In this document: piece after piece, positions 1-64,000 of the stretch
Layout: every line of letters begins with the position of its first letter
How positions within the stretch are numbered: the first letter of the stretch is position 1
NCBI RefSeq assembly: GCF_000614185.1
Contig: NZ_BAKM01000002.1
Span: forward strand, 1 to 64,000
Direction: 5' to 3'
Length of the DNA: 64,000 nt
Origin: Phocaeicola sartorii JCM 17136 = DSM 21941
GTDB taxonomy: Bacteria; Bacteroidota; Bacteroidia; Bacteroidales; Bacteroidaceae
Notes under the pieces: generated by a model
Told to the model about the DNA's origin: nothing
The model's input: only the letters and a program-made list of their open reading frames with translations
Databases searched by the model: none
Program-made: the position numbers and the translations under genes

Positions 1-1
1 A

Positions 2-130
2 TTTTTTCCTTTAAAGGTAAGTACTATAATTCTTAGTATTATAAATGTTGTAAATATACCCTTCATATCCTCCACAGGTCAGAAGAATACAGATGCGGTA
101 CGGTGGTTCCATAACGCTGGAAATGTTTAA
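2..130 (+). CDS. C-terminal end of an upstream gene (partial, unidentified)
   Basis: One frame is open from the first bases of the window to a TAA at 128-130, giving about 42 residues that start hydrophobic (beta-branched residues) and end with a polar tail. The next gene starts 48 bases later on the same strand, so this is plausibly the tail of the preceding capsule gene. I do not recognise the family. The other two forward frames contain stops in this stretch. It could also be chance open frame. Confidence 0.35.
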   Translation, partial: FFPLKVSTIILSIINVVNIPFISSTGQKNTDAVRWFHNAGNV

Positions 131-178
131 AATTATTGGGTAAAAAACAAATGTTTATCATGGACTTTTTGTTGTGAT

Positions 179-1509
179 ATGGTTGGACTTTTTCTGTTGA
201 TCGTTGCTTTATGCTTGTATTTTTGTAGAAAGACAGTTGGCTCATTGCTTATTTTTATGTCGTTTTGTCTTGATGGTTTCCAAGTTCTGACTTTGTCGGT
301 ATTAGGAGGAAAATCATCAGATTATGCTTTTATATACGTTGTTGTAGTCACTGTTTATCATGCTATATGTACACCAGGCTATTTTAGGAGGACTGTGATA
401 AGCAGGTATATAAACTTGTTTTTGTTGATGTTGTTATGCTGTTCTCTTTTTTCATATTTTCATTATGGATTCTCCTTGTATCAAATATTTCAGGCCAGTA
501 GGGAGTATTATGTTATATTGTGCTATTACTTTCTTGTGAGGTTACCTTTGAGGCAAGTTTCTTCTATTCTGAAAATTCTTTCATGTTTAACTTTATGTGT
601 GTCTATTATATATATAGCGCAAGTTTTGGTGGTTCATGCACCTTTATTGCCTTATGAAAATGTGGACAAGATAGAGGTGGATGAAACGACAGGATTGATC
701 CGCTTGTATAATTATCCGATATTGTTGTATTTCTTTCTTTTTGTGTCATTTTTATATCCGTCGTTTTATAAGCAAAAAGCAAAATATGTCAGAGGAGTTT
801 GTTTAATGGCTCTTTTTTGTACTTTGGGAAGATCCGGAATCGCATCGGTTGTATTATTATTGATAATCGGTTTGTTACTGTCGGGCAGATTGACTATAAA
901 TTTGAAAACTCTTTGTGTTATCTGCCTATTCGTTTTGCCTTTTATAGGATTGGTTCGTGATAGATTTGTGTCAAATGGCAAGACGCAAAGTGATTTTGCT
1001 TTTCTGTTTAGTGGAGATTTGGCTGATATGAATATGGGGGACTTCACTAAAGAAGGGGCGACTTTAACCTATCGTTTTGCTTGGGTATATGAACGCTATG
1101 TCTATTTGCGGCAGCAAAATAATGGAGAACTGTTATGGGGATTGGGACTCATATCAGGAAATCAGCCAAAGCGTTAAAAATGTATGATTTTAAGTTGGGA
1201 TTGACCAATAAAGATACTGGCTATCCGCATCAATTGGGAACTCCAGACATTGCATGGGGGAATATTTTGTCTCGATTCGGAATGATAGGCATTGTATTTT
1301 ATATCATATTCTGGGGGATAATTATCAGAAAAATGTGGAAAAGCAGAAAGGAAGATCCGATAGTGTTGTGTGGAATGCTGTATGTAATGGCTTATGTTAT
1401 GACCTCTGTAGCAGGATCGTCTATTTCATATACCACTTTTATGGCATTTCCTTTTTTGATCTTGTCGTTGATTGGAACCACTCAAAAAACAAAATATGGA
1501 GAATCATAA
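179..1509 (+). pseudogene. wzy: O-antigen/capsule polymerase Wzy-like membrane protein, interrupted by one frameshift
   Basis: Predicted inner-membrane polymerase that joins capsule repeat units in the Wzx/Wzy pathway. The first frame (179-1177, 332 residues) has many hydrophobic segments and a central loop with the LGRSGIAS stretch, as in O-antigen ligase/polymerase proteins. It stops just after a GLGLIS motif. The next frame (to 1509) continues with the expected IGL...QLGTPDIAW region and two more membrane segments. Adding one base in the AAA run at 1168-1170 joins both into one protein of about 443 residues. The sign of the break (one base missing) matches many others in this window, so a sequencing undercall is at least as likely as a real mutation. 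It overlaps the next glycosyltransferase start by 14 bases, which suggests one operon. Confidence 0.75.
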
Positions 1510-2323
1510 ACGGCCTTTAGTGTCTGTCGTGACAGTGACTTACAACTGTGAAAAGAGGATAGCCAGGACAATAGAAAGTGTTATCAATCAGTCTTATACT
1601 AATATAGAGTATATCGTGATTGATGGTAAAAGTACAGATAATACATTGAGTGTCATAGAAAAGTATAGAGACAAGCTCGATTATGTGATATCGGAGCCTG
1701 ATTTGGGCATATTTGATGCTATGAATAAAGGAATAGCTGTGGCAAATGGATTGTGGATAAATTTTATGAATGCGGGTGATGTATTTGTACACTCTGGAGT
1801 TTTGGAGGAAATCGTCCAAAGTAATCATAACGATGTGGGAGTTATATTTGGTGATAAAGCTTTGTTGTTGAAAGATGGCATATACCAGATAGCCGCAAGA
1901 CCTTTTTATAAGGTTGGTGGTACAGGAATGGGGATCAATCATCAATGCGTGTTTGTAAGAACAGATTTAATAAAGGGATCTCCATTTGACCTACAGTTTA
2001 AAGTTGCTGCCGATTATAAAATGATTCATTCTCTATACACAATGGGAATTGCTTTCAAGTATGTTGCCAAGCCTGTTGCGTTAGTGGAGAGCACCGGATT
2101 CTCAACCCGAAATAAGCATCGCCAAATGTTGGAAGAAGAAAGGATATTAGGCCTGCCTCATCGTTCTGTTTTTGTCTTTTACAAAGAAAGTATAATAGGA
2201 AAAATGAAAAGGATGTTGCTGGCGGCCCTTCCGGTATGTATTGTTAGAAGAATCAATTCACATAACCCTAATATAAAAAAAATAGATTGTAAAAATGGAT
2301 TTTGTCTTGTTGTGGGTCAATAA
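1496..2323 (+). CDS. Family 2 glycosyltransferase (capsule)
   Basis: Cytoplasmic GT-A glycosyltransferase that adds one sugar to the lipid-linked capsule repeat unit. The N-terminus has the GT2 pattern: VSVVTVTYN, then IEYIVIDGKSTDNT and SEPDLGIFDAMNKGI, with an NAGD sequence in the metal-binding DXD position. About 275 residues, normal for the WcaA-like subgroup. I chose the ATG at 1496 rather than a TTG at 1472, because the ATG gives the canonical short N-terminus and overlaps the Wzy stop. Its 3' end overlaps the Stealth gene by 29 bases, consistent with translational coupling in the operon. The donor and acceptor sugars cannot be read from sequence. Confidence 0.88.
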   Translation: MENHKRPLVSVVTVTYNCEKRIARTIESVINQSYTNIEYIVIDGKSTDNTLSVIEKYRDKLDYVISEPDLGIFDAMNKGIAVANGLWINFMNAGDVFVHSGVLEEIVQSNHNDVGVIFGDKALLLKDGIYQIAARPFYKVGGTGMGINHQCVFVRTDLIKGSPFDLQFKVAADYKMIHSLYTMGIAFKYVAKPVALVESTGFSTRNKHRQMLEEERILGLPHRSVFVFYKESIIGKMKRMLLAALPVCIVRRINSHNPNIKKIDCKNGFCLVVGQ

Positions 2324-3269
2324 TAAAGATCCCGAATGGCTGGCCCGATACCAGCAATACTCTGTCAAAGAAAAGGGTATAAAAAATACTTGTCGATTTC
2401 GTGATTGGGACAATTTAAAATATTGGTTTCGGGGAATAGAAAAGTATGCGGACTGGGTGGAACATGTTTTTTTTATAACGGACAGGCAAATTCCGGACTG
2501 GATGAATGTTCATCATCCAAAATTGAAAATAGTCTTTCACGATGAATATATTCCTCATGAGTTTTTGCCGACTTTTTCTTCGAATACGATTGAAATGTTT
2601 CTGCATAGGATTCCGGATTTGAGTGAGCGTTTTGTATTGTTTAATGACGATTTCTTTATTATAAACAAATTGTCTTCTGAACGGTTTTTCCGTAACGGGC
2701 TTCCTTGTGATATTTCAGCTTTTGATGTTTATCCAGGATATGGATTGTCAACCAATAATATGTGTAATCTTGAATTGCTTAATCGCAATATATCAAAGAA
2801 TGAAAGCTTGAGGAAATACTTTTGGAAATGGTTCTCTGTGCATAATGGGGTGAATTTGTTTCGTACTTTGCTTCTTATGTGGTGGCCCTATTTTGTCGGT
2901 TTTTTAGATCCGCATTTACCTCAACCTTTTTTAAAATCCGTCTTTAAGGAAGTGTGGGAGAAAGAGGGTATAGCAATCAGGGAGTCATTAAAATCTCCTT
3001 TTAGGCAAAGGACGAATATAACTCAGTATTTAATGAGATATTGGCAACTTGCGACGGGTCGTTATGCTAATATTGATTTATTTGAAGACAGTACTTGTTT
3101 TCATTTGGAGGATTCCAATCTGCATGAGGCTGTTGATTGTATTGTTCACCGGAAAAAAAGCATTATTGTAATAAATGATACGGAGAAAACAAATTTTGTT
3201 CAAAGTAAAGACTTGATAAATAATGCATTTGAATGTGTTTTTCCTGATAAGTCATCTTTTGAAAAATAG
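2295..3269 (+). CDS. Stealth-family capsular polysaccharide phosphotransferase
   Basis: Stealth proteins transfer sugar-1-phosphates (for example hexose-1-phosphate) to build phosphodiester-linked capsule. The N-terminus FVLLWVNNKDPEW matches conserved region 1. The stretch with RDWDNLKYWFRGIEKYADWV, FITDRQIPDW, NTIEMFLHRIPDLSERF and FNDDFF matches conserved region 2. A later HNGVNLFRTLLLMW stretch could be region 3. Length is 324 residues, in the usual range. It overlaps the upstream GT2 gene and is followed by a GT4 gene 22 bases later. The presence of this enzyme suggests that the capsule made here carries phosphate bridges. Membership is clear; the exact donor is unknown. Confidence 0.87.
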   Translation: MDFVLLWVNNKDPEWLARYQQYSVKEKGIKNTCRFRDWDNLKYWFRGIEKYADWVEHVFFITDRQIPDWMNVHHPKLKIVFHDEYIPHEFLPTFSSNTIEMFLHRIPDLSERFVLFNDDFFIINKLSSERFFRNGLPCDISAFDVYPGYGLSTNNMCNLELLNRNISKNESLRKYFWKWFSVHNGVNLFRTLLLMWWPYFVGFLDPHLPQPFLKSVFKEVWEKEGIAIRESLKSPFRQRTNITQYLMRYWQLATGRYANIDLFEDSTCFHLEDSNLHEAVDCIVHRKKSIIVINDTEKTNFVQSKDLINNAFECVFPDKSSFEK

Positions 3270-3291
3270 TAACTGTTAAACAATAAATGAT

Positions 3292-4305
3292 ATGAATATA
3301 GCTTTTATTACTCCTACTTTTTATATCGCTCCTGCCGGAGGAATTAAGTTGCAGGCTTTGATGTGGAAACAGGGTTTGGAGAAGTTTGGTCATCAAGTCA
3401 CTCTGATTGATAGTTGGAAAGGTTACGTATGGACAGATTTTGATCTGTTTTTTATTTTCGGCTATGGAGGGAATCTAAAGACCATTGTGGAAGCATTATC
3501 GAAAATAACAGATAATATTGTTTTGGCTCCTATTATTGATACAAATTATTCTGTATCGTTATTTCGTATGGCTGCTAAATACTTGAAGTGTTCCACCCTT
3601 AGATTGCATAGTGTTTATAATGATTTATATGAAGTGCGAAATAAAATAAGATTATTTTATGCCCGTTCAGCGTATGAGATGAAGTATTTGACGGATGGTT
3701 TGGGTATTAGTGACAATAAAATAATTGTGCTTCCATTGTCTTGTCGGATAAAAGTTCCGGTAAAAATGCCTCCTAAAGAATCGTTCTGCTTTCATGTCAG
3801 TCTTTTAGTTAATCCGGGGAAAAATGTAAAAAGGTTAATAGAGGCTGCTGTGAAGTATGATTTTAAATTAGTACTCGCAGGAACATTGCGGAATAAAGAG
3901 GAAGAACACTTGTTGCTCAGCTGGATTCGCAATCATGAAAATATAAAATATGTTGGATTTCTGTCAGAGGATGAATTACTTGTGTATTATTTAAGAGCCA
4001 AAGTGTTTGCATTGCCTAGTACCTATGAAGGAGTAGGCATGGTGGCTTTGGAGGCGGCTGCTTGTGGATGTAACATTGTTTTGACAAAAAATGGAGGTCC
4101 GAAAGAATACTATGATAATCATGTTTATTTGGTTAATCCTTATGATGTGGATGAAATAGGGACTGCTGTTGTACATGCGATGAATAACAATGACTATCAA
4201 CCTTGTTTAATGGAACATATCAAGCGGAATTACAGTTTTGAAATTTGTTCTCAGAAATTAAATGCTACAATAACTAACATAAAACAGACTTGTATAGAGT
4301 CTTAA
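3292..4305 (+). CDS. Family 4 (group 1) glycosyltransferase
   Basis: Retaining GT-B glycosyltransferase acting on the cytoplasmic side during capsule repeat-unit assembly. The N-terminal half begins with NIAFITPTFYIAPAGGIKLQ, a nucleotide-fold start with a glycine-rich loop. The C-terminal half has the GT4 donor site: YVGFLSEDELLVYY, then LPSTYEGVGMVALEAAACG, with the EGVGMVALEA stretch in the E-x7-E position. 337 residues. It is 12 bases ahead of the next glycosyltransferase and in the same orientation, so it is part of the operon. Sugar specificity cannot be assigned. Confidence 0.86.
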   Translation: MNIAFITPTFYIAPAGGIKLQALMWKQGLEKFGHQVTLIDSWKGYVWTDFDLFFIFGYGGNLKTIVEALSKITDNIVLAPIIDTNYSVSLFRMAAKYLKCSTLRLHSVYNDLYEVRNKIRLFYARSAYEMKYLTDGLGISDNKIIVLPLSCRIKVPVKMPPKESFCFHVSLLVNPGKNVKRLIEAAVKYDFKLVLAGTLRNKEEEHLLLSWIRNHENIKYVGFLSEDELLVYYLRAKVFALPSTYEGVGMVALEAAACGCNIVLTKNGGPKEYYDNHVYLVNPYDVDEIGTAVVHAMNNNDYQPCLMEHIKRNYSFEICSQKLNATITNIKQTCIES

Positions 4306-4317
4306 AATGCTATTACA

Positions 4318-5217
4318 ATGTTGTTGCTTTCCATCTGTATTCCTTGTTATAAACGCATAAATCAAGTTCGAAATACGTTGAACAGTATTTATGAAGCGAA
4401 CTCAGAGATCTCTATGAATGATTATGAGGTCATTCTTTCAGATAACGATCCGGAAATGGAAGTAAAAACATTGATGGATGAATTTTCGGATAAAATAAAT
4501 TTGTTTTATTATCATACTGGTTGTGAAGGATTTCTCAATTCATATCATGTGTTAACCTATGCTAAGGGCAAACTATTGAAACTTCATAATAGCCAGAACC
4601 TGTTTCAGAAAGGAGCACTGCAACATTTGATTGAAGAAGTACTACAAGAAAAAATGAATAAAACTTTGATGTTTCATACGAATGGATTTTTAGGTAAAAA
4701 AGTTATTTGTAAATATGGAAATTTCAATGATTTTATGAATGCGCTATCGTTTTGGTCTTCATGGAGTGGAGGGTTTAGCATTTGGAAAGAAGACTTTGAT
4801 GCAATGGAGAAAATAGAATTGAATGCGTTGTTTCCGCATACTTCAGTTTTCTTAACGCAATATGCCGCCAAGGTTTTTCTGATAGACGATACCCCCATAT
4901 ATCATGTACAACGCATTGCAAAAAGAGGTGGGCATAACAAGTTCAAGGCTTTTACCATAGATTATCCGTCATTGATTGTGGGCAGTTATATGAAAGGTCA
5001 TATCTCATTGAATTGTAAGGATTCGATTTTGAAAGATATCTGTACTCAATATCTTCCTACTTTGCTTTTTAATAAATACATTGTGCGCATTGAAACTTTT
5101 GATGCGACCGGATACAGAGAGAACATCAAGCGGTATTTCCCTAAATATGCCTATTGGACAGCATGGATGAATGTCATGTTTGTTCCTTTTAGAATGATTA
5201 AAAGGAAACTTTTCTGA
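4318..5217 (+). CDS. Family 2-like glycosyltransferase
   Basis: Starts with LLSICIPCYKRINQVRNTLN, the usual GT2 first strand and helix, followed by YEVILSDNDPEMEV in the nucleotide-binding position. The region with LTYAKGKLLKLHNS replaces the usual DDD motif with LHN, so the metal site is atypical. 299 residues. This variant is found in Bacteroidales capsule loci. It is the last gene of the forward capsule block; a 99-base gap follows before the toxin-antitoxin pair. Function as a capsule sugar transferase is inferred from fold and context. Confidence 0.78.
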   Translation: MLLLSICIPCYKRINQVRNTLNSIYEANSEISMNDYEVILSDNDPEMEVKTLMDEFSDKINLFYYHTGCEGFLNSYHVLTYAKGKLLKLHNSQNLFQKGALQHLIEEVLQEKMNKTLMFHTNGFLGKKVICKYGNFNDFMNALSFWSSWSGGFSIWKEDFDAMEKIELNALFPHTSVFLTQYAAKVFLIDDTPIYHVQRIAKRGGHNKFKAFTIDYPSLIVGSYMKGHISLNCKDSILKDICTQYLPTLLFNKYIVRIETFDATGYRENIKRYFPKYAYWTAWMNVMFVPFRMIKRKLF

Positions 5218-5316
5218 AAAGTTAAATCTTCATTTTAATCGGAAAAGAATGGCATAATGTGATGCGGATAATTAGAAAAGTATTATTTTTGTAAAAACGA
5301 TTAAATGTATTAAGGT

Positions 5317-5538
5317 ATGAGAATCTCGTATTCGGATGCAGCCCAGATGGAGTTGCTTTATGCTATAAAGAATATTCGTACAGAAAGTGAACTGAATGAG
5401 TTGAAACTGGCTCTTTCTCATTTCTTTGCTGATAAGGCACAAAAGGAACTGGACGAATTGTGGGACTCCGGTGTGTTGGATCAGAAAAAATTGGATGAAT
5501 TGAGAGAACAACATCTCAGAACTCCTTATCGGTCATGA
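5317..5538 (+). CDS. Small antitoxin-like protein paired with a PIN toxin
   Basis: 73-residue protein, mainly helical and charged (SELNELKLALSHFF, then QKELDELWDSG). It ends with the TGA of an ATGA overlap with the PIN-domain gene, the usual arrangement for type II toxin-antitoxin pairs. A TATTTTTG box at 5284-5291, 25 bases ahead of the start, fits the Bacteroides -7 consensus, though I see no matching TTTG upstream. I do not recognise a DNA-binding motif with certainty. The antitoxin role is inferred from size, overlap and partner. Confidence 0.7.
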   Translation: MRISYSDAAQMELLYAIKNIRTESELNELKLALSHFFADKAQKELDELWDSGVLDQKKLDELREQHLRTPYRS

Positions 5539-5954
5539 AACGATTGGTGGTTCTGGACACGAATTGTTTGGTGCAGTCGCTTCCTGCAAAAAGTCCGTAC
5601 CATAAGATATGGGAAGATTTTCTGCAAGGGAAGTTTATGCTGTGCGTATCTAATGAAATACTGAATGAATACGAAGAGATTATAGAACGGTATTCTTCGG
5701 CCAGTGTAGCTCGGAATGTTATAAGTGCTATAGTGCATAGTCCTTATACGCTTTATAAAGAGGCCTCTTTTAAATTCAATTTGATAGAGGCGGATCCGGA
5801 TGATAATAAATTTGCAGATTGTGCTATTGTTGCAAATGCAGAGTACATAGTGTCTGAAGATGCTCATTTTCGTATACTGGCCACTTTCCCTTTTCCCAAA
5901 ATAAGAGTGGTAGGCTTGGATGAATTCTTGACTGATTTGTTGGTTGATATCTGA
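5535..5954 (+). CDS. PIN-domain ribonuclease, putative toxin of a type II TA pair
   Basis: 139-residue PIN-domain protein of the COG1569 type ('putative toxin-antitoxin system toxin component, PIN family'). The first acidic residue is in VVLDTNCLVQSL. The family signature ADPDDNKFADCAIVANAEY carries the second acidic cluster, and SEDAHFRIL the last. PIN domains are Mg-dependent single-strand ribonucleases. The gene overlaps the small upstream gene by four bases, so the two are co-translated. It lies just after a capsule operon, a common site for such pairs to stabilise or guard accessory DNA. The RNA target is unknown. Confidence 0.85.
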   Translation: MKRLVVLDTNCLVQSLPAKSPYHKIWEDFLQGKFMLCVSNEILNEYEEIIERYSSASVARNVISAIVHSPYTLYKEASFKFNLIEADPDDNKFADCAIVANAEYIVSEDAHFRILATFPFPKIRVVGLDEFLTDLLVDI

Positions 5955-6094
5955 GATTTAACAAAGACCAGGTTTCTATAGCCAAAGTTCCCAATATGTG
6001 TGTTCACCTTTGAAACACGAACTTGAAACAGGATTGGGGGGCTGAAACAGCCGCATTCCCACAAAAAAACGAATGTTTTATTTCTTTTAATATT

Positions 6095-6117
6095 CCCGGT
6101 CGCTTTCTGCGGCCGGG
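6095..6117 (+). other. GC-rich hairpin ahead of the DUF1972 glycosyltransferase
   Basis: CCCGGTCGC and GCGGCCGGG pair over nine positions (one T-G) around a TTTCT loop, 25 bases before the next start codon. No T-run follows, so a simple terminator is unlikely; a leader structure or attenuator is possible. A shorter GGCTG/CAGCC hairpin lies at 6040-6052. The 188-base gap between the PIN gene and the glycosyltransferase holds nothing else that I can support. Confidence 0.5.
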
Positions 6118-6142
6118 CTAAACTTCATACACTTAATTTTCA

Positions 6143-7273
6143 ATGAGAATCGCTTTTATCAGCACCCGTGGCATTCCTAATGATTACGGGGGCTTCGAGC
6201 AATTTGCCGAATACATATCTGTAGGTCTGGCAAACAGAGGTCATGAGGTGACCGTTTATTCCCCTCATTTTCATCCTTATAAGGAAAACAGTTACAAAGG
6301 AGTCCGCATCAAGCACATCTATAGTCCGGAGACATGGATGGGAAGTTCCGTGGGGAGTTTCTTCTATGATTTTGCTTCACTGCGTGATGCGTTGAAACGG
6401 GAGCGGTTTGACATCATTTATGAGGCGGGATACACCTCCATTGTGCCGGCATATATTTGGTTTAATGTAAAGAACATCAAATATCCCGTGTTCACCACGA
6501 ACATGGACGGGCTGGAATACAAGCGTACGAAATTCAACAGATGGGTACGGAAGTTCGTCTTTTGGGAAGAACGGATGACGGTGAAGCATAGCCATTACTT
6601 GATAGCCGACAACATGGGCATTCATGACTATTACAAAGAGAAGTATGGCAAGGAGAGCAAGTTTCTGGCGTACGGGGCTGATATCCATGAGGATTACAAT
6701 CCGGAGTATCTGAAAGAATTCGGGCTGGAGGAGAATGGTTATTATTTGCTGGTGGCTCGTTTGGAACCCGAAAACAATATAGCAATGGCAATCGACGGTT
6801 ATCTGGCATCCGAAGAGAACGGGCGCAGGCCGTTGGTCATTGTGGGAAAAACCAATACCCCTCATGGCAAGGAGCTGGTGGTCCGGTATGGTAAAGAGCG
6901 GCCGGTACGTTTCATCGGTGGCATTTATGATTTCAAAAAACTGAATTCCCTACGAAAATACTCTTTGGCCTATTTTCATGGGCATTCGGTAGGCGGAACG
7001 AACCCTTCATTACTGGAAGCTATGGCGTCCGGTTGTTTCATATTAGCCAATGACAATCTGTTCAACCGGGCGGTGTTGAAGCATCATGCGGAGTATTATA
7101 GTACTCCGGCGGAAGTAACCGGGTTGTTGAATGATATGGCTGCATATGTAGTGCGTGATAAGGAAAAATTTATCGCGGCAAATTTAGAGGAGATCCGTAC
7201 AGCGTATTCGTGGGAACATTTGGTGGATGAGCATGAAAAGTACTTTGAATGGTTACTGGCACAGAAACGCTGA
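6143..7273 (+). CDS. DUF1972-type glycosyltransferase (rhamnosyltransferase-like)
   Basis: GT-B glycosyltransferase with an N-terminal DUF1972 domain: FISTRGIPNDYGGFEQFAE is the family hallmark, followed by YEAGYTSI and TTNMDGLEYKRTKFN. The C-terminal donor half includes YYLLVARLEPENNI and HSVGGTNPSLLEAMASGC. 376 residues, full length. Proteins of this group transfer rhamnose or related sugars in exopolysaccharide synthesis. Only six bases separate it from the downstream YjbH-like gene, so the pair forms a small exopolysaccharide operon that is separate from the capsule block at the left edge. The sugar assignment is from family knowledge, not seen here. Confidence 0.87.
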   Translation: MRIAFISTRGIPNDYGGFEQFAEYISVGLANRGHEVTVYSPHFHPYKENSYKGVRIKHIYSPETWMGSSVGSFFYDFASLRDALKRERFDIIYEAGYTSIVPAYIWFNVKNIKYPVFTTNMDGLEYKRTKFNRWVRKFVFWEERMTVKHSHYLIADNMGIHDYYKEKYGKESKFLAYGADIHEDYNPEYLKEFGLEENGYYLLVARLEPENNIAMAIDGYLASEENGRRPLVIVGKTNTPHGKELVVRYGKERPVRFIGGIYDFKKLNSLRKYSLAYFHGHSVGGTNPSLLEAMASGCFILANDNLFNRAVLKHHAEYYSTPAEVTGLLNDMAAYVVRDKEKFIAANLEEIRTAYSWEHLVDEHEKYFEWLLAQKR

Positions 7274-7279
7274 AAAAAG

Positions 7280-8119
7280 ATGGGATTTATATCAAATAAG
7301 AAGAGATTATACAGGGTACTTACGGCTGTCTTGGTATTTCTGTCAATCAGTTTTTCCGTCTGTGGACAGGCGTTGAGAGGTACGACCGGACTGCTTCATG
7401 CGCCGACGGCCGATATGCAGCGGGACAAAACGTTTATGCTTGGAGGTAATGTGCTGGACATAACCCCGTTGCATTATTATGATTTTGATGTGAGATACAC
7501 TTTCAATTATTATCTCAACATTACGGTTTTTCCCTGGCTGGAAGTGGGATATACCTGTACGTTGAATTACGCCAATAAGGGTTCTACATATTTCCCGGAG
7601 CAGTCGTGGGGGAAATACACCAATCAGGACAGGTCTTTCAATTTCCGTCTTCGTGTCTGGAAAGAAGGATGGTGGAAAACGTGGACTCCGCAGATCGTGA
7701 TAGGGGTGGACGATCCGGGTACTCATGACAGTTACGGTGGAGGAGGCATATCAAGTCGTGACCAGAATGGTGGTAATTGCTTTTTCACCCGTTACTATAT
7801 TGCCGCAACGAAGCATGTTGGGGTTGATAATCTGGGAATGTTGGGAGTGCATCTTGCCTGGGTGCTGGACCGGCCGGCTACTTGGGAGCATCATAACCGT
7901 CCGGCTATAGGGGTGAATTTCCGGTTGGGATTGCCTGTGCAAGAATCTTGGGCTGTAAAAATGATAAATGGCTTGAACCTGATGGCGGAGTATGATGCAA
8001 GAACTTGCAATGTAGGTTTTGAGTACAGTTTCTGGGAAGACTATGTAAATCTTGTAGCCGAACTGAATAATGGGAAATACTTCTCGGGTGGACTTGTCTT
8101 TAAAATTCACTTGAAATGA
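7280..8119 (+). CDS. YjbH-like exopolysaccharide outer-membrane protein
   Basis: 279-residue protein with an N-terminal Sec signal (LTAVLVFLSISFSVCG, cleaved near the GQA) and beta-strand-rich mature part. The stretch RGTTGLLHAPTADMQRDKTF matches the conserved start of the YjbH domain, in which a new strand of the form GTTGxxxxPTA precedes an outer-membrane barrel. Strand repeats such as NITVFPWLEVGYT follow. A related protein is encoded at 40863-41591 on the other strand. YjbH proteins act in export or surface assembly of exopolysaccharide; the exact role is not settled. It follows the glycosyltransferase by six bases and is closed by a strong hairpin. Confidence 0.78.
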   Translation: MGFISNKKRLYRVLTAVLVFLSISFSVCGQALRGTTGLLHAPTADMQRDKTFMLGGNVLDITPLHYYDFDVRYTFNYYLNITVFPWLEVGYTCTLNYANKGSTYFPEQSWGKYTNQDRSFNFRLRVWKEGWWKTWTPQIVIGVDDPGTHDSYGGGGISSRDQNGGNCFFTRYYIAATKHVGVDNLGMLGVHLAWVLDRPATWEHHNRPAIGVNFRLGLPVQESWAVKMINGLNLMAEYDARTCNVGFEYSFWEDYVNLVAELNNGKYFSGGLVFKIHLK

Positions 8120-8141
8120 ATTTGTTTTCCAACTTTTATTG

Positions 8142-8175
8142 TTAATGCTAAGATAATGACTTATCTTAGCATTAA
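8142..8175 (+). terminator. Perfect 15-bp hairpin after the YjbH-like gene
   Basis: TTAATGCTAAGATAA and TTATCTTAGCATTAA are exact inverted repeats around a four-base TGAC loop, 23 bases after the stop codon. No long T-run follows, so termination is inferred from position and stem strength. Confidence 0.7.
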
Positions 8176-8197
8176 TAATCCATTTAAGAAAAAGAGA

Positions 8198-8340
8198 ATG
8201 ATGAAATATCCCATTGGTATACAGAGTTTTGATCAAATGCTACACCTTATCTGACAGATATGCGCAAAGTCACGAGAATTGGAATCAGTTTCTCATCGGT
8301 AACTATGACCGTGGAGGAATGGGAGGAAAAGATATTGTAA
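8198..8340 (+). pseudogene. Relic of an AAA-ATPase-like/PD-(D/E)XK nuclease gene with its middle deleted
   Basis: The start MMKYPIGIQSFDQ is the conserved N-terminus of the large AAA-ATPase_like plus PD-(D/E)XK family that is very common in Bacteroidales. It runs into a stop after 18 residues. In another frame the next bases encode YLTDMRKVTRIGISFSS followed by a VEEW-type tail and a TAA at 8338-8340, which is the typical C-terminal end of the same family. Head and tail are therefore joined with about 1.4 kb (roughly 480 codons) missing. It is non-functional, and marks this gap as a place of past recombination next to the RT module. Confidence 0.7.
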
Positions 8341-8380
8341 TCAAATCCTGTTTGTTTTTCTTTATTTTCCATCCTTTTGT

Positions 8381-8411
8381 TTTGTAGTATAGTGGAAAAT
8401 ATCTATTTTTG
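8381..8411 (+). promoter_or_regulatory. Bacteroides-type promoter for the RT module
   Basis: TTTG at 8381-8384 and TATTTTTG at 8404-8411 are separated by 19 bases. This matches the Bacteroides -33 (TTTG) and -7 (TAnnTTTG) elements well. Transcription would start near 8418, leaving a leader of about 220 bases before the RT start codon. Confidence 0.6.
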
Positions 8412-8417
8412 TACAAA

Positions 8418-8639
8418 ATAGAAATATCAGCGGTCTTGGTTCGGCAATATGAAATAGAAATTTTGAATTAGTCCGGCGTATTTGTCCGGATGTCCCCACC
8501 TTGGTAGGGAAAACAAGGTTTATTTGTCATTCTCCGCGTGCTCCGTGTACCTTGAACGTTTTGCGTGCTCCGGGGGCGTGGGCATATACAAAGAAAATGA
8601 ATTTTATTATTGCTGGACAAGATCGTTTGCTCTGAATAA
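8418..8639 (+). ncRNA. Candidate structured leader RNA (possible retron-type msr-msd) upstream of the RT
   Basis: The region between the promoter and the RT has no open frame of note, and its part from 8471 to 8582 is clearly richer in G and C than its surroundings. Hairpins visible: 8493-8510 (TCCC..GGGA enclosing AC..GT), an alternative ACCTTG/CAAGGT stem (8498-8503 with 8514-8519), and TGCTC/GGGCA near 8566-8585. TTGTCC at 8483-8488 is complementary to GGACAA at 8615-8620 and could close the whole element. GCGTGCTCCG occurs twice as a direct repeat. Retron RTs normally use an ncRNA just upstream; I cannot show the branching guanosine or a long msd stem, so this stays a candidate. Confidence 0.35.
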
Positions 8640-11012
8640 ATGGACAAAGGAGAAATAGCAAAGAAAGCTCGAATATTGCAAACGAAGACTGATCTTCTTG
8701 CTTTGCTCAATGAGATAAAGGCTGACGATTTGGGGGAGAAAGGGTATCCTTTTGTCCTGCGGCAAATTAATTACTATTGTAATCCGAAAAATACGAAGGG
8801 ACGATTTGTCACTTTTGCTATCCTGAAAAAATCAGGAGGTATTAGAAACATCGCGGCACCAAGTAATGGGCTGAAAATGCTTCAGACTTATCTTAATGTT
8901 ATTCTTGGTTCTTTATATACTCCTTCATCCCATGTTATGGGATTTGTCAAAGGACGTTCCGTTATAACTAATGCTTCGCGACATCTGAATCAGAATTACG
9001 TATTTAATATTGACCTCAAAGATTTTTTTTCCAGTATTCCTCAGGCGCGTGTATGGAAAAGACTGCAACTTCCTCCTTTCTCCTTCCCTCAGGAGATTGC
9101 CAATGTGATAGCAGGATTGTGTTGTATTGAAATGATCGTTCAAGATGAACAAGGACAAGTCCGGACTAAATATGTGCTTCCACAAGGGGCCCCGACATCT
9201 CCTGTCATTACCAATATGATCTGTGATACGCTTGACCGTAGATTATCGGGTTTGGCTGCAAGGTTTGGTTTGAATTTTTCACGCTATGCAGATGATATAA
9301 CTTTTAGTAGCTTGCATTACGTATATAGTGAGAATGGAGCTTTCAGAAAAGAATTAAAGCGCATCGTGGAAGGGCAGAATTTCACTATCAATGAGGCGAA
9401 AACGCGGCTTCAGAAAAAAGGAGATCGTCATGAAGTGACCGGATTAATAGTCAGTGATAGGGTGAATGTATCGAGAACGTATGTGAGAAATCTCCGTTCC
9501 CTTCTTTATATATGGGAGAAATACGGGTATGACGCGGCAAATGAAAAATTTGTTTATTATTATTTGGATGATAAGCCAGCAAGTAGCACTTGTATGCCTA
9601 ATATGGTTAATGTGATTGAAGGTAAGCTACAATATCTGAAAATGGTCAAAGGGGGAGACAATCCTGTATACTTAAATCTATATTCGAAGTTTGAACTGTT
9701 ACAGTATATTTATCATAACAAGGATAACGGAGAGGAGCAATCCATGTCTGATGTCGAATCTATGTTGCATCAATCTTCCATGTCTGTGGAGGGAGTTGTG
9801 GCTCAGTGGAAAAACAGGGATATTTTTTCGATAACAGGAACGCTGCTTAATGAGTGTAAACGTTCTGTATCTCCTCTTATTGTGAAGAAAGTAGCTGCAT
9901 CCCTTATGGCTTATTTATCTGCGTCTCTTGTCAACAATATCAAGAAAAGGGCTGAACTGCAATGGTATATGTTGAGGGATATCAATGATGCGATGAATGG
10001 ACAGCCTCGAACAAGAAAGATAGATGGAGAGGAGGAAAAAATTCATCGTCCTAAATTGGTAGTTGCTTTTTTAAAGCAGTTCACTTCCACAGAGAATCTG
10101 AAATATACCACCCATACTTGGGAACGAATGATAGACGGAAAGTATAAATGGACTGATTTTGATCAATTTTTTCATTCGTATGAATCTGAACTGAAAGATA
10201 AAACAGGGTCCGGTATACCAATCTTCGATATTTATAATTGCAATATACATCTCTATAATCTGGTCAGGAATTTCCTGCTTCCACCATCCAAAGAAGAGTA
10301 TCCCTGGCAAACAGACTATGGACTTAAGTTGTCATATTGCACTCCGGAAGGAGTTATTCAAAATTGGATGAAAGAAAATCCGGACAAACAGCCTATGGAG
10401 ATACCTCTTTCTGTCTTTCCGGAAAGTTATAGACCTAAGCAACGTGTGCAGGGACAGACACTGGTGGATTTTCGGGATGTGATTGATATATTTAAGAACG
10501 CCATCGAGTATCGGGATGATAATCTCTATTGGGATGTATCGGATATCTTTAAATTGACGGATTTTTCTTTGGATGACAGCGTATTAGATACATTGTCGGG
10601 AATAACGTTTTATACCGATACGATACTCGTAAGGGAGGCTTTGAAAATAATTGCAGACAATATTATTGTCCGTCCTCAACATCGGCATTTAAAGGTACAG
10701 GCTATAAGAGGCAAGGATGGAGATCAAAAATATGTATCATTGGAAATTCTGCATGTAGAGTCCTTTTCCAATAAATCTTTGGATGACGACAAATTGCAAT
10801 TGAAGGGAAATAAAGGGCAACTGAGTGCTGTCAAGCAGAAGTTGGTCAGCCTTTGCGATTTTTCTGTTGAAAGTAGATTCAGAAAAGGTGATGAAATGGG
10901 TGACTATAGAATAGATTATCTGTATAGCGAAGAAGTAAATGCAGAACCTCGTGTAACTAAGCTTGACGCACCTGCAGAGGGCTTTAAATATATATTAAAA
11001 TTTTACTTATAA
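8640..11012 (+). CDS. Retron-type reverse transcriptase with long C-terminal extension
   Basis: 790-residue protein. The RT domain spans about residues 30-320: IDLKDFF (first catalytic Asp, D125), PQGAPTSP (181-188) and YADD (216-219). Two features specific to retron RTs are present: NASRH at 111-115 (the NAxxH region X motif) and VTG at 266-268 (region Y). Ordinary retron RTs are about 300-400 residues, so some 450 residues are extra. The last 150 (N-box-like VREALKIIADNI, then GNKGQLSAVKQKL, ending in FKYILKFYL) resemble a degenerate GHKL/histidine-kinase ATPase fold, which is my inference. The gene has its own promoter and a structured leader, and is followed after nine bases by two receiver-like genes. 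I know of no described retron type with this make-up. Confidence 0.85.
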   Translation: MDKGEIAKKARILQTKTDLLALLNEIKADDLGEKGYPFVLRQINYYCNPKNTKGRFVTFAILKKSGGIRNIAAPSNGLKMLQTYLNVILGSLYTPSSHVMGFVKGRSVITNASRHLNQNYVFNIDLKDFFSSIPQARVWKRLQLPPFSFPQEIANVIAGLCCIEMIVQDEQGQVRTKYVLPQGAPTSPVITNMICDTLDRRLSGLAARFGLNFSRYADDITFSSLHYVYSENGAFRKELKRIVEGQNFTINEAKTRLQKKGDRHEVTGLIVSDRVNVSRTYVRNLRSLLYIWEKYGYDAANEKFVYYYLDDKPASSTCMPNMVNVIEGKLQYLKMVKGGDNPVYLNLYSKFELLQYIYHNKDNGEEQSMSDVESMLHQSSMSVEGVVAQWKNRDIFSITGTLLNECKRSVSPLIVKKVAASLMAYLSASLVNNIKKRAELQWYMLRDINDAMNGQPRTRKIDGEEEKIHRPKLVVAFLKQFTSTENLKYTTHTWERMIDGKYKWTDFDQFFHSYESELKDKTGSGIPIFDIYNCNIHLYNLVRNFLLPPSKEEYPWQTDYGLKLSYCTPEGVIQNWMKENPDKQPMEIPLSVFPESYRPKQRVQGQTLVDFRDVIDIFKNAIEYRDDNLYWDVSDIFKLTDFSLDDSVLDTLSGITFYTDTILVREALKIIADNIIVRPQHRHLKVQAIRGKDGDQKYVSLEILHVESFSNKSLDDDKLQLKGNKGQLSAVKQKLVSLCDFSVESRFRKGDEMGDYRIDYLYSEEVNAEPRVTKLDAPAEGFKYILKFYL

Positions 11013-11021
11013 CAGTACATT

Positions 11022-11585
11022 ATGAAACATTGTATCATTATAGAAGACAGGGTAGAACGCCAGCAGAAACAGCTGACGGAGGAGCAATGGGAGAGGTTGT
11101 GTCAATTGGCCGCTGTCGATTCTGAACTCCCCGGCTATGAAGAGGGAAAAGAATATGATTTTTCTGCATTTGATGATTATGATATAGTTGCTGTTCATCG
11201 TACCTTATTGGCAAAGACCAATTTAATCAATGAGTTTATGGATTATGCAAAGAATAAAAAGAAAAATTCTATCATATTCAGTGGAAGTATTACGCAGCAG
11301 TTAGTCACAAATGGGGGTAATACTTTAGCTGTTGAAGCAACGGTCTTTTACCAATCCATTGTTACTTTTCTGGAGACTTATGATGACAGTCAGGATTTTC
11401 CTTTATACCGATTCTTATATGGCAATGAATGGGAACTTCCATTGCTGCTTCGATTCCGATTCTTGAAATGGAAAGAGAAAGACGGTACGCTTCAACGGCA
11501 GGAAAAAGCAGAACTTCAGAGTTTGCAAAAAGCGTACGAGGGAGATTTTGAAAAGCGAATAACGGAACTAATTCAAAATATCTGA
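11022..11585 (+). CDS. Small pseudo-receiver-like protein of the RT module
   Basis: 187 residues, not a family I can name. The layout fits an inactive response-regulator receiver fold: first strand HCIIIEDR (acidic pair E8-D9), third strand YDIVAVHRTLL where the phospho-acceptor Asp is replaced, and fourth strand NSIIFSGS in the position of the conserved Ser/Thr. The rest is helical (a tail rich in Glu, Lys and Gln). It lies nine bases after the RT stop and two bases before the receiver-HEPN gene, so the three are certainly co-transcribed. A role as adaptor or sensor between RT and effector is inference. Confidence 0.6.
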   Translation: MKHCIIIEDRVERQQKQLTEEQWERLCQLAAVDSELPGYEEGKEYDFSAFDDYDIVAVHRTLLAKTNLINEFMDYAKNKKKNSIIFSGSITQQLVTNGGNTLAVEATVFYQSIVTFLETYDDSQDFPLYRFLYGNEWELPLLLRFRFLKWKEKDGTLQRQEKAELQSLQKAYEGDFEKRITELIQNI

Positions 11586-11586
11586 T

Positions 11587-13338
11587 ATGGCTAGAATACT
11601 GATGTTGCATAACGATAATCTGCCGGGTGTTTTCTATGAACAGGAATTGGCGGGAAAATTTGATATTGAGAATGTTACAATCCGGATATCGGAAGATGTC
11701 ATGGATTTTGATGCTGAAATATGCGCTTTGTTGAATCCGATATTTCAGAGAAAGCCGTATGATTTGATTGTTTTGCCATATACTTTTGATGCGCAGAATT
11801 ATATGTCATTTACAGGTATCAGGACGGCTGTGCATATTCGGCTGACTCAGTTATGGGGACATACACGTAAGCCCATATTATTTGTCGGTCCGGATGCAAT
11901 AGAACAGGTGGAAAAACTTTCTTCGATGGGAAGTTTGTTTCTTACTTCTCTAGTCTATCATACAAATTCACTGTCAAAAGATTCATTGATATCGCTCATG
12001 GATGATTGTATGAAGAAGGTGGAAATGACAGATATGCAATACAGGAATTTTTTGGAGAAAGTGCAAGTGTCTCGTCCTTCTAATTATCAAACGCACCATT
12101 CATTGGCTAATGAATGGGCTGTTCGCAGATGGGCGGAGATGCTTTCTTGGGATAATAATCCTCCCGCCTTGCCTGGTGAAGATGTTTTTAATATGCTATT
12201 TTACAAATATTTATATGCGAACCTGGCTACAAAGCATGAGGTGTTTTCTAATAGATTCAAGAAGAAGAATCCGGTGAAGCCTTTGGTTAACGGCATAGAA
12301 AATAAAACGATAGTATATGTAGATGACGAATATAACAAGGGCTGGGAAAACTTATTGAAGATAATAGTTGAAAATTCCAGGGCGAAGTTGGTTTGTTATA
12401 AAGATTTCAATGAAGCTTGGAAAAGAGATGAATTGGTGAAGCATATCAATGACTTTTTGGATGCTCAAGCTGACGCACATTGCTTTTTGATTGATTTACG
12501 TTTGCATGAGGAGGATTTTGAGGGAGATCCGGCTCTGATGACGGGACATCAGGTGGTGAAGCATCTGTTTGGGAAACGCCAGAATACACAGGTCGTTGTG
12601 TTTACGGCTTCTAATAAAGTCTGGAATATGAAACAGGTAATGTCCGATTATCATGTATCAGATTACATAATTAAAGAGTCTCCGGAGTTTAATTTCGCTC
12701 GTGCTGAAACAATACAAAATTTCAAGAAATTTCTCAGTGCCATAAGGAAGGCGGCTTGTCAGCATTATATCAGAGACTATCAAAAAGAACTAGAAAAGCT
12801 TTCTACGCAATGTCCCAAAGGGGATTTGATGGAGTTTGTGTCTCTTCTTTCCTTCGATTCGGATGAGGGAAAGAATAAGGTGCTAAAGGCATTGTTATTG
12901 TCTCTGCATGTCTTTATAGAGAATTATATTTCAAATGTTCAGAAATTTGCGATTGATAGTGCTGGGAACCTTTTGGAACCGAACGGTGGTATTTGCAATT
13001 TCAATAAGAAAATGTTCTTTAAATTTGACAACAGTGGGGCTAAAAGTAATAAAATAGATGTCAAGTTTGAAGATAAATTGACTTTAGAATCAGCTGGATG
13101 GAAGTTCGCTCCAACTGATAATGAGAAGTCTAAAGATACTATCCAAGTGGCTGCACTACACTATTATTATGGTTTTGATGCTTCTCTTTGTAAATTGTTT
13201 CTGAATATAAAAAAGGATAGGAATACTGTTATCTCTCATTGTGGCGGAACGGTGACCAGTAACATCGAGGATGTCAAGAAGCTTTTCCAAGATGTGATAA
13301 TGGTCATGTTGCATAGGGATTATCCTCCTGTCCCATAA
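11587..13338 (+). CDS. Pseudo-receiver/receiver/HEPN-like effector of the RT module
   Basis: 583 residues in three parts. Residues 1-125 look like a receiver fold without the catalytic Asp (RILMLHND, YDLIVLP, KPILFVGP). Residues about 238-370 form a receiver with all key residues: DDE at 246-248, acceptor D303 in LIDLRL, T340 in VVVFTAS, and K363 in DYIIKES. The C-terminal part (about 390-583) is helical and ends with RNTVISH at 545-551, an R-x5-H arrangement as in HEPN ribonucleases, after a helix LLLSLHVFIENYI. HEPN domains are common RNA-cleaving toxins in anti-phage systems. I infer a signal-controlled effector, with the RT module as trigger. Convergent with enolase, and closed by a shared hairpin. 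Confidence 0.68.
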   Translation: MARILMLHNDNLPGVFYEQELAGKFDIENVTIRISEDVMDFDAEICALLNPIFQRKPYDLIVLPYTFDAQNYMSFTGIRTAVHIRLTQLWGHTRKPILFVGPDAIEQVEKLSSMGSLFLTSLVYHTNSLSKDSLISLMDDCMKKVEMTDMQYRNFLEKVQVSRPSNYQTHHSLANEWAVRRWAEMLSWDNNPPALPGEDVFNMLFYKYLYANLATKHEVFSNRFKKKNPVKPLVNGIENKTIVYVDDEYNKGWENLLKIIVENSRAKLVCYKDFNEAWKRDELVKHINDFLDAQADAHCFLIDLRLHEEDFEGDPALMTGHQVVKHLFGKRQNTQVVVFTASNKVWNMKQVMSDYHVSDYIIKESPEFNFARAETIQNFKKFLSAIRKAACQHYIRDYQKELEKLSTQCPKGDLMEFVSLLSFDSDEGKNKVLKALLLSLHVFIENYISNVQKFAIDSAGNLLEPNGGICNFNKKMFFKFDNSGAKSNKIDVKFEDKLTLESAGWKFAPTDNEKSKDTIQVAALHYYYGFDASLCKLFLNIKKDRNTVISHCGGTVTSNIEDVKKLFQDVIMVMLHRDYPPVP

Positions 13339-13353
13339 TAACCTTTACAGCTG

Positions 13354-13396
13354 ATGCCCCGAAACCGAAACCATACCGATTTCCGTTTCAGGGCAT
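13354..13396. terminator. Bidirectional hairpin between the RT module and enolase
   Basis: A 17-base arm starting ATGCCC pairs with an arm ending GGGCAT, with two mismatches and a short loop. It sits between two convergent genes, 15 bases after the stop of the HEPN-like gene and 32 bases from the end of eno, so it can serve both. Confidence 0.7.
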
Positions 13397-13428
13397 TCTT
13401 CATTTATGGAATTTGGGATATAAACCGC

Positions 13429-14742
<1,314 letters not shown>

Positions 14743-14892
14743 TTAGATGGTTTTATTTTAATAACAATGGAGAAGAAGGATTTGTTGAGTGATGGAGAAA
14801 GTATTTTCAGGGTATTTACTTTTTTTATTTCTTTTCACAGAGTACATCCGTCTTCTTTTTTCGTCTCCCTTTAATAAAAGCTGGAGGTCAAT

Positions 14893-17334
14893 ATGAAAAT
14901 GAGATGGATAGTGGGGGGGCTGTTATGGGCAAGTTTTTACTTGCAGGCTGCCGCACAAGAATATAAACTGTGGTATGATGAACCCGCCCAGGTTTGGACT
15001 GAAGCACTTCCGCTGGGTAACGGGCGGTTGGGAGCGATGGTGTTCGGTAATCCCGGTGTGGAGCATATCCAGTTGAATGAAGAGACTATTTGGGCAGGAC
15101 GTCCCAATAATAATGCTAATCCCAATGCGTTGGAATATATTCCTAAGGTGCGTCAGTTGGTGTTCGAGGGGAAATATCTTGAAGCACAAACGTTGGCCAC
15201 CGAGAAAGTAATGGCGAAGACCAATAGCGGTATGCCTTATCAATCGTTCGGCGATCTGCATATTTCTTTTCCGGGACATACACGTTATTCCGATTACTAT
15301 AGGGAACTGAGCCTGGACTCAGCGCGTACCATCGTGCGTTATAAGGTGGACGGGGTGACTTATCAGCGTGAGACTCTGACTTCGTTTGCCGATCAGGTAG
15401 TTATGGTGCGTCTCACTGCCAGCCAACCCGGAAAGATTACTTGTAACGCCAGTCTTACGACTCCGCATCAGGATGTGATGGTCGCGACGGAAGGGGAGGA
15501 AGTTACCCTTTCGGGCGTATCTTCCTGGCATGAGGGGCTAAAAGGGAAAGTCGAGTTCCAGGGCCGCATGGCTGCACGTACTCAAGGGGGAATCCGCTCT
15601 TGTCGTGACGGAGTCTGAGTATAGAAGGGGCGGATGAGGCTGTGATTTATGTCTCCATCGCTACCAACTTTATTAATTATAAGGATATAACAGGCAACCA
15701 GGTGGAGCGTGCGAAGAACTATCTGCACCGGGCTGTGGGTAAGGATTATATTACGTCACGTCGGGCGCACGTTGATTTTTTCAAGCAATACATGGATCGC
15801 GTCTCTTTGAATTTGGGCACGGACAAATATGCGGATGTAACCACTGATATGCGTGTGCAGAACTTCAAGGAAACGAAGGATGATTTTCTGGTGGCCACTT
15901 ATTTCCGTTTCGGCCGTTATCTGTTGATTTGCTCTTCACAGCCGGGTGGTCAGCCTGCTAATCTGCAAGGTATTTGGAATGATAAATTGTTTCCTTCCTG
16001 GGATAGTAAATATACTTGTAATATCAATGCCGAAATGAATTATTGGCCGGCCGAGGTGACGAATCTCAGCGAATTGCACGAACCTTTGATACAACTGATT
16101 CGTGAGGTGAGTGAAACAGGACGTGAGTCGGCAAAGATTATGTATGGGGCAGATGGCTGGGTATTGCACCACAATACGGATATATGGCGTGTTACCGGAG
16201 CTATAGACAAGGCTCCGTCCGGATTATGGCCTACAGGAGGAGCATGGCTTTGCCGTCATTTGTGGGAACGCTATCTTTACACGGGTGATATGGAATTTCT
16301 CCGTTCGGCTTACCCTATCATGAAAGAAGCCGGTAAGTTTTTTGATGAAATAATGGTGAAGGAACCGTTGCATAACTGGTTGGTGGTATGTCCGAGTAAT
16401 TCTCCCGAGAATACTCATGCGGGCAGTAATGGAAAAGCGACTACGGCTGCCGGGTGTACTTTGGACAACCAGCTGATATTCGATTTGTGGAATCAGATAA
16501 TCACGACCGCTCGTCTGTTGGGTACGGATGCTGAATTTGCCACCCATTTGGAACAGCGTTTGAAGGAGATGGCACCCATGCAGGTAGGCCGTTGGGGGCA
16601 GTTGCAGGAGTGGATGATGGATTGGGACGATCCGAAGGATGTACACCGTCACGTGTCACACCTTTATGGCTTGTTTCCCGGCAATCAGATTTCTCCGTAC
16701 CGCACCCCTGAGTTGTTTGATGCGGCACGCACTTCGCTGATTCACCGTGGAGATCCGTCTACCGGATGGAGTATGGGATGGAAGGTATGTTTGTGGGCCC
16801 GTCTGTTGGATGGTGATCATGCTTATAAACTGATAACCGATCAGTTGACTCTTGTGCGTAACGAGAAGAAGAAAGGAGGAACCTATCCTAATTTGTTTGA
16901 TGCTCATCCACCTTTTCAGATTGATGGAAACTTTGGTTGTACGGCAGGCATCGTAGAGATGCTGATGCAGAGCATGATGGTTTTATTTATTTACTTCCTG
17001 CATTGCCTGAGCAATGGAAGGAGGGAAGCGTAAGCGGGATTATCGCTCGTGGAGGTTTTGAACTGGATCTGAGTTGGAAGAATGGTAAGGTGAGCCGGTT
17101 GGTGGTGAAATCCGTAATGGGGGGAACTGCCGTTTGCGTTCTTTGAATCCGCTGGCAGGCAAAGGGCTGAGAAAGGCAAAGGGAGAGAACCCGAATCAGT
17201 TGTATGCCATATCCGGAATTTTACAGCCGATTATAAATAAAGAAGCGAAATTGAATAAAGTTGAGTTGAAAAAAACTTATCTTTATGACTTGAAAACCAA
17301 AGCAGGCGAAGAATATATCTTTTCAGGTAAGTGA
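14893..17334 (+). pseudogene. GH95 alpha-L-fucosidase/alpha-L-galactosidase, broken by three frameshifts
   Basis: Secreted or periplasmic glycoside hydrolase with a signal peptide (WIVGGLLWASFYLQAAAQ). GH95 features are spread over four frames: LWYDEPAQVWTEALPLGNGRLG and QLNEETIWAGRPNNNANPNA at the start, [20 protein letters not shown] and the [11 protein letters not shown] region in the middle, [16 protein letters not shown], then [18 protein letters not shown] and the C-terminal domain. Breaks lie near 15613, at 16973 (AGCAT, expected AGCCAT) and in the G6 run 17119-17124. Adding one base at each restores about 814 residues, the normal GH95 length. Family members remove L-fucose or L-galactose, the latter from RG-II. 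The uniform sign of the breaks points to base undercalls. Confidence 0.8.
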
Positions 17335-17382
17335 GGATTCTTTCGCTGATGATAAGAATGAAAAATAGTAAAAAGAAGAAAT

Positions 17383-18579
17383 ATGAAAAAAACAGGATTT
17401 AACATTATTTGCTCATTGCTGCTGGCAGGTGGAATGTGTGCATGTACGGCCACTTCCAAGCAGGCGGAAGAGATTAAATGGAGTGAACGTATGGCTCAGT
17501 CGGAAATGCAACGTTTTCCTGAGCCTTGGATGATAGAGAAAGCTAAAAAGCCCCGTTGGGGATATACGCACGGACTGGTGGTGAAATCCATGTTGGAGGA
17601 ATGGAAACATACCGGAGACACTGCCTATTATAATTATGCGAAAATATATGCTGACAGTCTGATAGATACTGAAGGCAGGATAAAGACCATGAAATATCTT
17701 TCTTTTAATATTGACAATATCAATGCCGGAAAGATTTTATTCGATTTTTATGAAAAGACGGGAGACGGGCGTTATAAGGTGGCGATGGATACTCTCCGCA
17801 AACAACTGACCGAACAACCCCGTACCAGTGAAGGTGGTTTCTGGCACAAACTGATATATCCGCACCAGATGTGGCTGGATGGTATATTCATGGCTTCTCC
17901 TTATTTGGCTCAATATGGTAAGGTGTTCAAGGATACTACGGTCAATGCCGATATTGTAAATCAAATAACACTGATTGCCCGTAAAACGTATGATCCCAAA
18001 ACCGGTTTGTATTATCATGGTTGGGATGAAAGCAAGAAACAAAATTGGGCAAATAAGGAAACGGGTTGTTCTCCCAACTTCTGGAGTCGCAGTATAGGCT
18101 GGTATGCCGCTGCTGTAGTGGATGTGTTGGACTATATGCCGGCACAGTTCGAAGGACGCGACAGCATTATGACAATCATAAATACGTTGGCCGAAGGCAT
18201 TGTAAAATACCAGGAGCCTGAAACAGGGGTATGGTGGCAGGTGACTGACCAGAATAACCGTAAAGGAAATTATCTGGAATCCTCCGCTTCATCGCTTTTT
18301 GTCTATTTCTTGTGTAAAGCGGTGAATAAAGGATATATCCCCGTGGAGTACAAGGCGGCTGCGGAGCATGGATTCAACGGTTTGATAAAACAGTTCATAA
18401 AAGAAGAGCCTGATGGTTCATATACTATAACCAACTGTTGTGCAGTTGCCGGATTAGGTGGTAAAGGGAACCGGGATGGCAGTTTTGCTTATTATATTGG
18501 TGAGCCGGTGATAGAGAATGATCCGAAATCAGTAGGCTCCTTTATTCTGGCTGCTATTGAATATGAGAAAATGAAATAA
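17383..18579 (+). CDS. GH105 unsaturated rhamnogalacturonyl hydrolase (lipoprotein)
   Basis: 398 residues with a lipoprotein signal (CSLLLAGGMCACTAT; likely lipidated at a Cys near residue 19-21). The (alpha/alpha)6-barrel family GH105 is recognised by KPRWGYTHGLVVKSM, FWHKLIYPHQMWLDGIFMAS, NFWSRSIGWYAAAVVDVL and YLESSASSLFVYFL. These enzymes remove the 4,5-unsaturated galacturonic acid left by pectin lyases. Located 48 bases after the GH95 gene and read in the same direction, so it belongs to the same pectin side-chain cluster. It is intact and ends at a strong terminator. Confidence 0.9.
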   Translation: MKKTGFNIICSLLLAGGMCACTATSKQAEEIKWSERMAQSEMQRFPEPWMIEKAKKPRWGYTHGLVVKSMLEEWKHTGDTAYYNYAKIYADSLIDTEGRIKTMKYLSFNIDNINAGKILFDFYEKTGDGRYKVAMDTLRKQLTEQPRTSEGGFWHKLIYPHQMWLDGIFMASPYLAQYGKVFKDTTVNADIVNQITLIARKTYDPKTGLYYHGWDESKKQNWANKETGCSPNFWSRSIGWYAAAVVDVLDYMPAQFEGRDSIMTIINTLAEGIVKYQEPETGVWWQVTDQNNRKGNYLESSASSLFVYFLCKAVNKGYIPVEYKAAAEHGFNGLIKQFIKEEPDGSYTITNCCAVAGLGGKGNRDGSFAYYIGEPVIENDPKSVGSFILAAIEYEKMK

Positions 18580-18592
18580 CCGGAATGATCTG

Positions 18593-18634
18593 AAAAAGAT
18601 GAAGACGTTTTAAAAAAAAGGTCTTCATCTTTTT
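18593..18634 (+). terminator. Terminator after GH105
   Basis: AAAAAGATGAAGAC pairs perfectly with GTCTTCATCTTTTT (14 bp) around an A-rich loop, 13 bases after the stop codon, with T's at the 3' end of the stem. A new transcription unit probably starts in the 100 bases that follow. Confidence 0.8.
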
Positions 18635-18734
18635 AAAAAACATAAAGGCCTTTTTTAAAAACATCTTGCTGTTTTGGACAAAAACTTTGTGTTTGAGAAC
18701 TGTCAATTAATTAATAAACGAATTTGAAAATACA

Positions 18735-20204
18735 ATGATGAACAGACACACATTACTTTCCTTATTGGCTTTATTGCTATGCTGCTCCACTTCGTTGCCG
18801 GCGCAGAAAGCGAAAACGTATATTCCCTGGAAAAACGGCAAACTGGTGGTGTCCGAGGAAGGACGCTACCTGAAGCATGAAAATGGAGTACCTTTCTTCT
18901 GGTTGGGTGAGACAGGATGGCTGATGCCGCAACGCTTGAATCGTGACGAGGTCTCTTATTATCTGAACAAGTGCAAGGATGCCGGATATAACATGGTGCA
19001 GGTGCAGGTATTGAACGGTGTGCCTTCCATGAATATTTACGGTCAGTATTCCATGATAGACGGTTTTAATTTCAAAGATATCAACCGCAAAGGGGTTTAT
19101 GGGTATTGGGACCACATGGACTACATTATTAAAAGTGCTGCCTCACGGGGCATCTATATAGGATGGTATGTATTTGGGGAACTCCCGTGGAACAAGCTGA
19201 TGAATGAAAAAGAAGCCGTGGCATACGGTAAGTTTCTTGCGGAACGCTACAAGGATGAACCGAATATTATTTGGATGATAGGAGGGGATATCCGTGGTGA
19301 TAATAAGACGGAGGTATGGGATGCGTTGGCAAACAGTATCCGCGGCATAGACAAAGGTCATCTGATGACTTTCCATCCGCGTGGACGTACCACGTCGGCT
19401 ACTTGGTTTAATGACCGCGAATGGTTGGATTTCAATATGTTTCAAAGCGGACACCGTCGTTACGGACAGCGTAACGGTGATGGTGACTATCCCATCGAAG
19501 AGAATACGGAAGAGGATAACTGGCGTTTTGTGCAAGCCAGCCAGGCAAAGACTCCGTTGAAACCGGTGATTGATGATGAACCTATTTATGAAGATATTCC
19601 GCAAGGATTGCATGATCCCAATGAAACTCGTTGGAACCAACATGATGTACGTCGCTATGCCTATTGGTCGGTATTTGCCGGATCATTCGGACATTCCTAC
19701 GGCCATAATGATATCATGCAGTTTATCCGTCCGGGATATGGAGCCTCTTTCGGTGCCGACGGACGCAAAAAGGCATGGTGGGATGCTTTGGAAGATCCCG
19801 GCTTCAATCAGATGAAACATCTGAAGAACTTGATGTTGACTTTTCCTTTCTTTGAACGTGTGCCCGATCAGAGTGTCATTGCTGGAACTAACGGCGAACG
19901 CTATGACCGTGCCATCGCTACCCGTGGAGATGACTATTTGTTGGTTTACAATTACTCGGGACGTCCTATGCAGATCGACTTGGGTAAGATCAGCGGTGCG
20001 AAAAAGAATGCATGGTGGTATAGCGCGAAGGACGGTAAGTTGGAATATATCGGTGAGTTTGACAGTAAAATCACTTCTTTCCAGCATGATAGCGGTTATC
20101 TGAGCGGTAATGACCAGGTCCTGATTGTTGTGGATTCAGCGAAGGATTATGTGCAGAAAGCTTGGACAGCCTTGCCGGATGCCATGCAGAAATGGAATAA
20201 GTAA
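18735..20204 (+). CDS. GH140-like endo-apiosidase (DUF4038 barrel)
   Basis: 489 residues with a Sec signal (LLSLLALLLCCSTSLPAQ). The DUF4038 TIM barrel is evident from NGVPFFWLGETGW, YLNKCKDAGYNMVQVQVL, YVFGELPWN, NIIWMIGGDIRGDN and KPVIDDEPIYEDIP. The Asp of GGD and the Glu of DDEP fit the catalytic pair positions of GH140. The C-terminal part (YDRAIATRGDDYLLVYNYSG onward) is the collagen-binding-like beta domain found in these proteins. GH140 enzymes cut the apiose linkage that attaches RG-II side chains A and B to the backbone. Next to GH78, GH95 and GH105, this is a strong sign of RG-II breakdown. Other DUF4038 activities cannot be excluded. Confidence 0.85.
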   Translation: MMNRHTLLSLLALLLCCSTSLPAQKAKTYIPWKNGKLVVSEEGRYLKHENGVPFFWLGETGWLMPQRLNRDEVSYYLNKCKDAGYNMVQVQVLNGVPSMNIYGQYSMIDGFNFKDINRKGVYGYWDHMDYIIKSAASRGIYIGWYVFGELPWNKLMNEKEAVAYGKFLAERYKDEPNIIWMIGGDIRGDNKTEVWDALANSIRGIDKGHLMTFHPRGRTTSATWFNDREWLDFNMFQSGHRRYGQRNGDGDYPIEENTEEDNWRFVQASQAKTPLKPVIDDEPIYEDIPQGLHDPNETRWNQHDVRRYAYWSVFAGSFGHSYGHNDIMQFIRPGYGASFGADGRKKAWWDALEDPGFNQMKHLKNLMLTFPFFERVPDQSVIAGTNGERYDRAIATRGDDYLLVYNYSGRPMQIDLGKISGAKKNAWWYSAKDGKLEYIGEFDSKITSFQHDSGYLSGNDQVLIVVDSAKDYVQKAWTALPDAMQKWNK

Positions 20205-20218
20205 GAAATATGCATATC

Positions 20219-23200
20219 ATGAAAAAACAAGTATTATTAATCATTCTTCTGGCACTTCCGTTGTGGTTGAAAGCAGCGGATGTTTCGGTTACCGGTCTAC
20301 GTACCGAACAGATGGTAGATCCCATGGGGTTGGATACTGCGTCTCCCCGTATGAGCTGGCGGTTGGAGTCTTCTCAAAGAAATGTGATGCAGACCGCTTA
20401 CCGGATCTTGGTTGCGTCTTCTTCTGAACTTTTGGCACAGGACAAAGGGGATTTGTGGGATTCCGGAAAAGTGGAATCCGATGCGTCCGTATGGATTCCC
20501 TATCAAGGGAAGCGTTTGAAAAGCAATCAGCGTGTTTACTGGAAAGTGAGAAGCTATACCAATCGCGGTGAGACAGAATGGAGTGGGCCTGCCCGATGGG
20601 GGATGGGACCTTTAGGTGAGATTCATTGGGGAGGACGATGGATAGGTTGGGACGCTGCGTTCGCATGGGATCGGGAAGATTCACACAGCCGTTTGAGCTC
20701 TCGTTATTTACGCACGGAATTTAAAACGCAAGCCAAGAAAATAAAGTATGCTACCCTTCATTTGTGTGGTTTGGGCATGTACGAACTGTTCATTAACGGC
20801 CAGCGGATAGGTGATCAGGTATTGGCACCGGCTCCAAGTGATTATCGTCGTACTGTGCTTTACAATTCTTTTGATGTCACCAAACAGGTTGCCGGGGGAA
20901 ACGCCGACAATGCCATCGGAGTGACTCTGGGCAACGGGCGTTTCTACACTATGCGTCAAAATTACAAACCTTATAAGATTCCTACTTTTGGTTACCCCAA
21001 GTTACGTCTGAATCTGATTATTGAATATACCGACGGCAGTATCCAGCGTATCAACAGTGATGAGAAATGGCGTTTGACGGCTCAAGGGCCTATACGTAGC
21101 AATAATGAATACGATGGTGAGATTTACGATGCCCGTATGGAATTGGGAAACTGGACACAGCCCGGTTATGATGATTCCAAATGGCTGAAAGCGCAACGTG
21201 TTTCATTGCCGTATGGCACACTTCGCGGCAATACCGCTCCTAACATGAAAGTGATGAAAACGCTGAAACCGGCTGTCTTCAAGCAATATGGTGACCGTTA
21301 TATGATTGATTTCGGTCAGAATATGGCAGGATGGGTGCGTATGAACATTGTGAAAGCCGCTGCGGGAGATACGATTTGCATACGTTATGCCGAACGGGTA
21401 AAGAACGACGGTACGGAACTGGATGTGGAAAATCTCCGCCATAGCCAGAGTACGGATTATTATATCTGCAACGGTAAAGAAAACAACACTTCCTGGAGTT
21501 CTCGTTTTTCTTATCATGGATTCCAATATGCAGAAGTAACAGGTTATAAAAATCTGAAAGCGGAAGATTTGGTTGCTGAAGTAGTCTATGATGACTTGGA
21601 AGATAACGGTACTTTCGAATGTTCCAATGATATCATGAACCGGGTTTATCGGAATGCCTGGTGGGGGATTTCCAGTAATTATAAAGGAGTGCCTTTGGAT
21701 TGTCCGCAGCGTGACGAGCGACAGCCTTGGCTTGGCGACCATGCTATGGGAACGTGGGGGAAAGTTTCCTATTCAATAATGGAAACACCTATGCCAAATG
21801 GGCGGATGATATCCGTGAAGCGCAACGTGAAGATGGTTGTATTCCTGATATTTGTCCGGCTTATTACAATTATTATACATCGGAAATGACGTGGTCATCC
21901 ACATTTCCGGTAATCTGTGATATGATTTATGAGCAGTTCGGCAATATCGAACCTATTCGTAAGAATTATGCCGCTATCAAGAAATGGATGCACCATATAC
22001 GCAGCGAATTTACAACGAAGGATGGAGTGATTAACGCTGATAAATACGGTGACTGGTGTATGCCTCCCGAATCACCGGAATTGATTCACAGTCAGGACCC
22101 TGCCCGCAAGACGGATGGAGCGCTGATTGCTACAGCCTACTATTATAAGGTATCGCAAATGCTGGCCAAGTTCGCCCGTTTGCAAGGTCTGGAAGATGAG
22201 GCGAAGGAATTCGAGAAGGATGCAGCAAAAATCAAGGACTGCTTCAACGCCCGTTTCCTTACGGTTAAGAAGGGAACTTCTCCGGTACAAACGCCGCATG
22301 TTCTTTACCCCGACAGCATATTCTATGGTAACAATACTGTGACGGCCAATATCCTGCCGCTGGCTTTCGATATGGTGCCTGAGGCCTATAGGGAAGAAGT
22401 GGAAAAAAATGTAATAACAGGTATTATCACCCGGAATAAAGGTCATATCAGCAGTGGGGTGATAGGTATGAACTGGATGATGCGTGAGCTTACCCGTATG
22501 GGGCGTGGCGATGTCGCTTTCTTGTTGGCAAGCAACAAGACTTATCCCAGTTATGGCTATATGATAGAAAAGGGAGCTACTGCCATTTGGGAATTGTGGA
22601 ACGGTGATACCGCCAATCGTTGGATGAACAGTTGTAACCATGTGATGATATTGGGTGATTTATTGACTTGGTATTTCCGTGATTTAGCCGGATTTAATCC
22701 GGCACAGCCCGCTTACAAACAAATCATTTTTAAACCGGACTTTTCCATTCAGGAGTTGAGCTATGTCAAAGCTTCGCACAACACTTTATATGGCAAGATG
22801 ATTAGTAACTGGAAGAAAACCCTTACGCATCTGGAATGGGATATCACGGTTCCCTGTAATACCACTGCATTGGTTTATCTTCCCACTTTGGATGAGAAGG
22901 CGGTAAAAGATAAGGAAGTTACTTTTGTACGTCGGGAAGGTAACTCTACCGTATGGCATGTTCCTTCGGGAAATTATCATTTTTCGGTTAGCATGGACCC
23001 GTCTTCAGGCAAAAACCGTGCAGGTATCGTGGAAGATCAGTTTCTATACGAACAAGCTTCTTTTCCCGAATGCCATGGCGCTACGATTGTGGAATTGAAG
23101 AACGGAGACTTGGTGGCTTCTTTTTTTGGAGGTACCAAAGAGCGCAATCCGGATTGTTGTATTTGGGTATGTCGCAAGCCGAAGGGCGCGACGGAATGGA

Positions 23201-24182
23201 GTGCACCCTATCTGGCTGCCGACGGGGTATTCAGTTTGAATGATCCGCAGGCTGCTTTAGCAGGTATTACAGTTGAATCTACTCCGGCGGATGCCGGCCC
23301 CGTGGCTTCTACGTTTAAAGGGGATAAGTCCCGGGCACGCCGCAAGGCTTGTTGGAATCCCGTGCTTTTCCAAATACCCGGCGGAGATTTAATCCTGTTC
23401 TATAAAATAGGATTGAAAGTAGCCGATTGGAGTGGTTGGCTGGTACGTTCTAAAGATGGTGGAAAAACTTGGAGCAACGTGAACCGTTGCCAAAAGGTTT
23501 CTTAGGTCCTATTAAGAATAAGCCGGAGTATGTGGACGGCCGTATCATTTGTCCTTCCAGTACGGAAGGAGACGGAGGCTGGCGCGTTCATTTTGAAATT
23601 TCGGATGATAAAGGAAAGACTTGGAAGATGGTAGGTCCTATAGAGGCGGAAATGAGTGTGCCTACTGCCTTGCGTAAGGCAAATGCAGCCAATGTAGACG
23701 ATCAGGAAGGCGGTGAAGCCATAAAAGGAGAAGGTGAGAAGCCTATTTATGCTATCCAGCCCAGCATTTTGCGTCATAAGGATGGGCGTTTGCAGGTACT
23801 TTGCCGTACACGTAATGCACAGATTGCTACTTCATGGAGCAGTGACAACGGTGAAACATGGAGTAAAGTTACCTTGCTTGATGTTCCCAATAATAATTCG
23901 GGTACAGATGCTGTGACGATGAAAGATGGCCGTCATGTATTGATTTATAATGATTTCAGTACATTGCCGGGTACTCCGAAAGGGCCGCGTACACCGTTGT
24001 GTGTGGCGGTTTCGGATGATGGCATTCACTGGAAGAATGTAATGACGTTGGAAGACAGCCCTATCAGCCAATATTCTTATCCGTCCATCATTCAGGGTAA
24101 GGATGGCAAACTGCATGCCGTTTATACCTGGCGTCGTCAGCGTGTGGCTTATAAAGAGTTGGATTTGAGCAAACTGAAATAA
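20219..24182 (+). pseudogene. GH78 alpha-L-rhamnosidase fused to a sialidase-like BNR domain, broken by two frameshifts
   Basis: Starts at the ATG of MKKQVLLIILLALPLWLKAA, a clear signal peptide (an in-frame ATG lies nine bases earlier). The GH78 part shows the N-terminal Ig-like domain, the LRTEFKTQAKKIKYATLHLC module, the general-acid region DCPQRDERQPWLGD and the barrel part AKWADDIREAQREDGCIPD. From about 23030 a second domain begins (ECHGATIVELKNGDLVASFF, then WNPVLFQIPGGDLILFYK and BNR-type S-D-GKTW repeats), typical of BNR/exo-sialidase propellers. Breaks lie in the G5 run 21756-21760 and near 23473-23475. Restored length is about 1320 residues. It probably cleaves rhamnose and a second, acidic sugar of RG-II; the second activity is inference. 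Confidence 0.8.
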
Positions 24183-24239
24183 TATAATTTGTGGATAGAG
24201 AGAGGTTACTTGGTAGAAGATACCGAGGAACTTGAAAAG

Positions 24240-24277
24240 ATGGATGTATGATTTTTGAAATCGTGCATCCATTTTTT
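24240..24277 (+). terminator. Rho-independent terminator after GH78-BNR
   Basis: ATGGATGTATGATTT pairs with AAATCGTGCATCCAT (15 pairs, two wobbles), a three-base loop, then six T's. It lies between convergent genes and is the clearest intrinsic terminator in the window. Confidence 0.85.
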
Positions 24278-24356
24278 AGAAGGGGAAGTATCATCAATAA
24301 GTGGATACTCCCTCTTCATTTTTGATTAAAAAGACAAACTGTTGTGATGGGAGTGT

Positions 24357-25456
24357 TTACTGGATGACCAGATTATGTACTAATTCCCAGGCCGGGCTTA
24401 CAGTGATAACAATATTCTGGTCGTTCAGCAAGTCGATAGGAGCGTCTTCGTCTCCCGGCTGGCCCGGATTACCCGGAGTGCTGCCATCGGTGCTTCCTGT
24501 TGCTTTCTTTATACCCAGTGAGTAGAAATGATTAGCCTGTAAGGAGAATACGTTGTTTGTTCCATCCAGCACGGACCATGTTTTTACTACATTGCCATCG
24601 GTGTCATAGAGTCCTAATGTGAACTGCACATTGACTACAGGTATCATGAAGCACCTGCCAATTGTGAGTTGCCAACTTTAATCACACCTTGACCACTCAA
24701 GTCATTACCGGTATAAACTCCGTTATTAACTGTCTGTCCGTTCATGTCAATCTCGAAGATCTGATAGGCAGCCGTTTCGGTGCTGATACCGGTTCCGGTG
24801 CTCAGATTAACACGTTTGTTGGCATCGGTGGCTGTCAGACGAATGTATCTCACTGTCTTATTGGCACCGACCCCATTGTCCAGTTGTTGCGGAACATTCT
24901 TGAAGTATCCCAATACGCCGGCTACTTTGCGGGTCATCGGAATGCTTACACGGCTTCCGTCAGTAATGGTTGCATCGGCAGATCCCGCAAAGATTTCACT
25001 TTCACCTCCATTGGCTGTCACCATGGCTTCTACATTGGCATACGAGGTGTTGTCAACAACCAAAGGATTTGGAGTGATGGTATAAGTATCCGAAGCGTCA
25101 CGTCCTACTGCTAAAAATTTATAAGTTCCTGCTGCCAGATCATCAGAACCGGCTACTTCAAAGCGTTTGAAGGTAGTACCGGCTGTCCAGTCGCTGATGT
25201 CGTAAGTCTTCTTGTACAGGAAGTCACCCGATCCGTTACTCAGGAATGCGTGTACTTTTACATTGGTGATGTTCTGCACGGCTTCCTGGCTGTATAGACC
25301 ACTACGACCACTCATTCCGTTGGTCAGATCATTGACTGCGGAAACTTCGAAGGTTATGCTACCTTTCTGGTTGCCTTCATTAGGAAGAGGGTCGTCATTG
25401 TTGGAGCACGAGAATAAGAGTGCGCTCGCCATCATAAGGAAAACAAGTTTTTTCAT
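24357..25456 (-). pseudogene. FimB/Mfa2-type fimbrial lipoprotein, interrupted by one frameshift
   Basis: Lipoprotein with a signal and lipobox (MMASALLFSCSNNDD). The mature part has the two beta-domain pattern of fimbrillin-related proteins (GTYKFLAVGRDASDTYTI, then IPMTRKVAGVLGYFKNVP). The first frame ends at 24644 with a TGA; the remaining region (NVQFTLGLYDTDGNVVKTWS, QANHFYSLGIKK, and the final NLVIQ strand) lies in a frame that would follow if one base were missing. A TCATGA overlap at the break could also be read as stop/start coupling, but the second piece has no signal peptide and completes the fold seen in the 26457-27551 paralogue. Last gene of the fimbrial operon. Confidence 0.72.
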
Positions 25457-25495
25457 AAGTTGAAAAGTTTAGTGAATGAATTTATAAAAAGAAAA

Positions 25496-26356
25496 TTAAG
25501 ATATATCCAGATGGTGGATCAAAGTCCATCTGCCGTCGGCATAGACTGAGATGTCCCATGTGTTATTCTGGTTATTATAGTCTACCCGTACAGCCGTCAG
25601 TTCGTTACGGCTTATCGTTATTTTTGTTTCCGGAATGATGAGGGGTAAAACCGCACTTCGGGTTTCGGAGGCATAGAAAGATATATTAACCAAAGTGGAA
25701 CCGCCTGTAGGAGTAGGTGCCAGCAGTATTTCGTTGATGTTTTTCAGAAGCTGATCTTTATTCACTTCCGTATCTCCCTCAAAAACAAGACGCTCGTCCG
25801 AAGTTTGGCTGACATGTTTGATGTTTGCCTGCAAATGAGTGTAGCCTTCTGGAAAATTAGTACACAATACCAATAGCTTTCCTTTGGTCCGCTCCATAGA
25901 TAAAGCATGGGAACTGGGGCATGAACCAATTTTCAGTAATGCGCTTGCCATGAATATATCTGTATGTTCCTGCCCGTTAGGATGTAAAGTACCGGGAGGA
26001 ATGCCTGTGACAATATTTCCCCATACCGAAAGATTATAATTACCTTCCGGAATATCCGTTAAATGTAAACTATATGAACTGTTGTCGTCCGTCACATCTG
26101 TTAGGGTGGATTTGCGGGTTATCTCGCCAGTGTCTGTATTTCGCAACAGATAATATATGTTGTTGGAAAAGTTACGGAAAGGCAACTGCTCATTAACCGG
26201 ACTCACTTCAGGGAAACTGCTGACATTGAAATAGTTCTTGTCCTTGATCCCGATGTTGACTGTATGTGAAACCGAACAGTCGTCGTCGTCGATACATGAA
26301 CTGGGCAATGCCGACAGCATCATGAAGTATGCTATATATAAAATCTTCCTTGCCAT
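25496..26356 (-). CDS. FimB/Mfa2 family fimbrial anchor-type lipoprotein
   Basis: 286 residues with a lipoprotein signal (FMMLSALPSSCIDDDD). The run YYLLRNTDTGEITRKSTLTD followed by LTDIPEGNYNLSVWGN is the usual FimB/Mfa2 strand pattern (a carbohydrate- or structure-like beta domain ending in 'YxLxVWGN'), and the second half, with HALSMERTKGKLLVLCTNFP and PTPTGGSTLVNISFYA, forms the second domain. Members of this family anchor fimbriae to the outer membrane and stop their growth. It sits between two other fimbrial lipoproteins on the same strand, in what looks like one operon. Intact reading frame. Confidence 0.83.
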   Translation of the reverse strand: MARKILYIAYFMMLSALPSSCIDDDDCSVSHTVNIGIKDKNYFNVSSFPEVSPVNEQLPFRNFSNNIYYLLRNTDTGEITRKSTLTDVTDDNSSYSLHLTDIPEGNYNLSVWGNIVTGIPPGTLHPNGQEHTDIFMASALLKIGSCPSSHALSMERTKGKLLVLCTNFPEGYTHLQANIKHVSQTSDERLVFEGDTEVNKDQLLKNINEILLAPTPTGGSTLVNISFYASETRSAVLPLIIPETKITISRNELTAVRVDYNNQNNTWDISVYADGRWTLIHHLDIS

Positions 26357-26456
26357 TATTCTGTTTGTTCTATAACTTACTTGAGTACTTGATGTGTTAA
26401 CGTCAGGCGTAAAAATAAGTTCGATGAATACTTCATTTTTTGTAAAATAGATTCTA

Positions 26457-27551
26457 TTAGATGTTTCCTCCTAAATCAATAGGACTGGTGGCTGTACCGA
26501 TACTATAAAAATGGTTGGCGATAATAGGGAAACGGTAATCGGATTCCTGATCGATAACGCCGGTTCCTTGTCCGGTGGAACTGTCCAGAATATCTCCTTG
26601 GGTCAGCTTCACCCGCTTGGAGCTGACTGTGCTTCCGTCCGTTGCCACCACTTCGATCAGTATGGTGTAATTATAGCTGTCTGCAGCTGGCGGAGTGGGA
26701 GTGGGTAGCACATATACGCCTTGGGAAACTGTTGTCCCCGTATTGCCCGGAGCAGGAATGGTAAACAGTACCTTGCTGTCCGTATTGGCAGTAGCCGGGC
26801 TGGTAATATAATCCTGAAACAAAGGTTTCTGCTGGCGTTTGATGAGGGGTACACTTTTGTTTTGCTGTGTATATAGGGAGACTCGTATGCTGGATACTGT
26901 TTTAAGTCCCACGGTGGTGGGTACATGGGTGAACCATCCGGTGATTCCTGCCACACGGCGGTACATATCTATCCGCCCGTTGTTGAGGCTGTACATGGTA
27001 GGGGTAATGATGGAGTATCCTGCGAAGAGCTCCGATTTGGAAATAGCTGTCCAACTGGCTCCCGAGGTGAGGGTGGCATTCGCATTTCCCAGTGTGGTAG
27101 GCGTGCCGGAAGCCATGATGGCGGCTGGCAGTCCGTATGTGGTTCCCGACTGGTCATCCAACCCTACTGCCAGGAAGGTATAGGGATTTCCTATGATGAA
27201 GTTGTTATACTTCACTTTGTATTTCATCTGGGCGTTATTGGTAGGGGGGATGTTGCCGAAATGCTCCACCCATCCTATATTTTCGGAGGCGATGCAGGTG
27301 GCATTGTCTCCGGTTCCCTGGAAGATGTATAGTTGTACATATTGTACGTGTTGTGTATTGCCTGTACCGTCCACTGCTGAGCGTGTCTCCGGTTCACCGG
27401 CAATATTAAACAGAAGGGAAATTTCTCCTGCCTGTTCGCCCGGAGCAGGTTTTTCAAACAAGTTGTCATCCTTCTGACAGGCTGTAAACATGAAGAGCAG
27501 ACAGCTTGCTGTCAGAAGGAGAAAGTTCGTTCTATTTATTTTCTTATTCAT
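26457..27551 (-). CDS. Fimbrillin-like lipoprotein
   Basis: 364 residues with a lipoprotein signal (LLLTASCLLFMFTACQKDD). The mature sequence has the FimA/Mfa-like two-domain pattern: YVQLYIFQGTGDN, NPYTFLAVGLDDQ, RIDMYRRVAGITGWFTHVP, and a C-terminal FPIIANHFYSIGT strand that in fimbrillins supports donor-strand exchange. Same family type as the 24357-25456 protein, with which it shares order of motifs. It follows the large adhesin-like gene by 40 bases. It could be the main shaft subunit or an accessory subunit; sequence alone does not decide. Confidence 0.8.
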   Translation of the reverse strand: MNKKINRTNFLLLTASCLLFMFTACQKDDNLFEKPAPGEQAGEISLLFNIAGEPETRSAVDGTGNTQHVQYVQLYIFQGTGDNATCIASENIGWVEHFGNIPPTNNAQMKYKVKYNNFIIGNPYTFLAVGLDDQSGTTYGLPAAIMASGTPTTLGNANATLTSGASWTAISKSELFAGYSIITPTMYSLNNGRIDMYRRVAGITGWFTHVPTTVGLKTVSSIRVSLYTQQNKSVPLIKRQQKPLFQDYITSPATANTDSKVLFTIPAPGNTGTTVSQGVYVLPTPTPPAADSYNYTILIEVVATDGSTVSSKRVKLTQGDILDSSTGQGTGVIDQESDYRFPIIANHFYSIGTATSPIDLGGNI

Positions 27552-27591
27552 GATTTGTTAAGGGTTATGCTTTATATTAATGCAGAATTTT

Positions 27592-30500
27592 TTAATAGCT
27601 ACCTGTGGACAATCCTTTTGAATATTGCTTCATGTCAATCACACCTGCACCCGTTACGGCTCGTGAAGCGGCACTACGGACAGTGGTTCCCGGTTGCTGG
27701 GTAAGCATATCATCCGTATAAATCAGCGTGACTTGGGTGGTGGCACTGCTCAAAGTCACAAAGAATGCCTGCATGGGGGCAATATAAGCATAGCCGTTGG
27801 CACTGGTCAGCAATGTACCGTTAGGTCTATCATCGGATTCTGTGCGTTACCATCGTATATCTTCACTGTCGTAACATTGGTATTCTGAGCCAGGAATTTG
27901 GCCACGTCAATATGAGCCATGAACATATTTCCAGCCAGGAAGGTATTGCTGGAGTTCTGGTTGGTCAGTGTGACGCTGAAAGAACTTGGGATGCTTCCGT
28001 CTGAATTCTCGTAAATGAATCGTCCGCTGTTGGTACGTGCAATTCCTGTTTCGTTATACACCGAACCACTGCCCGAAGCATTGAAATAGGTAAATTGCGA
28101 ATGCGTTTTTGGGAAACGGAAAGTAAGCGTGCTCACGTTCAGACTCTCTTTATTGGCCAGCAGGGAGAAGCCTTCACCAGCTTTATAGGCATACGAGAGT
28201 GAATTGAACGGGGTCGTCCAGTTGGTGGCATCGGGAGCTACGTTGACATGGGTCAACACGTTGTTCACAAATTTCTTGCCCGGTGCGTTCACATTCCACA
28301 AGCGTTGGTAAACGCGCGGACCGAAACGGTTCTCGGGAGAATTGGCTGCATTCAGTTGGGTGAAATAGGGCGCAGTCCCCTGGTTGCCATTCATGGATGC
28401 AGGGATGAACATATCACCCGACACCATATTTTTCAGTGGCGCCGAAAGCATGTAATATCTTCCTGGAGACAGTGACAGTTCCACCCATGCCTGGACGTAG
28501 GTGAGGTATTGGGTATGCACCACTTCTCCGCCCGGTGCGAAGTGGATATAGTTACAATTATTCGCTTCTGTTGGTTTCAGAGACGGATAACGGACACAGT
28601 TACCGGGGATGATTACATTGGTACAGCTCCAGGGAACTCCGTTGTCCCAGTTGGTCCAGGTATTCCAGCCGGTGGTGGCGGCATTGGTCTTCCAAGTGGT
28701 TTGCAAGGGGTGTACGGCAGCATGGATTCCGTTCCATATTACCTGTGCGCCATCCAGAATGGAGATGTAATAATCTCCTGGAGGCATTTGAGTGACGGTC
28801 ATTGTCTGACTGGCAGACAGGGGTACAGTCTTGGTGGTCAGTGCGTTGTTGTTGCCATAGTTGTAACAGTTCAGCGTATAAGTCTTTCCCACTGTACCTC
28901 CGGTGACATTGATTACCACATCATAAGTGCCTGTGCCGGCATTGGCGCAGACGTGTTCGGACGCGGCCACGGCATTGGTGATGGAGGTGGTGTTATTGTC
29001 TTCCGCACAGTCGGGAATCCCGTTTCCGTCCGAATCCTGACGGGTATAGATTCCGTAAATCTGAGTGGTATTCAGTGCGCTTGCTACCGCGGGGAAGGTA
29101 ATGCGTACTTCATTATAAGTCGCAGTGGGAGTGGTCTGTATGTAGATGTTTCCGGAGGAACCTGTCACGTCCAGTCCCAGAACAGTTCCACTGGAGGTGC
29201 TTCCCACCAGATTTCCATTGTTGTATACATTCAGGATGGTGGCATCCAGCAGATCCAGGTTGGCCAGATAGGTCGGGTTGCTTATAATGAAACCTATCGG
29301 GCGGTTGGCATTCAGGGTGTTGAATTTTACGGCTATGGTGGTGGTGCCTATCGCGTTGGTATAGGTTACGGTGGCATAGGTGGACAGGCTTCCGTCTATC
29401 ATGTTTCCCAGGTTGTTGAATGACCCGCCTACCGAGGCTACGGTATTTATCTTGGTCTTTTCATAATTGATATTTGCCCCGTAGTTGGTGGGGGTGAGCA
29501 ATTCTATGCAGGCTTCTGTAGCCGCATTGCTGGGACAGGCCGATGCAACGGTTCCCAGAAAGCATTGTACAGGCGGAATACTCCTAGATTGAGGTTCAAT
29601 ACTCCTGCACTCCATAGTTCTATCTTATTGAATTTTGCAGTGGTATTTACACTGAAACGCACCTTGTTTCCGCTGCTCCCTATCAGTCCGGCAGAGACGG
29701 CATTGTTTCCGGTGGTGGTACTTTGGAACACCAGTGTATTGTTATCGTAAAGTCGTATTTGAAATGCTTTCAATGCATTGATCCCCAATAGATTATTGCT
29801 GGTCTGCATGGTGAATCCGGTGCGTATGGCGGCTCCGGTGCTGTTGATATAAGTCCCGGTTTGGATACCTACAATAGAGGTGTTGGCAAGCAGGCTGGCT
29901 ACATTCAGAAAAGCGGCATAGTTGTCGGGGTTGTCATCAACCAGGTTGCCGATGTTCTGTGCCTTGTCATAGATGGTCAGTATGCCTCCCCCTCCGGTGG
30001 TTGGTAAGGAGTGGCATTGTAGGCTGTTCCTATCAAGGCGTTACAGTTTGCCCCGTTCATGCCCGTGGCATTGCGGGTGATGGTGGCAGACTGTGTGGAG
30101 GTCACTCCGTCTTTGGTATAGGTTGCGGTAAGGGTATAGTCACCATTCACTGTCATTCCGGTTATTTTATTTCCGGTGACGGTGGGGGTTGCTCCTGCCG
30201 GGGCATTGGTAATAGCCCAGGTCACAGTACCCACCGTAGGAGGAGTGAGCTGGTAATAGTTGCTGCTGGTTGTGGCGTTGCCTATGGAGAAATAGCTGGA
30301 GATGTTTACTGTGATAGGATCGCGCACAAAAGCATAGTTCACGGTAGTGGAACCAAGCGAAATATTCACTCCGTTATACTTGATGCGTACCTGTGAACAA
30401 GGCTTCTTTATAATCATACTGATCTGGCTTCCTTTTCCTGATGCAAGAGCAGAGATACCCAATAGTGAGTTTACAGTTATTTCCTCTTGCTGCACATTAT

Positions 30501-31479
30501 TGCTATCAAAGGTGGTCAGTTGAACTCCTCCGGCGAGATTGATGGATAAAAGATCAACGTTGGAAGTAAAGAAACCTATTTCGGAACCGGCGGATACGGT
30601 GGTGCCGAGATTGACAGTAATGTACGGGTTTGATAATAAACCTGCTAATGTCCCAAAGGTGGCTCCGTCTGTCAAGTCGCTGTTTACTAATTTGGCAGCT
30701 TGGGTACTGAGGAGGGTGCTTGTCCAGACAGTCTCTAAACCAGTGTTATAGTGTATGGTGGCATTGGGAAAATAAGTGCTCCCTGTAACAGCAGGTTTTA
30801 TGGGATTATCTCCCACAAAGGCATAATATAAGTTTAAGCTGTTGAGCACCGTTAACGAGATACTCGTCATGCCTATTTGTACTTCGTCGAATGATTTGGT
30901 TAAAGTGGTTGATATGGATATAGCTTGCTGTCCCTCGTTGTTTCCTGCGCTCAAAATGTTCAAGGCCAGGGTAGCGGCACTGGTGTTTCCTCCCAAAGTT
31001 TCCTGTACTTGTCCGTTTAATAATGTTCTCAGCCAGAAACCTTTCAGTATGTTTGCCTTGAGCAGTGATATGTCAGAAATTTTATAAACAAACCCTGCAA
31101 CCTGTCCTCCGGCATAGACATGATTGATGTCACGGACGGAGGCTATCTGGTTGCCGATTAAATCAGCAAGGGCAGCTCCGTCGAAAGAAGCGGCATTAGT
31201 CAGGTCTGTATCCAGCATATTGCTGATTCCTCCGTTGGCACTCAGCACAGCGATGAGCGAACTGGATATATCGTCAACGATACGTCCTTCTCCTACTAGG
31301 GGGACTCGTTGGCTGGCTGTCCAGGTCTTGTCAGCGTTTTGGACAAGGGCGGTTGAACTGGTGATGGCACGTGCTTCAAATTGCAAATCAATCGGAAGAG
31401 GTGAGCCCAGATCTTCATCCTGACAGCCAGTGAAGAGTGTCAGGAACGTCAATAGGAATATACAGCAGATTGCTTTCAT
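27592..31479 (-). pseudogene. Very large surface lipoprotein/adhesin with repeated modules, broken by three frameshifts
   Basis: Begins with a lipoprotein signal (FLLTFLTLFTGCQDED) at 31479 and would be about 1296 residues after adding one base at 29988-29992 (C5 run), near 29585, and at 27824-27825. I see about four diverged copies of a 150-170 residue beta-rich module, each with a short D-x-x-L-x-N-x-A-type motif near its start, an aGF-type strand and a closing V-R-I/F strand. An Ig-like stretch (TWAITNAPAGATPTVTG) lies between modules two and three. A DSDGNGIPD calcium-binding-like segment follows module four. First gene of the fimbrial operon, so a tip adhesin is a fair guess. No family name can be given. 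Confidence 0.65.
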
Positions 31480-31655
31480 TTGTTAAATGTTATTTATTTA
31501 ATCAGAGTTGGGTCTACTAACTTCTAAATTCAACATAAACGAAAGAAAAAGGTTTTAAGAAATTGTCGGAATAATTGGTTGATTCTGTTGAGAGAGTACA
31601 AAATATGTCTTTCTGCGTCTTTCCTTTATAGGAAATTAATTTAATAAGAAAAAAG

Positions 31656-33761
31656 ATGAAGAGTATAAGACTCCTGCTTCTATTGGCTTCCGGAGTAACA
31701 ACGGGAGCCTTTGCCCAATCGGGCGGACTGACGGATATGAGCCAAAGCCGTTTTGCCAAGATGGCTAATACAGAATTAGGTGCTGTGCATTGGACGGATG
31801 GCTTTTGGGGCGACCGTTTCAATGTCTATAGCCACACCTCCTTGCAAAGTATGTGGGATACATGGAACAATCCTGATATTTCGCATGGTTTCCGTAACTT
31901 TGAAATAGCATCCGGTGTTTGCGAAGGCGAACATTGGGGACCTCCCTTCCACGATGGTGATATGTATAAGTGGATGGAGGGGGTAGCTTCCGTGTATGCC
32001 GTTACCAAAGACCCGGAACTGGATAAACTGATGGATCATTTCATAGCCCATGTGGTGAAAGCCCAGCGTGCGGACGGATATATCCATACCCCTGTTATCA
32101 TAGAGGAAAAGAATAAGGGAATTGACACGCATTCCGAGGCCCATAAACAAACCGTCATAGGTACTGCTGTGGGTAAAGAAGATGAGAAAGGGGCGTTTGC
32201 CAACCGCTTGAATTTTGAAACTTACAATCTTGGTCATTTGATGATGGCAGGTATTATTCATCGCCGTGCCACTGGAAAGACTACTTTATTCGATGCTGCC
32301 GTAAAAGCGACGGATTTCCTCTGTCATTTCTATGAAACTGCTTCTGCGGAACTGGCAAGAAATGCCATCTGTCCTTCCCATTATATGGGCGTGGTGGAAA
32401 TGTACCGTGCTACAGGGAATCCCCGTTATTTGGAACTTTCCAAGAATCTGATTGATATCCGTGGTATGGTGGAAAATGGTACCGATGATAATCAGGACCG
32501 TATTCCGTTCCGTCAGCAATACAATGCGATGGGACATGCCGTGCGTTCCAATTACCTGTATGCCGGTGTGACCGATGTGTATGCCGAAACAGGAGAAGAC
32601 CAACTGATGAAAAACCTGACCAGCATCTGGAAAGACATTGTGACCCGCAAGATGTATGTTACAGGAGCGTGCGGTGCACTGTATGACGGCACTTCGCCGG
32701 ATGGTACCTGCTATGAGCCGGACAGTATTCAGAAAGTACACCAAAGCTATGGCCGTCCTTATCAGTTGCCTAATAGTACGGCGCATAACGAGACCTGTGC
32801 CAATATCGGCAATATGCTTTTCAACTGGCGTATGCTGGAAGTGACGGGCGATGCCAAATATGCCGATATTGTGGAAACTGCTCTCTATAACAGTGTGCTG
32901 AGTGGTGTCAGTCTGGATGGAAAGAAATATTTCTATACCAACCCGTTGCGCATCAGTGCGGATTTGCCATACACACTTCGCTGGCCTAAAGAACGCACCG
33001 AGTATATCAGTTGCTTCTGTTGTCCGCCTAATACGTTGCGTACCGTTTGTCAAGCCCAGAACTATGCTTATACAGTGACTCCGAATGCGGTATATTGCAA
33101 TTTGTATGGAGCGAATACACTGGCTACAACTTTGAAGGAAGTGGGAAAGATCGGGCTGGTGCAAGAAACGGAGTATCCGTGGGAAGGCGCTGTGAAGCTG
33201 ACTGTTACCGAAGCTCCGAAACCATCAAAGAAGAAAGCGTTCTCTTTGTTCCTCCGTGTTCCGGATTGGTGTGAGAAAGCAACTTTGAAGGTAAATGGCG
33301 AACCGGTGCAAGGAACCTGGAAAGCGAATACATACGCCGAGGTTAGCCGCATCTGGAAGAAAGGGGACTGTGTGGAATGGGTGATGGATATGCCTGTAAA
33401 ATTGCTGGAAGCAAATCCGTTGGCCGAAGAAATCCGTAACCAAGTAGTGGTGAAACGTGGTCCGTTGGTATATTGTCTGGAAAGTATGGATATAGAAGGC
33501 GGGCATAAGATAGATAATGTACTGATACCTGCCGATATCCGGTTGACTCCGAAAAAAATAACCATCGAAGGCAGTCCGATTGTCGCATTGGATGGTACTG
33601 CCCGTCTGGTTGATGAGGCATCATGGAAAGATACGTTGTACCGTGAGGTAGGAAAGGCCGACAAACCGGTCAATATCCGTTTGATTCCTTATTATGCATG
33701 GGGAAATCGCGGAAAGGCTGAAATGACGGTATGGATGCCTTTGGCACGGACTAATCACTAA
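31656..33761 (+). CDS. GH127 beta-L-arabinofuranosidase
   Basis: 701 residues with a signal peptide (LLLLLASGVTTGAFAQ). GH127 (former DUF1680) is evident from WGDRFNVYSH, HWGPPFHDGDMYKWMEGVAS, FETYNLGHLMMAG, the NETCANIGNMLFNWRML motif and EYISCFCCPPNTLRT. In this family a Glu, a Cys of the first motif and two Cys of the second bind zinc, and one Cys is the nucleophile; these residues are all present. The enzyme removes beta-L-arabinofuranose, including the one found in RG-II. Reads into GH141 24 bases later. Divergent from the fimbrial operon; the 176-base gap should carry promoters for both, but I see no clear consensus. Confidence 0.92.
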   Translation: MKSIRLLLLLASGVTTGAFAQSGGLTDMSQSRFAKMANTELGAVHWTDGFWGDRFNVYSHTSLQSMWDTWNNPDISHGFRNFEIASGVCEGEHWGPPFHDGDMYKWMEGVASVYAVTKDPELDKLMDHFIAHVVKAQRADGYIHTPVIIEEKNKGIDTHSEAHKQTVIGTAVGKEDEKGAFANRLNFETYNLGHLMMAGIIHRRATGKTTLFDAAVKATDFLCHFYETASAELARNAICPSHYMGVVEMYRATGNPRYLELSKNLIDIRGMVENGTDDNQDRIPFRQQYNAMGHAVRSNYLYAGVTDVYAETGEDQLMKNLTSIWKDIVTRKMYVTGACGALYDGTSPDGTCYEPDSIQKVHQSYGRPYQLPNSTAHNETCANIGNMLFNWRMLEVTGDAKYADIVETALYNSVLSGVSLDGKKYFYTNPLRISADLPYTLRWPKERTEYISCFCCPPNTLRTVCQAQNYAYTVTPNAVYCNLYGANTLATTLKEVGKIGLVQETEYPWEGAVKLTVTEAPKPSKKKAFSLFLRVPDWCEKATLKVNGEPVQGTWKANTYAEVSRIWKKGDCVEWVMDMPVKLLEANPLAEEIRNQVVVKRGPLVYCLESMDIEGGHKIDNVLIPADIRLTPKKITIEGSPIVALDGTARLVDEASWKDTLYREVGKADKPVNIRLIPYYAWGNRGKAEMTVWMPLARTNH

Positions 33762-33785
33762 CCACTTACTCCTAATGATTTACAA

Positions 33786-35609
33786 ATGAAAAAAATATTC
33801 ATAACCACTACTGCGCTGCTGATAGCTTGTACACTGTCAGCAGCCGATTTGTTCGTATCTCCGGGAGGTAATGACCGGAATCCGGGTACCAAAGACTCTC
33901 CGAAAGCCACCCTGACAGCCGCATTGCGTCAGGCAAGGGAACTTCGTCGTCTTAATGATGAAAGTGTAAAAGGTGGCATCACCATCCATTTGGAGGCAGG
34001 TGATTACCAGCTGTACGAACCCGTCTTTATCCGTCCCGAAGACAGCGGGACGGAAGCGTCACCTACCGTCATCACTTCGGATGGAAATGCCGTTCTGAAT
34101 GGTGGGGTGGAAATCAGGAACTGGAAGAAGCAAGGAAAGTTATGGGTGGCCGATGTCCCTATGTTTAACGGACGTCCGCTGGATTTCCGGCAATTGTGGA
34201 TCAATGGACAAAAGGCAGTTCGTGCAAGGGATGTGGCAGACTTTGAAAAGATGTACCGCATCATCAACAACGATTCCCAAAACGAAATACTGTGGGTACC
34301 TGCCGCTGCTGTAAAGAAAATACAGAAAGCCCGGTATGCCGAAATGGTCCTTCATGAAATGTGGTGTGTGGCCAATCTCCGTATCAAGTCGGTCGAAATA
34401 CAGGGAGACAGTGCCGCCGTGCGTTTCCATCATCCTGAAAGCCGTATCCAGTTCGAGCACCCGTGGCCGCGTCCTATGGTGACCAAGGATGGCCACAACT
34501 CGGCTTTCTATCTGACCAATGCCATGGAATTGCTGGATGAACCCGGCGAGTGGTATCATGACATTGAAAGCCGTAAAATATATTATTATCCTCGGAAAGG
34601 AGAGAAGATAAGCAAAGCCGTAGTTCCCGGCATCGAGACTTTGGTACGGGTGGAAGGAACGATAGACCGTCCGGTAAAGCACATCCGTTTTGACAATATC
34701 GCTTTCCAATATACCACCTGGATGCGTCCCTCTTTGCAAGGTCATGTTCCTCTTCAGGCAGGTATGTACATGACAGACGGATATAAAATCCGTCCTTCCA
34801 TGATTCGTAAGAACAATCATAAGCTGGATAATCAAGGTTGGTTGGGACGTCCGGCATCGGCAGTCGTAGTCAAGGCAGCCCAGGATATTGATTTCGAGAA
34901 GTGCCGTTTCCGGCATTTGGGCTCTACAGGTATTGATTATGAATGGGCCACCGATGGAGGACGTATAAACGGCTGTCTGTTCCGTGATATTGCCGGGAAC
35001 GGTATTGTAGCGGGCAGCTTCAGTCCTGCCGCTCACGAAACTCATCTTCCATACGATCCTGTCGACCGTCGTGAGGTCTGTACCGGACTGACCATTTCCA
35101 ACAACTACATCAATGATGTGACCAATGAAGACTGGGGCACCTTGGGCATTTGCGCCGGTTATGTGAGTGATATCAATATCGAACACAATGAAATCAGTGA
35201 TGTATCCTATTCAGGCATCAGTCTGGGATGGGGATGGACACGTACCGTCAACTGTATGCGTAATAACCGCGTACATGCCAACCTGATTCATCACTATGCC
35301 AAGCACATGTATGATGTAGCCGGTATTTATACATTAGGTTCACAACCCCATAGCTGGATTACGGAAAATTGCGTTTCTAACATTTTTTCACCCGGTTATG
35401 CACACGATCCCAATCATTGGTTCTATCTTTACACCGATGAAGGATCTTCATTTATCACCGTCAAGGACAACTGGACGGAAGGAGAGAAGTTCCTGAAGAA
35501 CGCCAACGGTCCGGGCAATACATGGGAAAACAATGGCCCGATGGTGAACGACAGCATCAAGGCAAAAGCCGGACTGCCCAAAGAATATAGTTATTTGAAG
35601 GAAAAATAA
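33786..35609 (+). CDS. GH141 right-handed beta-helix glycosidase (alpha-L-fucosidase-like)
   Basis: 607 residues with a signal peptide (FITTTALLIACTLSAAD). Typical start LFVSPGGNDRNPGTKDSPKA with the following TLTAALRQARELRR is shared by GH141 and related parallel beta-helix enzymes. The helix rungs with NNYINDV, EHNEISDVSYSGISLGWGW and DVAGIYTLG stretches follow, and the C-terminus has the HDPNHWFYLYTDEGSSFI segment. GH141 enzymes include the fucosidase that acts on 2-O-methyl-fucose in RG-II. Tightly linked (15 bases) to the GH78 gene. Full length and intact. Confidence 0.87.
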   Translation: MKKIFITTTALLIACTLSAADLFVSPGGNDRNPGTKDSPKATLTAALRQARELRRLNDESVKGGITIHLEAGDYQLYEPVFIRPEDSGTEASPTVITSDGNAVLNGGVEIRNWKKQGKLWVADVPMFNGRPLDFRQLWINGQKAVRARDVADFEKMYRIINNDSQNEILWVPAAAVKKIQKARYAEMVLHEMWCVANLRIKSVEIQGDSAAVRFHHPESRIQFEHPWPRPMVTKDGHNSAFYLTNAMELLDEPGEWYHDIESRKIYYYPRKGEKISKAVVPGIETLVRVEGTIDRPVKHIRFDNIAFQYTTWMRPSLQGHVPLQAGMYMTDGYKIRPSMIRKNNHKLDNQGWLGRPASAVVVKAAQDIDFEKCRFRHLGSTGIDYEWATDGGRINGCLFRDIAGNGIVAGSFSPAAHETHLPYDPVDRREVCTGLTISNNYINDVTNEDWGTLGICAGYVSDINIEHNEISDVSYSGISLGWGWTRTVNCMRNNRVHANLIHHYAKHMYDVAGIYTLGSQPHSWITENCVSNIFSPGYAHDPNHWFYLYTDEGSSFITVKDNWTEGEKFLKNANGPGNTWENNGPMVNDSIKAKAGLPKEYSYLKEK

Positions 35610-35623
35610 AATGTAATACCATT

Positions 35624-37766
35624 ATGAAAAACAGATTTGCCACTTTAGTCGGAGCACTTGCATTGAGTGCTACCGCAGCCGCCCAGACCTGGATCTGGTA
35701 TCCGGGTGATTATGAGATATGGCTGGGCAACCAGATGAACAACCGCCGTACGGAACGCGGTGCTTTTTTCCCTCCCTTCTGGAAAACGGACAGCCATTAT
35801 GTGGTAGTGGAATTCAGCAAGAAATTGGATCTGGCGGAACCTGAAGAGATCTTCATTGCCGCCGAAGGGAAATACAATGTGAAATTGGACGGCAAACTGC
35901 AATTCGGTATGCCCTCCACCTTGAAACTCCCCGCAGGAAAACACAGTCTGAACATCAAGGTGTGGAATCAGTCCACTCCCCCCACTATTTACGTGAAAGG
36001 AAAAACCGTAAATACGGACAAGACTTGGAAAGTAACCTACGAGGATAAAGAATGGATAGATGAAAGCGGAAAAGCCAGTGATACTTCTGCCACCATCTAC
36101 ATGGATGCAGGCTGTTGGAACTTCGATGGAGCCACCCAACTTCCGTCCAGATTCTCATTGGTCAGAAAGCCGATGAAAGCCGTTTCCTCCACTCCTCAGA
36201 AAGAGGGCGTCCTGTACGACTTCGGAAAAGAAACCTTTGGTTATATCACTCTGAAAGAGGTAAAGGGAAAAGGAACGATCCATATCTATTACGGTGAAAG
36301 CCTGAAGAAGCCTTGGATACGGAATATTGCGAAACATTGGACAAATTGCTGGCAGAGCCGGGGCAAATAACCGATCTGGCCATTCGGAATACACGGAAAC
36401 TATACGATGAATACACCTTGGACAACAGCAAGGCTTTCCGTTATGTCTATGTCACTTGCGATCCGGGAGTAACCATGCAGGACGTTTCCATGCAATACGA
36501 ATACCTGCCGAAGAGTACCGGGGCTCATTCAAATGTAATGACGAAGAGCTGAACCGCATTTGGGAGGTAGGAGCATACACCATGCACCTTACTACCCGTG
36601 AATTCTTTATCGACGGCATTAAGCGCGACCGTTGGGTATGGAGCGGCGATGCCATCCAGAGTTATCTGATGAACTACTATCTGTTCTTCGATAATGAAAC
36701 CGTGAAGCGTACCATCTGGCTGCTTCGTGGAAAAGACCCTGTGACCAGCCACAGCAATACTATTATGGACTACACCTTCTATTGGTTTCTTAGCGTTTAC
36801 GATTACTATATGTATTCTGGTGACAAAGACTTTGTCACCCAGCTCTATCCGCGTATGCAAAGCATGATGGACTATGTATTAGGACGCACCAATGCCAACG
36901 GTATGGTGGAAGGTATGACCGGTGACTGGGTATTCGTAGACTGGGCCGACGGCTATCTGGACAAGAAAGGCGAACTCTCCTTTGAGCAAGTCTTGTTCTG
37001 CAAGAGTTTGGAAACCATGGCGCTTTGTGCCGGTCTGGCCGGCAATACGGCAGACAAAACCAAGTATGAGAAACTGGCTTCCGCTTTACGTTCCAAGCTG
37101 GAGCCCGCTTTCTGGAATGAGCAGAAACAGGCGATGGTACACAACCGTATTCAGGGAAAGCAAAGTGAGTCCGTTACCCGTTACGCCAATATGTTCTCTG
37201 TCTTCTTCAATTATCTGAATGCCGATAAACAGCAGGCCATCAAACACTCCGTATTGCAGAATGACCGTATTTTGAAAATCACCACTCCTTATATGCGTTT
37301 CTATGAACTGGAAGCACTGTGCGCCTTGGGCGAACAAGAATCGGTCATGAAAGAAATGAAAGCCTATTGGGGCGGTATGTTGAAAGAAGGAGCTACCAGC
37401 TTTTGGGAGAAATACAATCCCGAAGAAACAGGTACCCAGCATCTGGCCATGTACGGACGTCCATACGGCAAGAGCCTCTGCCATGCATGGGGAGCCAGCC
37501 CCATCTATTTGTTGGGTAAATACTATCTGGGAGTAAAACCCACCAAACCCGGTTACGAGGAATACTCCGTCACCCCTTGTCTGGGTGGGTTGAAATGGAT
37601 GGAGGGAACTGTGCCCACTCCATACGGCAATATCCATATCTATATGGATAAGAAAGTGATCCGTATCAAATCCGACGGTGGAAAGGGAGTGCTGAACATT
37701 CCAACCCGGAAAGGAATGAAAGCCATGACCATAGAACCCGGAACAGAGCAAGTATTCAAATACTAA
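35624..37766 (+). pseudogene. GH78 alpha-L-rhamnosidase, broken by two frameshifts
   Basis: Signal peptide at the start (LVGALALSATAAAQT). The family is recognised from the N-terminal beta domain (WIWYPGDYEIWLGNQMNNRR), the jelly-roll part GVLYDFGKETFGYITLKEV, the catalytic segment TREFFIDGIKRDRWVWSGDA and the barrel region VEGMTGDWVFVDWADGYLDK. The first frame ends at 36370; one added base near 36307 (AAGAAGCC, expected AAGGAAGCC) restores the expected LKEALDTEYCETLD sequence, and a second in the G4 run 36520-36523 leads into GSFKCNDEELNRIWEVG. Restored length is about 714 residues. Together with GH127 and GH141 it forms a three-gene unit that looks like part of an RG-II locus. Confidence 0.82.
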
Positions 37767-37777
37767 TGGTATAGATC

Positions 37778-37815
37778 AAAAAAAAGTGATACCTACCTTC
37801 ACAGGCGGGTATCAC
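37778..37815 (-). terminator. Intrinsic terminator for the leftward EPS/HAD operon
   Basis: GTGATACC and GGTATCAC form an 8-bp stem. On the minus strand the stem is followed by a run of eight or more T's (A-run at 37778-37785). It lies between two convergent transcription units and its T-run sits on the minus-strand side. Confidence 0.75.
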
Positions 37816-37827
37816 CAACACTACTTT

Positions 37828-37862
37828 GTAAGTTCCCGTTATCCGCTGATAACAGTACTTAC
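37828..37862 (+). terminator. Nested hairpin between convergent genes
   Basis: GTAAGT..ACTTAC encloses GTTATC..GATAAC with a CGCT loop. An eight-base T-run lies at 37880-37887, 17 bases further on. Probably a terminator for the GH78 transcript. Confidence 0.5.
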
Positions 37863-37928
37863 CTCTGATCTAACATTAGTTTTTTTATGAGCTTCCCCCC
37901 TGTATCACTACATTCGGAAGCGAGGATT

Positions 37929-38357
37929 TTACATTTTTGAAAAAAGTATTTTCCAAAAGCTTCGCTTTTTCGTCTCTTTTTTCTTTTCTGAATTTAGATA
38001 AATATCTTCATATCCCCGTTTGTCATGGATCATTCTGTAAATCATCCCCCATTCGGGCAGTCCTCCCAGATTACGGTCATCAATAAACAAATCCGCCTTC
38101 AGTTTTCTGGAGTAATGATCACTTTCCAAGGTTTCTTCGGCATAATTGCTGTTTACGGCATAAAACTCCAATCCACGCTCCCGACAGAAATCCACGGCCT
38201 CCTGCAACAAGTTACCTTCCCGTACACTCCACAGAATAAGGCGGTGTCGTTCCTGTTGTAGTTTTTTCAGCGTTTCTATGGCAAAGGGTAGTTCCTTGCC
38301 TATTTCGGGATATTTATGCTCCACAATTGTGCCGTCAAAGTCAACTGCTATAATCAT
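37929..38357 (-). CDS. Small HAD-superfamily hydrolase
   Basis: 142 residues. The N-terminus IIAVDFDGTIVEHKYPEIG holds HAD motif I (DxDGT), LILWSVREGNLL is in the motif II position, and KADLFIDDRNLGG carries the acidic motif IV. This short BT0820-type group lacks a cap domain and is widespread in Bacteroides; the substrate is unknown. The last stretch is lysine-rich (a KKKETKKR tail). It is the last gene of the leftward block, 20 bases after a lipoprotein gene, and ends just before the terminator at 37778-37815. Confidence 0.8.
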   Translation of the reverse strand: MIIAVDFDGTIVEHKYPEIGKELPFAIETLKKLQQERHRLILWSVREGNLLQEAVDFCRERGLEFYAVNSNYAEETLESDHYSRKLKADLFIDDRNLGGLPEWGMIYRMIHDKRGYEDIYLNSEKKKETKKRSFWKILFSKM

Positions 38358-38377
38358 AGATTGTTCTTTTCCATTCG

Positions 38378-39619
38378 TTATTTAGTTCCGCCACCACTGT
38401 GTGTGTTTGAACTCTCATTCTTATAGATAATATCAACACCTACATACACTTTGATCTTGATTGTAACCTTCTGACCGCCTTTAATGGAGAAAGTATAACT
38501 TTTTTCCACATATTTGGCTTTACAGCAGAAATACAGATTATAGTCACCGCTAATGTTTGTAACCATGGATTGGGGAACAGTATAAATACCGGCAGTACCT
38601 TCTTGCGCAGCAATAGTAGAATGGATCTGTGCCAGCATATCGCTTTCTATACCCGATGGAGTGGTAGTTGTTTCCCATCCGGCTTTAACCTCATAGTTAA
38701 TGGTATAACCATTGATGGCGCTCATGTTTCCGGTGTTGCTTTTACTTTCCTCTTTCAGTACCTCATTGTTCTGGGTCGCTCCCACGGTCTTGTCACTTTT
38801 TACTCTTACAGAATATTCACCGTTCAGTTTTTGTCCCTTGCTGATGTTGACCTTATAGCTGTTGCTTGCTTTGTCAAAGGTGGCGTCACCCATCTTGTTC
38901 CAGTTATCAGCAGCACGGCCGGCATCTTCTTTTTTGTAGACTTCCACTTCGTCAAAGAAGCTCGTTTCGGAAGCCTTGTTGTTGATAGCCAGTTCCACAT
39001 CTTTTTCCAGTACGATATCCTTGTCGGCTTTTACGGCGATGTTGGTCATGGCGACAGCTTCCGATTTTGTACCGGCGCTTTCGTTGGCTGTGTTTACAGG
39101 CGCTATGTATGGGGTTATGGTGATGGCAGCTTCTTCTGTTACGGCTCCGGCAGGGATAGCGACGGCCGCAGTTGCTTCTTTGCTGTCACCTTCACCTTTC
39201 TCTGTCACAGTGATATCCTTTTCAGGATCTACGGTGGCTGCGACTCCTTCCTTGCTCATAGAGACATTCAGCGTAACCATGCTTCTGTTGGTAGCGTTGC
39301 CGGCCACCGTGGCGCTGGCATCATTAATTTCCTTATACCCCTCTTTGGCAAAGATCATGGTATAAGTCTTCTTGTCCTTTACGGTTACAGAGTATTGTCC
39401 CTGGTCGTCTGTAGTTGCGGTCACTTCTCCTACAGTGACGGTTACTCCGCTTAATGCAGCCTCTTCTGCCACCACTTTACCTGCAATGTAGTATTCCACA
39501 GTTCCTTCTACCGGATCTACTACGATTTCCGGTTCTTTGTCGTCATCTCCACAACTTGTGAATACCAGGCCTGCTGCCAATAGTAGCAAACTCATCTTAA
39601 AAAACGTACTTGTTTTCAT
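38378..39619 (-). CDS. Bacteroidales surface lipoprotein with carboxypeptidase-regulatory-like domain
   Basis: 413 residues. Lipoprotein signal (SLLLLAAGLVFTSCGDDD). Residues about 45-110 (IAGKVVAEEAALSGVTVTVG, then TDDQGQYSVTVKDKKTYTM) form a carboxypeptidase-regulatory-like beta domain. The rest is rich in Thr, Ala, Lys and Glu, with no enzyme motif; it resembles DUF3869-type proteins, a name I give with moderate confidence. It starts 11 bases after the broken YjbH-partner gene on the same strand, so it is probably made with the exopolysaccharide proteins. Surface exposure is inferred from the acidic residues after the lipid Cys. Confidence 0.72.
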   Translation of the reverse strand: MKTSTFFKMSLLLLAAGLVFTSCGDDDKEPEIVVDPVEGTVEYYIAGKVVAEEAALSGVTVTVGEVTATTDDQGQYSVTVKDKKTYTMIFAKEGYKEINDASATVAGNATNRSMVTLNVSMSKEGVAATVDPEKDITVTEKGEGDSKEATAAVAIPAGAVTEEAAITITPYIAPVNTANESAGTKSEAVAMTNIAVKADKDIVLEKDVELAINNKASETSFFDEVEVYKKEDAGRAADNWNKMGDATFDKASNSYKVNISKGQKLNGEYSVRVKSDKTVGATQNNEVLKEESKSNTGNMSAINGYTINYEVKAGWETTTTPSGIESDMLAQIHSTIAAQEGTAGIYTVPQSMVTNISGDYNLYFCCKAKYVEKSYTFSIKGGQKVTIKIKVYVGVDIIYKNESSNTHSGGGTK

Positions 39620-39630
39620 TCTTTCTTGTT

Positions 39631-40858
39631 TTAAAAATTAGTAATCTGTTTATTTGCTTCCTTTATTAAGAAATAACGTATGTATTCCGGTTGAAAGAAG
39701 CGGTTGCTCCGGTTTTCGTCCGGTTTTATCTTGTAGGTTTCCCCCATCTTTTCATTGGTATATTTTCCCCATGTGGTCATGCTGTATTCCAGAGCGAAAT
39801 AATCCGCCTGCCGGACGCGTACTCCCCGGTTACGGCTCCACCTCTTGCCGGGCAGAGGGATGGCGAAATGGAATCCTCCGTTTATCTCCCCGTCGGTGTA
39901 CATGCCATACACGCCGATGGCATACTCTCCGAAGTGCGGGTACAGTCGCCTCTCACTCCATAGTCTCCATATAGGTAACGGGCAGCCTGCACCTCAAATT
40001 GCAGGTTGAATCGGGGTTCGTATACCGATGCCTTCAGTGCGGCGTTCATCCGCAGTTTCCGGCTGACATACCATCCCTCGTCATCGGTTAGAACAGACTG
40101 TACGGTACCTCCTGCTATGGCTCCCAGTTCCAGTCTGCCATTCGCTGTGCGATATGTTATTTCCGCTTGCCCTCCCATGCGGTTGTTCGTGAAGTTTCCT
40201 GCGGTCACCCGTCCCAGAAACCCTTTGCCGAAGTAGAACTCTTGCGACAGGGCGATCACTCCGGGACGTATCTTCTTATACTGTCCGTTCAGGTTGGTCG
40301 CTATCGGCAATACCACCTGCGCTGTCAGTTCCGCCCCTTTCCATAAGGCCATCTCTACGGCGGGAGCCAGGTTGACATAATAAGAATAAAGCCGGTCGAA
40401 GCTGGAGTTCTCCAGTTTTACTTCCGGATAGACCACGATATCCACTTTCCCGGCCGATGAGTTGAGAGTATGATGAGTCCCTTTCAGTATCTCCATCGCT
40501 TCATCGGTGTCATGGCTGATTTCCATCTGCCGGTACACTTCCCCTATGCTCATCCGTTTCTCCTTATATTCGGTTACCACCCTTTCGGACAGTGCGATGC
40601 ATAGTTGGGGGATACGGTTCTCCAGCACCACCATTTGCAAGTTTCCTTGACTCATCCTTCCATGGCAGCTATGATGGCCTTACCTATCCCCCGGTAAGTA
40701 CCTCTATATACATTGTCCTCGAAAGCGATAGTCGTGTTTCCGTTTTCTGTAACCGTTCGTATGTTCTCCATACCCAGTTGCTGTAACCTTTCGGCCACCT
40801 GCGCCCGGAGTGAGAGGCTTCCTGCCGAAAGGAGGATTGCTATTAAAAATCTGTTCAT
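39631..40858 (-). pseudogene. YjbH C-terminal-type exopolysaccharide surface protein, broken by two frameshifts
   Basis: Signal peptide at 40858 (FLIAILLSAGSLSLRAQ), then a globular part with NIRTVTENGNTTIAFEDNVY and, in the next frame, ENRIPQLCIALSERV and beta strands (QVVLPIATNLNGQYKKIRPG, LSQEFYFGKGFLGRVTAGNF). The third frame ends with the barrel-like YGMYTDGEINGGFHFAIPLP. The frames join if one base is added near 40655 and one near 39955; restored length is about 409 residues. At 40655 an ATGA overlap could instead mean two coupled genes, but the second lacks a signal peptide. It corresponds to the C-terminal half of YjbH proteins, while the next gene covers the N-terminal half. Confidence 0.7.
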
Positions 40859-40862
40859 TGTC

Positions 40863-41591
40863 TTAATGTATTAGCGTACATTCATAGCGTATGCCGCCCG
40901 ATACGCAATTAAAATCGTGGGTAAAGGCATGCATGGACAAATGTTTCCACAATCTGAGTGCCGCCCCCACATTCACTCCGTCCGAGTCATATTCGGCCAT
41001 CATTTTCAGCTCTTTGCAGAAAGCGGGAGTGTAGCTCACCCCTCCGAATACCCCTTTATATTTATTGCCGAACCATCTGGTATCACTGTTTTTCTTCCCC
41101 TCCAGATAGTATCCCAAAGAAGCCGAGAGATAATGCGCTCCTCCCAGGTGGAATCCCTTCGTTATCACTCCGTAGTAAGATTGGAAAGTATTGGCTCCTT
41201 TATCCGCTATCGGATCATTGGTTCCCAGTGCCACTCCCGGCAGGTACTTTCCCTCCTTCCACACACACAGGCGGATGGAGTAGGAGCGGTCCTGCTGGTT
41301 GTATTTCAGTTTGGAGGACATATAGTCACCTTTCCCCAGTGTTTCTCTGTAGCTCAGTTCCAGGAAGGAAAAGAAGCTGACGCTTACAAAGTAATTGCCC
41401 GTATTATAATCGAACCGGGATGGCATCACCTGTTTGGGCAGATAGTTTCCCCCCAGCATCACAGTTCCCGGTTTCTGCCTGTCGGCGGTGGGGATATTCA
41501 TCATGCCGGTAGTGCCCAGCATATATTGCGCTTGCACATGATGACAAATTCCTGCCATCAGCAAAGTCATGATCAGTAAACGTATTTTCAT
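40863..41591 (-). CDS. YjbH-like exopolysaccharide outer-membrane protein (second copy)
   Basis: 242 residues with a signal peptide (LLIMTLLMAGICHHVQAQ). The mature start MLGTTGMMNIPTADRQKPGT matches the 7280-8119 protein (GTTGLLHAPTADMQRDKT), with the same barrel-like strands after it (VSFFSFLELSYRETLG, SYSIRLCVWKEGK). The protein therefore is a paralogue in a separate operon on the opposite strand. Its start codon overlaps the stop of the upstream GT2 gene, and only four bases separate it from the C-terminal partner. The set GT2 / YjbH-N / YjbH-C looks like a compact exopolysaccharide module. Confidence 0.8.
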   Translation of the reverse strand: MKIRLLIMTLLMAGICHHVQAQYMLGTTGMMNIPTADRQKPGTVMLGGNYLPKQVMPSRFDYNTGNYFVSVSFFSFLELSYRETLGKGDYMSSKLKYNQQDRSYSIRLCVWKEGKYLPGVALGTNDPIADKGANTFQSYYGVITKGFHLGGAHYLSASLGYYLEGKKNSDTRWFGNKYKGVFGGVSYTPAFCKELKMMAEYDSDGVNVGAALRLWKHLSMHAFTHDFNCVSGGIRYECTLIH

Positions 41592-42404
41592 CCTTTTTTA
41601 TTTATGGCAGCAGGTCGTATCAGGCTCTCCTCCTCCGCTGGCGGTATTTCGCTCCATGGCAGTCTGGCCTCGATAAACTGCGGGATCTTTGACAGAATTT
41701 TGCCTTTCAGTGCCAGGATGGGATTGATCCCGTGGCTCTTGTACATCCTCAGATCCTCCCCCATTTCTGTTTGCTTTTTCCGGCATCCGTAGAGAGTCCT
41801 CCCATTCTCATTTTCACGATGTATTTGTTCAGATAATGCACCTTTAAATCAGCTTCATACAGATAGCGCACCAATAAATCCGAGTCGGCGGCTATTTTAT
41901 AGCTTTCGTCATAAAGTCCCCATTTGTCCATACATTCTTTCTTAATGTAGACAGTAGGGTGGAGGGGCAGCCATCCTTTTTTCACGTTTGTTTTTTCGTA
42001 CCGCCCGCTTACCCAGTTCCGTATCATCCAGTTGGTGTCATCGTAATCCACAAAGACTCCGTTGCCATATACATGTCTGCCTTTTGCTCCTTGAATGTTT
42101 TCACAATTTCAGAGATGGTGTGAGATGAGAACAGGAAATCGTCGGAGTGAATCAGACCGATAATATCTCCTGTAGCCGCACGTATTCCTTTGTTGATTGC
42201 TTCATACATACCTTTGTCCGGTTCGGAGATGATGGTATCTATCCCGTTTTTATATTCATTGATGACAGCCAGCGAGTTATCTGTCGATGCCCCGTCCACA
42301 ATGATGTATTCAATGTAGGGATAATCCTGTTCCAGTACACTTTCTATCGCTCCACGAATAGTGGCTTCCCGGTTGTAGCAGGAAGTGATAATTGAAACTT
42401 TCAT
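41588..42404 (-). pseudogene. Family 2 glycosyltransferase, broken by two frameshifts
   Basis: GT2 signature at the start (VSIITSCYNREATIRGAIES, IEYIIVDGASTDNS, EPDKGMYEAINKGI, and IHSDDFLF as the DXD-type motif). A break near 42064 is repaired by one base, giving YYGNGVFVDYDD, and a second at the G5 run near 41764 leads to EDLRMYKSHGINPIL and a basic C-terminus. The restored stop (41588-41590) overlaps the next start codon, which supports the reconstruction. About 273 residues. It is the first gene of the leftward YjbH exopolysaccharide operon and resembles WcaA-type transferases. Confidence 0.78.
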
Positions 42405-42541
42405 GATGTTTGATTATAATGTTGAAATTTATAGCAATAAAGGATGCTCCGGCACTTAGGAAAAGTTCCGGAAATGCAAATGCACAACTATATGTGGGGG
42501 TATTGTTCTTTCTTTCGGGTTACAGTCTGTTCAGGGCTGTG

Positions 42542-43231
42542 TTATTTTTGATTTTCATATGCTGCTTCCAGCAGGTGGTCAAAGTTTTTTTCAAGGAATA
42601 CTTTGCTCATCAAGCTATAAGGCTGGTCGGGTTGCATATACCGTTTGATTCTTTGTTGTTCATCTTTAGTAGGCAGGCTGCGTTCATCCGTAATCATTCT
42701 GTTTTGGATGTCAATGATATCTTTCATGATATGTCTCAGCCATTTTCCACGTTTCATATCTAAAAGTTCTGTTCCGAGATGATATTTTTTTATGGTGTTC
42801 AATCCCTTTTGGGAACCATGTTGAGAGCAGATACACTCGTCTTCGAATGTAATATTAGCTTGTATTTCTTCATCGCTGTCCCGACATGGATCCAAGGCTG
42901 TATTTACAGGTATCGTGTTATGATCTGCCTTATCATTGCAGTTGCTGCATGATAAATATAAGTTTGTCCAAGTGTAGGCTTGCTTCGAGTCAATAGCCAC
43001 TTCTATAAAATGATCAATCTCTTTGGAAGCGCCCGACAGTTTGCTTTCGCAATAAAAACATTTACCGTAAGAGCAGTCCTCCAAGTTTTTTCTTATTCCA
43101 GGGTTTCCATATTTTGTAGAATCCGGTCTGGCTTTTGGGTTCTGTTTTTTAGCTTGTTCAAATTTATCTTGCCATTCATCGTGTTTTTGTTTTAAGATGG
43201 CAGGTTCCGGCAGTCTTTCTATATGTCTCAT
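42542..43231 (-). CDS. ptuB: Septu defence HNH nuclease PtuB
   Basis: 229 residues. The HNH domain with zinc-ribbon cysteines is clear: CFYCES (C58, C61), EIDHFIEV (D73, H74) and LSCSNCND (C95, C98). This is the PtuB arrangement. It starts four bases before the end of the ATPase gene (ATGA overlap), so the two proteins are made together. In the Septu system the nuclease is held by the PtuA ATPase and is released to cut DNA during phage infection. Frame intact. The stretch up to the GT2 start at 42404 (about 137 bases) holds nothing I can name. Confidence 0.9.
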   Translation of the reverse strand: MRHIERLPEPAILKQKHDEWQDKFEQAKKQNPKARPDSTKYGNPGIRKNLEDCSYGKCFYCESKLSGASKEIDHFIEVAIDSKQAYTWTNLYLSCSNCNDKADHNTIPVNTALDPCRDSDEEIQANITFEDECICSQHGSQKGLNTIKKYHLGTELLDMKRGKWLRHIMKDIIDIQNRMITDERSLPTKDEQQRIKRYMQPDQPYSLMSKVFLEKNFDHLLEAAYENQK

Positions 43232-44439
43232 TTCCTGAATTCATTTTTTATATTAAGGTATGAGAAATACTCGGGATTTATTTCATATAGTTTTTCTGCC
43301 ACTTTCCGTGCTTCCTCTTTTTCCCCGTTTTCTATTAACTGTTTGCGGGTCGTTATCAGATTTGTAATGTCTTCATTAAAAGGCTGTACTCCAAAGATGT
43401 CAGATACAAGGATTTCTTCGACGGGCATGTGTCCATACCTTTCCGTTTCATCTCTCAGTTCACTATATCCGGTTTGGGGGACACATGTATAAATGCGTGC
43501 TCCATCCATGGATGCCACTACGAATGGTGAGTGTGTCGTAAGGATCATCTGAAGATGAGGGAATAGGCTGCGGATGATACCCAGAATCTTTTTCTGCCAT
43601 TTGGGATGAAGATGGGTTTCAATTTCATCTATCAATAAAAGTCCTGGAATATTAAAAATCTGCATGGGAGGCAATTTATTCAATATGCTGATAGAGTACA
43701 TTTTGCACATAAGCAGCAACAGGTGTTCTATTAAAAAGAGATTACCGCTACTCAATTTATCGAACGAAAGTTCTATACCATTCTGCTCTATAATAGGAGT
43801 CAGATCTGTTCTGCGTACATATTTGAACAGTCCGTTGTCAAGGCATTGGTTTATGACATCTTTCATCTTTTCGTACATCATATTTCCCAATTCCTTCTCA
43901 ACAGGCATTTCGCTGGTACGAAGGTAGTCTATGTGGCAGATAAAGTTGATCAAATCAAGATTGCTCTTCTTTCCAAGCATCACTCCCATTAAGGCTTTTT
44001 CGTGCTGTATGTTCTTCATATTGGCAATCTTGAACGAGTCGGAAGGAGATTTGGATGACCAATAATCAATCACCCAATGATTGACAGGTCCCGGAATATC
44101 GTAACCATATGTCAAAGCTTGGCCTATGTTTATGTAATCAACTCCTCTTATATGTCCGTTTTGTAAAGTGGAGGTGGACAGATGAGTTGTACTTCCATTC
44201 AATACCACATCCATTTCAATAGAGAAATCGTTAGTGTCTGCCACAATATCCCGTTCCAGTTCTTGACCGCTCAATGCGGCCCGGATGGCATCAATGACAA
44301 TTGATTTTCCCGCACCGTTCATGCCGGTGATAATGGTCACAGGCTGTTCGCCGGTGGCTTCATTATATTCTGTGGCAAATTCAATGACAGCTTCTTTGAA
44401 TGGACCTATATTTTTGATATGAAGATTTTCTATTTTCAT
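43228..44439 (-). CDS. ptuA: Septu defence ATPase PtuA
   Basis: 403 residues, an SMC/RecF-like ABC ATPase. Walker A is GMNGAGKS (39-46), the signature loop is in the FDKLSSGN region, Walker B is LLLIDEIETHLHP and the His switch follows in ILTTHSPFVVA. No TOPRIM domain is visible. With ptuB directly downstream, it forms the two-gene Septu anti-phage system. PtuA senses an unknown infection cue and controls the nuclease; nucleotide binding is thought to restrain it. The upstream 250 bases carry no clear consensus promoter, only a TACTTTTA near 44489 that differs from TAnnTTTG by one base. Confidence 0.9.
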   Translation of the reverse strand: MKIENLHIKNIGPFKEAVIEFATEYNEATGEQPVTIITGMNGAGKSIVIDAIRAALSGQELERDIVADTNDFSIEMDVVLNGSTTHLSTSTLQNGHIRGVDYINIGQALTYGYDIPGPVNHWVIDYWSSKSPSDSFKIANMKNIQHEKALMGVMLGKKSNLDLINFICHIDYLRTSEMPVEKELGNMMYEKMKDVINQCLDNGLFKYVRRTDLTPIIEQNGIELSFDKLSSGNLFLIEHLLLLMCKMYSISILNKLPPMQIFNIPGLLLIDEIETHLHPKWQKKILGIIRSLFPHLQMILTTHSPFVVASMDGARIYTCVPQTGYSELRDETERYGHMPVEEILVSDIFGVQPFNEDITNLITTRKQLIENGEKEEARKVAEKLYEINPEYFSYLNIKNEFRK

Positions 44440-44687
44440 ATTGTTTCAACGTTTTTTCTCCAGCCTTTTTGCAAAATTTCTTGTAAAAGTATGTTTTTTT
44501 TCCGATATGGACAAGGGCTTATACGTTTTTATTCTTGGATTTTCTGAATATTGTCATTCCATTCAAAACCTTTTTTATTTCATTGATGTGTAGTTAAACG
44601 TTATCTTTTTCTCTGTATTCAATTTTCATACTAAGTTCAGATCGCTTCCATTCGAGAAATATTTCGCTTGCAATTCTATTGGGTCTA

Positions 44688-45466
44688 TCATTCTTTTACG
44701 GGCTTTAGCAATTCTTCCATATATACCGCCTTGTCTCCCCAGCCTTTGCTGAATATGCTGGGAGAATGAGTTGTAATAATCAGTTGACAGTTAGGCTCAT
44801 CCGTCGTAGCACATCCACCAGTTGGCGTTGCCAACTGAGATGAAGTGAAATTTCCGGTTCATCCATCAGGAGTATGGCAGGTTTCTTTTCCATGAGCAAT
44901 GCGGTTATCAGTCCTAGGAGCATCTGTTTTTCTCCTGATGAAAGATCTTCCAGTTCAATGCGTTTTCCCTTTTGTTCAAAGAACATTTGGTTTCTTTCCA
45001 CACGGATTTGTTTGCTTGTATCAGCAAACAGAGTGTTTACTGTTTCAAAAAAAACATTGATGTGTTCTTGTATCTCTTTTTCCCGTTCCGGATAGTCTAA
45101 GATTTTCATTCTATATCCGAAAAAGCTGGGTCCTTTTTGCAGGTCATACACAGCATCGTTCAGTTCTTGCATCAAAGGGCTGGCGGCACTTCGCTTGTCG
45201 GGCGAGGGGATGTCAAAAGTGCGGATACACTTCATGGGATAACATTCCTCCGGTTTCGGCATGCCGGATATGACCAGATTGCCGAAACTGTTTTTCAGCA
45301 GTTTCTTATTACCGGTATAATAAGCTTCCAAGATGTTTAGCAAGGTCGATTTTCCGCTTCCGTTTATTCCTACAAGGATATTCACGTCCTCATAGATGCC
45401 GTCCCAAACAATCTTGTAACAGTCCCATAATCCTTCGATGGCTATATTCTTTAAAAAATAGCTCAT
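44688..45466 (-). pseudogene. Small ABC/AAA-type ATPase, broken by one frameshift
   Basis: Walker A GINGSGKS (33-40), signature LSSGEKQ and Walker B AILLMDEPEISLH are all in the first frame, which ends at 44780 just before the His-switch region. Adding one base near 44803 (GG, expected GGG) continues with CQLIITTHSPSIFSKGWGD and a stop at 44688-44690, giving 259 residues. The family is the AAA_21/RecF-like group of standalone ATPases often found with nucleases or defence genes. It is upstream of ptuA with a 248-base gap, so it is likely a separate unit. Its own promoter is visible at 45505-45536. A role in defence is inferred from location only. Confidence 0.72.
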
Positions 45467-45504
45467 GTTGAGGTATTGTTTTTTATTTTTTCATTGCTTC
45501 CTTG

Positions 45505-45536
45505 CAAAGGTGCGGAAAATAATTGGTAAATGCAAA
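45505..45536 (-). promoter_or_regulatory. Bacteroides-type promoter for the small ATPase gene
   Basis: On the minus strand TTTG (45536-45533) is 20 bases ahead of CACCTTTG (45512-45505), which differs from TAnnTTTG at one position. Transcription would start near 45498, about 32 bases before the start codon. Confidence 0.5.
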
Positions 45537-45618
45537 GAATGTGTCAGTCATCGTGATTGATTTCTCTCATTCTGATTTTTTGTGCGGGATTTCCTTGAAT
45601 GGATTCCGTATACTTCCA

Positions 45619-46518
45619 TTATTTTAGATACGTTTCTTTTATGAATGCTTTGATCTTTTCATCATTCCATCCAAAGCGTTTTTTTATCTCGTAAATCTTT
45701 GCATCTACCAGGAAACGATACCAGAAACCTTGTAAGAAGTGCCATATAAAGCCCTCTTTTCCATCTCGGAATCCCCCTTTCAGAATGTAGCGTATATTGA
45801 AATTGATAAATGGTCGTAAGAATAGCGGTGCTTTTATATATTTCATTTTCAGCCATCGTTTACGTTCTGCTTCTGTACCCCAAAGTTTAGGTTGTACTTC
45901 TTTGCTTTGATCCTCTATACTATATTCCATCATCAGCATATTGATCGCTTCCCGAGTGGCATATCCGTTATGTTTATCTGTCCACCAAGTCAAATCGTTT
46001 AAATTTTCATCTGTTTGATCCCCGTCTATTGAAATCGTTTTTCCTGAAAAAATAATTAGATGTTCATCCATCCACTTGTTTTCACTGGCTCCAAGTCCTT
46101 TACGGATAATTTTGATTTGTTGTGCAGGATACCAACCTCCATGCAATAATGGGCGACCTTGAAAAACAATTTTTTTGTTTACATAGATTCCATTTACGTC
46201 ATCGGGGATTGTTTTTAATATTTGCTTCGTTTTTTGGGCTAATGATTCTTCTATGTATTCGTCAGCATCTACTCGCCATATCCATTCGGAAAGAATGGGA
46301 CATTCTTTGATAGCCCAATTGAATTGTTGAGCTTGATTGATGAATGGATGTTGATAAATCTTTGCTCCTAATTCTTTAGCTATTTCTACAGTTCGATCTT
46401 TACTGAAAGAATCGATGACAAATATTTCCTCACAGATATTTTTAAGCGAGTTGATACAACGGGATATATGTTTCTCTTCGTTGTAGGTGAGGATGATGGC
46501 GGTGATGGAATTATTCAT
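45619..46518 (-). CDS. Family 2 glycosyltransferase (WaaE/KdtX-like)
   Basis: 299 residues. The N-terminus ITAIILTYNEEKHISRCINS with EEIFVIDSFSKDRTVEIAKE and the acidic WRVDADEYIEE site place it in the WaaE/KdtX-like GT2 subgroup. The C-terminus carries membrane-associated helices (FRDGKEGFIWHFLQGFWYRF), usual for this subgroup. It is the last gene of the large leftward capsule locus and overlaps its upstream neighbour by eight bases. It likely adds a sugar to the lipid-linked repeat unit; the sugar is unknown. Confidence 0.85.
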   Translation of the reverse strand: MNNSITAIILTYNEEKHISRCINSLKNICEEIFVIDSFSKDRTVEIAKELGAKIYQHPFINQAQQFNWAIKECPILSEWIWRVDADEYIEESLAQKTKQILKTIPDDVNGIYVNKKIVFQGRPLLHGGWYPAQQIKIIRKGLGASENKWMDEHLIIFSGKTISIDGDQTDENLNDLTWWTDKHNGYATREAINMLMMEYSIEDQSKEVQPKLWGTEAERKRWLKMKYIKAPLFLRPFINFNIRYILKGGFRDGKEGFIWHFLQGFWYRFLVDAKIYEIKKRFGWNDEKIKAFIKETYLK

Positions 46519-47053
46519 TTTTCAAAATTCTTTTTTTGATATATTTAGCCGGATTTCCACCTACTACAGTCCATGGTTCAATATCTTTGAAAACGGCGGC
46601 ACGTGCACCTATTACGGCACCTTCGCCAACTGTGACCCCCATGCCGATAAAAGCATCTGAGGCTACCCAAGCGCGGTCTTTAAGTATGATAGGTTTTGTG
46701 ACAAGATCCATTTGTGAAGCCGAAATATTGTGTGAAGCAGTACAAAGATATGCCCCTTGTGAAACGACAACGCTATCTCCTATGATAATGGGGGCTTTAT
46801 TATATAGCTCTACATGAGGACCGATACAGGAATATTTTCCTATTGATAGATTCCAAGGCATATAAATTTTGACACTGCAATAAATCGGCACACGCCAAGG
46901 AATTGCAGCTCCAAAAGCTTTTAATAAAGCATTACGTATATATCGTAGTGGCATTCCGGGTAAACATCTGAATATAGTTGCATTTACTATATACCATGTA
47001 ATTCTTTTTAATCTATGAGGCTTGTTTTCGTGATATTTTGAGAGTTGTTCCAT
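46511..47053 (-). CDS. WcaF-like hexapeptide acetyltransferase
   Basis: 180 residues of left-handed beta-helix type: repeated I-G-D/E-G hexapeptides such as IIIGDSVVVSQGAYL, SDAFIGMGVTVGEGAVIGAR and AAVFKDIEPWTVVGGNPAKY. The N-terminal region, with RCLPGMPLRYIRNALLKAFG, matches the colanic-acid WcaF group. Such enzymes O-acetylate capsule sugars with acetyl-CoA. It overlaps the downstream GT2 gene and follows the pyruvyl-transferase gene by three bases, so it is clearly in the operon. Confidence 0.85.
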   Translation of the reverse strand: MEQLSKYHENKPHRLKRITWYIVNATIFRCLPGMPLRYIRNALLKAFGAAIPWRVPIYCSVKIYMPWNLSIGKYSCIGPHVELYNKAPIIIGDSVVVSQGAYLCTASHNISASQMDLVTKPIILKDRAWVASDAFIGMGVTVGEGAVIGARAAVFKDIEPWTVVGGNPAKYIKKRILKNE

Positions 47054-47056
47054 ATC

Positions 47057-48015
47057 TTATTTATGAAATTGCTGTTTCCATTTAGTTATATTTTCATGTG
47101 GTAGGAATACATTTGTAGAAAAATTTGTATCTATTATTCCTTTTAAATAATCTATGTCTGTTCTGTTAAGTATGGGAATATTACTTGTTTTGTTTATTTC
47201 TGTGGCCCTGTTGTCTATACTAATGATGAGAGTTCTTCGTCCAAAGTTTAGTGCCCGTATTCCTCCATGTAAGCGTGTTCCTACATAATCTATATTTTCA
47301 CTGGCAAGAATTTTATCATACTCTTTTAAAGAAGGAGAGAGTATTGTTAATTTTGATTTGTCAAAATCAAGCAATCTTAGATAGTCTATATCTTCTATTT
47401 GTTGAGGCCAGAAAAAGATTTGATTATACGATGATACAAGTATATTCATCATTTGTTTGTCTCTGTCTTTATCCGCATGATAGGCTGTTAATGTTGTCAT
47501 AACGGATTGGGCTTTAGCTGTGGGTATTTTTTTGCAATGTTCAGGGGTAAGATTCCACATGGTAGGACAAGCTGTATAAATCACATTAGTTATGCCTAAT
47601 TCAGTCAGTTTTCTTTGTGTGTATTCATCTCGGACAGCATGCTGCATTCCATTGTTGAATAACCTACGGTAAACCCATTTGGTGTAAGGGTCAGTGTAGA
47701 ATTTATTGTAATTCCCCCATCCGTATCCCATCAAACAAACATTCTTATATTGTAAAGCGTCAAGTAATGATATTTTTCACAATCTATGTACCAGAATTGA
47801 CGTCTTGATTATATTTGTACCGCAAACAATGCTATATTTTGCTTGTTCATTCAGTTTGCGGGCACTTTTCCCAACCTCTAGATGTGTTGGTATTTTATAT
47901 GTAAAATGGGGCGTTGTAAATATATTATCAGGTTGCTGCTCGCAGTAATCCATAATTATTTGGTCTCCCAAGTTATCACTAGCTTCTGCAGTGTCAAATA
48001 ATACGATTTTTTCAT
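47057..48015 (-). pseudogene. Polysaccharide pyruvyl transferase, with a frameshift and an in-frame TGA
   Basis: The part up to 47971 (SDNLGDQIIMDYCEQQ, then KYSIVCGTNIIKTS) and the part from 47734 (GYGWGNYNKFYTDPYT, then AVRDEYTQRKLTELGI, GTRLHGGIRALNFGRR) are in the same frame, but separated by TGA at 47777-47779. The stop stands where Trp (TGG) would be expected in RLWKISLLDAL. The 5' end also needs one extra base in the T6 run 48007-48012 to use the ATG at 48015 (MKKIVLFDTAEASDN). Pyruvyl transferases put ketal-linked pyruvate on capsule sugars. A second one is encoded at 59035-60177. Confidence 0.75.
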
Positions 48016-48023
48016 GATGAATT

Positions 48024-49169
48024 TTATAAGATTGTTTTATACCATTTTTCTATAATACTATCAACAGAAAACTGTTGGGCTGATAGTTGTGCATTTTGTG
48101 ATAATCTCTGTAAAGTTTTCGTGTTAAAGAAAAGCCTTTCTAGTAAATGTACAAAATCTTGTTCGTGGTATGGTTGTTTAGTAATATATCCATTATAATC
48201 ATTAATAATTATATCAAAAACCGCATCAAAACTTCCATATACAATAGGAACTACTCCGTATGTCATTCCTTCTGCCAATACTAAAGGGAAACCTTCATAT
48301 TCAGATGTCATAAGTAAGATGGATGCACGCTGATAGTATGTTATAGGGTTGACAAATCCGGTAATGGATATATTTTTTAGATTGTTTTCTTGGATTCGTT
48401 TTTCTAAGTCATTACGATCTTTTCCATCTCCTATAATAGTAAGATTCCATTCCGGAAATTTTGATTCAATATTTTTCCAGATATCAATAATACGGAAAGT
48501 CCTTTTCTGGTTATATTCTATTCTTCCTACATAAATTACTTCTTTACCTTTATTTTGTATTATAGAATTTGAAACTGGAATTTGTATCGTAACAGGATTT
48601 GCTATTGCTAAGAACTTGTCAGCTTTAAAAATATTTGTGTACCTTTGAGCAAGAGGTATGAATGATGGTGAGAGTACAATATATTTATCTGAGCTATTTA
48701 TACAAAAAGCGAGGCTGATACGAGATATTTCTTTTACTAACCATCGTAGTGGTTTTAAATATCTTTTTCCTTGACTAATTATAATATCTAATTCTTGTAT
48801 TCTTTTATTTGTGTCAGGTTTGTTGTGATGAACGGAAAACACTTTGCAATTAGTTCCTTTTACCGCATATTTCCAAATAAGCGTGGTATAGAAAGGTACT
48901 ACCCATTGATTTATTAGAATGTCAATATGATGTATCTGAATATATTTTCTTAAAGTATTTAAATTCCTTAAGGATAAAACGGGGTAGGACAGAGATAACA
49001 ATTTGCACTGATTGGATAAATGTTTATTTGCAAATTCAGGATGGGATTGTTTAAATGAGGCTATTGTTACATTGTGTCCGTTGGAAATAAATTTGTTAGC
49101 TAAAACGGTAGATACCATCTCTACTCCTCCGAAACTGGGATATTCTCCCATGAGAAAAAGAATGTTCAT
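48024..49169 (-). CDS. Family 4 glycosyltransferase
   Basis: 381 residues from the chosen ATG at 49169. An upstream in-frame ATG at 49232 would add 21 residues with no family character, while NILFLMGEYPSFGGVEMVST is the canonical start with its glycine-rich loop. The donor domain shows VIYVGRIEYNQKRTFRIIDI, LTIIGDGKDRNDLE and SEYEGFPLVLAEGMTYGVVP with the E-x7-E motif. It follows a 226-base gap, the longest in the capsule locus, in which I see no gene. Adds a sugar to the capsule unit; specificity unknown. Confidence 0.86.
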   Translation of the reverse strand: MNILFLMGEYPSFGGVEMVSTVLANKFISNGHNVTIASFKQSHPEFANKHLSNQCKLLSLSYPVLSLRNLNTLRKYIQIHHIDILINQWVVPFYTTLIWKYAVKGTNCKVFSVHHNKPDTNKRIQELDIIISQGKRYLKPLRWLVKEISRISLAFCINSSDKYIVLSPSFIPLAQRYTNIFKADKFLAIANPVTIQIPVSNSIIQNKGKEVIYVGRIEYNQKRTFRIIDIWKNIESKFPEWNLTIIGDGKDRNDLEKRIQENNLKNISITGFVNPITYYQRASILLMTSEYEGFPLVLAEGMTYGVVPIVYGSFDAVFDIIINDYNGYITKQPYHEQDFVHLLERLFFNTKTLQRLSQNAQLSAQQFSVDSIIEKWYKTIL

Positions 49170-49395
49170 ATAGTTCAAGTTGTTGTCACTCATTATAATG
49201 GCTATAATTTTCATAAAGATATTGTAGCCCATTTAGAGTTGTATTTGGGGTTAATAATAAAGCGGTTTTGTAATATTTATTAATGGAAGTTCCACATAGT
49301 CCGTATAGCATATTTGTAATTCCATGTGGTTAGTTTTGAGATCCGGAATGGATGTAAACTACAAGAACAATATGGATATTATTTAATTTTATTAT

Positions 49396-50517
49396 TTAGA
49401 CATTGGGGCTATTGGTGGAAAATATGAGCTTTTTATATAACTCAACCATATCTGTTGCCATCTTTTGCGAAGAGTATTTTTCTTCCACTAATCTTCTTCC
49501 GTTTTCTCCCATTTGCTCTATATCTTGTTCAGAGAGTGAAAGAAATTCTTTCAGAGCCTTAGTGGTAGCTTCTGTACCTATCTCTGTCCACCATCCGCAA
49601 TGATAATTTTCCAGCTCTTGCCATGGAGTTCCTTGAGTGGTGATAACAGGTGTACCACATGCTAATGCTTCGGCTACTACGATACCAAAGTTTTCACTAT
49701 GTGTAGGTAAGACAAAAAGGTCTGCTTTTCTAAATAGTTCCCATTTTTCATCACCATATATACCACCTATGAAATGAATTAAATCTGCAACGCCTAATTC
49801 AGAGGCTAATTGTTTTAAATCATTGATATAGCTTTCTTCACCTTCTCCTGCAATGTTGATTGTATATCCTTGTAATTCTGTTTTTAAATTTGCTGTAGCT
49901 TCTATCAAGAAATTTATTCCTTTCTTTATGTGTATGCGTGAAAGAAATAGAATGTTCTTGCGTTTCGTCCAAGATTCTTTCATTATGATTTTGTTCACTT
50001 CCACACAGTTGGGAATTACTTCAATGCTTCTGTTCCATTTTAACTGCATCAGGTTTCTTTTCTCGCTTTCTGCCGTAGCATGTATGACATTTGCTATTTG
50101 TATTCCTCGTTTTTGAAATAATAATAATGCGGGAACCTTCTTTGTCCAATAATGGCGTTTCATGATCCATGGCTCAAGCATACCATGTGGTGTGTACACT
50201 ACATGAAAACCGGCATTCTTTGCCCATATTGCAGTTCGTGCAGACATTGGTAACCAGCAACAGTTTGCATGGAAAACATCTGGCCTTATTTCGTTGAGCA
50301 GGTACATAAATTTCTTTTTTCCTTTGAAAGAGAATGGATTGTTATTTTTTTCAATAAAATGGATTCTGCAGTTTTTTAATTCCAAAGGATTTCTTTCTTT
50401 ATGTGTCACTACATGCAATTCTACTAGTTTCCCTAGTTCTGACGTGAGTAGTTGCATATAGGCACTAACACCGCCCGATGTGCGATCTATACTGGGTATG
50501 TAATGTAGTATTTTCAT
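49396..50517 (-). CDS. Family 4 glycosyltransferase
   Basis: 373 residues, typical GT-B. The start KILHYIPSIDRTSGGVSAYM has the glycine loop; VVYTPHGMLEPWIMKRHYW matches the acceptor-side motif of WcaC/RfaG-like proteins. The donor half has ILFLSRIHIKKGINFLIEA, YTINIAGEGEESYIND, and FVLPTHSENFGIVVAEALAC (E-x7-E). It lies seven bases downstream of the next gene (start at 50517, stop of the neighbour at 50525), so both are in one transcript. Sugar unknown. Confidence 0.88.
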   Translation of the reverse strand: MKILHYIPSIDRTSGGVSAYMQLLTSELGKLVELHVVTHKERNPLELKNCRIHFIEKNNNPFSFKGKKKFMYLLNEIRPDVFHANCCWLPMSARTAIWAKNAGFHVVYTPHGMLEPWIMKRHYWTKKVPALLLFQKRGIQIANVIHATAESEKRNLMQLKWNRSIEVIPNCVEVNKIIMKESWTKRKNILFLSRIHIKKGINFLIEATANLKTELQGYTINIAGEGEESYINDLKQLASELGVADLIHFIGGIYGDEKWELFRKADLFVLPTHSENFGIVVAEALACGTPVITTQGTPWQELENYHCGWWTEIGTEATTKALKEFLSLSEQDIEQMGENGRRLVEEKYSSQKMATDMVELYKKLIFSTNSPNV

Positions 50518-50524
50518 CGTTTTT

Positions 50525-51676
50525 TTATATTGATGATTTTCTAAACCAAGGTCTTTCTGTTTTTTCTTTCGTTAAACAATCTATCAAATATTTTGCAATA
50601 ATTTTTCCACTGATACATTCTTGTGCCCATCTTTGGCGGAATTCTTTGTTTTTTCTTATCTCGGTTATATTTTCAAGGCAATATTGCATAATGGTAGCTA
50701 GTTGTTTGTAATCTCGACTTCGGAATACTTTACCACATCTTTCATCGTTCAGTAATTCTTTTGCACCACATTTATCACTACAAATAACGTATAATCCTTT
50801 CGATAATGCTTCATTTACTACGGCTCCCCACCCATCATAAATACTGGGCAATATTAGGATGTCATGAATCGCTAATATATCAGGAATTTCAGAATTCTTT
50901 TTTTTGCCCAAAAGTTTGATGTTTGTTAGTGTTTTCGTTTTGATATAGGTCTCTAATTTATTACGTTCTGCTCCATCGCCAATGTAACTTATTTGACAAT
51001 TGTTTGCTTTGTTGTGTTTGCAGATCCTATTTTGGGCTTTTAGTATATCCAATACTGCTTTTCGCCAAGATAGACTGCCTACATATATAAAATGTACATT
51101 AGAAGAAAGTTGCGGAGTTGTTGGCAGTGATCTTGTGAATTCTTCATTATAGGTGCAATAACTGAAAGGAAATATATCCCATTGTTTCCATACTGAGTGG
51201 AAATACTTTACAGCATCATTCCCCATTGCAAATACAGCTTGTATATGAGGAGCATACTTACGGTCTTGTATTAGAAAGCGAATGCGGTGTAACCATAGTG
51301 GCTTTCCATTGGCATGACCGAAAGCGAAAGTATTAGGACGCTCTGTTATTAACCCTCGTTTTAAATTGTATTTTAAACTGCATTGAAAGGCTTGAAATAC
51401 AAAATGAAATCCCCTTATTCCTGAAAACAAATGATAACTGTTCTCAGGATTTGTACATAGCAATTGTTCCACTTGCTGGGGGGAAGGAGAAACATATACA
51501 TCGCATTTGTCTAATCCGGGGAAAGAAGCTATGTCCCATCCCATATCTTTACGCGATTTGTTTATTGTTTCTTCTGCTACTATTACTACTTTATTTACTC
51601 TTGCGTCTTCAAGTAAATGAATGATGTAGGGTAATTGATGGGGACTAAGACAATTTTGCCAAAATACGATTCTCAT
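50525..51676 (-). CDS. Family 4 glycosyltransferase
   Basis: 383 residues. The N-terminus RIVFWQNCLSPHQLPYIIHL is a variant GT-B start in which the glycine loop is replaced by an SPHQ motif, as in several Bacteroidales capsule transferases. The C-terminal half is regular: HFIYVGSLSWRKAVLDILKA, ISYIGDGAERNKLE, and ILPSIYDGWGAVVNEALSKG (DGWGAVVNEA in the E-x7-E place with Asp for the first Glu). Intact. Position in the middle of the capsule operon suggests one step in repeat-unit assembly. Confidence 0.82.
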   Translation of the reverse strand: MRIVFWQNCLSPHQLPYIIHLLEDARVNKVVIVAEETINKSRKDMGWDIASFPGLDKCDVYVSPSPQQVEQLLCTNPENSYHLFSGIRGFHFVFQAFQCSLKYNLKRGLITERPNTFAFGHANGKPLWLHRIRFLIQDRKYAPHIQAVFAMGNDAVKYFHSVWKQWDIFPFSYCTYNEEFTRSLPTTPQLSSNVHFIYVGSLSWRKAVLDILKAQNRICKHNKANNCQISYIGDGAERNKLETYIKTKTLTNIKLLGKKKNSEIPDILAIHDILILPSIYDGWGAVVNEALSKGLYVICSDKCGAKELLNDERCGKVFRSRDYKQLATIMQYCLENITEIRKNKEFRQRWAQECISGKIIAKYLIDCLTKEKTERPWFRKSSI

Positions 51677-51748
51677 AAATATTTTAGAAATAGTTATTAT
51701 TTTTTAGATAATATCTTGTAATAGTTTTGCATCCCATTGCTGGACTTA

Positions 51749-52904
51749 TCAATTTGTTCGAGATTTATTGATATGAGTCTTTTTGATTTGACTTTTAAAA
51801 TTTGTTTTTATCCAATTATCAAAATCAATGGTACGTTGTTTCCATTCATGGAGTAATGGGTTGATGTTTAATTCCCATTTGTTTGCTTTTACTGTTTCTT
51901 GGATCGATTTTGCTAATGAAGAAACAGAAGATGGTTCGAAGTAAATCCCATTATTTCCTAAGACTTCATAAGGCTCTCCTATTTTACATGTTATGATGGG
52001 TTTTTATATGGGAGATACATATATAGTTTGCTTGGGCATCTGGCCCAATCTTGTATAGTATCATTCATTGGAGATATGAATGCGTCTGTAAGCGTAAAAT
52101 ATGCAGCAATATCTTCTTCTTTAACAAATCCTTGTGTATGTATAAATTCGCTTAATTGTTTTTCTTTAATGTAGTTAACGACTTTGGAATAGTCGGGACC
52201 TTTCCCTAATAATAATAAATGAAGATTAGGATTGTCAGAATGTATAATTTCAAATGCTTTTATCATGGTGAAAGTACCATAATTTTTAGCTAGACTACCT
52301 AAAAAAACGAAAAAGTATTGGCCTTTATCTTTTCTAATAGGTAAATGTGCAGTGTTTTCATTAATATTACATATACTTTTTGAATAAGCATAGGGAAAAT
52401 AAAGCATCGGACAATTAAAACGGAATATTTTGTGGCTTCTTTTTTGGAAGACTGTCTGTAAGTATTGACTAGCATTTAATATGCCATCCGCATATATTAT
52501 AGAATAATATTCTAATATATATGATTTTATTCGACTCCGTAAACTAGAATCTTTAATATAGGATGGTAGTTCTGAATGTTCTAATAACTTAATACATGAG
52601 CTTTTTACTTTTACAATGTTTCTAAAAACAAAGGCGCAAATATAAATAAAATTAGGGTTTAATTTCTTTTTAATATTTTATTTTTAGCTTTTCTTTCTTC
52701 CTGTGCAGAGCATTTGGGGAAATATTTTATGCTTATATCTGAATTGCATTCTAAGCTGGCCCTATGGCGGTTTTCTAAACAATCTTCCATGATAATAGAG
52801 ACTTTCCAACCCAATGTTTGTAGATGGTTGGCCATACCAAGAGCTCTCTTAGCTGTAGCTATGTCTTTGATGTCTCCTGTAGTAATAAAGGTGATTTTTT
52901 GCAT
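51749..52904 (-). pseudogene. Family 4 glycosyltransferase, broken by two frameshifts
   Basis: Start taken at 52904 (QKITFITTGDIKDIATAKRA), because an upstream ATG at 52931 overlaps the Wzy gene deeply. The first break is at the T5 run 52667-52671; with one base added the frame continues through KLNPNFIYICAFVFRNIV and NASQYLQTVFQKRSHKI into YFFVFLGSLAKNYGTFTMI, LLLLGKGPDYSKV and DAFISPMNDTIQDWARCPSK. A second at the T5 run 52001-52005 restores KKPIITCKIGEPYEVLG and a tail up to a TGA at 51749-51751. Restored length is about 386 residues. Both breaks are single missing bases in A/T runs. Confidence 0.75.
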
Positions 52905-54108
52905 ATTTTTTATGGATTCTTTTGAATACAAAATATTTTTGATATGTGATTAGAATGAAGGCCATTTCAATGGGTACTACGTATCTAAATGCTGATTGGG
53001 GAGAGAAAAGCATGGTCCATATAAAATCTATTAGAAATGCAACTGTAACGTAAGTATAAGCATCGTTTGTTTTTAATGTTTTTTTTGCCATGTATATTAT
53101 ATAGATAAATATCAGCATCATAGTGAATAAAGCAAATATACCATTCATCATTCCTATACCGATTAGTACGGAGTGAGATGGTATTTCGTCATATAATATA
53201 TTGTAAATATTATATTTCCCATTGTTTATTTTAGCTTGTAATTTATGATATTTCATACCTGGGTCCTTAGGCCAAGCTCCCCAACCAGTCCATGGCTTAT
53301 CTGTAAATGCTTGATATCCGACAAAAACCTCAGATCTTCCCATCATTAGTAAATTAATAGGATTATATGGATTTTCTGCTCTAAATAGTTGCTCTGAATT
53401 CCCTGATCGAATCTTCCCTTCCAATACTTGATTAACGTAAAAGCAATATGAAGTGTAGATGGAGACGCTTGCTATAATCAAAACGATTTTGAAATTAGCA
53501 AAATGAAGCTGTTGTGATGCTCTTTTTATATAGCTTAACAGACCTGTCATGAAAATAATTCCTCCTCCGCTTCTTGCACCTAATATGATAAGGAGAATAC
53601 CCAGAGTAATAGCTATGTATTCTGTTTTCCATTTTTGTGTTGTAGAGGCTAGAAAAATTAAAGAATAGGACAGAATAGGGACTAATGTGAATTTTAATAA
53701 TGCGATAAAAGCACTGTCTTCAATGTTTATACTTTCTATATCTTTTCCGAAAATAATAAATCTCAATATTAATCCTAGTAAAGCGAAAGAAATGAGTGAA
53801 CGGCTTTTTTTTAAATATGTATATAAAAATATAATATGTAAATAAGACAATATATTTATAGCAATTCCTTTAGCGGCACTATTGAAGTTGTTATCAATGG
53901 CTATTTCGGTAATAATTTGTATTACAATTAAAAGAGTGTATAAGATAGTAAATCTACCTATTTCTTTATTCTTTCTGAAATTTATTTTTTTTATATAGAA
54001 GAAAGATGTGGCAATAAGAAATATTTCACTAATAGATATTTCTCCTATTAAATTGAATTTTATACCATATCCTAATTCAAATAATATAAGTATAATCTTG
54101 TTTATCAT
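52849..54108 (-). CDS. wzy: O-antigen/capsule polymerase Wzy-like membrane protein
   Basis: 419 residues with at least ten hydrophobic segments. The loop GMKYHKLQAKINNGKYNIYN followed by EIPSHSVLIGIGMMNGIFA lies where O-antigen ligase/polymerase proteins have their large periplasmic loop and the conserved His. The segment ILGARSGGGIIFMTGLLSYI is in the family position as well. This is the polymerase of the second capsule locus; a matching flippase is at 56570-57922. The 3' end is odd: it overlaps the next gene by 56 bases and ends in a basic tail. One missing T near 52930 would give a stop directly before the next ATG, so the true end may be earlier. Confidence 0.78.
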   Translation of the reverse strand: MINKIILILFELGYGIKFNLIGEISISEIFLIATSFFYIKKINFRKNKEIGRFTILYTLLIVIQIITEIAIDNNFNSAAKGIAINILSYLHIIFLYTYLKKSRSLISFALLGLILRFIIFGKDIESINIEDSAFIALLKFTLVPILSYSLIFLASTTQKWKTEYIAITLGILLIILGARSGGGIIFMTGLLSYIKRASQQLHFANFKIVLIIASVSIYTSYCFYVNQVLEGKIRSGNSEQLFRAENPYNPINLLMMGRSEVFVGYQAFTDKPWTGWGAWPKDPGMKYHKLQAKINNGKYNIYNILYDEIPSHSVLIGIGMMNGIFALFTMMLIFIYIIYMAKKTLKTNDAYTYVTVAFLIDFIWTMLFSPQSAFRYVVPIEMAFILITYQKYFVFKRIHKKYAKNHLYYYRRHQRHSYS

Positions 54109-55236
54109 ATTATTTTTTGCAGAAAATCATTGTATCTTTTACTGTATGCTTGTGTGCTGAAAATATTATTTATATTTTCTATTGTGGTACGCATTCCTTT
54201 CTGTTTATCTGCTAATATTAAAGCTTCTTTTATACATTTACACAGAGAATCTAAGTTATATGGATCAAAAACTTTTATCCATTCACTATTTGTCATATCT
54301 TTTAAAGTTTCTCCTCCTGTAAATTTTGAACAAACTAAAGGCAATCCGGATGCAATAGCTTGAAGTTGTACCATCGCTAAGCCTTCTTGCCTAGATGAAA
54401 GAACTGATATTTTAGCTTTTTCAAAATAATGGGTGATTTCAGATTGTTCTACACATCCGATATCTGTGAAATTGCTTTCTTTTGGAAATGGCATACTGCA
54501 AGATCCAATATGTAATAGTCTTAATTTTAAATGTTTGCAAGCTTCGGCTAACAGATCACAGCCTTTCATCCAACTCCAATTGCCTACCATGATTATATCG
54601 TAATTGTCATTGTTGTTTAGCTTTGTTGGGGGGAAAAGAGAAAGGTCAACACCATATGGATTTATAAAAAGCCTATTAGGAGATACGCCATATTTAATAA
54701 ATGTATCAAAAACAGAAGATGAAGCGATTGAAATGTAATCTACGAATTCGTACATTTCTATTTCTCTTTTAATGGCATAGTCAGATACCAATGAATAATA
54801 TGGATTGTTTTTAGTACTATTCCTACTTATATTTTGTTCATCGTAGATTTTTTTTAATTCTAAAGTATGTACACTGCCCCTTTCTAATATCGTAATCGCT
54901 TTGTATTTGTTTTTAGCTTTTTTAAAAGCAAAATTGTAGATACTACTCATTGCTATAAAGACATCACACTTTTTCATAAATAATCCAATTAGATGGTCAA
55001 GGACAAACCATTCTAATTTCATTGACCAAACAGAGCGATTTGATAATTTTATACATGCTAATACTGGCAGCATTAGCCAAAAAAAGTGAATAAGAGCATT
55101 TTTTTTTCAAACCAAATGTTTGTAATCGTTTTGTTGGAACATATGAATAGAATCTAACAGTATGTCCTTGTTTTTCTAGTTCTCGTGCTAAATCACAAAT
55201 GTGAAATCTTCCAGAAGCTGCTATGTTAATAATCAT
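54105..55236 (-). pseudogene. Family 4 glycosyltransferase, frame broken at an A9 run
   Basis: The start INIAASGRFHICDLARELEK and VRFYSYVPTKRLQTFGL is continued, in another frame, by NALIHFFWLMLPVLACIKLS, then IASSSVFDTFIKYGVSPNRL, IIMVGNWSWMKGCDLLAEAC and SRQEGLAMVQLQAIASGLPL. The break lies exactly at a run of nine A's (T9 on the plus strand, 55099-55107). One base too many would explain it, the opposite sign to all other breaks in the window. Such runs are known sites of replication or transcription slippage. Restored length is about 377 residues. It overlaps Wzy by four bases (ATGA). Confidence 0.75.
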
Positions 55237-55279
55237 AATCTTTTGTGTATTAAAAAATATTTAAAACCCGCTAGCGGAA

Positions 55280-55513
55280 TTAAATCAGCGCATATTTAAT
55301 TCTGCCAATCGGTTTTTTATTTTGTTTGTTAATATATTGTAGGATAAACAATGTGTTGATTTTCATGATGATATGAGTGGATAATTCTTTTGTATCCTTT
55401 GCATAGTTCCGAACAGCCATGAATTGATCACAAAGTTGTGAAAAAAGTGTCTCAATCTTTTTTATCAGATGAAGTGGCCCAAGGGTTGATATTATAACTT
55501 TTATTTTTTGCAT
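55280..55513 (-). mobile_element. Remnant: glycosyltransferase start fused to the end of an IS982-family transposase
   Basis: A 77-residue frame of mixed origin. Residues 1-17 (MQKIKVIISTLGPLHLI) look like the N-terminus of a capsule glycosyltransferase. From residue 18 on, IETLFSQLCDQFMAVRNYAK and the C-terminal LQYINKQNKKPIGRIKYALI match the end of IS982-type transposases as found in Bacteroides. A ten-base palindrome, CCGCTAGCGG, at 55268-55277 lies just after the stop and could belong to the IS end. So an IS982 element inserted in a glycosyltransferase gene and most of both was later lost. Recognition of IS982 is from memory of the family and not searched. Confidence 0.6.
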
Positions 55514-55541
55514 GATATTATTAAATTAATTATACTAATAT

Positions 55542-56524
55542 TCATTCACCAAACAACAGCAGGCTCAAAGTCTTGTTCTTATTTAGAAATTTATAAATCA
55601 TGACTGACAGAAAAATATCTATTGCAGTAAAGCATATTAGTGTGATTAGATTGTTTGTGCTAATATGTAATATCCCATTTATTATTAGAAGTTTCTGATG
55701 CAAAACATAAACAGGTAATGTTATTATGCCTATCTTCGCAATTAAAATAGTAATATTTTTAATATTTTGTAAATAGCTTGTTAACCATATAATACAAATG
55801 CTTCCACTCAATCCTGCTATAAAACGTATAAAAGCTGATGAATGATAGTCTGTTGTAAAAATGCTATCAGGCATTCGATACATTGAATGTTCAAATGTAT
55901 AGACTTTCATTGTAGCTATGAATATCAATAAAAATAAAACTCCTATCTTATAAGAACATTTACTCCAATCGTATTTCCTTAGTGCTATTGCGGTAACAAA
56001 AAAAGGCATAAGATATTTTAGTTCACGCATCATCCATAATTGGGGAGCGACATAAATCATCAAATAAACACATCCCCAAGCAATATATTTATATTTGGAA
56101 TAAAATCGTTCTATCACTGCACCTGTTATCTGCAAAATAAATAATAGAGTAAGATACCATGCTCCTGTTAATATTAAATCGATAAAGTATTTAAAATCGA
56201 GATGCTGTGAGCTAAATAATTTGCCCCCCCCCTATTAGAAAACAGGAAAATAGTCCCCATATCAAACTTGGCAAGTATAGATGTATAAAGCGTTTCTTTA
56301 TAAAGTGTGTCATATCTGTTTTTTGAACACTCGGATAAAAAAAAATATCCACTTATAAGCATAAATAATGGCATATGAAATGCATATATAGTTTTCCCTA
56401 TACTCGAGGATTCCCAGTCTGAGTTGAATGTTTGTAAAACATGTCCATACGCAACTAGAATTATTGCTATTCCTTTGAGGAGATCAAAATATATGTTTCT
56501 GGATTTAGTATTAGTGACTTTCAT
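55542..56524 (-). pseudogene. Membrane acyltransferase (family 3), off-frame at a G9 tract
   Basis: The start NIYFDLLKGIAIILVAYGHV and the FHMPLFMLISGYFF segment are the signature of membrane O-acyltransferases (Acyl_transf_3) with multiple hydrophobic segments. The frame is lost at a run of nine G's on the coding strand (C9 at 56224-56232). With ten G's it runs on without a stop through KLFSSQHLDFKYFIDLI and LTGAWYLTLLFILQITGAVI to the last membrane segments, about 328 residues. It would O-acetylate a capsule sugar. As sequenced it makes only the first 116 residues. Long G runs are classic slippage sites, so on/off switching is possible. Confidence 0.8.
56224..56232. repeat. C9/G9 homopolymer inside an acyltransferase gene
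   Basis: The longest G or C run that I noticed in the window. It is exactly the point where the acyltransferase frame is lost, and ten bases would restore it. Confidence 0.9.
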
Positions 56525-56569
56525 TATCTATGATATTTGTCTGATTACTCGTAAACTTTATAGTATACT

Positions 56570-57922
56570 TTAGCTATGATTTTTTATTTTCTCTGACAGG
56601 ATATGATAATCATTGCGAAACCTGAATAAATCCGTTATTTTCATTCCTAACAATTTGCAAGAATCAGGAAGTATATATATAGCCATCGCTGTTTCAAAAA
56701 GAGTGGTTGCCAATGCTGCTCCATTGAAGCCCCATGCTTTAGATGCAGTGTAACAAACTAATATCGTGAGACATGCCATTGATGTACTGGCTATGGCAAA
56801 ATGTTTAGGCTGGTTGGTCATTCGATAAGATACGACGCTAGTCCACCAAACTGCATTCATAAATACCCCTATCATGAAAATATTCCACGCAGTCTTATCT
56901 ACAGACAGTGCATTCTGTGTCCACCAGTTGTATAAGTCCAACCCGATGATACAAAGGATACAGGCACCAATAAAACCGATTATAATAGAAATATCAACAG
57001 CTATGCGGAATAGCTTTTGAACCAAGGGCAGATTACCGCGCCCGTATTCAAATTGGAGATCTGGAAAAATCGCAGCATTAATAATGCTGAATATTTGATT
57101 CACTGAACGACATACTGTACGTACTGTATTGAATACAGCAACGGCCTCTGCACCTAGTATAATACGGACTACAAATGTAGTACCTTGAAAATAGATGCTT
57201 TGCCAGACTGGTGTGGCCAAATATCCTATACCTTTGGTTGTAATCATTTGAATATCATTGCGTTTTACTTTTCCTTTCAAACCATCAAAAGAAATCATCT
57301 TTCGTCCTATGATCCAATATAGTGCAGTATAACATATAGCAATTAATAGATGAGATAGAGCAAAACCGACAATGCCGCAGCCTGCATGTAAAATAATAAT
57401 GCTGACAATAATATTCAATAAGTTATTTCCTGATCCTAAGAAACTTCCAGTAGCAGCTTTGCGTGCACCTCTATAAAAGCCTTCTGCTAACTGTGTATAA
57501 AATAAGATCAGTTTAGACGCCATCATCATGGTTACAGCCATTATCGCATCACTTGCAGCAATGACTGATTTGGAGAACCAGCCGGCATAGTCACCTATCA
57601 TGATAATGGAAGCTGTCAGTATAGTCCCTAACAATACGGTGGACGTAATAACCCAAAAACCACTTTTATATAGATTAACAGCTTGTTGTTTGTTGTCCGA
57701 TGCGTAAGCTAAAACAAAACTATTACATACGGCAGAGCCAAAACCTAAATCAGAAAAAGCCAATATGCTGGGAACAATGCTTAAGGTGAGCCATTCGCCA
57801 TAATATTCTGCTCCCCATGTGGTAAGAAAAAAAGGAACTAACAGAAGTTGGTCAAATATGCGTATTATTTTTTGAGCGATATTGGCAAGGCCGTTGTTTA
57901 TGATACCTTTGGTTATTCCCAT
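56570..57922 (-). CDS. wzx: Wzx-type polysaccharide flippase
   Basis: 450 residues with about 12 hydrophobic segments. The N-terminus GITKGIINNGLANIAQKIIR and the following LVPFFLTTWGAEYYGEWLTL match polysaccharide transporters of the MOP superfamily; the middle holds the FSDLGFGSAVCNSFVLAY segment typical of this group. It moves lipid-linked capsule units across the inner membrane for polymerisation by Wzy (52849-54108). Intact. It starts one base before the end of the iron-sulfur protein gene's stop region (stop at 57924), so the two are adjacent and coupled. Confidence 0.9.
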   Translation of the reverse strand: MGITKGIINNGLANIAQKIIRIFDQLLLVPFFLTTWGAEYYGEWLTLSIVPSILAFSDLGFGSAVCNSFVLAYASDNKQQAVNLYKSGFWVITSTVLLGTILTASIIMIGDYAGWFSKSVIAASDAIMAVTMMMASKLILFYTQLAEGFYRGARKAATGSFLGSGNNLLNIIVSIIILHAGCGIVGFALSHLLIAICYTALYWIIGRKMISFDGLKGKVKRNDIQMITTKGIGYLATPVWQSIYFQGTTFVVRIILGAEAVAVFNTVRTVCRSVNQIFSIINAAIFPDLQFEYGRGNLPLVQKLFRIAVDISIIIGFIGACILCIIGLDLYNWWTQNALSVDKTAWNIFMIGVFMNAVWWTSVVSYRMTNQPKHFAIASTSMACLTILVCYTASKAWGFNGAALATTLFETAMAIYILPDSCKLLGMKITDLFRFRNDYHILSEKIKNHS

Positions 57923-57923
57923 A

Positions 57924-59030
57924 TTATATCTTACATCTTAAACATTCAAGTGCAAAGAGTGTTTTAGGACCTTTTACTCCGAATAGTTTGTAAAGTACAT
58001 ACATTAATTTGCTTCGAAAATCATTATGACATGGATGTGCCAGTTGGCCACCATCTTTACCTATAGCCTGTTCTAGTGATTCAAGTTCTATGCACGAACC
58101 ATTTTCTTTAAAAAGTTCTTTAAAGTGCTGTGATTTATCAGTATTAAATAACACCAAGGAAGATCCTTTTTCTACATTTATTGGCAATTGGGCATTCTTA
58201 TTATTCCAAAAATCTCCTATTGTAAAATCTGCTGGGCGCTGTCCACCGGCGAAACGGCAACGATAACAACTGTCTCGATAACATTTTCCCCATAAAAAAT
58301 AAGTCATATAATAATCCTTGTTATAAAAGCCTACAAGGACTTTGGAGCTATCTTCTTTATCACGTTTATATTCCGGCTTATATCTAAATCGGAATGTTGT
58401 GAAGTCTTGTTTCTTCTGGGATAACAGGTCTATTACGTATGCTTTGAAATATGGTTGGCTTGGTACTCCATGACATATTAAATCCATTGTTATGAGTTTA
58501 TTATATTCATGTTGAAGGTAAGACTTTAAACCAGCTACGTGACATGGACAGCCACAAAACAGAACAATTCTGTTGGCTTTAAGGATTTTTTTTACTTTTC
58601 GGTAAATATCACCTACATAACTTTGTACGTATTTTGAACCATTTAATTTCTGCAACTCTTCAATGGAATCAATTCCGATGAAGCGGATATTATACTCATT
58701 GTCCATTGTGCATCCAAAAACCATTCCTCCTTGATTGATAACATAACGAGCCATTACACCAAAAGCACCTCCACTACTTGCTTGAGCAAGATACTTTTGA
58801 TTTCGTTCTACAAATACCATTGAATAGGGGAAGTGAAAAGTAGTACGTGCTTTATTTGAAGGGCAGACTTTAGAGCATAGTTTACAATCTACGCATTTGT
58901 TTGCGTCTATTTGAGGATAAAGGAATCCTCTCCAATCTGCTTTCATTGTAATCGCATCGTGAGGACAAATATTAAAACAGGCTTCGCAACCGCTGCAATC
59001 CTTTCTTCTACAAATATCAATAGCTTTCAT
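57924..59030 (-). CDS. F420H2-dehydrogenase beta-subunit-like iron-sulfur protein (capsule locus)
   Basis: 368 residues. Two [4Fe-4S] ferredoxin motifs near the N-terminus: CSGCEACFNICP (about residues 13-24) and CVDCKLCSKVCP (about 41-52). The rest belongs to the FrhB/FdhB-type domain, with QASSGGAFGVMARYVI and FCGCPCHVAGLKSYL, followed by LICHGVPSQPYFKAYV. Proteins of this type occur beside pyruvyl transferases in polysaccharide loci, and its partner here is directly upstream (59035-60177). The function is unknown; a redox step on a sugar or a pyruvyl donor has been considered, which is inference. Confidence 0.86.
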   Translation of the reverse strand: MKAIDICRRKDCSGCEACFNICPHDAITMKADWRGFLYPQIDANKCVDCKLCSKVCPSNKARTTFHFPYSMVFVERNQKYLAQASSGGAFGVMARYVINQGGMVFGCTMDNEYNIRFIGIDSIEELQKLNGSKYVQSYVGDIYRKVKKILKANRIVLFCGCPCHVAGLKSYLQHEYNKLITMDLICHGVPSQPYFKAYVIDLLSQKKQDFTTFRFRYKPEYKRDKEDSSKVLVGFYNKDYYMTYFLWGKCYRDSCYRCRFAGGQRPADFTIGDFWNNKNAQLPINVEKGSSLVLFNTDKSQHFKELFKENGSCIELESLEQAIGKDGGQLAHPCHNDFRSKLMYVLYKLFGVKGPKTLFALECLRCKI

Positions 59031-59034
59031 TTAC

Positions 59035-60177
59035 TTAAAATAGTTGATTTAAGAACTTTTTACTTTCTGATAAACGTAGTTGAAAAATATTCTCTACATG
59101 ATTATAATCTATTGGCTTAAGGATTTCGTCATTTAAACTTTGTCCCCATGGAATATATCGGTGAGTTATTCCATAAGTTGATAGTTGTTCAGTATAACGC
59201 TGGTTTATATCAGCTGATTTACTTAGTTGTTTTCGTTCAAATACAAACAAATTGCGATGAAATAATATAGAAAATATGGTACAATGAAATGAACTTGTAA
59301 AAACAGCTGCTGCATTTGAAATAAGACCTAGAAACTCGGATGGATCTGGACATATAATTATATCATTTTTCATAGTCCATGAATAACCAAACATAGCCAT
59401 TACTACAATTCTTAAATTTTTTTCTTTAGCATATTTTCGGACTACTTCTTCTTGATGTTTTGTGTTTGGGGCGAAATAGCATAATAGGTAGCTTCCTGCT
59501 TCGATACCTTCTGGAAGTTTTGCCATTTTTAGATATTCTTCGCGAGGAATCAACATAGATGGATCAAGTAGGTGTTTGGCTTTAATATGAGGTAATTCTT
59601 CATTTAAAATGTCACAAAGTAATTTTTCTCGAACCGCAACTAAATTGAAATCTTTGACATAAGTTTTATACGCTTTGCGTTGTGTAGGTAGTACAGAACC
59701 TACTCCTACACTTGGACCGAATGCGGCTTTTATTTTACCTGGTTTGACGTAATCCAAAAAATATCTGCGATTTAACATTGTTGCATTCCAAACTTGGTCA
59801 CTGCCTACAATAAAAGCATCAAATTTATCATTTAATTTATCAAAGTCCGCTTGCGTTGTAATTCGGTTGGTAAATAGAATCATTTGCCAGAATTTTGATA
59901 CCCGTTCATCTCTTTTTCGAATTTCGTTAGCAAACTGTTTAGTTAGAATAGCTTCTTCCTTTCTTTTCTTGTTTCTATTTATTTTGTTTTTTATTAATGG
60001 AATTAATTGAGTAAAATAGTACATAAAACCACGATTCAGTATGTCGTCTGGTTGATGGATATAATCTATTACTGTTACATCATGGTTTCTATTTTTTAGA
60101 TAGTGGTAAAGGCCGTAACATTGGAAAAAAGTTCCGGCATTAGGACCTTCATGCCAAGTGGTAATTGCTATTTTCAT
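59035..60177 (-). CDS. Polysaccharide pyruvyl transferase
   Basis: 380 residues. The start KIAITTWHEGPNAGTFFQCY is the pattern of polysaccharide pyruvyl transferases (WcaK/CsaB-like). Further conserved parts are FDAFIVGSDQVWNATMLNRR, FLDYVKPGKIKAAFGPSVGV and, near the end, FTSSFHCTIFSILFHRNLFV with the conserved His. It transfers pyruvate from phosphoenolpyruvate onto a sugar, adding negative charge to the capsule. The frame is intact, in contrast to the other pyruvyl transferase (47057-48015). Only four bases separate it from the iron-sulfur protein gene, its usual companion. Confidence 0.88.
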   Translation of the reverse strand: MKIAITTWHEGPNAGTFFQCYGLYHYLKNRNHDVTVIDYIHQPDDILNRGFMYYFTQLIPLIKNKINRNKKRKEEAILTKQFANEIRKRDERVSKFWQMILFTNRITTQADFDKLNDKFDAFIVGSDQVWNATMLNRRYFLDYVKPGKIKAAFGPSVGVGSVLPTQRKAYKTYVKDFNLVAVREKLLCDILNEELPHIKAKHLLDPSMLIPREEYLKMAKLPEGIEAGSYLLCYFAPNTKHQEEVVRKYAKEKNLRIVVMAMFGYSWTMKNDIIICPDPSEFLGLISNAAAVFTSSFHCTIFSILFHRNLFVFERKQLSKSADINQRYTEQLSTYGITHRYIPWGQSLNDEILKPIDYNHVENIFQLRLSESKKFLNQLF

Positions 60178-60183
60178 ATATTT

Positions 60184-60786
60184 CTAATTTCTTTTTTCCC
60201 AAGTTTTCCGATAGACTTCGTAATCCCCACCCAATAACGACTCCACTATAAGACTAGAGTGTACGCATTTCCTTTTCTTTAATTCTTTAGCCGGATTGCC
60301 ACCGACCACAGACATAGGTTCCACATTCTTTACCACTACGCTTCCGCTTCCCGCTACCGCTCCATAGCCTATTTTCCTGCAACTAGGTAATACAAGAACA
60401 TTGGTTGGAATCCAAGCGTAATCTTCAATAGTGATACCATAATTTTTATGTTCCCAGTCCGGTGAATCTATATTATGTGAGGTTGTGATTATTTCTGTGC
60501 CACTTCCTATGATTACATGGTTGCCTATTGTAATGGGTGAACGCATATCCAGTTTACCCGTTTGGATAGAGGTATGGCTACCCACAGACAAGTTACTGTT
60601 TACTTTTTTTGCCAGCTCCAAAGGCATAATGACACCTTCTCCGATGCTTGCTCCGCGTTTACGTGCAATTCTTCGTGCACGTGCATATTTAAAGTTTTGT
60701 TTCCAACGGATAATAAGGCCTAGCAGGTAGCGTAAACGGCTACGGTCTTGAACATTCCGTTCGTATAAAGTACGATTGTCTTGCAT
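60184..60786 (-). CDS. Hexapeptide-repeat acetyltransferase
   Basis: 200 residues. Left-handed beta-helix repeats run from about residue 45 (GASIGEGVIMPLEL, SVGSHTSIQTGKLD, PITIGNHVIIGSGTEI) to GYGAVAGSGSVVVKNVEPMS and VVGGNPAKELKK. SHNIDSP carries the catalytic-type His of the maltose/galactoside acetyltransferase group. O-acetylation of a capsule sugar is the likely role. It lies six bases before the pyruvyl transferase on the same strand. The N-terminus has a basic helix (residues 10-40) that could be a membrane or protein contact. Confidence 0.86.
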   Translation of the reverse strand: MQDNRTLYERNVQDRSRLRYLLGLIIRWKQNFKYARARRIARKRGASIGEGVIMPLELAKKVNSNLSVGSHTSIQTGKLDMRSPITIGNHVIIGSGTEIITTSHNIDSPDWEHKNYGITIEDYAWIPTNVLVLPSCRKIGYGAVAGSGSVVVKNVEPMSVVGGNPAKELKKRKCVHSSLIVESLLGGDYEVYRKTWEKRN

Positions 60787-60866
60787 CTTTTTTGAATGAT
60801 AAAATATGTTTGTTATATGACTATAATCTCATAAAGGTATCATTGTCCCATATTGTCGGTTTTTTC

Positions 60867-61832
60867 TTATTTCCCTATAAGCCATTGAGCTTTTGTATTT
60901 ATAAATCGAATAATGGCAAATAATAATACCCACATAATACTCTGTTCGAGAAGCTTATACATAAGCTTGTTTTCAATGAACGGCATGATATAATGAGAGC
61001 AAAGTGAAATAAAAAACATGTGCATCATCAATATGACAAGTGTACTTTTCCCTATATATAATATGAATTGTTTGCTTTTTCCTTCTTGCTGAGAGAAAAA
61101 GTGGCACAGAGTTAAGATACCTGTTATTCCGATAAAAGCTATGATGATATAATATATCTCTGGATGGGGGATAGTGTTACTACTCAAATCCAGCGATTTT
61201 TTTGTGAAGAATACAGAAATGGCAGGAATCGCAAGTAAAATGATTATCCATCTTTTTTTGTGAACGGTGGTTATTTTCTTATTGATTGTATCTTTTAATA
61301 AATGCCCTGTACCATAAAAAAATATGGCTATGAATACGCTGCAAATATTGTAAGGTAATACTATGTCTTTATGATGGAGAAAGCCGCTAACGCAGAGGCA
61401 TCCAATCATCAGCAATATTTTTCCTTTCAGATTGGTTGCTGTTCTATTGATAATGAAATAGAATAGTTCACTTAAGAAAAGAATAAATATAAACCAATAA
61501 GCATTGGGTAACTTATATGTTAAGCTTTTTAGAGGATAGTAATCGGGCATGAGCAATGCTGATAACACAAGCATAATACAAGTAAAATATAGGCATGGTA
61601 GCAGTAATGTCCGAATCCTTTTTTTAAAGAAAGGTGTAAATTTGGGGTATCGTGAATCGTTGAAGCATAGTCCTGATAACAGGAAAAATAAGGGCATATG
61701 GAATGAGCTGATATAATGTCCTGTTATCCCGTGACCATTGATACTGTGACCGATTACAACTAAAATAATACCAATACCTTTGGCTAGGTCGATATATTCT
61801 AATCTTTGTGGACTTTGAGTTGAATTTTTCAT
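60867..61832 (-). CDS. Membrane acyltransferase (family 3)
   Basis: 321 residues from the ATG at 61832; an in-frame ATG at 61886 would overlap the PIN gene and add residues with no family likeness. The signature RLEYIDLAKGIGIILVVIGH and SFHMPLFFLLSGLCF at the start and about ten hydrophobic segments place it with O-acyltransferases of the Acyl_transf_3 group, the same family as the G9-tract gene at 55542-56524. It starts ten bases after the PIN gene stop and is the first gene of the large capsule locus. Acetylation of a sugar on the periplasmic or cytoplasmic side is inferred. Confidence 0.85.
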   Translation of the reverse strand: MKNSTQSPQRLEYIDLAKGIGIILVVIGHSINGHGITGHYISSFHMPLFFLLSGLCFNDSRYPKFTPFFKKRIRTLLLPCLYFTCIMLVLSALLMPDYYPLKSLTYKLPNAYWFIFILFLSELFYFIINRTATNLKGKILLMIGCLCVSGFLHHKDIVLPYNICSVFIAIFFYGTGHLLKDTINKKITTVHKKRWIIILLAIPAISVFFTKKSLDLSSNTIPHPEIYYIIIAFIGITGILTLCHFFSQQEGKSKQFILYIGKSTLVILMMHMFFISLCSHYIMPFIENKLMYKLLEQSIMWVLLFAIIRFINTKAQWLIGK

Positions 61833-61842
61833 GCTACTTTTT

Positions 61843-62868
61843 TTATTCCAATCTATGTAACACTTCTTCCAAATCAACATCTTCAATATCCAAATAGCTA
61901 CCCTCTTTTTGAAAGTTCAATGTGACTTTGATGTTTGCGGAAGATTTAATGTCTTTTGTACTCCATACATCTCCATACCAGCAATGATCCTCACTATCAT
62001 AATATCCATAATCCAAGTCTTGATGGCGTACTTTTACTTGAAATTCTACTGTCGGGTAGATTTCCACTGATAAGAACTCTTCTGTATTCTCTATTATGTA
62101 ATATTGGGATGGGTTTGCGGATACTTCACATGCTGTAATATCTATATCCGAAATATCGGAGAACCCACAAATGGGGGCGTATAGACTTTCATCATCAAGA
62201 GTTTTAAGAATGCTATCCTCCCAATCTTTTGTCCAAAGAGGAATCATACTTTCTAATTGTGATTCTAAAGAAGTCAGTTCCGTATCTTCAGCCAATTTTT
62301 GACTTACGTATGCTTTGTATTCTATTACTTTTAGGTAGGGACTGTTGTATTTCTTCATATCACCGTCTTGTGATAGAACGATGATTTGTGGAAGTTTGTT
62401 TTTTTTACAATATGTTTCGAGAGCTAAAAGTGCGAAAGCATCAGGAAATTCATCTTTCTTTTTCCCCTCACCAAAGGGCTTTTCTTTGCTAAAGTATTTA
62501 CCAAATATAATATCTACATCTGTGCAATAATCGTAGCCTAATATGTAGGTGTTGGAATGAGTGAGGAATGCTTCTAATGATGTGGAAGCTATCTTGTCCA
62601 TTTCTTTTTTGGAACTTGTATTGCAATATTGGTCGTATCTTTCGTCATGTTTCAATACACAGTTTCCCTTGTCTGTTACTGCATTAAAGGCATGTCGCAT
62701 ATCTGTTTGGATATGATGCGCTATTTCTTTTTTGATGATTTCCGGCATCAAAATGTTGATACGTGATTTGGCTGCCAGATTACATAAGGTTGTTATCCGG
62801 TTTTTCTTCAAAAAGTAGTGCTCGGATATAAAAACGTTTGTATCAATAAAAATTATATCTTTTCCCAT
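61843..62868 (-). CDS. PIN-domain protein with extra C-terminal domain (DUF4935-like)
   Basis: 341 residues. PIN signature at the start (DIIFIDTNVFISEHYF, first Asp in IDTN). Later acidic sites are in KKDEFPDAFALLALETY (E/D pair) and IIVLSQDGDMKKYN. The size is twice that of a simple PIN toxin; the C-terminal part from about residue 200 is acidic and beta-rich (VEIYPTVEFQVKVRHQDLDY), with no family I recognise. This resembles PIN/DUF4935 proteins of accessory DNA. It overlaps the small upstream gene by 26 bases, so the pair is coupled and could be a toxin-antitoxin or defence unit. Target unknown. Confidence 0.78.
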   Translation of the reverse strand: MGKDIIFIDTNVFISEHYFLKKNRITTLCNLAAKSRINILMPEIIKKEIAHHIQTDMRHAFNAVTDKGNCVLKHDERYDQYCNTSSKKEMDKIASTSLEAFLTHSNTYILGYDYCTDVDIIFGKYFSKEKPFGEGKKKDEFPDAFALLALETYCKKNKLPQIIVLSQDGDMKKYNSPYLKVIEYKAYVSQKLAEDTELTSLESQLESMIPLWTKDWEDSILKTLDDESLYAPICGFSDISDIDITACEVSANPSQYYIIENTEEFLSVEIYPTVEFQVKVRHQDLDYGYYDSEDHCWYGDVWSTKDIKSSANIKVTLNFQKEGSYLDIEDVDLEEVLHRLE

Positions 62869-63202
62869 ATAGCATCTTATTTATATCTTCGACAGAACAT
62901 CCCGTCTCATCCGCGATTCTTTTTATCACTTCCGGCATTTTGTCCGTAACCGTAGGAGGCATTATAAGCTGGTTGAATTCTTTTTCAAAATATTCAAAGT
63001 CAGGTGATGACCATGATTTTTGAAAATCCAATACTCCTTTTCTTCCCTCCGTAGTATCAGCCGGATAAATGTTGATATCTTCATTGTTTTTCACTTTTAC
63101 CAATACAGTCCTGACGGAATCATCCGGTTGGGGGAGATGCAAAAGCATGGCATAGTCATAGATTGACTTTCTGCTGATAAAATAACGGTTCTTTTCTTCC
63201 AT
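62843..63202 (-). CDS. Small partner of the PIN protein (unknown family)
   Basis: 119 residues. Not recognised. The first half is basic and aromatic (YFISRKSIYDYAMLLHLPQP), the second contains KMPEVIKRIADETGCSVEDI, which could be a helix-turn-helix-like or UBA-like element. The gene starts ahead of the PIN gene and overlaps it by 26 bases in another frame, which means strict co-translation. By position it could be an antitoxin or regulator. The 150-base gap downstream of the MORN gene shows no clear promoter. Confidence 0.6.
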   Translation of the reverse strand: MEEKNRYFISRKSIYDYAMLLHLPQPDDSVRTVLVKVKNNEDINIYPADTTEGRKGVLDFQKSWSSPDFEYFEKEFNQLIMPPTVTDKMPEVIKRIADETGCSVEDINKMLYGKRYNFY

Positions 63203-63352
63203 GTGTAAGTAGTAAGCGCTAACTGTCTTTTATTTATATATATTAATTATCGGTTATTTACCGTCAAGAATGATTTCAATTTTAACATTAACGATTGCTT
63301 TTTATACTAGAAATGCCTTAGGAGCGTATGTTGACTTATATCAGAATCCTCA

Positions 63353-64000
63353 TCATTCATCTTCTCCCCTTAGTGATTCTTCTTTTTTGTAATTCCCGGC
63401 AGGACTATAGTAATAAGATGTTCTTTTTATAGTAACACTATTAGTTTGGTATAATTCTTCTCTATATTTATGGTCAACCGGATATTTGATAGAAAGCAAT
63501 GGATATTCGGTAATTTTCACCACTCGGGAACCATTTATTATACTGTCGCGTTTTAAAGTTCCTTGGGTAAAGTTTCCTGTATAAGTTTTTTTTAATAGAG
63601 AATCGACAAAGATGCCTTCTCCTTCAAAATACCCCTTGCTCAAGTTACCTGAGTATGATGATCCGTTTTTCAGCTTGAGGAAGTTGTAACCTGAAAGTGG
63701 AGTGTTATTATTGTCTTTGAATCCATTGAATGTCTCATCTATATCGTAACCGTAAACGTATGAGGGCATTTCCACTTCAACTACGGTGTGAAAAATTATT
63801 TGTCCGTCTTTTCTTATCGGATCGTCTTTTGTATACCGTGCTATCCAAAAAATCTTCTCTTGTTTTTTCTGTATTTCGTAGCTTCGGCAATAAAAGTGAC
63901 ATTTTTTCGATGAATATATGTCTTCATATTTATAATAGCCGATTCGGAGAATCGAATTTTCTTTATTTATATCGGAGTTTCTTATGAGTATTTTGTTACG
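63353..64000 (-). CDS. MORN-repeat-like protein (partial, runs off the window)
   Basis: The frame is open from the right edge of the window to a TGA at 63353-63355; the start lies outside. The last 140 residues contain MORN-type repeats: GSSYSGNLSKGYFEGEGIF and KKTYTGNFTQG follow the YxGxxxxGxxxGxG pattern. Upstream of these, still in frame, are about 70 residues (YCRSYEIQKKQEKIFWIARY, then GQIIFHTVVEVE) of unknown type. MORN repeats bind membranes or proteins. No link to neighbours can be shown, except shared orientation. Translation could begin at an internal GTG at 63775, but the longer frame is more convincing. Confidence 0.6.
   Translation of the reverse strand, partial: RNKILIRNSDINKENSILRIGYYKYEDIYSSKKCHFYCRSYEIQKKQEKIFWIARYTKDDPIRKDGQIIFHTVVEVEMPSYVYGYDIDETFNGFKDNNNTPLSGYNFLKLKNGSSYSGNLSKGYFEGEGIFVDSLLKKTYTGNFTQGTLKRDSIINGSRVVKITEYPLLSIKYPVDHKYREELYQTNSVTIKRTSYYYSPAGNYKKEESLRGEDE

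Follow-up and report, generated by a model that had tools for sequence, protein, structure and literature searches.

The leader in front of a reverse transcriptase (RT) gene of Phocaeicola sartorii JCM 17136 = DSM 21941 is, with a probability that we put at roughly 0.9, a retron non-coding RNA (ncRNA; msr-msd) at positions 8427 to 8629; this figure covers the ncRNA and not the signalling relay that is proposed for the genes behind it. The stretch of DNA analyzed, referred to here as the window, comprises 64,000 nt (contig NZ_BAKM01000002.1, positions 1-64,000, forward strand) and, unless stated otherwise, all its features lie on the + strand. The first-pass annotation had suggested a retron ncRNA at this site, a suggestion that is supported by detection with a covariance model and by two-sided base changes in 26 of the 52 modelled pairs over 14 leaders.

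Structure and conservation of the leader

A leader of about 220 bases had been described between a promoter and the RT start at 8640, and our analysis confirmed both this leader and its lack of coding signs, the sole open reading frame of at least 60 aa that crosses it being an 80-aa frame on the minus strand. The claim of a good promoter held in part. A match to TTTG-N19-TAnnTTTG, which we take to be the promoter consensus of the Bacteroidota type, does lie 5' of the leader at 8381-8411 (TTTG at 8381-8384, 19 bases, TATTTTTG at 8404-8411), but the pattern alone does no better than chance, with one match in 64 kb against 1.97 expected. TAnnTTTG is located 20-26 bases 5' of the a1 arm described below in the nine leaders used for training and 25 bases in the window, and the match therefore carries weight because of its place relative to a1, not because of pattern statistics. 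Likewise, GC content is higher in the leader, as had been claimed, but the contrast with the flanks is modest, since flanking segments reach 0.41 against 0.42 (0.42 in 8450-8669, 0.31-0.41 in four segments of 7900-8449 and 0.38-0.41 in the segments after it). Farther upstream, 8198-8340 holds the remnant of a multi-copy gene with the start MMKYPIGIQSFDQ; its part 8201-8238 has matches at many sites in further genomes of this genus.

The leader is structured, as proposed earlier: its predicted fold has a free energy of -65.6 kcal/mol (z -2.46), equalled by 2 of 200 shuffled sequences. The minimum free energy (MFE) fold contains a long-range stem of 26 pairs, in which 8429-8438 and 8440-8455 pair with 8601-8606 and 8608-8627. 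These are the a1 arm (8429-8455) and the a2 arm (8601-8627) of an inverted repeat, corresponding to consensus helices 1-3, in which covariation is seen. When single leaders were scanned, the best a1/a2 helix of the window did not reach significance, 7 of 100 shuffles being as good, and neither did those of three of the nine training leaders (L033, L034 and L035); the case for the ncRNA thus rests on comparison.

For this comparison, RT relatives were taken from whole genomes (19 of 100, 28 of 393 and 7 of 395, in overlapping samples with different E limits and with the window's genome included) and from named records (four loci). Model R1, a covariance model of 238 positions and 52 pairs, was built from the leaders of nine loci whose RT is 53-59% identical to that of the window, the window itself being excluded. 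Similarity between these nine leaders and the window is clearest at TTTTGAA..GTCCGGCGTATTTGTCCGGATGTC and around the a2 arm. A covariance comparison of homologues had been put forward as the check on the leader, and conserved pairing was indeed found at 8427-8629 by this independently trained model (49.1 bits, E 1.3e-8 in 64 kb). Within the window's own genome the same interval was reported with an E-value of 1.2e-6, among the 10 of 1118 first-look candidates that were scored. The R1 E-values are rough, because a second match in the window (13105-13248, 21.3 bits) falls inside gene 3 at E 0.0066. In a set of 199 genomes, R1 matched eight, namely three training genomes, that of the window and four new ones, and in each of the new genomes a related RT begins 18-25 bases 3' of the match. 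Rfam gave no match over the window at curated thresholds, nor over 8380-8680 at E-values up to 5.

Fitted to R1, the 14 leaders pair in 93.5% of 692 cells, against 39-55% for slid structures, and none of 500 shuffles reached any of the five measures used; being fitted, this alignment leans towards the model. An unfitted MAFFT alignment including the window (10 rows) gave 43 predicted pairs, 16 of which show two-sided changes. Common to the 14 leaders are the a1/a2 inverted-repeat stem, two msr hairpins and TTTGA before hairpin 1. A second set of leaders, from eight more distant loci, folds with a1/a2 and two hairpins as well; as these leaders were cut at their own a1/a2 arms, the arms in their folds are no independent test. 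Among 18 more distant loci R1 found nothing under E 0.2, and these loci include the three other RT-HisKin fusions, L059, L060 and L061. Its three best weak matches (L040, L005 and L038; E 0.21, 0.27 and 0.45) are situated directly upstream of more distant RTs, and the two leader sets may therefore represent one old RNA family.

Both msr hairpins are part of the MFE fold and covary: hairpin 1 (8471-8491; GTCCGGCG ... CCGGAT; helix 6) has two-sided changes in 4 of 9 pairs and hairpin 2 (8493-8510; helix 7) in 6 of 9. All 14 leaders have TTTGA between a1 and hairpin 1, and all eight of the second set have TTGA near a1. In the window, the conserved motif TTTTG (8461-8465) ends in G8465, which we predict to be the branching base because retrons prime on a conserved G adjacent to their inverted repeat, according to the available portion of PMC8989520. 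Against this predicted role, G8465 is paired with position 8514 in the MFE fold of the window.

Because it lies between hairpin 2 and a2, 8511-8593 is predicted to be the template segment (msd), with approximate limits. This segment varies strongly among relatives; that of the window has a GC content above that of most of them and contains a ten-base direct repeat, GCGTGCTCCG, at 8536-8545 and 8563-8572. A stable hairpin was not found in the predicted msDNA: the antisense of 8515-8593 folds worse than shuffled sequences (z +2.2), as does the model-based msd of the window (z +2.05, with guessed msd limits), and across the 14 leaders only two predicted msd hairpins had at most 5 of 100 shuffles as good. 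The weak DNA hairpin is at odds with a textbook retron, and most of the ncRNA family behaves alike. A DNA stem-loop in the msd is common in retrons but not obligatory.

The reverse transcriptase and other readings of its leader

The gene that starts at 8640 (8640-11012) encodes a retron-type RT (aa ~15-356) fused to a HisKin-conflict domain (aa 467-789; 10038-11006), both recognized by profile matches. Its best PADLOC models are RT-Protease_XI (E 4.7e-104), RT-TIR_XII and RT-Toprim_I-C, each matching the RT part only, and in Pfam it matches HisKin-conflict (PF22561, E 5.6e-45) and RVT_1 (E 1.3e-23). The best NCBIfam matches are retron RTs, yet none reaches an NCBIfam retron cut-off. The 12 best PDB sequences for the RT are likewise retron RTs. 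Among 30 aligned RTs, YADD is invariant and NAxxH and VTG are invariant or nearly so, three motifs that mark retron RTs.

The type of the RT bears on a reading in which the leader is its structured RNA partner in the manner of DRT systems, serving as scaffold or as another kind of template, without branched msDNA. That the predicted DNA is not hairpin-forming and that the segment taken as msd varies so strongly among relatives would both suit such a partner RNA. The RT, however, scores far higher with retron models (to E 1e-104) than with Drt3a (E 5e-7) or Drt2 (E 2e-6), and an a1/a2 stem with an adjoining conserved G is a retron layout; we consider a DRT-like RNA improbable. Lower still do we rate a leader that acts solely in cis on the RT operon, by translation control or RT autoregulation. 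It would have in its favor that the R1 match stops 11 bases before the RT start, which brings a2 close to the ribosome-binding region, but internal hairpins, motif and long closing stem are kept in 14 loci, each of them before this RT family, and 8100-8700 holds no terminator-like hairpin with a T run.

The long-range stem had itself been read differently, as a pairing of TTGTCC, at 8482-8487 and hence one base off the 8483-8488 given by the first-pass annotation, with GGACAA at 8615-8620. These six bases are complementary, but over the 14 homologous leaders 59.5% of cells pair, against 54.4% in shuffles, of which 26 of 500 were as high. The pairing, which is not conserved, overlaps hairpin 1 and the a2 arm and competes with the a1/a2 stem, so that it would exclude hairpin 1 and part of that stem; we rejected it, and as an account of the long-range stem its probability is the lowest of all, close to nil. 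The retron ncRNA closed by a1/a2 is the reading on which the following sections build.

The HisKin module, its partner genes and related loci

The RT-HisKin gene forms an operon with two further genes. For the HisKin part (aa 441-790), the predicted structure (pLDDT 84.7) matches histidine-kinase catalytic domains with a best Z of 11.6, and the kinase His492 is invariant in an alignment of 10 proteins. In the same alignment, among the columns that we presume to represent the N and G boxes for ATP binding, DxGxG is absent and the Asn of the N box varies, and the G-boxes look degenerate. Gene 2 (11022-11585, 187 aa) has a start (IIIEDR) that is receiver-like at the level of motifs, and an invariant His59 in an alignment of 10. 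Its best PDB match is a response regulator (E 0.029), and comparison with gene 3 by hhalign gave a probability of 2.6%. Only in L059, L060, L061 and L079 did phmmer recognize gene 2; in L087-L091 its assignment relied on position and on the motif at the N-terminus.

Gene 3 (11587-13338, 583 aa) consists of an inactive receiver (PF22563, E 3.8e-15), a second receiver and a C-terminal part with R545NTVISH551. Its predicted structure (pLDDT 73.7) shows receiver folds with a best Z of 12.2. The phospho-acceptor site of the second receiver is intact, D246, D247, D303, S342 and K363 being invariant in nine aligned proteins; L090, whose 681-aa gene at this place showed no similarity, was left out. 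With a predicted histidine kinase catalytic fold carrying His492 on one side and conserved receiver Asp, Ser and Lys residues on the other, the operon has a two-component layout in which these residues would act. At the gene 3 C-terminus, where Pfam gave no match, Rx4-5H is present in 9 of 9 rows and RN in 7 of 9, and this part is possibly an effector of the HEPN-type RNase kind, to judge from these motifs, HEPN RNases being marked by Rx4-6H within a helical domain. PADLOC models had no match on genes 2 and 3.

The order RT-HisKin-gene 2-gene 3 was found in ten loci, with gene 3 recognized in all except L090. At order level 7 of 295 genomes, and at phylum level 2 of 395, hold HisKin-conflict above cut-off; both counts include the genome of the window, and one more match (G342) was below cut-off. 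Each of the eight distinct HisKin genomes has a related RT, either fused or immediately upstream, and two further HisKin loci (L061 and L079) came from the RT and RNA searches. The RT tree places L079 nearest to the window (support 96/96); there, RT and HisKin are encoded by two separate genes, but an ncRNA is still detected by R1. A gene directly 3' of this split RT/HisKin/gene 2/gene 3 operon (L079:8438-10885) in our view resembles Hsp70. As HisKin loci occur in scattered parts of the RT tree, the module is either of old origin or has undergone repeated gain, loss or exchange. The RT alignment was made without L066, which ends at a contig edge, and with the wider L059, L061 and L060 in place of L006, L039 and L043; L007-L030 and L046-L058 are outside the alignments, most of them being weaker or incomplete matches or additional parts of loci that were already included.

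Helicase and TPR-CSD genes accompany the HisKin loci L059, L060, L061 and L088, and a helicase gene L090. In L060, the one locus whose domains were tested, these include matches to TBP-TOTE and S1CSD-TOTE. The sister locus L076 has the same helicase/TPR-CSD pair beside another effector, and in the window TPR-OB and TBP-helicase genes are absent between gene 3 and the enolase gene. Two other gene families recur near these RTs. One, starting with approximately (N/T)KxAxxRxxxLD, is found in L060, L076, L077, L078, L088, L089 and L090 and is presumably regulator-like, resembling WYL regulators; the other, short repeat proteins with approximately VPFGKYxWIxxFxxGLAR upstream of the RT in L031, L034, L077, L078 and L079, resembles what we take to be WG/KWG repeats.

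Sister loci with the same ncRNA family and an RT 53-59% identical to that of the window (L002-L004, L031-L035 and L076-L078) come, in the named records, from Bacteroidaceae, Prevotellaceae, Prevotella and Bacteroidales genomes. Where the window has its HisKin module, the seven that were read downstream (L031-L034 and L076-L078) have a separate RNxxxH protein of 275-307 aa (L031:7556-8383, L032:7463-8290, L033:7463-8365, L034:7448-8281, L076:3076-3915, L077:4457-5362 and L078:6002-6925). These proteins occur in two variants that share their N-terminal part and the RNxxxH motif, and are a candidate new retron effector; the two tested (L032 and L033) had no PADLOC match and no Pfam match over cut-off. 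Kinship of the gene 3 C-terminus with them was considered and rejected, as no profile similarity was detected (hhalign probability 0.3-1.6%).

Searches of plasmids returned the RT part only, the best two at 48.5% and 49.4% identity (Chryseobacterium), with none of 14 records covering 80% of the query in one place. Viral contigs held no relative. The single phage match is a weak one to gene 3 (MT837349.1:4550-5416, 25.8% identity), in a 7-kb record from human feces labelled 'Bacteriophage sp.'. As to an empty site, the left flank is present at 94% in one genome, whose contig stops about 200 bases later.

Known systems and a possible msDNA-gated phosphorelay

Retrons of types XI (RT-protease), XII (RT-TIR) and I-C (RT-Toprim; Ec67/Eco2) likewise have a C-terminal fusion to a retron-type RT. 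In the window, however, the C-terminal part is HisKin-conflict instead of protease, TIR or Toprim, and two further signalling genes follow. The match to RT-Protease_XI stops at position 344 of the 510 of the profile, leaving the protease part without a match. Judged by these profiles, the RT-HisKin fusion fits no retron type in the libraries used. Detocs, a two-component-like phage defense with a kinase and a receiver-effector, resembles the operon in layout; we know of no RT or ncRNA in Detocs. The relay proposed below would, to our knowledge, make this the first retron whose signal is a phosphorylation and not the freeing of a bound toxin.

Fused retron domains named in the available part of PMC12405507 are Toprim, protease and TIR, and Eco2 is described there as an ncRNA with an RT-Toprim fusion, whose msDNA and protein form a self-inhibitory assembly. 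TOTE conflict systems, the subject of a 2022 work cited in the available text of PMC12458937, resemble the HisKin loci L059, L060, L061, L088 and L090 through the TOTE-like genes that we found there; the window has enolase after gene 3. Retron-Sda1, too, is from the Bacteroidota and combines a retron RT with unusual partners; the accessible sections of PMC12548924 interpret it as possibly a new type of retron. Its partners, a HipA-like kinase and DUF3037, are unlike those of the window, and the same sections report its defense against the tested phage as independent of RT and ncRNA. A histidine kinase fused to a retron or other RT was not found in the literature searched; the 2020 retron classification and the 2022 TOTE paper were outside its scope, so that the novelty of the RT-HisKin fusion is not proven.

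A working model can be outlined for the window. The ncRNA would be transcribed from the promoter at 8381-8411 and closed by the long a1/a2 stem, and the downstream RT would bind it through the two short msr hairpins. Most likely, the RT would prime on G8465 and make single-stranded DNA from the template that lies between hairpin 2 and a2. By analogy with the self-inhibitory assembly of Eco2, we propose that the resulting RT-msDNA particle keeps the HisKin domain silent until a phage protein that attacks or binds the msDNA starts a phosphorelay, which would give the operon a role in defense. Phosphate would then pass from His492 of HisKin to Asp303 of the gene 3 receiver and so set free the C-terminal effector of gene 3, which may be an RNase of the HEPN type; gene 2 would act as a modulator. 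The central idea, that the RT-msDNA particle itself is the sensor of the phosphorelay and that msDNA-gated phosphate transfer via the receiver activates the effector, is tentative, and we hold it at somewhat short of even odds.

The analysis defines the ncRNA of a probable retron with a two-component-like effector arm and predicts where it is primed and which DNA it yields, and R1 also finds four further members of this ncRNA in the window's own family of genomes. If the proposed relay is true, its trigger and output would be testable gene by gene, and retron sensing could feed a phosphorelay, joining two kinds of bacterial immune signalling.
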